Of a DNA stretch of 33,450 bases, positions 1-33,450 are shown in pieces (position 1 is the first letter of the stretch; every line of letters starts with the position of its first letter). Source of the stretch: Thiohalobacter sp. (lineage in GTDB: Bacteria > Pseudomonadota > Gammaproteobacteria > DSM-19610); the NCBI GenBank assembly GCA_026984835.1, contig JALSRI010000219.1, forward strand, positions 1-33,450, given 5' to 3'. The translations under genes and the position numbers were made by a program. The notes under the pieces were generated by a model that worked only from the letters and a program-made list of their open reading frames with translations, was not told the DNA's origin and did no database searches.

Positions 1-45
1 CGATCACGGCGGCCACCGAACCGCACGTCCCCCGGCTGCGCCGGG

Positions 46-68
46 TTCGCGGGCAAGCCCGCTCCTAC
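46..68 (+). repeat. REP-like palindromic element (single copy)
   Basis: The core CGGGCAAGCCCG is a palindrome followed by CTCCTAC. The same 23 bases occur twice more in this window as an inverted pair between ruvB and the DUF3179 gene (18956-18978 and 19019-19041). Extragenic palindromes of this kind are dispersed in many gammaproteobacterial chromosomes and are thought to be mobilised by RAYT transposases; no such transposase is visible here. Confidence 0.75.
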
Positions 69-83
69 AAGGGAGGTGGGCAG

Positions 84-256
84 CCCGACGGGGGATCGGG
101 GGCCCGACGGGGGATCGGGGCCCGACGGGGGATCGGGGCCCGACGGGGGATCGGGGCCCGACGGGGGATCGGGGCCCGACGGGGGATCGGGGGCCCGACG
201 GGGGATCGGGGGCCCGACGGGGGATCGGGGGCCCGACGGGGGATCGGGGGCCCGAC
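84..256 (+). repeat. G-rich tandem repeat array, nine units of 18-19 bp
   Basis: Nine uninterrupted units of the form CCCGAC-G5-ATC-G4/5 run from 84 to 250 and a partial unit (CCCGAC) ends the array. Units 1 and 6-9 are 19 bp and units 2-5 are 18 bp; the only difference is one G in the last run. Each unit carries one GATC and two runs of four or five G on the plus strand, so the array can in principle form G-quadruplexes. Units meet at GGGCCC. Any reading frame here is an artefact of the repeat. The stretch 1-303 holds no gene: only the REP, this array and the tRNA terminator. Confidence 0.9.
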
Positions 257-258
257 AC

Positions 259-295
259 GGAAAAGGCCGGCGTCCCGACGACGCCGGCCTTTTCC
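259..295 (-). terminator. Terminator hairpin behind tRNA-Lys
   Basis: A perfect 16-bp inverted repeat (259-274 and 280-295) with a 5-base loop lies 8 bases beyond the 3' end of the tRNA. The outer part of the stem is AAAA/TTTT, so read on the minus strand the hairpin ends in T4, as expected for an intrinsic terminator. The arms are symmetrical, so it could also work on the plus strand. Confidence 0.8.
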
Positions 296-303
296 GATTC
301 GGC

Positions 304-379
304 TGGTGGGCCGTGTAGGACTCGAACCTACGACCAATTGGTTAAAAGCCAACTGCTCTACCAGCTGAGCTAACGGCCC
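304..379 (-). tRNA. tRNA-Lys(UUU)
   Basis: The minus strand reads as a complete 76-nt tRNA: acceptor stem GGGCCGT, D-loop with AGCTGGTAGAGC, anticodon loop CTTTTAA (anticodon UUU), T-arm GTTCGAGTCC and an encoded 3' CCA. The anticodon identifies it as lysine. It lies behind the tol-pal/que cluster, a position also seen for tRNA-Lys genes in other gammaproteobacteria. It has its own promoter and terminator. Confidence 0.96.
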
Positions 380-392
380 GTTGAGGCGCCGC

Positions 393-421
393 ATCATACC
401 GTAGATGGCAGCCACCGGCAA
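393..421 (-). promoter_or_regulatory. Sigma70 promoter of tRNA-Lys
   Basis: On the minus strand TTGCCG (416-421) and TATGAT (393-398) are separated by exactly 17 bases. Transcription would start about 8 bases before the tRNA. This means the tRNA does not depend on read-through from the yeeE-like gene. Confidence 0.65.
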
Positions 422-439
422 AACGCCGGGCGGGTCCTC

Positions 440-1702
440 CTAGACCGCCTCCAGGCGCCGCAGCCTCTCCGGCAGCAGGTGCAGATCCACCAGGCCGGTC
501 ACCAGCGCCGCGGCGAAACTGGCCTCCTCATAGACCATGCGGTAGTACTCCACCTTCATGGTCAGCGCCGCGCCCAGCACGATGCCGAAGAAGGCGATGA
601 ACGAGCCCGCCGCCAGAGTGGAAATGCCGGTGATGCCCTGGCCGAAGGTGCAGCCGAGCGCCAGCACGCCGCCGAAGCCCATGAACAGGCCGCCGAACAG
701 GTGGCGTACGAAATCACCCGCCGAGGCAAACCACTCGATGCGGAAACTGCCCGATACCAGCGCCCACAGGAAGGACCCCAGGATCACGCCGAATACCGCC
801 ATGATGCCGAAGGTCAGGTAGGCGCGGTCGAAACCGGCGGCCGTGAATCCGACCATCTGCCCCATGGGATTGACGAAGGTGTAGGACTGCGGCGCCAGCG
901 GCCGGCTGTCGGCCGGCTTGCCCGCCTCGGACTCGGCCAGAAAATCCCATTCCTGCACATAGGACTGCAGGCTATAGGTCTCGCCGTCGACGTCGATCAT
1001 GACGTTGCTGGTGACGTACCAGGCCGCCAGCACCACCCCGCCGATGACCAGCCCGCCCAGCACATTGTCGAAGCTGGAACGGAAATCCCGCGAACCGAAG
1101 GTCACCACCAGCAGCAGCAGGCCCAGCACGATGCCGATGCCGGTGCGCGCCACCAGCGCCCCCTCGCTGCCGGCGACCAGGGTGCCGAGATCCTGGCTGC
1201 TGCCCAGGTCGACCGCCAGCGGCCGTATCCAGTCGTAGAACAGCACGGTGAACAGGGTCTGGTCCGTACCCGGAAAGGGATTGACCATGAAGTAGGCGAC
1301 CACGCCGATGACCAGGAACACCAGCAGGGACTTGATGTTGCCGCCGCCGATGCGCACCAGGGTCTTGTTGCCGCAGCCGCTGCCGAGCGTCATGCCGATG
1401 CCGAACATCAGCCCCCCGAGCAGGTTCTCCGCCCAGATGAACTGGCCGGCCCGGTAGGGCGGGAAGGCGTCGCCCGGCCGCACCAGGCCGAAATATTCCA
1501 GCGCCACCACCCCCAGCAGGGCCACGGCGATGGCCAGCAGCCAGGCCCGGAAGCGGCCGGTATCGCCCATGTTCACCCAGTCCGACACGGCGCCCATGGT
1601 GCAGAAATTGGTCTTGTTGGCCACTGCGCCCAGCACCAGGGAAATGCCGAAGGTTGCCCACAGGAAGACCGAGTAGGCGGAATAGAAATCTTGGAATGTC
1701 AT
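440..1702 (-). CDS. YeeE/YedE family sulfur-compound (thiosulfate-type) transporter
   Basis: A 420-residue, strongly hydrophobic inner-membrane protein with about ten predicted membrane segments. It has the internally duplicated YeeE/YedE fold: Cys in NFCTMGAVSDW (C34), GSGCGNKT (C110) and ALGCTFGQGITG (C351). In the characterised family member TsuA, cysteines in such motifs pass thiosulfate through the membrane; the exact substrate here is inferred. The start ATG at 1702 is preceded by AGGAG at good spacing. It lies 22 bases behind queC, so it is probably the last gene of the tol-que transcript. No terminator was found between its stop and the tRNA promoter. Family assignment is firm, substrate is not. 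Confidence 0.85.
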   Translation of the reverse strand: MTFQDFYSAYSVFLWATFGISLVLGAVANKTNFCTMGAVSDWVNMGDTGRFRAWLLAIAVALLGVVALEYFGLVRPGDAFPPYRAGQFIWAENLLGGLMFGIGMTLGSGCGNKTLVRIGGGNIKSLLVFLVIGVVAYFMVNPFPGTDQTLFTVLFYDWIRPLAVDLGSSQDLGTLVAGSEGALVARTGIGIVLGLLLLVVTFGSRDFRSSFDNVLGGLVIGGVVLAAWYVTSNVMIDVDGETYSLQSYVQEWDFLAESEAGKPADSRPLAPQSYTFVNPMGQMVGFTAAGFDRAYLTFGIMAVFGVILGSFLWALVSGSFRIEWFASAGDFVRHLFGGLFMGFGGVLALGCTFGQGITGISTLAAGSFIAFFGIVLGAALTMKVEYYRMVYEEASFAAALVTGLVDLHLLPERLRRLEAV

Positions 1703-1724
1703 GCTGTGTGCTCCTGTCGGCTCG

Positions 1725-2441
1725 TCAGGCCTGCTGTGTGGTGCCGGCGCCGCCGTCCGGCTGATAGTGCGTCGGGTCGGGCAGGCCGGCCTCTGCGAAG
1801 CCGCGGGCCCGCAGCCGGCAGGCGTCGCAGCGCCCGCAGGCCCTGCCCTGCGCGTCGGCGGCGTAACAGGACACGGTGAGACCGTAGTCCACGCCCAGAC
1901 CGGTGCCGGTGCGGACGATGTCCGCCTTGCTCATGTCGATGAGCGGCGCGTGGACAGTGAAATCCTCGCCCTCCACGCCGACACGGGTCGCCAGCTTGCA
2001 TAGACGCTCGAAAGCGGCGATATATTCCGGCCGGCAGTCCGGGTAGCCGGAGTAGTCGACCGCGTTGACGCCCACGAACAGGTCGCGCGCGCCCAGCACC
2101 TCGGCCCAGCCCAGCGCCAGGGACAGGAACACGGTATTGCGGGCCGGAACATAGGTGGGTGGAATGCCGCGGGTGGGCTGCTCCGGCACCGCGATGGCCG
2201 GATCGGTGAGGGCCGAACCGCCGATGGCGCCAAGGTCCAGCGCGATCACCTTGTGCTCAACGGCGCCCAGCGCCTGCGCCACGCGCCGCGCCGCCTCCAG
2301 TTCGGCGCGGTGGCGCTGGCCGTAGTCCAGGCTCAGGGCATGGCAGGCGTAGCCCTGGCGACGCGCCAGGGCCAGCACCGTGGCGGAATCCAGGCCGCCG
2401 GACAGCAGCACCACGGCCTTGCGCTCAGCGTCCCGGCTCAT
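1725..2441 (-). CDS. queC: 7-cyano-7-deazaguanine synthase QueC
   Basis: A 238-residue enzyme that turns 7-carboxy-7-deazaguanine into preQ0, using ATP and ammonia, on the way to queuosine in tRNA. The PP-loop SGGLDS is at residues 14-19, and four cysteines near the C-terminus (C192, C202, C205, C208; motif CGRCDAC) bind structural zinc in the family. The start was set at ATG 2441 ([10 protein letters not shown]) because the frame upstream of it overlaps queE and has no family similarity. It overlaps the end of queE by 17 bases, which suggests coupled translation of two consecutive pathway steps. Confidence 0.95.
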
Positions 2442-3087
2442 CGCCCCACAGGTACTTGTGCAACTGGATCTGGAAGCGCACCGGCAGCCGGTCCGCCAGC
2501 ACCCACTCGGCGAGTTCCCGCGCATCCTGTTCGCCGTGACAGGGCGACATCAGCACCTCGCAGCGGCGCGCCAGGTCGAAGTCGGCGATGCGTTCCCGCG
2601 CCCACTCGTAGTCGGCCCGGTCGCAGACGACGAACTTCACCTGGTCGCCGGGTTTCAGTCGGTCGATGTTCGCATAGCGGTTGCGATCCACCTCGCCCGA
2701 GCCCGGCGTCTTGAGGTCCATCACCGTGGTCACCCGCGCATCCACGCCGCCGATGTCGAGGGCCCCGCTGGTCTCCAGCGACACCCGCAGGCCGGCGTCG
2801 CACAGCCGCTCCAGCAGCGCCAGGCAGCCCGGCTGGGCCAGCGGCTCACCGCCGGTGACGGTGACATGGGGGGTTTCGAAGGCCGCAACCTGCGCCACGA
2901 CCCCGTCCAGCGGCAGGGATTCACCGCCGCGGAAGGCGTAGGCCGTATCGCAGTAGCCGCAGCGCAGCGGACAACCCGTCAGGCGCACGAACACGGTCGG
3001 GACGCCGACCGTGGCGGATTCCCCTTGCAGGGACAGGAAGATTTCCGTGACGCGCAGCCGCGGCGCGTCCTGGATGACGGCGCTCAT
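2425..3087 (-). CDS. queE: 7-carboxy-7-deazaguanine synthase QueE (radical SAM)
   Basis: A 220-residue radical SAM enzyme that rearranges 6-carboxytetrahydropterin to 7-carboxy-7-deazaguanine, the step before QueC. The cluster motif is CPLRCGYC with C39, C43 and C46 (CxxxCxxC), and the N-terminal [12 protein letters not shown] is the family's substrate-binding segment. [10 protein letters not shown] further on is the radical SAM GGEP-type motif. It starts at ATG 3087, 68 bases behind cpoB, and overlaps queC. The tol-pal-cpoB-queE-queC order is also known from pseudomonads. Confidence 0.95.
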
Positions 3088-3155
3088 GGGAAGATGATAC
3101 TACGGATCGGGGCGATGCCGGCGGTTTCCCCACGCTCGTCGTGGTGTCGCTCTCC

Positions 3156-3968
3156 TCAGTGCCCTTCCTTCTTCATCCGCTCCAGCCGTTCCTGCGCCAG
3201 CCGCGCGGCGGTCGACTTCGGGAAGTCGGCCACCACCCGCTGCAGCGCCCGGCGTGCGCCGGCCCAGTCCTTGAGCTCGTACTTGATGTAGCCGAGCTTG
3301 AGCCGCGCGTCAGCCACCTTGGGACTGTTGGGATACTGCTCGATGACCTTGCCGAACTCCTGCAAAGCCGTCTTGAAGTCGCGGGTGACATAGTGCACCT
3401 CGCCCAGCCAGTACTGCGCATTGTCGGCATAGCTGCTGCCGGGGTGATCGGCCAGGAACTTGCGGAAGGCGGCGGCCGCCTCCTGATAGCGGCCATCGCG
3501 CAGGATGCCCAGCGCCCGGTCGTATTCCTCGCGCGCCGTCGCCGCGCCGGCCGCAGCCGCCGTCTTCGGGGCGGATGCCGTCGGCGGCGCCCCCGCGGGA
3601 GCAAGCGCGGGCGCCGCTGCGCCGGCCGCGGCCGGTGGCTGCGGCACGGGCGGCGCAGCCGCGCCCGCCGCCTGGCCATTGCTGGCCCCGGTCTCCAGGC
3701 GGTTGAGCCGCCGGTCGATGTCGAGGTAGAGATCGCGCTGGCGTTTCTTCATGCCCTGCAGCTCGTGGCTCTGTACCTCGATCTCGCCGCGCAGCTGCTG
3801 CACCTCGCGCTGCAGGCTCTCCACCTGCTCCAGCAGCTGCATCAGGGCCTGGCTGTCGAGCTTGCGCTCGACCGCCTTGAGGCGCGCATCCAGCTCCGAC
3901 TTGCTGACTGCATGCGCCGGCAGGGTGCACAGCAGCAGCGCAAGGGCCGGCAGTCTAGCGGCCCACAT
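3156..3968 (-). CDS. cpoB: Cell division coordinator CpoB (YbgF), TPR protein of the Tol-Pal system
   Basis: A 270-residue periplasmic protein. A Sec signal peptide ends near ALPAHA-type residues 15-20, followed by a coiled-coil segment (about 23-90) that forms trimers in the E. coli protein. Next is an Ala/Pro-rich linker (about 95-140) and then tetratricopeptide repeats to the C-terminus, recognisable from the repeated pattern YxxALGILRDGRYQEAAAAF, YADNAQYWLGEVHY and VADARLKLGYIKYEL. In E. coli it links septal peptidoglycan synthesis to Tol-driven outer-membrane constriction. Its ATG at 3968 lies inside the end of pal (14-base overlap), so translation is probably coupled. Confidence 0.93.
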   Translation of the reverse strand: MWAARLPALALLLCTLPAHAVSKSELDARLKAVERKLDSQALMQLLEQVESLQREVQQLRGEIEVQSHELQGMKKRQRDLYLDIDRRLNRLETGASNGQAAGAAAPPVPQPPAAAGAAAPALAPAGAPPTASAPKTAAAAGAATAREEYDRALGILRDGRYQEAAAAFRKFLADHPGSSYADNAQYWLGEVHYVTRDFKTALQEFGKVIEQYPNSPKVADARLKLGYIKYELKDWAGARRALQRVVADFPKSTAARLAQERLERMKKEGH

Positions 3969-4488
3969 AGACCAGCTCCACGCGCCGGTTCAGGCTCCAG
4001 GCCGATTCGTCGTGACCTTCGGCCGCCGGTTTCTCCTCGCCGTAGCTGACCACCGTCATCTGCGCAGGCGAGGCGCCCTGAAATTCCAGGATGCGCTTCA
4101 CCGCCTGGGCGCGCCGCTCGCCCAGGGCGATGTTGTATTCCCGCGAACCGCGTTCGTCGGTATGGCCTTCCACCGACACCTTGACGTCGGGGTTGGCGGC
4201 CAGGAAGGCGGCGTGCGCGGCCAGCAGGTCGCGGTCCTGCTCGGCCACCTCGCTGCTGTCGAAGGCGAAATAGATCACCCGGTGCGAGAGCGGGCTGGAG
4301 GGGTCGTTGAGCGCCTGCATACCGAGTTCGCCATAGTCACCGGCGGCACGGGTGGTCACCTCCTCCGTCGCGCCCGCCGTCGTACCGCGATCCTCCACGG
4401 CCACCTCACCCGGCTTGCTGCCGGTGGTGCTGCAACCTGCCAGCACACCCGCGAACATCAGGGCCAGACCCAGCTTGACTGTATTCAT
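3955..4488 (-). CDS. pal: Peptidoglycan-associated lipoprotein Pal
   Basis: A 177-residue outer-membrane lipoprotein. The signal peptide carries the lipobox LAGC with the lipidated C19. A Thr/Glu-rich linker follows, then an OmpA-type peptidoglycan-binding domain to the end, with the core motif VEGHTDERGSREYNIALGE and the terminal NRRVELVY. Pal binds peptidoglycan and TolB and holds the outer membrane to the wall. It follows tolB by 52 bases and overlaps cpoB. Confidence 0.96.
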   Translation of the reverse strand: MNTVKLGLALMFAGVLAGCSTTGSKPGEVAVEDRGTTAGATEEVTTRAAGDYGELGMQALNDPSSPLSHRVIYFAFDSSEVAEQDRDLLAAHAAFLAANPDVKVSVEGHTDERGSREYNIALGERRAQAVKRILEFQGASPAQMTVVSYGEEKPAAEGHDESAWSLNRRVELVYVGR

Positions 4489-4540
4489 AGCGTTGCTCCT
4501 TTTTCACGTAGGGACCGGCGCGTCCGCCGGCACGGATGAT

Positions 4541-5842
4541 TCACTGGCGCCGGTCGAACGGGGACCAGGCCGGCTCGCGTACATCGCCTGTCTGCAGGCT
4601 GAGGCGCTGCTTGAAGCGCCCGTCACTCGACACGGCCGCCAGCACGCCGCGCTTGCCCGCCGCCGTGGCGTAGATGATCATGCTGCCATTGGGTGCGAAA
4701 CTGGGCGATTCGTCCAGGCGGCCGTCGGTCAGAAGACGGAAACGCCCGCTGTCGAGGTCCAGCAGGCCGATGCGGTACTTGCCGCCGGCGCCGTGCACCA
4801 GCGCCAGGTGCTTGCCGTCGGGTGAAAAATCGGCGCTGGCGTTGTAGTTGCCCTCGAAGGTGAGACGACGTGCGCGCCCGCCGCTCACCGGCACCCGGTA
4901 GAGCTGCGGGCTGCCGCCCCGGTCCGAGGTGAACACCAGGCTGGCGCCGTCGGGTGACCACACGGGCTCGGTGTCGATGGCGGTACTGCGGGTGACGCGC
5001 TGCAGCTTGCGGGTCGCGAGCGTATAGATGTAGATTTCGGGATTGCCATCGCGCGACAAGGTCACCGCCAGCCGGCGACCGTCCGGCGACCAGGCCGGCG
5101 CGCCATTGATGCCGGCAAAGGCCAGCACCCGCTCGCGCTTGCCGCTGCCGACGTCCTGCACGAAGATCGAGGCGCGGCGCTTCTCGAAAGACACGTAGGC
5201 CAGGCGCTGCCCGTCCGGCGACCAGGCCGGCGACATCAGGGGTTGTGTGGAACGCAGGATGGTCTGCGGGTTGTAGCCGTCGGCATCGGCCACCTGCAGA
5301 TGATAGCTGCGCTTCTTGCCCTTCTTCTCCACCGTGACATAGGCGATGCGGGTGGCGAAGGCGCCGCGCTGGCCGGTCAGCTTCTCGTAGATGAGGTCGC
5401 TGATGCGGTGGGCGTCGTAGCGCATGCGTGTGCGCGTGGTCGGCACGCTGAAGCCGATCAACTGGCGGCCGCGAAACACGTCGAACAACTGGAACTGGAT
5501 GCGGAAGCTCCCCTCACCGGTGGTCTCGACACGCCCGATCACCAGGCTTCCCACGCCCAGCGTGCGCCAGTCCTTGAAGCGGATCTGCGCGGCCTGTACC
5601 GGCCGTGCGATGAGGTTCTGCTCGTCGACAGGGGCGAAACGGCCGCTGCGCCGCAGGTCGTCGGCGATGATGCGCGCGACATCCTGGGGCGGCTGGTAGG
5701 CGTTGTTGCTCTCGTCGAAGGGCACCACCGCGATCGGCAGCGCCCCCTCCACGCCCTGCGTGATCTCGATGGTCAGCGCCGCCGGCGCCAGCAGCGGCCA
5801 GGCCAGGAAGCAGGCAGCCAGCAGAAGAATCGGTTTTTTCAT
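4541..5842 (-). CDS. tolB: Tol-Pal system periplasmic protein TolB
   Basis: A 433-residue periplasmic protein. A signal peptide (residues 1-21, [18 protein letters not shown]...) precedes an N-terminal alpha/beta domain (ITQG...PIAVVPF), and then a six-bladed beta-propeller built from repeats of the form PAWSPDGxRLAYVS (about residues 195-430). TolB shuttles between Pal and TolA. Length matches the family. The 92 bases between its start and the tolA stop hold no obvious terminator. Confidence 0.96.
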
Positions 5843-5934
5843 ATCGTCAACAGTCCGCTCGTCAAGGGTATCGTCCGTCCCGCGCAGCCGAATGTACCAG
5901 AACCACCGTCCGCATCCAGCCCCGCCGCGCTGCC

Positions 5935-6870
5935 TCAGCCCGGCCTGAATTCGAAGCGCAGTGAGCGGAAGCGGTCCATGACGTCGGGATCCGCCGGCAC
6001 CGGCAGCGGCGAAGCCTTGAATACCGCCGCCTCCACCGACCGGTCGAAAGCCGGGTCGCCGCTGCCACGCACGATCTGCGCGTCGACCACCTCACCGCCG
6101 GGTATCAGCCGCACCTGCACCACGCAGGACAGATCGGAGCCGGAACCGGGTGGCTTGATCCAGCTGCGCTGGACCTTCTCCCGGATGTACTGCACGTATT
6201 CGTCGACCACGCGCTGCTGGGCTGCAAGCCGTTCGCGCTCCGCCGCCAGGCTGGCCTGCAGGGCCTGTTCGGCGGCCTTGCGGCGCGCTTCCTCTTGTGC
6301 CTTGCGTTTCGCTTCCGCCTCGGCTTTTCTCTTCGCCTCGGCCTTGCGCTTCGCTTCGAGCTCCGCCTTGCGTTTGGCCTCGGCCCTGCGCTTCGCTTCG
6401 AGTTCCGCCTTGCGCTTCGCCTCGGCCTTGCGCTTTGCCTCGAGCTCCGCCTTGCGTTTGGCTTCGGCCCTCCGCTTCGCTTCGAGTTCCGCCTTGCGTT
6501 TGGCTTCGGCCCTGTGCTTTGCCTCCTGTTCCGCCTTGCGCCTGGCCTCGGCCCTGCGCTCCAGTTCCGCCAGCCGCTTCTCTTCGGCGCGGCGCTTGCG
6601 CCGGGCCTCGGCCGCCTCGCGCTTGAGCTTCTCCAGCCGGGCCAGTTCGGCCTGCTTCTTCTTGTCTTCCGCCGCCTTCAGGCGCTGCACCTCCGCGTCC
6701 AGCCGATTGGCGTCGATGACCACGGCCTGGATGGGCGCAGGCTTCGCCTTGCCGGCGGACGACGGCTCGGGACTCCAGTCGACGCTCAGCAGCAACACCG
6801 CCAGCAGCCCGAGGTGGATGACCAGCGCGAAGAAGAAGGCGCGCGGATTCTCGCGGATGAACTTCAGCAT
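5935..6870 (-). CDS. tolA: Cell envelope protein TolA
   Basis: A 311-residue bitopic protein that links the TolQ-TolR motor to TolB-Pal. It has one membrane segment (about 11-30), a long Lys/Ala/Glu helical domain (about 55-215) and a compact C-terminal domain (about 220-311), whose conserved segment is [16 protein letters not shown]. The helical part contains four near-identical 14-residue repeats of the form [14 protein letters not shown] (about 121-190), visible as repeats in the DNA too. E. coli TolA is longer (about 420 residues), with the difference in the helical arm. It starts 7 bases behind tolR. Confidence 0.93.
6301..6510 (-). repeat. 42-bp in-frame repeats in tolA
   Basis: The DNA encodes successive 14-residue blocks ([14 protein letters not shown] and variants), about five times. 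Copies differ mostly at silent positions, such as GCC/GCT and TTC/TTT. Such arrays can gain or lose units by slippage, which would change the length of the TolA arm across the periplasm. Confidence 0.8.
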
Positions 6871-6877
6871 GCGCCGC

Positions 6878-7309
6878 TCAACTGCCTTCCTGCGGCGGCT
6901 CGGTGATCAGGCCCACCGACGGCGCGCCGGCCTGCTGCAGCAGGCTCATCGCGACCACCACGCGGCCGTAGTCCACGTGTGCGTCACCGCGCACCATGAC
7001 CGCGACGCCAGGGCGCTGGCGCAGGACGGCGGCCGCCCGCAGCATCAGCGTATCCGCATCCAGCGGCTGATCGGGATCACCGCCGACGTTCAGGAAAAAG
7101 CGCCCTTCCCCGTCCACGGTCAGGACCAGGGGATCCTGCCTGTCCGGGCTGAGCGCCTCGGCGGCCGCCTGCGGCAGGTCCACCTGCACGCCCTGGTTGA
7201 GCAGCGGCGCCGTGATCATGAACACCACCAGCATCACCAGCATGACGTCGATGTAGGGCACGACGTTGATGTCGGCGATGGGCCGCTTGCGAATGCGCTG
7301 GCGCGCCAT
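6878..7309 (-). CDS. tolR: Tol-Pal proton-channel subunit TolR
   Basis: A 143-residue ExbD/TolR family protein. A single membrane helix (about 19-39) carries the proton-accepting aspartate D21 in the segment NVVPYIDVMLVML. A periplasmic domain of about 100 residues follows. Five to seven TolQ with two TolR form the proton-driven motor that energises TolA. Its ATG overlaps the tolQ stop by one base (TGATG), a classic coupling arrangement. Confidence 0.95.
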   Translation of the reverse strand: MARQRIRKRPIADINVVPYIDVMLVMLVVFMITAPLLNQGVQVDLPQAAAEALSPDRQDPLVLTVDGEGRFFLNVGGDPDQPLDADTLMLRAAAVLRQRPGVAVMVRGDAHVDYGRVVVAMSLLQQAGAPSVGLITEPPQEGS

Positions 7310-7983
7310 CAGACGGTGGCCTGCCGCTGGAGGATGCTGGAAAACTCCTCCAGGAAGTTGTCGTAGCGGTTCTCCAACCGCTCCACGGCGCTCGAATAAC
7401 GGTTGTAGGCGATCACGGCGGGTATGGCGGCGAACAGGCCCATGGCGGTGGCGATCAGCGCCTCGGCGATGCCCGGCGCCACCATGGCCAAGGTGGCCTG
7501 CTGCACGTTACCGAGACCGATGAAGGCGTTCATGATGCCCCAGACGGTGCCGAACAGGCCCACGTAGGGGCTGGTCGACCCGACCGTGGCCAGGAATGGC
7601 AGGTTGGTTTCCAGCTCGTCGATCTCCCGCGACAAGGCGACCCGCATGCAGCGCTGCGCCCCCTCCACCACCGCCATGGGGTCGCCGCCGGCCTGCTTGC
7701 GCAGCCGCGCGAACTCCTTGAAGCCGGCGACGAAGATGCTGGCCAGGCCGCCCGCCTCCCGGCCCTGCGGCGACACCTGGTGATAGAGCGTGCCGAGGTC
7801 GCCGCCCGACCAGAAACGGTCCTCGAACTGCTCGGCCGCCTCGCGCGCCTGGCGCAACAGGGTGCGCTTGCGGAAGATCATGGTCCAGGACGTAACCGAG
7901 ACCACCAGCAGCAGCAGCATGACCAGCTGCACGACCGGGCTGGCGCCGGTGATCAGGTGGAGTAGCGAAAGATCAGCCGACAT
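7309..7983 (-). CDS. tolQ: Tol-Pal proton-channel subunit TolQ
   Basis: A 224-residue MotA/TolQ/ExbB family inner-membrane protein with three membrane segments: about 17-37, 128-150 and 165-188. The family signature lies in the second and third of these (LATVGSTSPYVGLFGTVWGIMNAF; IAEALIATAMGLFAAIPAVIAYN). It builds the stator ring around TolR. Its ATG at 7983 lies inside the end of ybgC (11-base overlap). Confidence 0.96.
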   Translation of the reverse strand: MSADLSLLHLITGASPVVQLVMLLLLVVSVTSWTMIFRKRTLLRQAREAAEQFEDRFWSGGDLGTLYHQVSPQGREAGGLASIFVAGFKEFARLRKQAGGDPMAVVEGAQRCMRVALSREIDELETNLPFLATVGSTSPYVGLFGTVWGIMNAFIGLGNVQQATLAMVAPGIAEALIATAMGLFAAIPAVIAYNRYSSAVERLENRYDNFLEEFSSILQRQATV

Positions 7984-8395
7984 CGGACAATTTCCTCATG
8001 ACAGGTTCGGGGATGGCGCAGGGTCGGAAACTGCCGGCATCGACACAGGCGATCTGCACCTGTCCCCGGCACAGCGCCGTACCGTCGTCGCCCTCGCGCA
8101 GGACCTGCTGGGAGAACGTCAGGCTGGCGCGGCGCCGCCTGACGACTTCGGCCGTCACCTCCAGCGCGTCGTTGAACAGCGCGGGACGCAGAAAATCGGC
8201 CTGGACGGAATGAACGGTGAACAGGATACCGTATTCCTCGCGCAAGCGGTCCTGTTCGAAACCCAGCGCACGCAGCCGTTCCGTCCGGGCACGTTCCATG
8301 AACTTGAGGTAGTTGGCGTAGTACACCACTCCACCGCTGTCCGTGTCCTCGTAATAGACGCGAACCGGCCAGCGAAACTCCGATACTTCAGCCAT
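7973..8395 (-). CDS. ybgC: Tol-Pal associated acyl-CoA thioesterase YbgC
   Basis: A 140-residue hot-dog-fold thioesterase (4-hydroxybenzoyl-CoA thioesterase type). The catalytic-loop motif YYEDTDSGGVVYYANYLKF contains the conserved aspartate. ATG 8395 (MAEVSEFRW) was chosen because it gives the family length and follows a weak CAGGG site; the open frame upstream of it has no similarity and runs into the neighbouring region. It is the first gene of the tol cluster. No convincing sigma70 promoter was found in the 92 bases between it and the terminator at 8488-8513. Confidence 0.94.
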   Translation of the reverse strand: MAEVSEFRWPVRVYYEDTDSGGVVYYANYLKFMERARTERLRALGFEQDRLREEYGILFTVHSVQADFLRPALFNDALEVTAEVVRRRRASLTFSQQVLREGDDGTALCRGQVQIACVDAGSFRPCAIPEPVMRKLSDVG

Positions 8396-8487
8396 CCCTG
8401 ATCGACCACCACGCGACAAAAAGATTCCCGGAGCGCATGGCGCATAGCTTACCGGCCACCGTCGCGCATTGCATCTTCGACCCGTCC

Positions 8488-8513
8488 AAAAAAAAGCGGC
8501 CCGGGTGGGCCGC
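8488..8513 (-). terminator. Rho-independent terminator of the EF-hand gene
   Basis: On the minus strand a 7-bp GC stem (GCGGCCC/GGGCCGC, loop ACCC) is followed directly by eight T. It lies 111 bases beyond the EF-hand stop codon and insulates that transcript from the tol cluster. Confidence 0.9.
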
Positions 8514-8539
8514 CGAAGTTCCCTTGGGGGGAAGCCAGT

Positions 8540-8605
8540 CTCCGGCGATCGCACCGGAGGCAGGAGGACAACAGGAGCCGGGAAAAGGTCAGAAAACCCG
8601 GCTCC
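8540..8605 (-). other. Two stem-loops in the 3' untranslated region of the EF-hand transcript
   Basis: A 9-bp stem (8574-8582 with 8597-8605, loop 14 bases) and a 6-bp stem (8540-8545 with 8554-8559, loop 8 bases) lie between the EF-hand stop codon and its terminator. Neither has a T-tract, so they are unlikely to be terminators. With the terminator stem they give a structured 3' tail of about 130 nt with three hairpins. Confidence 0.5.
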
Positions 8606-8624
8606 CCATTCACACCGGCACGAG

Positions 8625-8885
8625 CTACCGGCTGTCCGTGGCGGGCAGTGCCAGCGCGAATTCCTGCGGGTCGAGTAACCCGTCTGCATTCCTGTCTGCC
8701 GCGTCGAAAGCCTGCCTCGGACCCAACAGCGGTCCCGCCTCGACGCGGCTCACGTAACCGTTCCGGTCACTGTCGAGCTGCTGGAAGGTGATATTGTCCG
8801 CACTCGGGGATATGGCCTGACGATCGGCCCAGGCCATCGATATCACCACGCCCGATGCGACGGCAAACGCCAGTTTCCTGATCAC
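8625..8885 (-). CDS. Small secreted EF-hand calcium-binding protein
   Basis: An 86-residue protein with an N-terminal Sec signal peptide (residues 1-20, cut near AWA/DRQ). Two canonical 12-residue EF-hand loops follow: D38-x-D40-x-N42-G-Y44-x-S46-x-x-E49 and D64-x-N66-x-D68-G-L70-x-D72-x-x-E75. It is therefore predicted to bind two calcium ions in the periplasm or outside the cell; its biological role is unknown. The GTG at 8885 was chosen as start because AAAGGAGA stands 10 bases before it and the residues from there form a proper signal peptide; the frame further upstream does not. A sigma54 promoter starts transcription about 22 bases before this GTG. It lies immediately downstream of the GlrR-type regulator. 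Confidence 0.85.
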   Translation of the reverse strand: MIRKLAFAVASGVVISMAWADRQAISPSADNITFQQLDSDRNGYVSRVEAGPLLGPRQAFDAADRNADGLLDPQEFALALPATDSR

Positions 8886-8895
8886 GTGACGAAAA

Positions 8896-8903
8896 TCTCC
8901 TTT
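8896..8903 (-). promoter_or_regulatory. Ribosome binding site fixing the GTG start of the EF-hand gene
   Basis: AAAGGAGA on the minus strand stands 10 bases before GTG 8885. It lies just inside the predicted sigma54 transcript, which begins about 8907. Confidence 0.75.
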
Positions 8904-8918
8904 CTGCCCGTATGTCGA

Positions 8919-8932
8919 GCAAGCACCATGCC
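8919..8932 (-). promoter_or_regulatory. Sigma54 (-24/-12) promoter of the EF-hand gene
   Basis: The minus strand reads TGGCATGGTGCTTGC. GG (8931-8932) and GC (8919-8920) are separated by exactly 10 bases, and the surroundings match the consensus TGGCACG-N4-TTGC at all but one position. The start of transcription would fall near 8907, directly in front of the ribosome binding site. Confidence 0.8.
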
Positions 8933-9005
8933 ATCCGCCCGACACCGTGCCAACTCCTTGAATCGACACCGGTAACGAAGGCAGGCAGGGGTCCCGTCCG
9001 GCGTC

Positions 9006-9031
9006 AAACCGTCTCCATTCAGAGACAGTTT
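9006..9031. promoter_or_regulatory. GlrR-type operator, proximal (CGTC-N10-GACA within a longer palindrome)
   Basis: The ten-base arms 9006-9015 and 9022-9031 match at 9 of 10 positions around a 6-base centre. Inside them CGTC-N10-GACA differs at one base from TGTC-N10-GACA, the consensus known for GlrR of enterobacteria. Its centre lies about 111 bases upstream of the predicted sigma54 start of the EF-hand gene, a usual distance for an enhancer site. Confidence 0.7.
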
Positions 9032-9074
9032 AACGCTGGACGATGCCAAGCTATTGATAATTCAAGGATATAGC

Positions 9075-9092
9075 TGTCGCCACATGGGGACA
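9075..9092. promoter_or_regulatory. GlrR-type operator, distal (perfect TGTC-N10-GACA)
   Basis: TGTCGCCACATGGGGACA matches the known GlrR consensus exactly. The centre lies about 176 bases upstream of the predicted EF-hand transcription start and only a few bases beyond the stop codon of the regulator gene itself. Confidence 0.75.
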
Positions 9093-9094
9093 GA

Positions 9095-10462
9095 TCAGAC
9101 CCGGGCACCCTTGAACTGGGAGGGATTGAGGTGGTGCTTGTGCAGCAGCTTGTAGAACTCGGTGCGGTTGCGGCGGGCGATGCGGGCGGCCTGGCTGACG
9201 TTGCCGTTGGTCATCTGCAGCAGCTGGGTCAGATAGTCGCGCTCGAAGCGGCTGCGGGCGTCGGCGAAGGCCGGAATCTCGCACTGCGCCTCGTCGCGCA
9301 GGGCGCGCTGCACCAGGCTGGCCGGGATCAGGGATGTGGTGGTGAAGGCCACGGCCTGCTCGACCACGTTGTAGAGCTGGCGGACGTTGCCCGGCCAGGG
9401 CGCAGACAGCAGCACCTCCATGGCATCCGGCGCGAAACCCTTGACCGCCTTGCTCTCGGCATCCTGCAGGCTGTGCAGGAAATGGTTGGCGAGCAGCGGC
9501 ACGTCCTCGCGGCGCTCCGCCAGCGACGGCAGCTCCAGCGTCACCACGTTGAGGCGGTAGTAGAGGTCTTCCCGGAATTCCCGGGACTTGCGCAGCTCGT
9601 CGAGGTCGCGGTGGGTGGCCGAGATGACGCGCACATCGACCGGCACGCTGCGGGTCGAGCCGACCGGCCGCACGCTGCGCTCCTGCAGGGCGCGCAGCAG
9701 CTTGACCTGGAAGCTGAGCGGCATGTCGCCCACCTCGTCCAGGAACAGCGTGCCACCGGCGGCGGCCTGGAACAGGCCCTCGTGATCGCGGGTGGCGCCG
9801 GTGAAGGAGCCCTTGGCGTGGCCGAAGAACTCGGATTCGAACAGGGCCTCCGGGATGGCGCTGCAGTTGACCGCCACGAACTCGCCCCCGGCGCGCGGGC
9901 TGGCCCTGTGGATGGCGCGCGCCAGCAGCTCCTTGCCGGTGCCGCTGGCGCCGTGGATGAGCACGCTGGCGTTGCTGGCCGCAATCAGTCGCGCCTGGCC
10001 CAGCAGGTCCTCCATCTTGGCGCTGCGGGTCACGATGCCCTGACGCCATTGGGCGACATCATCCACCTCGCTGCGCTCGTGCTGCTCGCCGGTGACCCGC
10101 AGGGCGCGGTCCACCTGGTCGAGGAGGATCTTGCTGTCGAAGGGCTTGGTCAGGTAGCCGAACACCCCGCGGCTGGTCGCCGCGACGGCGTCCGGGATGG
10201 TGCCATGGGCGGTCAGGATCAGCACCGGCAGGGCCGGGCTGCGCTGGTGGATCTCGTCGAACAGCATCATGCCGTCCATGCCATCCATGCGTAAGTCCGT
10301 GATTACCAAGTGGGGTTGAAAGGTCGGTAGCTGGGCGAGCGCCTTCTCGCCGCTCTCGACGGCGAGCACCTCGTAGCCCACGGCGGACAACCGCATGGAC
10401 AGCAGCCGCAGCAGGGCCGGATCATCATCAACAACCAGTACACGGTAACGACAGGCGCTCAT
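9095..10462 (-). CDS. glrR: Sigma54-dependent response regulator, GlrR/QseF type
   Basis: A 455-residue NtrC-family regulator with three domains. The receiver (about 6-120) has the acidic pair DDD at 12-14, phospho-acceptor D56 (VITDLRMDG) and KPFD. The AAA+ domain has Walker A GASGTGKE (171-178), the sigma54-contacting loop GSFTGA (218-223, Ala replaced by Ser in GAFTGA) and Walker [11 protein letters not shown]. The C-terminal Fis-type helix-turn-helix spans about 405-445. It activates sigma54 promoters when phosphorylated. The gene order kinase-QseG-regulator on this strand equals the E. coli glrK-qseG-glrR operon, which supports the assignment over other NtrC-like proteins. ATG 10462 follows GGGGAGAGAGA, 18 bases behind the lipoprotein gene. 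Confidence 0.88.
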
Positions 10463-10480
10463 TCTCTCTCCCCGGCCGGA

Positions 10481-10993
10481 CTACGGCTTGGTCCGGTCCT
10501 GAATACTTTGCTCGATCGAGGTCAGCTCTTGCAACTGTCGTTCCAACTCCTCGATGCGGGCCCTGGCATCCTTGAGTTCCTTGCGCAGGGTGGTGATCTT
10601 CTCACCGGCCCAGAGGCGTTCGCCGATCGACTGCTCGAGCAGGGCGGCCAGGGCCCGGGCGCTGTCGCTGGCCTTGCTGCGATCCATGTCCTTGATCAGC
10701 TGCAGGGCGCGCGACTGGTCGCGCACGGGCTTCTTGCCCTCCCCCAGCAGCAGCGCCAGCCGCAGGCGGGAGCGCGGTCCCGGATCGTTCTCGAAGTCGA
10801 GCTCCCGCGCGCGCAGGGTGCGCTGCAGGGCGTCGTCCGGCATCGACAGGGTCCGCTGCCATTCCTCCAGCCAGTAGGCGGCGTCGTCGATGCGCACGGC
10901 GACCGGCACCGGCCCTTGCGAGCGCTGCAGCGACAACGAGGTGCAGCCGCCGAGCAGCACCAGGACAGCCAGTATGGAAAGGGTGTTACGCAA
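10481..10993 (-). CDS. qseG: QseG-like lipoprotein
   Basis: A 170-residue lipoprotein. The signal sequence ends in the lipobox LGGC with C17 as lipidated residue. The C-terminal half (about 120-165) is a coiled coil of Lys/Arg/Glu/Leu heptads. In E. coli, QseG is an outer-membrane lipoprotein that contacts the periplasmic part of the kinase GlrK and is needed for its activity. The start was placed at TTG 10993: it directly precedes the signal peptide, a GGAG lies ten bases before it, and it overlaps the end of the kinase gene by 8 bases. Upstream in-frame codons would add a Cys/Arg-rich stretch that destroys the signal peptide. Sequence identity to QseG is low and the name rests partly on position. 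Confidence 0.75.
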   Translation of the reverse strand: MRNTLSILAVLVLLGGCTSLSLQRSQGPVPVAVRIDDAAYWLEEWQRTLSMPDDALQRTLRARELDFENDPGPRSRLRLALLLGEGKKPVRDQSRALQLIKDMDRSKASDSARALAALLEQSIGERLWAGEKITTLRKELKDARARIEELERQLQELTSIEQSIQDRTKP

Positions 10994-12434
10994 CGTTTCT
11001 GCGCTCCGTCTGCAGGGGCAAGCGGACCTGAAGACAGGCCCCGGCACGGCCCGGGGAGGCCACTTCGATGGTGCCGCCGTGCGCCTGCGCGTATTCGCGG
11101 GCGATGGACAGGCCCAGCCCGGTGCCGCGCACGTGGCTGTTGGCGGCCGACTGGCCCTGGTAGAAGGCGTCGAACACCCGTGCCCGCTCGCTTTCCGGAA
11201 TGCCCGGGCCGGCGTCCTCCACCCGGATCACGGCCTGGCCGTCCTCCAGGTCCAATGATACCCCCAGGCGCCCGCCGTCGGGCGAAAACTTTATGGCGTT
11301 GGAAAGCAGGTTGTCCACCAGGGTGCGCAGCTTGTCGGCGTCTGCCTCCATCATCACCGGCTGCAGCGCCACCTCCGGCACCAGCTGGCGCGCCAGGATC
11401 GCCACCCGGTGGTCCGCCAGTACCGATTCGATGAGCTCATGCAGGGCCAACCGGCCCGTCTGCAGGGACGACATGCGGGAACTGGCGAGGTTGAAGTCGA
11501 GCAGGTCCTCGATGAGTTTCTGCAGTTGCAGGCTGTTGTCGCGCAGGATGGCGGCAATCTCGCGTTGCTGGCTGTTCAGGCTACCGACCACTTCCTCGCC
11601 CAGAAGTTCGGCGCATTCCCGCACGGCGGTCAGGGGAGTTTTCAGTTCGTGCGAGATATGGCGCAGGAAGCGCGCCTTCTCCTGTTCCACTTCCAGGAGC
11701 CGTGTGCGCATCCAGTCCAGGCGTTCGCCGAGCTGCTCCAGGTCGCGCGGGCCGAGGATGAAGGCCGGGCGGGAGAAATCGCCATCGCCCAGGCGCCGGA
11801 TGGCCTGGTCCAGCTGACGGATGGGGCGCGCCACCAGCCAGGCGAAGAAACCGGCCATGACCAGCGCCGCCGGCACCAGCGCCAGCGCCAGCGCCAGCAT
11901 GATGCGCTGCACGCGGATACCGGCCGCGTCCAGGCGCTCCACCTCGCGCTCCACCAGCCGGCGGTTGTCGATCAGCATCTTCTGCGCCACCTTGGCCAGT
12001 TCGGCGAACCGCTCCACCGCCGCCGCCGCCTCGGGGGCGTCGTGGCCGACCGTCTCCAGCACCCCGCTGATCTCCTGTTCGGTCTGCTGCAGGCGCACCA
12101 GCCGTTCCCGCTGCAGCGGCGACAGATTGATCTGGGACAGGCGCCGGACGATATCCTTGAACTGGCCGTGTTTCTCGCGGTACACGCCCAGCAGGGCCGG
12201 CTCGCCCACGACCAGGTACTGGCGGGCGCTGCGCTCCATGTCGGTGATGGTTTCCGCCAGCAGCTGGTTGCTCTGGGTGGCGCGCACCATTTCGAACAGC
12301 GCATGCTGGCCCTGGGCGACCAGCCGGTCGACCGAAAAGGTGGCGAACAGCAGCGCCGCCACCAGCGGCACCGCCACCAGCGCGAAGCCCACCAGGATCA
12401 GGCGGCGAATCGATTTGGGACGGACAATACGCAC
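10986..12434 (-). CDS. glrK: Membrane sensor histidine kinase, GlrK/QseE type
   Basis: A 482-residue kinase. Membrane segments at about 12-32 and 178-201 enclose a helical periplasmic sensor domain of about 145 residues. A HAMP linker (202-250) is followed by the H-box FLRHISHELKTPLTAVRE with H262, the N-box DNLLSNAIKFS (374-384), the G1 box EDAGPGIP and the G2 box GTGLGLSI. It should phosphorylate D56 of the GlrR-type partner. The frame is open far upstream across the antisense side of the glycerol-kinase-like gene; that part is GC-bias artefact. GTG 12434 was chosen because it sits right before the first membrane helix; no good ribosome binding site is seen, so the start is less sure than the gene. 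Confidence 0.88.
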   Translation of the reverse strand: MRIVRPKSIRRLILVGFALVAVPLVAALLFATFSVDRLVAQGQHALFEMVRATQSNQLLAETITDMERSARQYLVVGEPALLGVYREKHGQFKDIVRRLSQINLSPLQRERLVRLQQTEQEISGVLETVGHDAPEAAAAVERFAELAKVAQKMLIDNRRLVEREVERLDAAGIRVQRIMLALALALVPAALVMAGFFAWLVARPIRQLDQAIRRLGDGDFSRPAFILGPRDLEQLGERLDWMRTRLLEVEQEKARFLRHISHELKTPLTAVRECAELLGEEVVGSLNSQQREIAAILRDNSLQLQKLIEDLLDFNLASSRMSSLQTGRLALHELIESVLADHRVAILARQLVPEVALQPVMMEADADKLRTLVDNLLSNAIKFSPDGGRLGVSLDLEDGQAVIRVEDAGPGIPESERARVFDAFYQGQSAANSHVRGTGLGLSIAREYAQAHGGTIEVASPGRAGACLQVRLPLQTERRNVA

Positions 12435-12539
12435 GGGAATCTGCCGGTTGGGAACCGGGGTATTGGGCCACAGTTGCCACCGCCTTGCAAAGCCGCCACG
12501 ACGCTGGCGCGGCACCGGAGAACCCGCTAGGCTCGCCCC

Positions 12540-13940
12540 ATGCAGACCTGTCTCGCCATCGACCAGGGCACCCACGCCAGCCGCGCCCTGCTCTTCGACC
12601 GGCACGGCAATACCCTGGCCAGCGCCACGCAAGAGATTGACATAACCCGGTTTTCTGACGGCCGCGTGGAACAGGACGCAGACCAGCTGCTGGCCTCGGT
12701 GGAGGCCGTCGTCGAGCGGGTCACGGCCGGCCCGCATGCCCCGCCCTCGGCCTGCGGCATCGCCACCCAGCGTTCCACGGTGCTGGCCATCGACGCGGAC
12801 GGCCGGCCGCTGGGACCGGCGCTGGGCTGGCAGGACGTGCGCGGGGCGGCACAGGTGGAGGCGCTGCGCGACCGCGAACGAGACATTCGCCGCCTGACCG
12901 GCCTGCCTCTGTCGCCCCATTACGGGGCGAGCAAGCTGCGCTGGCTGCTGGACCGCTACACGGCCGGCGGCGAGCCGCCGCGGCTCGCGCCGCTGGCGAG
13001 TTTCCTGGTGCTGCGCCTGCTCCGCAACCACCCCTGGCGGGTGGATCACGGCAACGCCCAGCGCACCCAACTGATGGATCTGCACCGGCTGGACTGGTCG
13101 CCGCGGCTGGCGGACTGGTTCGGGGTGCCGCTCGGACGCCTGCCGCGCTGTGCGCCGGTCCTCGACGACTGGGGCAGTCTGGCCGGCACCGATACGCCGG
13201 TCACTGCGGTGTGCGGCGACCAGAATGCCGCCCTGTACAGTAACGGTGCCGCCGCCACCGACACCGTCCTGGTCAATCTCGGCAGCGGCGCTTTCCTGCT
13301 GCGCAGCCTGGGCACAATGCCTCGACCCAGCCGCTGCCAGCTCACCGGCGTCGCCTGCAGCGACGCCCGCCAGGCCGAATACCTGCGGGAAGCCACCGTC
13401 AACGGCGCGGGCAGCGCCCTCGACTGGGCGGCCCGCACCTGGCACATCGACGAGCTGCCCGCGCAGCTGCCGGCCTGGCTGGAGCAGGTCGGGCAACCAC
13501 CGGTGTTCGTCAATACCGTCGGCGGCCTGGCCGCGCCCTGGTGGCGCACGGACCTCGAGTGCCATTTCCTCGACGACGGTGAACGGGCGCCGCTGGAGGC
13601 GCGCGCCGTGGCGGTCGTCGAGAGCATCGCCTTCCTGGTGCAGGCCAACCTGGCCCTGATGGCGCAGGAAGCGCCGCTGGCACGACTGCGGGTCGGCGGC
13701 GGGCTGTCGCGCCTGGACGGACTGTGCCAGCGCCTGGCCAACCTCAGCGGCCTGACAGTGGAACGTCTCGACGACCCCGAGGCCACGGCCCGCGGCGTCG
13801 CCTGGCTGGCGGCCGGACGACCCACCGGCTGGGCGGGCGAGCCGCCGCCCGACGCCGTCTTCGAACCGCACCCGGACCCCGGACTGGAAATGCGCTACCA
13901 GCGCCTGTACGACTACCTGCAGGAGATGCCGCCGCCATGA
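12540..13940 (+). CDS. FGGY-family carbohydrate kinase, glycerol-kinase-like
   Basis: A 466-residue kinase with the FGGY architecture, about 35 residues shorter than E. coli GlpK. Landmarks of glycerol kinase are kept: AIDQGTHASRALLFD at the N-terminus (phosphate 1 loop), TQRST with R78, a WQD motif (98-100), DHGNAQRT (compare DVTNASRT) and CGDQNAA with the catalytic base D227. The adenosine-binding loops are NLGSGAFLL and LRVGGGLSRLDG. Several positions around the active site differ from GlpK, so glycerol is the likely but unproven substrate. ATG 12540 has no ribosome binding site, and a TAGGCT -10 element ends six bases before it. Its stop overlaps the start of the next gene (ATGA). Confidence 0.75.
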   Translation: MQTCLAIDQGTHASRALLFDRHGNTLASATQEIDITRFSDGRVEQDADQLLASVEAVVERVTAGPHAPPSACGIATQRSTVLAIDADGRPLGPALGWQDVRGAAQVEALRDRERDIRRLTGLPLSPHYGASKLRWLLDRYTAGGEPPRLAPLASFLVLRLLRNHPWRVDHGNAQRTQLMDLHRLDWSPRLADWFGVPLGRLPRCAPVLDDWGSLAGTDTPVTAVCGDQNAALYSNGAAATDTVLVNLGSGAFLLRSLGTMPRPSRCQLTGVACSDARQAEYLREATVNGAGSALDWAARTWHIDELPAQLPAWLEQVGQPPVFVNTVGGLAAPWWRTDLECHFLDDGERAPLEARAVAVVESIAFLVQANLALMAQEAPLARLRVGGGLSRLDGLCQRLANLSGLTVERLDDPEATARGVAWLAAGRPTGWAGEPPPDAVFEPHPDPGLEMRYQRLYDYLQEMPPP

Positions 13941-14695
13941 ACATCCCGCTGCTGGTCGCCCACCGCGGCGACATGACCCACTATCCCGAGAACAGCCTGC
14001 CGGCCCTGGAAGCGGCGCTGCGTGCCGGCGCCTGTATCGTCGAGTTCGACGTGCAGATCGATGCCGACGGCGACGCCGTGCTGCTGCACGACGCCGACCT
14101 GCGGCGGACCGCGGGCGTGGAAGCCAGCCTGTTCGAGCTGGGCACCACCGAGCTGCGCGGGCTCAGCGTGCACGAGCCGGCGCGCTTCGGCGACCGCTTC
14201 CGCCCCCTGCCACCACCGCTGCTGGTCGAGGCGCTGACGCTGCTCGAGCAATTCCCGGACGCCGGCGCGCTGGTGGAGATCAAGGCGGAGAGCCTGCAGC
14301 ACTGGGGCCTGGACAGGGTCATGGAACACCTGACCGAGGCCCTGCGCGATCACCGCGAGCGCTGCACCCTGATCTCGTTCGAGCCGCTGGCGCTGGCCTG
14401 GCTGCGGCGCCAGGGCGGCTGGCGCACCGGCTGGGTTCTGCCGCGCTACGACAGCCGGCACGAAGGCCAGGCGCGTGCGCTGCAGCCCGACCTCCTGATC
14501 TGCAACCACGGCAAACTGCCCGCGGCGGCAACGCCCTGGCCCGGCGACTGGCGCTGGATGCTGTACGACATCACCGAGCCGGGGCTGGCGCTGGACTGGG
14601 CGGCGCGTGGCGTCGAGTTCATCGAGACCCGCGACATCGGCGCCATGCTGGCGGATCCGCTGCTGGGCCAACGGGCCTGCCGGCGTGGACTATGA
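13937..14695 (+). CDS. Glycerophosphodiester phosphodiesterase (GDPD)
   Basis: A 252-residue cytoplasmic-type enzyme that splits glycerophosphodiesters, which come from phospholipid turnover, into sn-glycerol 3-phosphate and an alcohol. The TIM-barrel family signature is complete: H9-R10-G11, E18-N19 (PENS), E36 and D38 (VEFDVQIDADG), the catalytic H51 (LLHDADL) and VEIKAES further on. No signal peptide is visible, so it resembles UgpQ rather than periplasmic GlpQ. It is sandwiched between kinase and dehydrogenase genes with overlapping start and stop codons, so its product glycerol 3-phosphate feeds the next enzyme. Confidence 0.9.
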   Translation: MNIPLLVAHRGDMTHYPENSLPALEAALRAGACIVEFDVQIDADGDAVLLHDADLRRTAGVEASLFELGTTELRGLSVHEPARFGDRFRPLPPPLLVEALTLLEQFPDAGALVEIKAESLQHWGLDRVMEHLTEALRDHRERCTLISFEPLALAWLRRQGGWRTGWVLPRYDSRHEGQARALQPDLLICNHGKLPAAATPWPGDWRWMLYDITEPGLALDWAARGVEFIETRDIGAMLADPLLGQRACRRGL

Positions 14696-15857
14696 CGTCA
14701 CCGTCATCGGCGCCGGCATCCACGGCGCCGGCGTCGCCCAGGCGGCGGCCGCCGCCGGCCACCGCGTGCTGGTGCTGGAACAGTACGAACGGCCCGCCCG
14801 CGGCAGCTCCAGCCGCTCCTCCAAGCTCATCCACGGCGGCCTGCGCTACCTGGAGAGCGGCCAGTTCGGTCTGGTGCGCGAATGCCTGCGCGAACGCGCC
14901 CTGCTGCTGCGCAATGCCCCGCACCTGGTCCGGCTGCTGCCGTTCTGCATCCCCGTCTATCGGCACACCCGCCGCCGACCCTGGAAGATCGGCCTGGGCC
15001 TGTGGCTGTACCGGCTGCTCGGCGGCGGACCCTTCCGGCGCCACGGCGCCGACCCGGCGGACGAACTGCTGGACGGCCTGCGCCGCGAGGCGCTGGACGC
15101 CCTGTTCTGCTACGCGGACGCGCAGACCGACGACGCCCGCCTCACCGAGGCGGTGCTGGCCTCCGCCGGGGAGCTCGGCGCCGAGGTGCGGCTGGGCGCG
15201 CGCTTCGAGTCGGCGCAACTCGGCCAGGAAGGCTGCACACTCGTATTCCGGGGCGGCGACGCGACGTCGCGCCTCACCACGCGCGTACTGGTCAACGCCG
15301 CCGGCCCCTGGGCCAACCGCGTGCTGGCGACCATCACGCCCGCCCAGCGACCGCAGCCGGTGGAACTGGTGCAGGGCACCCATATCCGCGTGCCGGGGCG
15401 GCTGCAGCGCGTCTACTACCTGGAGGCCCCCCAGGACGGCCGCGCCGTGTTCGTCATGCCGTGGCGGGATGCCGTGCTGATCGGCACCACCGAGACACCG
15501 TACCAGGGCGACCCGGCCGCAGTGCGGCCGCTGGAACGGGAAATCGACTACCTGCTGGCGGTCCACAACCAGTACTTCGAACAGCGGCTCACCCGCGACG
15601 ACGTGCAGGACGCCTTTGCCGGCCTGCGCGTACTGCCGGCCGGCGACGGCCATGCCTTCTCGCGGCCCCGCGAAACCCTGCTGGTCACCGACCGGCGCCG
15701 GCGGCCGCGCCTGGTCACCCTGTACGGCGGCAAACTGACCGCCTACCGCGCCACCGCCGAAACCCTGATGAGGAAACTGCGCGCCTCCCTGCCCCGGCGC
15801 AGACCCGTGGCCGATACCCGCCGGCTGCCGCTGCCGCAGCGCCCGCCCGGCCGGTGA
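14685..15857 (+). CDS. FAD-dependent glycerol-3-phosphate dehydrogenase-like protein, short form
   Basis: A 390-residue flavoprotein of the GlpD/DAO family. The N-terminal FAD-binding fingerprint is VIGAGIHGAGVAQ (residues 8-20). The GlpD hallmarks SSRSSKLIHGGLRYLES (41-58), DVQDAFAGLR and LYGGKLTAYR follow. In E. coli GlpD (501 residues) a C-terminal cap domain of about 130 residues comes after GGKLTTYR; here the protein ends some 35 residues after that motif, so this domain is absent. The DNA behind it goes straight into a terminator region, so there is no displaced remnant. Expected reaction: glycerol 3-phosphate to dihydroxyacetone phosphate, with electrons to quinone. The start is GTG 14685, overlapping the GDPD stop by 11 bases. 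Confidence 0.82.
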   Translation: MDYDVTVIGAGIHGAGVAQAAAAAGHRVLVLEQYERPARGSSSRSSKLIHGGLRYLESGQFGLVRECLRERALLLRNAPHLVRLLPFCIPVYRHTRRRPWKIGLGLWLYRLLGGGPFRRHGADPADELLDGLRREALDALFCYADAQTDDARLTEAVLASAGELGAEVRLGARFESAQLGQEGCTLVFRGGDATSRLTTRVLVNAAGPWANRVLATITPAQRPQPVELVQGTHIRVPGRLQRVYYLEAPQDGRAVFVMPWRDAVLIGTTETPYQGDPAAVRPLEREIDYLLAVHNQYFEQRLTRDDVQDAFAGLRVLPAGDGHAFSRPRETLLVTDRRRRPRLVTLYGGKLTAYRATAETLMRKLRASLPRRRPVADTRRLPLPQRPPGR

Positions 15858-15867
15858 CCGGGCAACG

Positions 15868-15889
15868 AAAAGGCGGCCCGAAGGCCGCC
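15868..15889 (-). terminator. Terminator of the VPxPA-CTERM gene
   Basis: A 7-bp stem (GGCGGCC/GGCCGCC, four-base loop) is followed by T4 on the minus strand. It lies between two convergent genes, 30 bases past the CTERM gene's stop. The plus strand has only a poor T-tract, so for the glpD-like operon it would be weak. Confidence 0.75.
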
Positions 15890-15918
15890 GTGTCTTCCCG
15901 GGGGACGAGTGTGACGGA

Positions 15919-16578
15919 CTAGGCTGCCCTGCGCCCGCGCAGCGACAGGCCCGCCAGTCCGGCCAGACCGGAACCGAACAACCACAGCGCGGCCGGAACC
16001 GGCACGAAGGTAACCACCAGGTCCATGCCCATGCTCGTGGTGTTGGTGTCGAACATACCCGTATTGGGATCCGCCGTACCGTCGGCACCCCACAAGGTCA
16101 GCGAGCTGTAGCTGCCGGTGGTGCTGTTGGCGGTGTAGCCGGCGCTCGAAGTCACGTAGTTGATGTCATAGAAACTCAGGGTGGCATCGGTCAGGCCGTT
16201 GCCCAGCGCAGTGGCGTCGAAGCTCCAGCTGATGGTGCCGATCAGGCCACCATCGTTGCCGTTGAATGCGCCAGCGGCCAGGTTGCCGGTACCTGTCGCG
16301 GTACCGATGGGAGCCGTCAGGCCAGCGTCGCTGAACAGGTCGACGCTGAGCGAGAAGGCGCCGCTGACCGGGTCCCAGGAGCCGCCACCGCCGTTCATGC
16401 TGAACCAGGCCAGAATGGACCCGTACTGGCCCTGCGCGCTGTTGGCGGTATGAAAGACGTTGTGCTGAAAGGGGCCGCTGCTTTCCTGCGGTGTGGCGGC
16501 GATGGCAATGGACGCGGCATCTGCCTTGCCGCCAACCAGCGTGGCGGCCAGCAACGCACAGAACAGTCTTGTTTTCAT
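15919..16578 (-). CDS. VPxPA-CTERM (PEP-CTERM family) exosortase substrate
   Basis: A 219-residue secreted protein. The N-terminus is a Sec signal peptide (about 1-21, ending KADA/AS). The middle is rich in Gly, Ser, Thr, Asn and Asp with little charge and is probably beta-rich. The last 28 residues have the sorting-signal layout: VPVPAALWLFGSG, a hydrophobic stretch (GLAGLAGLSL) and RGRR at the end, as in the VPLPA-CTERM variant of PEP-CTERM proteins. Such proteins are processed by an exosortase and attached to the surface or exopolysaccharide; no exosortase gene lies in the window. ATG 16578 follows GGAGAAGGCC. It has a sigma54 promoter. The function of the mature part is not recognisable. 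Confidence 0.85.
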   Translation of the reverse strand: MKTRLFCALLAATLVGGKADAASIAIAATPQESSGPFQHNVFHTANSAQGQYGSILAWFSMNGGGGSWDPVSGAFSLSVDLFSDAGLTAPIGTATGTGNLAAGAFNGNDGGLIGTISWSFDATALGNGLTDATLSFYDINYVTSSAGYTANSTTGSYSSLTLWGADGTADPNTGMFDTNTTSMGMDLVVTFVPVPAALWLFGSGLAGLAGLSLRGRRAA

Positions 16579-16652
16579 GGCCTTCTCCGATTTTCCTGGG
16601 CCCCGGTCGTCGGGGTGGTCGCTCAATGGGGAACGATGCCTGACTAAAACAG

Positions 16653-16666
16653 GCAACTTCCGTGCC
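16653..16666 (-). promoter_or_regulatory. Sigma54 (-24/-12) promoter of the VPxPA-CTERM gene
   Basis: The minus strand reads GGCACGGAAGTTGC, with GG and GC 10 bases apart and the full GGCACG-N4-TTGC core. Transcription would start near 16641 and give a leader of about 62 nt before ATG 16578. Confidence 0.8.
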
Positions 16667-16732
16667 CTGGCGCGCAGTCCGCTTGAAAAATCAGTCGATT
16701 AAACAAAACCGGGATTTTTTTAAGTCCCCGGG

Positions 16733-16773
16733 GTGTAAAGAAATCAAGACTGATATTCTCTGATACTTTACAC
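16733..16773. promoter_or_regulatory. Inverted repeat GTGTAAAG-N25-CTTTACAC, possible enhancer site
   Basis: Perfect 8-base arms at 16733-16740 and 16766-16773 frame an AT-rich centre. The middle of the element lies about 112 bases upstream of the predicted sigma54 start, which fits an activator binding site. The arms are unlike TGTC/GACA, so a different activator is likely; PrsR, which controls PEP-CTERM genes with sigma54 in some bacteria, is a candidate. It lies in the 306-base gap between the CTERM gene and the DUF5335 gene; the rest of that gap shows no further recognised signal apart from a CCGGG/CCCGG stem around 16710-16732. Confidence 0.5.
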
Positions 16774-16884
16774 AACGAACGAAATCGTCAGCCGCTGCCA
16801 TGCTTGAAATCTCCTCCCGCCACCCCCATTGCTGAACCCAGTGACAGCAGACACCGGGCAGAACCGATTCCTGAGGAGGCAGAC

Positions 16885-17220
16885 ATGGCACAGGCACTGG
16901 ACAAGGCGCGCTGGGAGACCTATTTCGACCATATGACACGGATTCTCGGGACCCAGCTGGTGGAGATCGAAGTCGCGGGCCTGGGCATCGGGGACCAGAT
17001 CGAGACAGACTGGGTACCGATGACCGGCATCACCTACGATCCCAAGGACGACATCGTCGAGATCGCGCTGGAGGGTGTCGACCACATCGTGCATCATCCC
17101 GCCGAGATCCTGGTGGAGGAAAGCACCGCCGGCATCGCCTGGCTGGCGCTGACCGATGCCTCGGGCAACCGCCAGATCATCCGCTTCCGGGCACCTCTGG
17201 CGCTGCCCCGCTCGGCCTGA
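16885..17220 (+). CDS. DUF5335 family protein
   Basis: A 111-residue soluble protein without signal peptide. It matches the pattern of DUF5335: an N-terminal ARWETYFDHMTRILGTQLVEIEV, then GIGDQIE, LxGITYDPKDDIVEIAL, and DHIVHHPAEILVEE, ending in IIRFRAPL. The family has no known function; members often sit near stress or cell-surface genes. ATG 16885 was chosen because it follows GAGGAGG at 7 bases and gives the family length; residues from an in-frame upstream ATG are not conserved. It is transcribed away from the CTERM gene and towards the histone-like gene. Confidence 0.8.
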   Translation: MAQALDKARWETYFDHMTRILGTQLVEIEVAGLGIGDQIETDWVPMTGITYDPKDDIVEIALEGVDHIVHHPAEILVEESTAGIAWLALTDASGNRQIIRFRAPLALPRSA

Positions 17221-17232
17221 GACCGGCAAAGG

Positions 17233-17256
17233 AAAACGGCCCCGGAAGGGGCCGTT
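17233..17256 (-). terminator. Terminator between the convergent DUF5335 and histone-like genes
   Basis: A 9-bp stem (AACGGCCCC/GGGGCCGTT with a four-base loop) lies 12 bases past one stop codon and 24 bases past the other. On the minus strand it continues into TTTT and so best serves the histone-like gene; on the plus strand it ends in TTCGTC and is weaker. Confidence 0.7.
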
Positions 17257-17280
17257 CGTCACCTGGGCGGGCCTGTCGTA

Positions 17281-17715
17281 TCAGGCGCGTGATTTCCTGC
17301 GTTTCTTCTTTACCATGGACTGAATGCGGCGCACCTGCTTGCGCTCCCAGCGCTCGCCGGCGGCCAGCATCATGCGGGCCTTCTTCTCACCCAGCTTGAG
17401 CAGTTCCTGCTCGCGCTTGAGTGCCTGCGCCAGCTGTTCCTTCAGCTCCGCCATCTCGCTGCGGGCGGCTTCCTTCGCGGCACGCAAGGCCTCGCGGCTG
17501 GCCCTGACTTCATCCCGCAGACGCGCAATCAGTTCGCGGCGATTCTGTTCGATCTGCTTGCGTCGTGCAACGGCCGCCTTCTTCTTCGCCGCCGCCTTCT
17601 TCCTGGCCGCCGCCGTACGGGTCGCCACCTTCTTGCCGGTGGCGGCCTTCTTCCTGGCCACGGTCTTCCTCTTCACGGTTGCCTTCTTGCCAGCCTTCTT
17701 CTTTACAGTCGCCAT
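17281..17715 (-). CDS. Lys/Ala-rich histone-H1-like protein with coiled coil
   Basis: A 144-residue, very basic protein. Residues 1-52 are a KKA/KKK/AARKKAAAKKK array like the C-terminal tail of eukaryotic histone H1 and of the Pseudomonas regulator AlgP. Residues 53-115 form a charged coiled coil (RRELIARLRDEVRASREALRAAKEAARSEM...), and the end is again basic (VKKKRRKSRA). It is expected to bind DNA or RNA by charge. The KA array is at the N-terminus here, whereas AlgP carries it at the C-terminus, so it is not a simple AlgP ortholog. It has its own good sigma70 promoter and a GGAGG before ATG 17715. Confidence 0.75.
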   Translation of the reverse strand: MATVKKKAGKKATVKRKTVARKKAATGKKVATRTAAARKKAAAKKKAAVARRKQIEQNRRELIARLRDEVRASREALRAAKEAARSEMAELKEQLAQALKREQELLKLGEKKARMMLAAGERWERKQVRRIQSMVKKKRRKSRA

Positions 17716-17758
17716 GATTCAACACCCTCCGGGTCGTCCCCTGTCAGCAAGTCGGGTG

Positions 17759-17787
17759 ATTATAGGCACAAAGACTGGTGTTGTTAA
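17759..17787 (-). promoter_or_regulatory. Sigma70 promoter of the histone-like gene
   Basis: On the minus strand TTAACA (17782-17787) and a perfect TATAAT (17759-17764) are 17 bases apart. Transcription would begin near 17752, about 36 bases before the start codon. It is one of the closest matches to the sigma70 consensus in the window and predicts strong expression. Confidence 0.8.
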
Positions 17788-17865
17788 ACAAGGTGCATCC
17801 ACCGCGACAAGACCGCCGTCACCCTGTCGGTTGCGCGCGATGCGCAACGGCGCGCCGCCGCTCGG

Positions 17866-18906
17866 CTAGTCGTCCAGCAGCGGCAGGCTGCCGCCCGTAT
17901 CCGGCTGCGGCGGACGCAGGCCGAAACGCCGCCAGGCATTGGGCGTCGCCAGGCGGCCGCGCGGCGTGCGCATGATGAAACCCTGCTGGATGAGATAGGG
18001 CTCCAGCACGTCCTCGATGGTGCCACGTTCCTCGCCGATGGCGGCCGCCAGGCTGTCAACGCCCACCGGGCCGCCGTCGAACTTCTCGATGATGGTCAGC
18101 AGCAGGCGCCGGTCCTGGCTGTCGAAGCCCTGGTCGTCCACGTCCAGCATGCCCATGGCGCGCTCCACCACCGAAGCGGTCACCACACCCTGCGCCTTGA
18201 TCTCGGCATAGTCGCGCACCCGTCTCAACAGGCGGTTGGCGATGCGCGGCGTACCGCGCGAACGCCGCGCCAGCGCCTCGGCGCCGGCCGCATCGATCTC
18301 GATGCCGAGAATATGCGCGGAGCGCTGCAGGATGGTCGCCAGGTCCACCGGATCATAGAACTCGAGGCGCTGCACGATGCCGAAACGGTCGCGCAGCGGC
18401 GAGGTCAGCAGGCCGGCGCGGGTGGTGGCGCCGACCAGGGTGAAGGGCGGCAGGTCGAGCTTGATGGAACGCGCCGCCGGCCCCTCGCCGATGACGATGT
18501 CGAGCTGGTAGTCCTCCATGGCCGGGTAGAGGATCTCCTCCACGGCCGGGCTGAGCCGGTGGATCTCGTCGACGAACAACACGTCGTGCGGCTCCAGATT
18601 GGTGAGCAGCGCCGCCAGGTCGCCCTGCTTCTCCAGCACCGGGCCGGCCGAGTGCCGCAGCCTGGCGCCCATCTCGTTGGCGACGATGTGCGCCAGGGTG
18701 GTCTTGCCCAGGCCCGGCGGGCCGAAGATCAACACGTGGTCGAGGGCGTCGCCGCGCCGCCGCGCCGCCTCGATGAACACCGCCATCTGCTCGCTCACCT
18801 GCGGCTGACCGACATAGTCCGCCAGCCGCTTGGGGCGGATGGCACGATCCGCCGCCTCGTCCTCCGACGAAGCGCCGGCGGTGACGATGCGGTCCGGCTC
18901 GATCAT
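17866..18906 (-). CDS. ruvB: Holliday junction branch migration DNA helicase RuvB
   Basis: A 346-residue AAA+ motor that drives branch migration together with RuvA. Walker A is GPPGLGKT (62-69), Walker B runs into DEIH (113-116), and the sensor/arginine-finger region includes GATTRAGLL and RDRFGI. The C-terminal winged-helix part ends the protein ([12 protein letters not shown]). ATG 18906 (MIEPDRIV) was chosen as start because this is where family similarity begins; the frame upstream runs through a REP pair. Unusually it is separated from ruvA by a DUF3179 gene and that repeat. Confidence 0.96.
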
Positions 18907-18955
18907 GGGGTCGAGGATACAGCCTTCCAACCAGGCCGCCAAATACCGCCCCCCT

Positions 18956-19041
18956 GTAGGAGCGGGCTTGCCCGCGAAACCGGCGGCCGCTGCGCCCGTC
19001 GTAGCGGCTGAACCGGTTTTCGCGGGCAAGCCCGCTCCTAC
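18956..19041. repeat. REPIN: inverted pair of REP elements
   Basis: Two 23-base REP copies (18956-18978 and 19019-19041) face each other in inverse orientation, joined by 40 bases with further inverted parts (AAACCGG/CCGGTTT and GCCGCT/AGCGGC). The whole 86 bases can fold into one long hairpin. The right copy supplies the stop codon of the DUF3179 gene. A third, single copy of the same element is at 46-68. Confidence 0.85.
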
Positions 19042-20033
19042 GGGGAGGATGTACCCTGGGGGGCCTGCCAGACGAGGGTACCGGGATGGAAGGCCGTCCA
19101 GGCGAACCAGTAGGCGATGGTGCTGGGCAACACCCCCCCATCCTCACCCAGCACCCGGCCGGTGCGGTGCCCGGCGTCGTAGAACACCCGGATGGCACGG
19201 CCGCCGACCCGGTCGCGGACGAAACCGGGCGCCTTCGACAACTCCGCGAAGGGATAGGCCTTGTGCACCCCGTTCAGCGTCACCCCGATGACCTGTTCCT
19301 TGGGGTGGTAGCGGCGATCGATGGCGCCGACCGGGAAGTACACCGCGTCGCTGCGGGCATAGCCCGGATAGGGCGACACGCTGTAGTCGCGGCGGTAGCC
19401 GGTCCGCGTCGACAGCACCCGGGTATCCGGAAAACGCCGCGACCAGTCGGCCCAGGTGGTGTGCTCCAGCACGATCTGCCGCAGCAGCGCACCGCGCGAC
19501 GGTCCGCTGATGGCCTGCCTGCGCAGCTGCGACCACAGCGACTGCGTCTCGCGGTCGTACAGCAGCATGTCGCTCTTGTAGAGCAGGCCGGACACCCCGA
19601 AACTGCGCGGCCGACCTTCCACCTCGGCCAGGAAGGCCATGCCCGTGCCGCACAGGGGACAGTAGGTGACGACCACGGCCTCGTCGCCGAAGCGGTCGTT
19701 GACGATCTCGTGGTAGTTCAGGATGCGGACCGGGTAGGCGCGGCGGATGCCGTGGCGGTCGACGCCCAGCACCCGGTCGTCCGGGGCCAGGAAGTCTGCC
19801 CGTCCGGCGTCGACGAACCGGGGGTGGTCGATGGCGGGGATGCCGTCGCGCGGCGGCCCGCCGGGGTGAATGTCGGCCTGGGGCACCAGCGCGCCGCCGA
19901 GGTCGAAACCGTTGGTGGGGCCGGCGTACAGCAGGGCAGACCCGAAGTGGTAGCCGACGAAGAAGATCACCAGCAGGTAGATCGACCAGCGCGCCGCCGG
20001 GGCACGGATCAGGACGGGATTGGGAATGCGCAT
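19038..20033 (-). CDS. DUF3179 domain-containing membrane-anchored protein
   Basis: A 331-residue protein. One N-terminal membrane segment (about 16-38) anchors it, the rest probably lying in the periplasm. DUF3179 features are clear: [28 protein letters not shown] with a CxxC pair, and [16 protein letters not shown]. The family has no established function; the CPLC motif suggests a metal site or redox role. The TAG stop lies inside the REP element, so the last residues may have been altered when the repeat inserted. It sits between ruvA and ruvB in the same direction. ATG 20033 follows a GGGGG stretch. Confidence 0.88.
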
Positions 20034-20102
20034 GCACTTGCCCCCAGCCAGTGAACCTGGAGGTTGGACTGCGTGCGGGCAGCAGGGTTCAGGCGGCGGC
20101 CA

Positions 20103-20708
20103 TTACTTTGCCATCGCCTGCAGTGCCGAGCGGATGATCTCCTCGGTCGCCAGCCCCTGGCTGTCGACCGCGCGCACCATGCGGCTGGCCTCGGCCGGCT
20201 TGTAGCCCAGCGCCACCAGGGCGGTGACGGCCTCCTCCACCGGACTGGCGCCCGGTGCGGCGGCGGGGGATGGCGCGCCCCCGCCCGCGGCCGGGCCGGT
20301 GTCCCAGTCCGCCAGCCGGTCGCGCATTTCCACGATCAGGCGTTCGGCGGTCTTCTTGCCGACGCCGGGCAGCTTGACCAGGGCGGCGCTGTCGCCGGCC
20401 TGCACGCAGGCGGCGAACAGGCCGGCGTCCATGCCGGACAGGATGGTGAGGGCCAGCCTGGCGCCGACGCCGTTGACCTTGATCAGGCTGCGGAACAAGC
20501 GCCGGTCCGACGCCTTGCTGAAGCCGTACAGGGTGTGGGCATCCTCGCGCACCGCCAGATGGGTGTAGAGCAGCAGGTTCTCGTCCAGCGCCGGCAGGTC
20601 GTAGAAAGTGGTCATGGGCGCCTCCACCTCGTAGCCGACGCCCTGCACCTCGATCACCAGCCGCGGCGGCTCCTTGGCCCGCAGCACGCCGCGCAGGAAA
20701 CCGATCAC
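20103..20708 (-). CDS. ruvA: Holliday junction DNA helicase subunit RuvA
   Basis: A 201-residue protein that binds four-way junctions and recruits RuvB. Domain I (OB fold, [30 protein letters not shown]) is followed by two helix-hairpin-helix motifs ([12 protein letters not shown] and [15 protein letters not shown]), an Ala/Pro/Gly linker (about 143-160), and the RuvB-binding domain III ([23 protein letters not shown]). The start is GTG 20708: its GTGA overlaps the ruvC stop, and family similarity begins there. Confidence 0.96.
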
Positions 20709-21220
20709 CGCAGCCGCCCCCCGCGCACGCTCGCGGCGGCCGACACCCGTTGCAACGCCTGGCCATGGTGACTGTGGCACAACGCCACCGCCAGGGCGTC
20801 GGCGGCGTCGGCCTGGGGGGTGTCGGACAGGTTCAGCAGCACGCGCACCATGTGCTGCACCTGCACCTTGTCGGCGCCGCCCTTGCCCACCACCGCCAGC
20901 TTGATCTCCCGCGGCGAGTACTCGGCCACCGGCAGGTCGCAGGTCACCGCCGCGCAGATGGCCGCACCCCGCGCCTGGCCCAGCTTGAGGGCGGAGTCGG
21001 CGTTACGGTGCATGAACACGCTCTCGATGGCCAGTTCCGCCGGGGCATACTCGCCGATCAGGGCGGACAGTTCGCGGAAGATCAGGCCCAGGCGTTCCGG
21101 CAGGTCGCGGCCCGCCACCTGCAGGCAACCGCTGGCGACGTACACCGAGCGGTTGCCGTCGACGTCGATGAGACCGTAGCCGGTGATGCGGGAACCGGGG
21201 TCTATGCCGAGGATGCGCAT
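20705..21220 (-). CDS. ruvC: Holliday junction resolvase RuvC
   Basis: A 171-residue endonuclease that cuts four-way junctions symmetrically. All four metal-binding acids are present: D7 ([12 protein letters not shown]), E66 (LAIESVF), D138 and D141 ([11 protein letters not shown]). It overlaps ruvA by four bases. It follows yebC, as in many gammaproteobacteria, with about 100 bases between them that hold a dispersed repeat. Confidence 0.97.
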
Positions 21221-21263
21221 GGGGTGGCCGGCCGGGAAGTGCCGGGGGAATCCGTGTCGCAGT

Positions 21264-21295
21264 GGTGGGGTTCGCTGCGCTCACCCCACCCTGCG
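21264..21295 (-). repeat. Dispersed GGTGGGGT-type repeat, copy downstream of yebC
   Basis: The minus strand reads CGCAGGGTGGGGTGAGCGCA-GCGAACCCCACC. It contains an inverted part (GTGGGGT/ACCCCAC) and could form a hairpin between yebC and ruvC. A related copy in the opposite orientation lies on the other side of yebC (22138-22170). Confidence 0.7.
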
Positions 21296-21320
21296 GGTGG
21301 TGTCGGGAGGGGGGTGGCGG

Positions 21321-22067
21321 TCACTCGAGTTCCGCCAGGATCTCTTCGGCGATGTCGGCGTTGGAGTAGACGGCCTGGACGTCGTCGAGGTCTTCCAGGC
21401 GCTCCAGCAGGCGGATCATCTTCTCGGCGTCGGCCTTGTCCAGCGGCGTGGTGCTGGTGGCGCGCATGGTGACTTCGGCCTGTTCGGGTTCCAGGCCGGC
21501 CGCGATCATGGCTTCCTTGACGTTGACGAAGTCCTCCGGCTCGGTGAGCACGTCGATGGAGCCGTCGTCGTCGGTCACCACGTCGCTGGCGCCGGCCTCC
21601 AGCGCCGCCTCCATGATGGCGTCCTCGTCGCTGCCGGGCGGGTAGCTGAGCACGCCGGTGTGGACGAACTGGAAGGCCACCGAGCCGCTGGTGCCGAGGT
21701 TGCCGCCCGCCTTGGTGAAGGCGTGGCGCACCTCGGAGACGGTGCGGTTGCGGTTGTCGGTCAGGCAGTCGACCATGACGGCGACGCCGCCCGGGCCGTA
21801 GCCCTCGTAGCGGATCTCGTCGAAGTTGTCGCCGTCCTGGGCGCCGGCGCCGCGCTTGATGGCGCGTTCGATGGTGTCCTTGGACATGTTGGCGGCCAGC
21901 GCCTTGTCCACCGCCAGGCGCAGGCGCGGGTTGGCGGCCGGGTCGGGGTCGCCCATGCGCGCCGCCGTGGTGATCTCACGGATGAGCTTGGTGAATACCT
22001 TGCCCCGCTTGGCGTCCTGGGCCTTCTTGCGGTGTTGGATATTGGCCCATTTACTGTGTCCAGCCAT
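21321..22067 (-). CDS. yebC: YebC/TACO1 family translation-related regulator
   Basis: A 248-residue protein with the typical N-terminus [14 protein letters not shown] and the YebC three-domain layout: helical domain 1, then two alpha/beta domains (e.g. [23 protein letters not shown]). Originally described as a DNA-binding regulator; recent work on the family shows that members help ribosomes through polyproline stretches, so the older label transcriptional regulator should be treated with care. It is followed by ruvC. Confidence 0.95.
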
Positions 22068-22137
22068 GCCTGCCTCACTCGATTTTCAACGAGCGGAAGT
22101 GTAGCACCGCCGGGCCGATCAAGTCAGCGCCGCCTTG

Positions 22138-22170
22138 CGCAGGGTGGTGGTGAGCGAAGCGGACCCCACC
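22138..22170 (+). repeat. Dispersed GGTGGGGT-type repeat, copy upstream of yebC
   Basis: The plus strand reads CGCAGGGTGGTGGTGAGCGA-AGCGGACCCCACC, which differs from the copy at 21264-21295 (read on the minus strand) by a few bases and one insertion. It lies directly against the nadA stop codon. Confidence 0.65.
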
Positions 22171-22171
22171 G

Positions 22172-23272
22172 TCAGGGGGACACGTCCAGCATCCGGTTCA
22201 GCGCCAGCCGGGCCTGTTCCGCCTCGGCAGCCGGTACCCGGATGCGGTTGACCGGCGTGCCGTCGACCAGGTTCTCCAGCGTCCACAGCAGGTGCTGGGG
22301 ATCGATGCGGAACATGGTGGAACACATGCATACGGTCGGCGACATGAAGTGCACCGACTTGCCTTCGTGCCGGTACTGGTCGTGCAGACGGTTGACCAGG
22401 TTCAGTTCGGTCCCGACCAGCCAGCGGCTGCCGGGCTCGGCCTCGCGGATGGTCTTGATGATGTACTCGGTGGAGCCGACATAGTCCGACTTCCGGCATA
22501 CCTCGAAGGGCGCCTCCGGGTGCGAGATGACATGGGCGTCGGGGTACTTCTCCTTGAAGCGGTCGATGTGCTCGGGCCGGAACATCTGGTGCACCGAGCA
22601 GAAGCCCTTCCACAGGATGAGCCTGGCGTCGCGGATCTGCTGCGCGCTCAGGCCGCCCATGGGCTGGTCGTAGTCCCACACCACCATGTCTTCCAGCGGG
22701 ATGTCCATGGTGTAGCCGGTGTTGCGGCCCAGGTGCTGGTCGGGGAAGAACAGCACCTTGTCGCGGCGGCCGAAGGCCCATTCCAGCACGTGGCGGGCGT
22801 TGGTGGAGGTGCAGACGATGCCGCCGTGGCGGCCGCAGAAGGCTTTCAGGTCGGCCGCCGAGTTGATGTAGGTGACCGGCGTGACCTCCTCGTCGGGATC
22901 CAGCACCGTGGCCAGCTCCCGCCAGGCGCGCTCCACCTTGGCGAGATTGGCCATGTCGGCCATGGAACAGCCCGCCGCCAGGTCCGGCAGGATGGAGACC
23001 TGCTCCGGGCGCGACAGGATGTCGGCCACTTCGGCCATGAAGTGCACGCCGCAGAATACGATGTACTCGGCCTTCGAGGCCGCCGCCTGGCGCGACAGCT
23101 TGAGCGAGTCGCCGGAAAAATCCGCATGCCGGAACACCTCGTCGCGCTGGTAGTGGTGGCCGAGGATGACCAGCCGCTCGCCCAGCTTCTCCCTGGCCGC
23201 GACGATGCGGGCCTCGCATGCCTCGTCGCTCAGCGAGGTGTAGGGATCGACTTCGATGGGATTGGCCGCCAT
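22172..23272 (-). CDS. nadA: Quinolinate synthase NadA
   Basis: A 366-residue iron-sulfur enzyme that condenses iminoaspartate with dihydroxyacetone phosphate to quinolinate, the first ring of de novo NAD. It shows the threefold repeated fold and the family segments GHHYQRDEVFRHADFSGDS, CGVHFMAE, YINSAADLKAFCGRHGGIVCTSTN and GFCSVHQMF. The Cys residues of CGVHFM, GFCSVH and CMCSTM are the likely ligands of the [4Fe-4S] cluster. ATG 23272 was chosen because GGAG stands eight bases before it; an in-frame TTG 10 codons upstream lacks such a site. Confidence 0.95.
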   Translation of the reverse strand: MAANPIEVDPYTSLSDEACEARIVAAREKLGERLVILGHHYQRDEVFRHADFSGDSLKLSRQAAASKAEYIVFCGVHFMAEVADILSRPEQVSILPDLAAGCSMADMANLAKVERAWRELATVLDPDEEVTPVTYINSAADLKAFCGRHGGIVCTSTNARHVLEWAFGRRDKVLFFPDQHLGRNTGYTMDIPLEDMVVWDYDQPMGGLSAQQIRDARLILWKGFCSVHQMFRPEHIDRFKEKYPDAHVISHPEAPFEVCRKSDYVGSTEYIIKTIREAEPGSRWLVGTELNLVNRLHDQYRHEGKSVHFMSPTVCMCSTMFRIDPQHLLWTLENLVDGTPVNRIRVPAAEAEQARLALNRMLDVSP

Positions 23273-23408
23273 GGTCCGTACTCCGCCGGTGAATTCTGCC
23301 AATTTTCAATGAAGAACACGCCCCGCGCAAGCCCGAAACCCGCTCATCTCCGAGGGATGAGAAGACCTGGAGGGGCGGGCTGCGTCCGGGATCGGGTGGC
23401 AGCGGGAA

Positions 23409-23534
23409 TAACCGCCAAGACGCCAAGAGCGCCAAGAAAAGCTTTTGTTCGTGTTCGCGGCGGCGCGCGCAGCGCGCCAGCCGGAAACACTTTCTTCTTT
23501 GTGTTTCTTGGCGTTCTTGGCGTCTTGGCGGTTA
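23409..23534. repeat. Long intergenic inverted repeat built of 9-bp units (CGCCAAGA type)
   Basis: The left arm (23409-23440) is TAAC followed by three degenerate 9-bp units around CGCCAAGAC. The right arm (23504-23534) is its reverse complement with one mismatch in 31 bases. The centre contains a second palindrome, GGCGCGC-GCA-GCGCGCC type. It fills most of the 310-base gap between nudB and nadA, in which no gene is seen. Confidence 0.85.
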
Positions 23535-23582
23535 TGTTTTTGTTTTTTTCCCCTATGGCACCAACATCGAAATCCAGCGCAT

Positions 23583-24029
23583 TCAGCCGCGCTGGCGGCG
23601 GAAGACGTGGTGTTCGATGGCCTGCTGGTTGGTGTAGGAGCTGGCCTTGAGGGCGGCGTGGCGGGCGTCGAGCCAGACGGCCTGGCTGTGTTCGGCGGGA
23701 TTCAGGGTCACTTCCACCGGCTCCGGCAGCTCCACCAGGAACAGGTGTTCGAGGTTGTACTCCACGTCCGGGGCATAGCGGTCGCGCCAGGCGGGCAGGA
23801 TCTTGAAGCGGGTCGCCTGCCGGCAGTCGACCAGCCGGTCAGCCACGTCCAGGCCGGTCTCCTCGCGCACTTCCCTGAGCGCCGCCTCGCGCGGCTGCTC
23901 GTCCCAGCCCAGGCTGCCGGTCACCGACTGCCAGTAGCCGGGCGGCTGGCGGCGCTCCATCAGCAGCACCTCGCCAGCCTGCGTATGGAGGACGACCAGT
24001 ACCGATTCCGGGCGCTTGTAGTCGCTCAT
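23583..24029 (-). CDS. nudB: Dihydroneopterin triphosphate diphosphatase NudB
   Basis: A 148-residue Nudix hydrolase that removes pyrophosphate from dihydroneopterin triphosphate in folate synthesis. The Nudix box GSLGWDEQPREAALREVREETG fits GX5EX7REUXEEXGU, though it is cut here only in name: the residues are G..E..REVREE. It follows aspS by four bases, the same neighbour as in E. coli-type aspS-nudB clusters. ATG 24029 (MSDYKRPESV) was chosen by family length. Confidence 0.9.
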   Translation of the reverse strand: MSDYKRPESVLVVLHTQAGEVLLMERRQPPGYWQSVTGSLGWDEQPREAALREVREETGLDVADRLVDCRQATRFKILPAWRDRYAPDVEYNLEHLFLVELPEPVEVTLNPAEHSQAVWLDARHAALKASSYTNQQAIEHHVFRRQRG

Positions 24030-24033
24030 GGGC

Positions 24034-25815
24034 TCAGGAAGAGGTCTCCGGCAGTTTGCGCAGGCGGATGTGGAGTTCGCGCAGTTGCGCCTCGGACACC
24101 GGCGAGGGCGCATCGGTCAGCAGGCAGCGGGCGGTCTGGGTCTTGGGGAAGGCCATGACCTCTCGGATGGAGCGGGCGCCGGCCATCAGCATCACCAGCC
24201 GGTCCAGGCCAAAGGCCAGGCCGCCGTGCGGCGGGCAGCCGTATTTCAGCGCTTCCAGCAGGAACCCGAACTTGTCCCCGGCTTCCTCGTCGCTGATGCC
24301 CAACAGCTCGAACACCCGCTTCTGCACCTGGGTGCGGAAGATACGCATGGAACCGCCGCCCACCTCGGTGCCGTTCAGCACCATGTCGTAGGCGCGCGAA
24401 TGGCAGGCGCCCGGGTCGGATTCCAGCAGATCCAGATGCTCTTCCTTGGGGGAGGTGAAGGGGTGGTGCAGCGACAGCCAGCGTTCCTCGTCCTCGTCCC
24501 ACTCGAACATGGGGAAATCCACCACCCACAGCGGCTTCCAGCCGTCCTCCATCAGGCCGCGGTCCTCGCCCAGCTTCACGCGCAGCGCGCCCAGCGCCTC
24601 GTTGACGACGTGCGCCTTGTCGGCGCCGAAGAACACCAGGTCGCCGTCCCCGGCGCCGGTGCGCCGCATGATCTCGGCGATGACCTCGTCGGGCAGGAAC
24701 TTGAGGATGGGTGACTGCAGGCCGTCACGGCCCTTCGCCACCTCGTTGACCTTGATGTAGGCCAGCCCGCGGGCGCCGTAGATGCCGACGAACTTCGTGT
24801 AGTCGTCGATCTCCTTGCGTGTCAGTTCGCCACCCCGGGGCAGGCGCAGCGCCGCCACGCGTCCCTTGGGGTCCAGCGCCGGGCCGGAGAACACCTTGAA
24901 TTCCACGCCCTGCATCAGGTCGCCGACATCCACCAGTTCCAGTGGCACGCGCAGGTCGGGCCGGTCGGAGCCGAAGCGCCGCACCGCCTCCTGGTAGCTC
25001 ATGCGCGGGAAGGGGTCGTCCAGTTTCACCCCCAGCACGGTGTCGAACAGGCCGCGGATCATGCCCTCCATCAGGGTCATGATGGCGTCCTCGTCCATGA
25101 ACGACATCTCGATGTCGAGCTGGGTGAACTCCGGCTGGCGGTCGGCGCGCAGATCCTCGTCGCGGAAACAGCGCACGATCTGGTAGTAGCGGTCCATGCC
25201 CGACATCATCAGGAGCTGCTTGAAGAGCTGCGGCGACTGCGGCAGGGCGAAGAACTCGCCCGGGTGGGTGCGGCTGGGCACCAGGTAGTCGCGCGCGCCC
25301 TCCGGGGTGGCGCGGGTCAGGATGGGGGTCTCCATGTCCATGAAGCCGTTGTCGTCCAGGAAGCGGCGCAGCTCGCGGGTGACCTGGTGGCGCAGCCGCA
25401 TGCGGCCCAGCATCTCGGGACGGCGCAGGTCGATGTAGCGGTAGCGCAGCCGGTGCTCCTCGGAGACGCTGTCGTCGTCGAGGTGGAAGGGGGGCGTCTC
25501 GGCGCTGTTGAGAATGTCCAGTTCCAGGCCCAGCACCTCGATCTCGCCGGTCGGCAGGTCGGGGTTCTCGGTGCCCTCCGGGCGGCGGCGCACGCGCCCG
25601 CGCACCTGCAGCACGAACTCGCTGCGCACCCGCTCGGCGGTGGCGAAGGTGTCGGGGGTATCGGGGTCGAACACCACCTGCACCCGCCCCTCGCGGTCGC
25701 GCAGGTCGATGAAGATCACGCCGCCGTGGTCACGGCGGCGGTGCGCCCAGCCCACCAGGGTCACTTCCCGGTCCAGCTGGGCGGTGTTCAGTTCGCCACA
25801 ATAATGGGTGCGCAT
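24034..25815 (-). CDS. aspS: Aspartate-tRNA ligase, probably non-discriminating (Asp/Asn)
   Basis: A 593-residue class II synthetase of the bacterial type. It has an N-terminal OB-fold anticodon-binding domain (1-105), motif 1 and motif 2 ([18 protein letters not shown]), the bacterial insertion domain (about 280-420) and motif 3 ([13 protein letters not shown]). In the anticodon-binding domain H30 (HRRRDHGG) and G81 replace L30 and K81 of the discriminating E. coli enzyme. The corresponding His and Gly in Pseudomonas aeruginosa AspRS are known to make that enzyme non-discriminating. It would then also charge tRNA-Asn with Asp for the amidotransferase GatCAB. It heads the run aspS-nudB. Confidence 0.96.
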
Positions 25816-25944
25816 GGTCGTTTCGGCCCCGATCGCTCAAAAACCGGTCGCCCGGCAGGAAAACAGCGAATCTTACAGGGATCGGGGGGGAAATTGAATA
25901 TCGGGGTGTGGCGGTTCGGCTGGAGGTAAGCAGGAAGGGACGCG

Positions 25945-26118
25945 AATTAACCACGAAGGCGCACAAAGGAAAAAACCGGAACTTGACCGCGAAGGACGCG
26001 AAGGTCGCGAAGGAACCGCGGTAAAACGTTGGTTTTTTACTATCCTTCGCGTCCTTCGCGGTTATCTTCCATCCATATTTTACCTTGGCTTTACCTTTGT
26101 GCGCCTTCGTGGTCAATT
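25945..26118. repeat. Nested intergenic inverted repeat (CGCGAAGGA type inside CACGAAGGCGCA type)
   Basis: Outer arms 25945-25969 and 26094-26118 match at 24 of 25 bases. Inner arms 25986-26004 and 26044-26062 match perfectly over 19 bases, and the inner left arm consists of 9-bp units CGCGAAGGA/CGCGAAGGT. It lies in the 347-base gap between the fmdB-like gene and aspS, in which no gene is seen. Transcripts of fmdB-aspS would have to pass through it. Confidence 0.85.
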
Positions 26119-26162
26119 CATGCGCCTTCCCGGTTACATGGTCCCCGCCTTCGCAGCCAGAC

Positions 26163-26429
26163 TCACCCCTTCTTGCCCCCCGAATCCGCCTTTTTTCCGC
26201 TGCCGGAGTCGGGTTTTTTGTCGGCCTTGGCGACGTTCTTGCGGTTCTTGCTCTTGAAGTCGGTCTCGTACCAGCCGCCGCCCTTGAGCCGGAAGCCGGC
26301 CGCGGAGACCAGCTTCTCCAGCGCGTCGGCGCCGCATTCCGGGCAGGTCTTCAAGGGCGCGTCGCTGATTTTCTGCAATTTCTCGAACTCGTGGCCGCAC
26401 TTGCGGCAGCGGTACTCATAGATCGGCAT
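26163..26429 (-). CDS. FmdB-family zinc-ribbon protein
   Basis: An 88-residue protein. The N-terminal zinc ribbon has two CxxC pairs (C8RKC and CPEC) in the context [16 protein letters not shown], as in the FmdB regulatory protein family. The segment [14 protein letters not shown] follows, and the tail is a Lys/Ser/Gly-rich disordered extension. The gene commonly precedes aspS in proteobacteria, as here. The molecular role is not established; zinc binding is the only safe inference. Confidence 0.9.
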
Positions 26430-26544
26430 AGGTCATCCCCGGCGATTCGACGGACAGCTCCAATATGGGCGCGGCAGTATACCTTTCCAAGGGCGGCCTG
26501 GCATCCGGTCCGGCGGCTGAGCGCGGGCAGCGCTCCAAAGCGGG

Positions 26545-26550
26545 TACAAT
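26545..26550 (+). promoter_or_regulatory. -10 element TACAAT eight bases before the ABC exporter start
   Basis: TACAAT ends eight bases before ATG 26559 and there is no purine-rich ribosome binding site in between. If it is used, the mRNA would begin at or next to the start codon. No good -35 is seen 17 bases upstream, so this is tentative. Confidence 0.35.
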
Positions 26551-26558
26551 AGCGCGCC

Positions 26559-28361
26559 ATGCACGTGCGACACACCGAACTGCCCGAGGCCCGGCCCAAC
26601 GACTGGAAGACGCTGCGCTCGCTGGCGCCCTTTCTGTGGGAGTACCGGGGCCGGGTGCTGCTGGCGCTGGCCTTCCTGGTGCTGTCCAAGGTCGCCAACG
26701 TGGGCGTGCCGCTGGTGCTCAAGGACATCGTCGACGCCCTGGACGCCAACGGCCACAGCGTGCTGGTGCTGCCGCTCGGGCTGCTGCTGGGCTACGGCGC
26801 CCTGCGCCTGGCCAGTTCGCTGTTCAACGAACTGCGCGACTCGGTGTTCGCCCGGGTGCGCCACGGGGCCATGCGCAAGGTGTCCATCCGGGTGCTGGAG
26901 CACCTGCACCGCTTGTCGCTGCGCTATCACCTGGAGCGCAAGACCGGCGGCATCTCGCGCGACATCGAGCGCGGCACGCGCAGCGTCAGCTCGCTGCTCA
27001 ACTACATGGTGTTCAGCATCCTGCCGACCCTGGTGGAAGTCGCCCTCATCACCGGCATCCTGCTGGGCAAGTACGACCGCTGGTTCGTGATCGTGGCCAT
27101 CGCCTCGGTGGTCGCCTACATCGTCTTCACTTTCCGCATCACCGAGTGGCGCATGAAGTACCGCGTGCGGATGAACGCCATGGATTCGAAGGCCAACACC
27201 CAGGCCATCGACAGCCTGATCAACTACGAGACGGTCAAGTATTTCGGCAACGAGGCCCACGAACTGCGGCGCTACAACGAGTCGCTGGAGCAGTGGGAGG
27301 ATGCGGCGGTCAAGAGCCAGACCTCGCTGTCGGCGCTCAACATCGGCCAGGCCGCCATCATCGCCACCGGTGTCACCACGCTCATGGTGCTCGCTTCGAA
27401 AGGTGTCGTGGCCGGCACCCTGACTCTGGGGGATCTGGTGCTGATCAACGCCCTGCTGTTGCAGTTGTTCATTCCGCTGAATTTTCTGGGCGTGGTGTAT
27501 AGCCAGCTCAAGCACGCCATCGCCGACATGCAGCTCATGTTCGACGTGCTGGAGCAGGAGCCGGAGATACAGGACAAGCCCGGAGCCACGGAGCTGGACG
27601 TCGGCGAGGGCGAGGTGCGTTTCGAGCATGTCGGCTTCGCCTACGACCCCGAGCGCCCCATCCTGCACGACGTCAGCTTCGTCATTCCGCCCGGCCGCAA
27701 GCTGGCGGTGGTCGGCCCCAGCGGCGCCGGCAAGTCCACCCTGGCGCGGTTGCTGTTCCGTTTCTACGACGTGCAGGGCGGGCGCATCCTGATCAACGGC
27801 CAGGACATCCGCGACGTCACCCAGGCCAGCCTGCGCCGTTCCATCGGCATCGTGCCGCAGGATACGGTGCTGTTCAACGACACGCTGCGCTACAACATCG
27901 GCTATGCGCGCCCGGAGGCCAGCCAGGCCGAGATCGAACAGGCGGCGCGGGCGGCCAACATCCACGACTTCATCGTCTCCCTGCCCAGGGGCTACGACAC
28001 GGTGGTCGGTGAACGCGGCCTGAAGCTGTCCGGCGGCGAAAAGCAGCGCGTCGCCATCGCCCGCGCCATTCTCAAGAACCCGAAGATCCTGGTGTTCGAC
28101 GAGGCCACCTCCAGCCTCGACAGCCGCTCCGAGCAGGTCATCCTCGACACCCTGCGCCGCGCCGCCGAGCACCATACCACGCTGGTCATCGCCCACAGAC
28201 TGTCGACCATCGTGGATGCCGACCAGATCCTGGTCATGGAACACGGCCGCATCGTCGAACGCGGCGCCCACCCGCAACTGCTGGAACGACAAGGCGTCTA
28301 CGCCCGACTGTGGGAACTCCAGCGCCAGGAGGAAGAGGAAACGTCACCGGTGGGGGTGTAG
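26559..28361 (+). CDS. Atm1/ABCB7-type ABC exporter (half transporter)
   Basis: A 600-residue protein with six membrane helices (about 30-310) fused to a nucleotide-binding domain. The segment INYETVKYFGNE (about 224-235) is the hallmark of the mitochondrial Atm1/HMT1 branch. Walker A is GPSGAGKS (386-393), the signature LSGGEKQ (490-496), Walker B ILVFDE (510-515), followed by the H-loop VIAHRLST. Bacterial members export glutathione-bound or persulfide species and give heavy-metal resistance; the exact cargo here is inferred. It works as a homodimer in the inner membrane. It stands alone, divergent from the fmdB-like gene. Confidence 0.92.
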   Translation: MHVRHTELPEARPNDWKTLRSLAPFLWEYRGRVLLALAFLVLSKVANVGVPLVLKDIVDALDANGHSVLVLPLGLLLGYGALRLASSLFNELRDSVFARVRHGAMRKVSIRVLEHLHRLSLRYHLERKTGGISRDIERGTRSVSSLLNYMVFSILPTLVEVALITGILLGKYDRWFVIVAIASVVAYIVFTFRITEWRMKYRVRMNAMDSKANTQAIDSLINYETVKYFGNEAHELRRYNESLEQWEDAAVKSQTSLSALNIGQAAIIATGVTTLMVLASKGVVAGTLTLGDLVLINALLLQLFIPLNFLGVVYSQLKHAIADMQLMFDVLEQEPEIQDKPGATELDVGEGEVRFEHVGFAYDPERPILHDVSFVIPPGRKLAVVGPSGAGKSTLARLLFRFYDVQGGRILINGQDIRDVTQASLRRSIGIVPQDTVLFNDTLRYNIGYARPEASQAEIEQAARAANIHDFIVSLPRGYDTVVGERGLKLSGGEKQRVAIARAILKNPKILVFDEATSSLDSRSEQVILDTLRRAAEHHTTLVIAHRLSTIVDADQILVMEHGRIVERGAHPQLLERQGVYARLWELQRQEEEETSPVGV

Positions 28362-28386
28362 AAAGGGAGGTGGTTGCACTTTTTCT

Positions 28387-28499
28387 TATAGCCACGGAAA
28401 GCACGGAAAACACGGACATGATTTTTGTGGGGCGCGCCTGGCGCGCCCCACAATGAGAGATGGGTTTTTTCCGTGCTTTCCGTGCTTTCCGTGGCTATA
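28387..28499. repeat. Long intergenic inverted repeat built of 9-bp units (CACGGAAAG type)
   Basis: Outer arms 28387-28416 and 28470-28499 match at 29 of 30 bases and consist of the 9-bp unit CACGGAAAG repeated. The centre is a perfect 14-bp hairpin with a one-base loop (28425-28438/28440-28453, core GGCGCGCC). It lies between the convergent ABC exporter and pilZ genes. Its right end continues into TTTT on the plus strand, so it could also end transcription. Confidence 0.88.
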
Positions 28500-28530
28500 T
28501 TTTCAGCACCCCGGCAGCGCCCACCACGCC

Positions 28531-29148
28531 CTAGGAAGGCGCCCCGCCATCCGAGCGCTGGGCGCGCAGCAGTTGGGTCTCGCGGGTCATGATGTGACGC
28601 ACCAGCAGTTCGCGGTCGGATTCGCGGATGTGCTCGTAGGTGACGGCGATGCGCCAGGGGAACTGGAGCTGGCCGTCGTTGACGTGTTCGCACTTGACCA
28701 CCCGGGCCACGGTCAGGATGCCCACCAGCGAGGGCAGCAGCACCATGCGCATCTCCAGCAGCGCGCCGACGGGGATCTGTTGCTGGGAGCGGAACGCCAG
28801 GCCGCCGGCGCTGATGTTCACCTCGCGCGTCGGCTGGGTCTCGATCTTCATCTCCTCGGCCACGAACAACTGTGCCAGGGTGTTGAGCTTCTGGTCGATG
28901 GCCTGCAGGCAGCGCACCAGCTCCGGCGACTGCGGCTGCAGGCGGTGCAGGAGATGGGCGATCTGGCGCGAGGTGGCCGCGAAACTGGAGGCGGTCATGA
29001 ACTTGTCGGGCACGGCCGCATGGATCTTGTCCCGGATTGCCTCGACATCGGCCTCGTCGATAACGCGGTACTCCAGCGCGATCTGGTCGTCGATGCGGAA
29101 ATATTCCCTGCGTTCTTCACTCATGTCGTCTGATTCCTGACCGTTCAC
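28531..29148 (-). CDS. PilZ-domain protein of the stator operon
   Basis: A 205-residue cytoplasmic protein. The PilZ signature for cyclic di-GMP is complete: R14-E-Y-F-R18 (RxxxR) near the N-terminus and NISAGG (NxSxxG) near residue 111. A helical stretch of about 80 residues lies between the two motifs, longer than in simple PilZ domains. It is the last gene behind pomA and pomB, its GTG start at 29148 overlapping the pomB stop (GTGA); an alternative ATG is at 29124. The position suggests it tunes the motor by cyclic di-GMP, like YcgR does for MotAB in E. coli, but this is inference. Confidence 0.85.
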   Translation of the reverse strand: MNGQESDDMSEERREYFRIDDQIALEYRVIDEADVEAIRDKIHAAVPDKFMTASSFAATSRQIAHLLHRLQPQSPELVRCLQAIDQKLNTLAQLFVAEEMKIETQPTREVNISAGGLAFRSQQQIPVGALLEMRMVLLPSLVGILTVARVVKCEHVNDGQLQFPWRIAVTYEHIRESDRELLVRHIMTRETQLLRAQRSDGGAPS

Positions 29149-30494
29149 CGGCTGCCCCCCGCCCTGATGCCCGGCGAGCCGGACCTGGCCTTGCTGCCGC
29201 GCGCCTTGATGCTCGCCTTCGTCGGGGCGGGCTTTGTGTTCCCGCCGGCTGCCGGCCTGGCGGCCGCCCTGGACGCGGGTGCTGTTTTCGCAGGAGCCTT
29301 CGCGGGAGCCGCCGCGCTGATGTCCTCCCCCTCCTTATCCTCACCTTGCATGAGAATGATTTCAACCCGGCGGTTCTTCGCCCGGTTGGCGGCGGAATCG
29401 TTGGGCGCCACCGGCCGGGTGTCGGCATAACCCTCGACCAGGAAGCGGTCGGCGGGCATGTCGGTGGCCAGCATCATCTCGTGCACCACGGACACGGCAC
29501 GCGCCGAGGACAGTTCCCAGTTGGAGCGGAAGCGTTCCGTGTAGATGGGCAGGTTGTCGGTGTGGCCGGCCACCACGATCTTGCCTTCCGAGTTCTTCAG
29601 TATCTTCGCCACCTTCGCCAGCAGCGGCCGGAAAGTGCCCTTGAGTTCGGCCTGGCCGGAGCCGAAGGAGGCTTTCTCGCGCACCCGGATGATGATCTTC
29701 TGGCCTTCCAGCTCGACATCGACGGAGCCCGCCTTGATCTCGTGGCCCAGTGCGTTGCTGATGAGCCGGGCGCTCTTCTCCAGCTTCTTCAGGCGCTCGG
29801 CCTTCTCTCGCGCCTTGATCATTTCTTCCAGTGATTTGCGGTTTACCGGCACCGCTTCCTTCGGCTTCCGTGCAGCCAGTTGCTGCTCCGCCTTCAACTT
29901 TTCCTCCAGGCGAATGGCGGCGAGCTTCTTGGCCTTCTGCAAGGCCTGCTTCTGTTGGGCGCTGAGGCCGTCGGCCTGGCCCTTGCGGGTGCCCGGCATG
30001 AGCTGCGCCCGCTGGCCGGCCTGCTGACCAGCCTTGAGATCGGCCTTGGTGCCCGCCTTCTGCCCCGCATCGGCGTCGGCCTTCGCCCTGGCGCGTTCGT
30101 GCGGCTTGAAACTCGCTTCTCTGTCCGGCACCCGGTCGGCCCTGGGTGTCGGCACTGGGCGGCGGCGCTCCTTGCCCAGGTCCAGGTTGATGTTCTTGTC
30201 CGCCGTGGTCATCTGGCGGATGACATTGAAGGGTGTCGGCTCGGGCCGGCCGGGGCTGAATTCCTGGGCGATGACGTTGATGCCCTTGGGCGGCTCCTTG
30301 GCCTTGATCTCGCGCTGCACACCGAAGGCGAACTTCAGCGACCCGGCGAGCTGCTTGTACTTGGCCACGTCCATTTCCGAGAACGACAGCAGCAGCACGA
30401 AGAAGCACATCAGCAGGGACATCAGGTCCGCGAAGGTCATGACCCAGGCAGGTGCGCCTTCGTCCGCTTTCTTGGCAGGTGCGTCGTCCGACAT
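29145..30494 (-). CDS. pomB: Flagellar stator protein, MotB/PomB type, with long linker
   Basis: A 449-residue protein. The single N-terminal membrane helix carries the ion-binding D23 in WVMTFADLMSLLMCFFVLLLSFSE. The C-terminal OmpA-like domain (about 255-375) binds peptidoglycan, with VVAGHTDNLPI and NRAKNRRVEIILM. Between them lies a linker of about 170 residues, rich in Lys, Ala, Gln and Gly, with short repeats (KAGTKADLKAGQQAGQ). A further 70-residue Ala/Pro/Lys tail follows the OmpA domain. MotB and PomB are about 310-320 residues, so both parts are extra. With the PomA-type partner it is more likely sodium- than proton-driven. Confidence 0.87.
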   Translation of the reverse strand: MSDDAPAKKADEGAPAWVMTFADLMSLLMCFFVLLLSFSEMDVAKYKQLAGSLKFAFGVQREIKAKEPPKGINVIAQEFSPGRPEPTPFNVIRQMTTADKNINLDLGKERRRPVPTPRADRVPDREASFKPHERARAKADADAGQKAGTKADLKAGQQAGQRAQLMPGTRKGQADGLSAQQKQALQKAKKLAAIRLEEKLKAEQQLAARKPKEAVPVNRKSLEEMIKAREKAERLKKLEKSARLISNALGHEIKAGSVDVELEGQKIIIRVREKASFGSGQAELKGTFRPLLAKVAKILKNSEGKIVVAGHTDNLPIYTERFRSNWELSSARAVSVVHEMMLATDMPADRFLVEGYADTRPVAPNDSAANRAKNRRVEIILMQGEDKEGEDISAAAPAKAPAKTAPASRAAARPAAGGNTKPAPTKASIKARGSKARSGSPGIRAGGSR

Positions 30495-30536
30495 GTTGCA
30501 GGCTTCCGTTGCGAATCGGGTCGTGGCGGCGCCGGA

Positions 30537-31313
30537 TCAGGCCGCGTCGGCCGCCGCCTCACCTACGGTGTCGCGCTTGCTGGCCGGCAGATAGGTCTTG
30601 AGCAGCTCTTCCATGACACGCGGATTGAGACCTTCCTGTATGGAGCTGATGGTCTCGAGAATGAGTGCCTTGTTGAGACGTTCTTCCTGGCTGCGGTGGG
30701 CGAGCTTGTCGGCGATGGGCAGGGCGAAGGCATTGGCGATGACGGCCCCGTACAGGGTCGTCAGCAGGGCGACCGCCATGGCCGGACCGATGGACTTGGG
30801 ATCGTCCATGGCCGACAACATCTGCACCAGGCCGATCAGGGTGCCGATCATGCCCATGGCCGGGGCCATGTCGCCGATGGCCTTGAAAATGGCCTGGCCG
30901 CGCTCGTGGCGCTCGATGGTCATGTTGATGTCCTTGGTAAGCATGCTGCGCACGAAATCCGGTTCGTGGCCGTCCACGCACAGCTGGATGCCGCGCTTGA
31001 GGAATTCGTTGTCGATGTCCTGGCCCTCCAGGCCGAGCACACCTTCCTTGCGGGCGATGTTGGCCAGCTCGACGCCTTCCTCGATGAGCTTCTTCGGATC
31101 CTCGGCTTTATTGATGAAGGCTTTCATGGCAACCTTGAAGGCGCTGAAGAAATGCCCCATGGGGAACTTCATCAGGACGGCGAATATGGTGCCGCCGCCG
31201 ACGATCAGCAGCGAGGGAATGTTGACGAAGATGATTGCGCTGCCGCCGACCACAATAGCGGCGATGATGATACCAAAGGCGCCCAACAGCCCGACCAGGG
31301 TTGCGAGATCCAT
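30537..31313 (-). CDS. pomA: Flagellar stator protein, MotA/PomA type
   Basis: A 258-residue inner-membrane protein with four membrane segments. It begins MDLATLVGLLGAF and has the cytoplasmic loop RSMLTKDINMTIERHERG, which touches the rotor protein FliG, and the core GDMAPAMGMIGTLIGLVQML. Wording and length match PomA of Vibrio closely (MDLATL; DDPKSIGPAMAVALLTTLYGA), not the longer MotA of E. coli. Five copies surround two B subunits and rotate when ions pass. AAGGAG precedes ATG 31313, and a sigma28-like promoter lies upstream. Confidence 0.93.
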   Translation of the reverse strand: MDLATLVGLLGAFGIIIAAIVVGGSAIIFVNIPSLLIVGGGTIFAVLMKFPMGHFFSAFKVAMKAFINKAEDPKKLIEEGVELANIARKEGVLGLEGQDIDNEFLKRGIQLCVDGHEPDFVRSMLTKDINMTIERHERGQAIFKAIGDMAPAMGMIGTLIGLVQMLSAMDDPKSIGPAMAVALLTTLYGAVIANAFALPIADKLAHRSQEERLNKALILETISSIQEGLNPRVMEELLKTYLPASKRDTVGEAAADAA

Positions 31314-31371
31314 GAACGATTCTCCTTACTGCTTGCTTGCGAGGGTCAGACCCGTGTGGTTCACATCCGCT

Positions 31372-31398
31372 GTATCGCCGGACGCGGCCAGATCTTTA
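31372..31398 (-). promoter_or_regulatory. Sigma28 (FliA) promoter of the stator operon
   Basis: On the minus strand TAAA (31395-31398) is followed after exactly 15 bases by GGCGATAC (31372-31379). The FliA consensus is TAAA-N15-GCCGATAA, so the element matches at 10 of 12 positions. It lies about 60 bases before pomA, which fits the late flagellar class to which motor genes belong. Confidence 0.65.
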
Positions 31399-31464
31399 GG
31401 TGGGCGCACCCGGCCGCGAGACGGGGGAATGATTGAAATCCCCGCGAAAACAGCGCGGTACAAT

Positions 31465-31473
31465 GGAGAGGAG
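31465..31473 (+). promoter_or_regulatory. Ribosome binding site fixing the TTG start of the SDR gene
   Basis: GGAGAGGAG stands five bases before TTG 31479. A TACAAT element directly before it (31459-31464) may be the -10 box of its promoter; the nearest -35-like TTGAAA (31433-31438) is 20 bases away, which is too far for a strong promoter. Confidence 0.6.
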
Positions 31474-31478
31474 AGACC

Positions 31479-32324
31479 TTGGCACAACGCAGTGTTCTCG
31501 TAACGGGCTGTTCCAGCGGCATCGGCTACTGCGCCGCCGGCCTGCTGCGGCAGCGGGGCTATCGCGTCTTCGCCAGCGCCCGCAAGGCATCCGACGTGGA
31601 GCGCCTGCGCGGCGAGGGATTCCAGTGCCTGCAGCTCGACCTGGATGATTCCGCCTCCATCCACTCGGCCGTGGACAGGCTGCTGGATGAGACCGGGGGA
31701 CGCCTCTATGGCCTGTTCAACAACGCCGGCTATGGCCAGCCCGGCGCCATCGAGGATCTCGACCGCGCCGCCATCCGCGCCCAGTTCGAGACCAACGTGT
31801 TCGGCACCATAGAGCTGACCAGCCGCCTCATCCCGGTCATGCGCCGGCAGGGCGAGGGGCGCATCATCCAGAACAGTTCGGTTCTGGGCTTCGTGTCGCT
31901 GGCCTGGCGCGGCGCCTACAACGCCAGCAAGTACGCGCTGGAAGGGTTCTACGACACCCTGCGGCTGGAACTGGCCGGCAGCGGCGTGCACGCCATACTG
32001 ATCGAGCCGGGCCCCATCACCAGCCGCTTCCGGCAGAATGCAAAACAGGTGTTCCTGCGCACCGTCGACAGGGAACACAGTGTACATCGCGACACTTACG
32101 CGGCCATGCTGAAACGGCTGGAGAAAGAAGGACCGGCAGCGCCGTTCACGCTACCGGCGGAAGCGGTGGTCGGGAAAGTCATCAAAGCGCTGGAGCATAT
32201 CCCTCCGCGACCGCGCTACTATGTAACTTTCCCGACCTATCTATTCGGTTATCTGAAAAGACTGCTGAGCAGCCGAAGCCTGGATCGTGTACTGCACAAG
32301 ATCTCCAGCGGCGAAAACGGGTAA
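31479..32324 (+). CDS. Short-chain dehydrogenase/reductase (SDR)
   Basis: A 281-residue classical SDR. The nucleotide-binding TGCSSGIG is at 9-16, NNAG at 81-84, and the catalytic set is S133/S134, Y147 and K151 (YNASK). After the core the sequence resembles the group of SDRs that act on retinoids, steroids or other lipids (VTFPTYLFGYLKRLL), but the substrate cannot be read from the sequence. It begins at TTG 31479 and is divergent from the stator operon. A 64-base gap separates it from the convergent outer-membrane protein gene. Confidence 0.88.
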   Translation: MAQRSVLVTGCSSGIGYCAAGLLRQRGYRVFASARKASDVERLRGEGFQCLQLDLDDSASIHSAVDRLLDETGGRLYGLFNNAGYGQPGAIEDLDRAAIRAQFETNVFGTIELTSRLIPVMRRQGEGRIIQNSSVLGFVSLAWRGAYNASKYALEGFYDTLRLELAGSGVHAILIEPGPITSRFRQNAKQVFLRTVDREHSVHRDTYAAMLKRLEKEGPAAPFTLPAEAVVGKVIKALEHIPPRPRYYVTFPTYLFGYLKRLLSSRSLDRVLHKISSGENG

Positions 32325-32388
32325 TCAACGCGCGACAAAGATTCTATCGGCAGCACAAGCGAGCATTCGTCGCCACACGTCGAAGACG

Positions 32389-32994
32389 CTAGAAGTTAAG
32401 ACGCACACCCGCAAAATAGCGCTCGTCATCATCGGTGCCGAATTCCGCCTTGCCCACCAGATCGAGCTTCTTGGTCACCCTGAACAGGGCCGCCACCGTA
32501 CCAAATCCCTCGTCCAGGTCTCCACCGATGCGATGATAACCGGCATCCAGTTCGAGCTTCTTCAATGCCTGAAAACGCAGTCCTGCCGTGTAATCGGCAC
32601 CCAGATCGGTATTGGAACTCACATTGCTGTCGTTCAATTTCGAGTTGAAGTAGAGGAATTCGCCGTACACATCCAGCTTCTTGGCAACAATGGGGAAGTG
32701 TCCAAGCAGTCCGCCGGCGAAACGCGTTTCACTTACCGAGTCACCCGACAAGTCGAGGCGGCTACGGCCGAACTGGGCACGCAGCGAGATATACTTGTAG
32801 ATACCGAAGGCGCCATCCACGGCAACGCCATCCTCGTGGATGTCGTTGTACGGAGTATCCGAAGTGTCGAAGTTCTGACGCAGGTAACCGAAGTCGGCGT
32901 AGCTGTAACTGAAGCCTTTCGCGGCTTGCACCGAACCGGCCATCCCAGCTGCCAACAGAACCATTGCCGCTGTAACAGCTTTTTTTATAACCAT
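32389..32994 (-). CDS. Outer-membrane beta-barrel protein, OmpA/OmpW-like size
   Basis: A 201-residue protein with a signal peptide (about 1-24, ending SVQA/AKGF). The mature part alternates polar and hydrophobic residues in about eight strands (FSYSYADFGYLRQNF; ISLRAQFGRSRLDL; LDVYGEFLYFNSKL; and so on) and ends in the aromatic residue F (AGVRLNF), the signal for insertion by the BAM complex. No closer family is recognised; it could be a porin-like or structural barrel. ATG 32994 was chosen for the signal peptide and the strong AGGAGGAG site before it. No clear terminator or promoter was found. Its base composition is a little less GC-rich than its neighbours. Confidence 0.82.
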   Translation of the reverse strand: MVIKKAVTAAMVLLAAGMAGSVQAAKGFSYSYADFGYLRQNFDTSDTPYNDIHEDGVAVDGAFGIYKYISLRAQFGRSRLDLSGDSVSETRFAGGLLGHFPIVAKKLDVYGEFLYFNSKLNDSNVSSNTDLGADYTAGLRFQALKKLELDAGYHRIGGDLDEGFGTVAALFRVTKKLDLVGKAEFGTDDDERYFAGVRLNF

Positions 32995-33098
32995 TTTTCT
33001 CTCCTCCTGATTATTTTGCCCGAGTCTGGACCCGGAAGCCGCAATACTACTGACTGGCCAATACTTGTTCAAGCAGCCGCCTGATTCCCGCCCCATTG

Positions 33099-33121
33099 AA
33101 AAGGGCGGCCAGAGGCCGCCC
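33099..33121 (-). terminator. Terminator of clpB
   Basis: An 8-bp stem (GGGCGGCC/GGCCGCCC with a three-base loop) is followed by T4 on the minus strand, 27 bases past the clpB stop codon. Confidence 0.85.
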
Positions 33122-33147
33122 CGAAGACACGGGCTTCAGCAGCAATT

Positions 33148-33450
33148 TCAGGCCGCGCTGGCCTGCGCCGCCCGACGGCGGAACACCAGCTGGCCGTCTT
33201 CGACGTCCACCGCGATGGTGTCGCCCGGATGGAACTCGCCGGCCAGGATGCGCTGGGCCAGCGGGTTCTCCAGCTGGTGCTGGATGGCCCGCTTGAGCGG
33301 CCGCGCCCCGTAGACCGGGTCGAAGCCGGCCTCGCCGAGCTTGTCCAGGGCGGCATCCGTGAGCTCCAGTGACAGATCCCGCTCCGCCAGCCGCTGGCGC
33401 AGGTAGTCGATCTGGATGTTCGCGATGGCCCGGATCTGCTCGCGGCCCAG
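33148..33450 (-). CDS. clpB: ATP-dependent chaperone ClpB, C-terminal part (partial)
   Basis: The last 100 residues of the protein lie in the window; the gene continues beyond the right edge. The sequence [20 protein letters not shown] and then [16 protein letters not shown] with ENPLAQRIL belongs to the C-terminal D2-small domain of ClpB, which stabilises the hexamer. ClpB works with DnaK to dissolve protein aggregates after heat stress. The stop is TGA at 33148-33150. No start codon is present because the reading frame runs off the end. Confidence 0.95.

Follow-up and report, generated by a model that had tools for sequence, protein, structure and literature searches.

The stretch of DNA analyzed here (33,450 nucleotides, hereafter the window) makes up a single contig in a gammaproteobacterial genome of 2.87 Mb assigned to Thiohalobacter sp. 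On its minus strand lie, in order, genes for a sensor kinase, a coiled-coil lipoprotein, an NtrC-type response regulator and an exported EF-hand protein, followed by ybgC-tolQRAB-pal (the last group named by eye). The promoter elements upstream of the EF-hand gene are all found downstream of glrR and on the same strand as glrR. The features are:

10986-12470, minus strand: glrK/qseE-like sensor histidine kinase, 5' end approximate (Pfam HATPase_c 4.6e-28, HisKA 6.3e-16, HAMP 5.9e-10)
10481-11047, minus strand: qseG-like lipoprotein with a lipobox (LVLLGGC) and a C-terminal coiled coil, assigned by its position between the kinase and glrR
9095-10462, minus strand: glrR/qseF response regulator (Pfam REC, sigma54 AAA+, HTH_8)
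9075-9092, minus strand: distal GlrR-type site UAS1, TGTCCCCATGTGGCGACA, perfect, centred at about -176, directly past the glrR stop
9047-9059, minus strand: IHF-like site TATCAATAGCTTG, a perfect match to WATCAANNNNTTR, between UAS1 and UAS2
9010-9027, minus strand: proximal GlrR-type site UAS2, TGTCTCTGAATGGAGACG, one mismatch, centred at about -111, the core of a 26-base palindrome (9006-9031)
8919-8933, minus strand: sigma54 -24/-12 element TGGCATGGTGCTTGC, perfect, with a predicted start at about 8907
8897-8902, minus strand: ribosome binding site AAGGAG
8625-8885, minus strand: exported EF-hand protein of 86 amino acids, GTG start at 8885, loops DSDRNGYVSRVE and DRNADGLLDPQE, signal peptide by eye
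8488-8533, minus strand: 3' module, a small CCC/GGG hairpin (8519-8533) and an intrinsic terminator (8488-8513; about 8495-8514 in the terminator scan)

The kinase, lipoprotein and regulator of the window stand in the gene order qseE-qseG-qseF, with the glrK/qseE-like kinase heading the cluster as it does in qseEGF, which occurs widely among the Gamma- and Betaproteobacteria (PMC12691602). The lipoprotein matched no Pfam or NCBIfam family at cut-off in a profile search. In the case of the regulator, the REC, sigma54 AAA+ and HTH regions are all present, HTH_8 falling slightly under its Pfam cut-off, and the top NCBIfam model is GlrR (NF011695, 623.7 bits, E 1.6e-187), with the runner-up at 403 bits. 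Because this score lies under the curated cut-off of 763, which is that of an equivalog model, we term the protein a GlrR-like orthologue outside the enterobacterial core. The genome also encodes rpoN (E 1.2e-71).

A first-pass annotation of the window had placed a -24/-12 element in the leader of the EF-hand gene with a start just before the ribosome binding site, and both the element and the predicted start position agree with this, with the element extending to 8933 rather than ending at 8932. It had also described a perfect TGTC-N10-GACA and a near-perfect copy within the palindrome, centred about 176 and 111 bases from the start; both are present, 65 bases apart, with measured centres at 176.5 and 111.5 bases before the predicted start. 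The position of UAS1 is kept in the family and in the class, and UAS2, when read against TGTN12ACA, is one letter off (TGT...ACG). No sigma70-type promoter was called within 8400-9150.

The EF-hand protein matches Pfam EF-hand_5 (2.8e-9) and has two canonical 12-residue Ca2+ loops. Its reading frame is under purifying selection, with a median pN/pS of 0.39 and a highest value of 0.67 over 66 pairs, and the copy in the window diverges more than its relatives (pN about 0.4). Structure prediction gives a paired helix-loop-helix with pLDDT of 83-91 over residues 31-80, and the top Foldseek matches of the model are EF-hand and EH domains, at E values of only about 0.03. The exported protein probably binds Ca2+, either periplasmically or on the cell surface, as one component of the envelope response.

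The TGTC-N10-GACA motif is expected 0.37 times by chance in the window, and it occurs at 60 places genome-wide compared with 63 for the reversed control, i.e., it is not enriched. Since the motif alone shows no excess over its reversed pattern, we put all weight on the combination of elements, their spacing and their conservation. The -24/-12 element is not due to chance, the pattern giving 18 matches in 2.87 Mb and its reversed control only one, and the combination of UAS and -24/-12 element with its spacing is far from chance as well. At a combined mismatch score of at most 4, the arrangement follows glrR at 37 of 91 GlrR-orthologue loci, whereas the 57 control loci, which belong to other NtrC-type regulators, and the 91 antisense controls give no case at all, even at a score of 5. 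The 91 loci were drawn from many families and some are non-independent, for example L072 and L151, which are identical in sequence. The full arrangement is missing downstream in over half of the sampled glrR orthologues.

Within the family, an intact EF-hand gene follows glrR in 12 of 20 genomes, and 10 of those 12 have, at fixed spacing, a -24/-12 element together with one or more UAS, each with no more than one mismatch. The two exceptions are L050, where the UAS is accompanied by a weak promoter (two mismatches), and L049, which has a UAS only. Loss of the sites where the gene pair is kept had been named beforehand as the observation that would speak against the proposal, and it is not the pattern seen in these relatives. 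The distance between UAS1 and UAS2 is 65-66 bases at nearly all family loci where both sites are recognizable, and at 17 of 36 loci the best IHF-like match falls on the same strand at spacer position 18-22 (binomial p 3e-12), though many of these matches are weak, with mostly unremarkable per-locus p-values, and position alone is informative. The remaining eight of the 20 family genomes lack the EF-hand gene or carry it in broken form, and we therefore regard the gene as dispensable.

Beyond the family, exported EF-hand genes lie under the same arrangement beside glrR in a Thiobacillus MAG (L069) and at L153, L169, L178, L183 and L197. The gene in this position encodes an EF-hand combined with a BON domain at L189 and L191, BON alone in Chromobacterium (L071) and an acyltransferase-like protein at L146, and elsewhere the promoter precedes short units containing no gene (L044, L047, L051, L052, L160, L166, L171 and others). 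The promoter thus keeps its position, and its product varies with a bias toward the envelope. A class-wide search of 369 genomes with a tandem UAS plus TGGCAY pattern, blind to both glrR and EF-hands, placed exported EF-hand genes behind seven of about 28 matches with an acceptable -12 element, in several families (L231, L232, L241, L244, L245 and L248, and L220 in the genome of the window). A few matches were obtained with a control pattern as well, and some of the class-wide matches are therefore due to chance. Among the remaining matches are genes for lipoproteins, for an exported protein rich in histidine and for glycoside-hydrolase-like proteins (named by eye).

A second, unlinked exported EF-hand gene in the genome of the window (contig C90) lies behind a perfect -24/-12 element with a UAS-like site. 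Its counterparts in the family genomes have the -24/-12 element, and most have a TGT-N12-ACA-like site at a distance of about 87 bases upstream, matching that of the proximal UAS at the glrR-adjacent promoter. Other types of EF-hand gene in these genomes (L265, L267, L270, L281 and L282) have neither a -24/-12 element nor a GlrR-like site. The genome of the window has only about three EF-hand genes, of which two are under these promoters, and the GlrR/sigma54 system probably drives this second gene as well.

We consider it very probable that 8907-9092 constitutes a GlrR (QseF)-dependent sigma54 promoter of the exported EF-hand gene at 8625-8885. The first-pass annotation had proposed the EF-hand gene as a GlrR/sigma54 target, and comparative sequence supports this through conservation in the family, the second EF-hand gene and the occurrences in other families of the class. 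From the sites, their spacing, the gene and its conservation, all of which are seen directly, we infer a mechanism in which phosphorylated GlrR would bind both sites across their 65-base spacing, IHF would bend the intervening DNA, and GlrR would remodel the sigma54 polymerase at 8919-8933. Transcription would then run from about 8907 through a short leader, continue across the EF-hand gene and end at the terminator (8488-8513).

The likeliest of the alternatives treats the unit chiefly as a glmY-like regulatory RNA, or as an mRNA with a 3' end that functions as an sRNA, the EF-hand frame being optional cargo. An sRNA is the classic GlrR target, and most family loci share the two-hairpin 3' layout whether or not they carry the EF-hand gene. 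At L044, L047, L051 and L052 the promoter and terminator are kept without an EF-hand frame, in units of 130-290 nt, and the final 113 nt up to the terminator form a block with three differences between L051 and L052, compared with 35 in 200 positions of the promoter flank (Fisher p 5e-5). The purifying selection on the EF-hand gene and its recurrence in distant lineages speak against an RNA-first reading, as does the restriction of the 113-nt block to two genomes. No Rfam family reached threshold in the window or the relatives, and GlmY/GlmZ in particular gave no match there. Among the loci lacking an intact frame, L043 and L053 have the appearance of genes in decay, and at L048 the promoter is lost as well, so that these loci look like relics. 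Covariation in the terminator hairpin was not counted in favor of an sRNA, because any terminator would covary. On balance, we regard the RNA-first alternative as unlikely.

The conserved 3' block of L051/L052 (also seen at L284), which sits in a gene-less GlrR/sigma54 unit with flanks 80-85% identical, marks a candidate GlrR-controlled sRNA, and it points to a functional RNA within that genus, as a lead rather than a finding. The idea that the 3' module is a widespread sRNA was rejected, as the block was not found outside that genus. The first-pass annotation had suggested that a calcium-binding target may stand in for a glmY-like RNA or accompany one; the EF-hand target is supported, and the setting aside of an RNA needs qualifying, in that the promoter of some relatives appears to drive a short gene-less unit. 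A bolder and rather doubtful extension is that the glrR-adjacent promoter is an ancient output slot whose product switches between an exported EF-hand protein and an sRNA, and that in some lineages the EF-hand mRNA carries a functional 3' sRNA, such that a single GlrR-controlled transcript would yield an envelope protein that binds calcium together with an RNA that regulates the envelope.

GlrR-dependent control of the EF-hand gene also has to be weighed against a sigma54-dependent promoter that is served by another enhancer-binding protein with a similar site. The genome encodes several NtrC-type regulators, and site and regulator are matched by position and resemblance; the arrangement nevertheless adjoins glrR in many families and none of the control loci of other such regulators, and the upstream sites fit the published QseF consensus (PMC6075780, PMC8745638), which makes this alternative very improbable. 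That the palindrome (a 10-base inverted repeat after glrR on the same strand) is merely a hairpin of the glrR transcript, with the EF-hand gene expressed by read-through from the glrR operon, is scarcely credible, since no T-run follows it, the terminator scan did not call it, and the feature kept in relatives is TGTC-N10-GACA, with its distance to the -24/-12 element held constant, rather than a hairpin stem.

The closest known system is the enterobacterial GlrR/QseF-sigma54 control of glmY (and rpoE). QseF activates both genes via sigma54, with IHF and TGTN12ACA sites (PMC6075780), and in Proteus a TGTCN10GACA consensus and two putative IHF sites have been given (PMC8745638). The window resembles this system in the type of regulator, the gene cluster, the operator, the IHF sites, the sigma54 promoter and the location of a target adjoining the cluster. 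Unlike glmY in the Enterobacteriaceae, the target in the window lies downstream of glrR rather than upstream of glrK, it has two sites instead of three, its product is an exported EF-hand protein instead of an sRNA, and no overlapping sigma70 promoter was detected.

Among EF-hand proteins, the CaBP of Caulobacter vibrioides is likewise a small exported periplasmic protein tied to the envelope and to stress regulation, but it has three EF-hands and is linked to the ECF sigma factor SigV, and the accessible portion of that report mentions neither GlrR nor a sigma54 site (PMC13171946). An RpoN-affected EF-hand gene of Bradyrhizobium DOA9 has a -24/-12 element (TGGCACGGCGCTTGC) and lower expression in an rpoN mutant, though in an Alphaproteobacterium and with no GlrR link reported in the text available (PMC13207237). 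Pseudomonas aeruginosa EfhP is a bacterial EF-hand calcium sensor, again with no GlrR link in the available part of the source (PMC11559002). Our literature search found no paper joining GlrR/QseF and an EF-hand, and as far as the literature searched goes, GlrK/GlrR targets are known only in enterics.

Judged by comparative sequence, exported EF-hand genes are a new predicted target class of the known regulator GlrR. The conserved link would give GlrK/GlrR a protein output common to many lineages, and it suggests that envelope calcium is part of what the system manages; GlrK/GlrR and the EF-hand protein may have a role in calcium handling. The EF-hand genes offer concrete assay targets in culturable relatives, and the fixed UAS-IHF-UAS layout should make the regulon predictable elsewhere.

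Several further promoters and genes were noted. In the genome of the window, sigma54 promoters with tandem GlrR-type sites precede an exported protein (L023, G000:C158 at about 44324) and a membrane protein (L026, G000:C227 at about 2039), both without a Pfam match. Another sigma54 promoter (L020) likewise lies ahead of an exported protein. At L186 (G125), the slot beside glrR is occupied by mdoG, for periplasmic glucan synthesis (PF04349). At L225 (G301), a tandem-UAS sigma54 promoter precedes an exported, strongly histidine-rich repeat protein (HKDHKMGDHKDGKMGDHK), metal-binding by appearance. GlrR-type tandem promoters stand before PEP-CTERM/exosortase-associated acyltransferase-like genes at L072/L151, L146 and L235 (by eye), and the window itself encodes, at 15919-16656 on the minus strand, an exported protein ending in a PEP-CTERM-like sorting tail (VPVPAALWLFGSGLAGLAGLSLRGRRAA).
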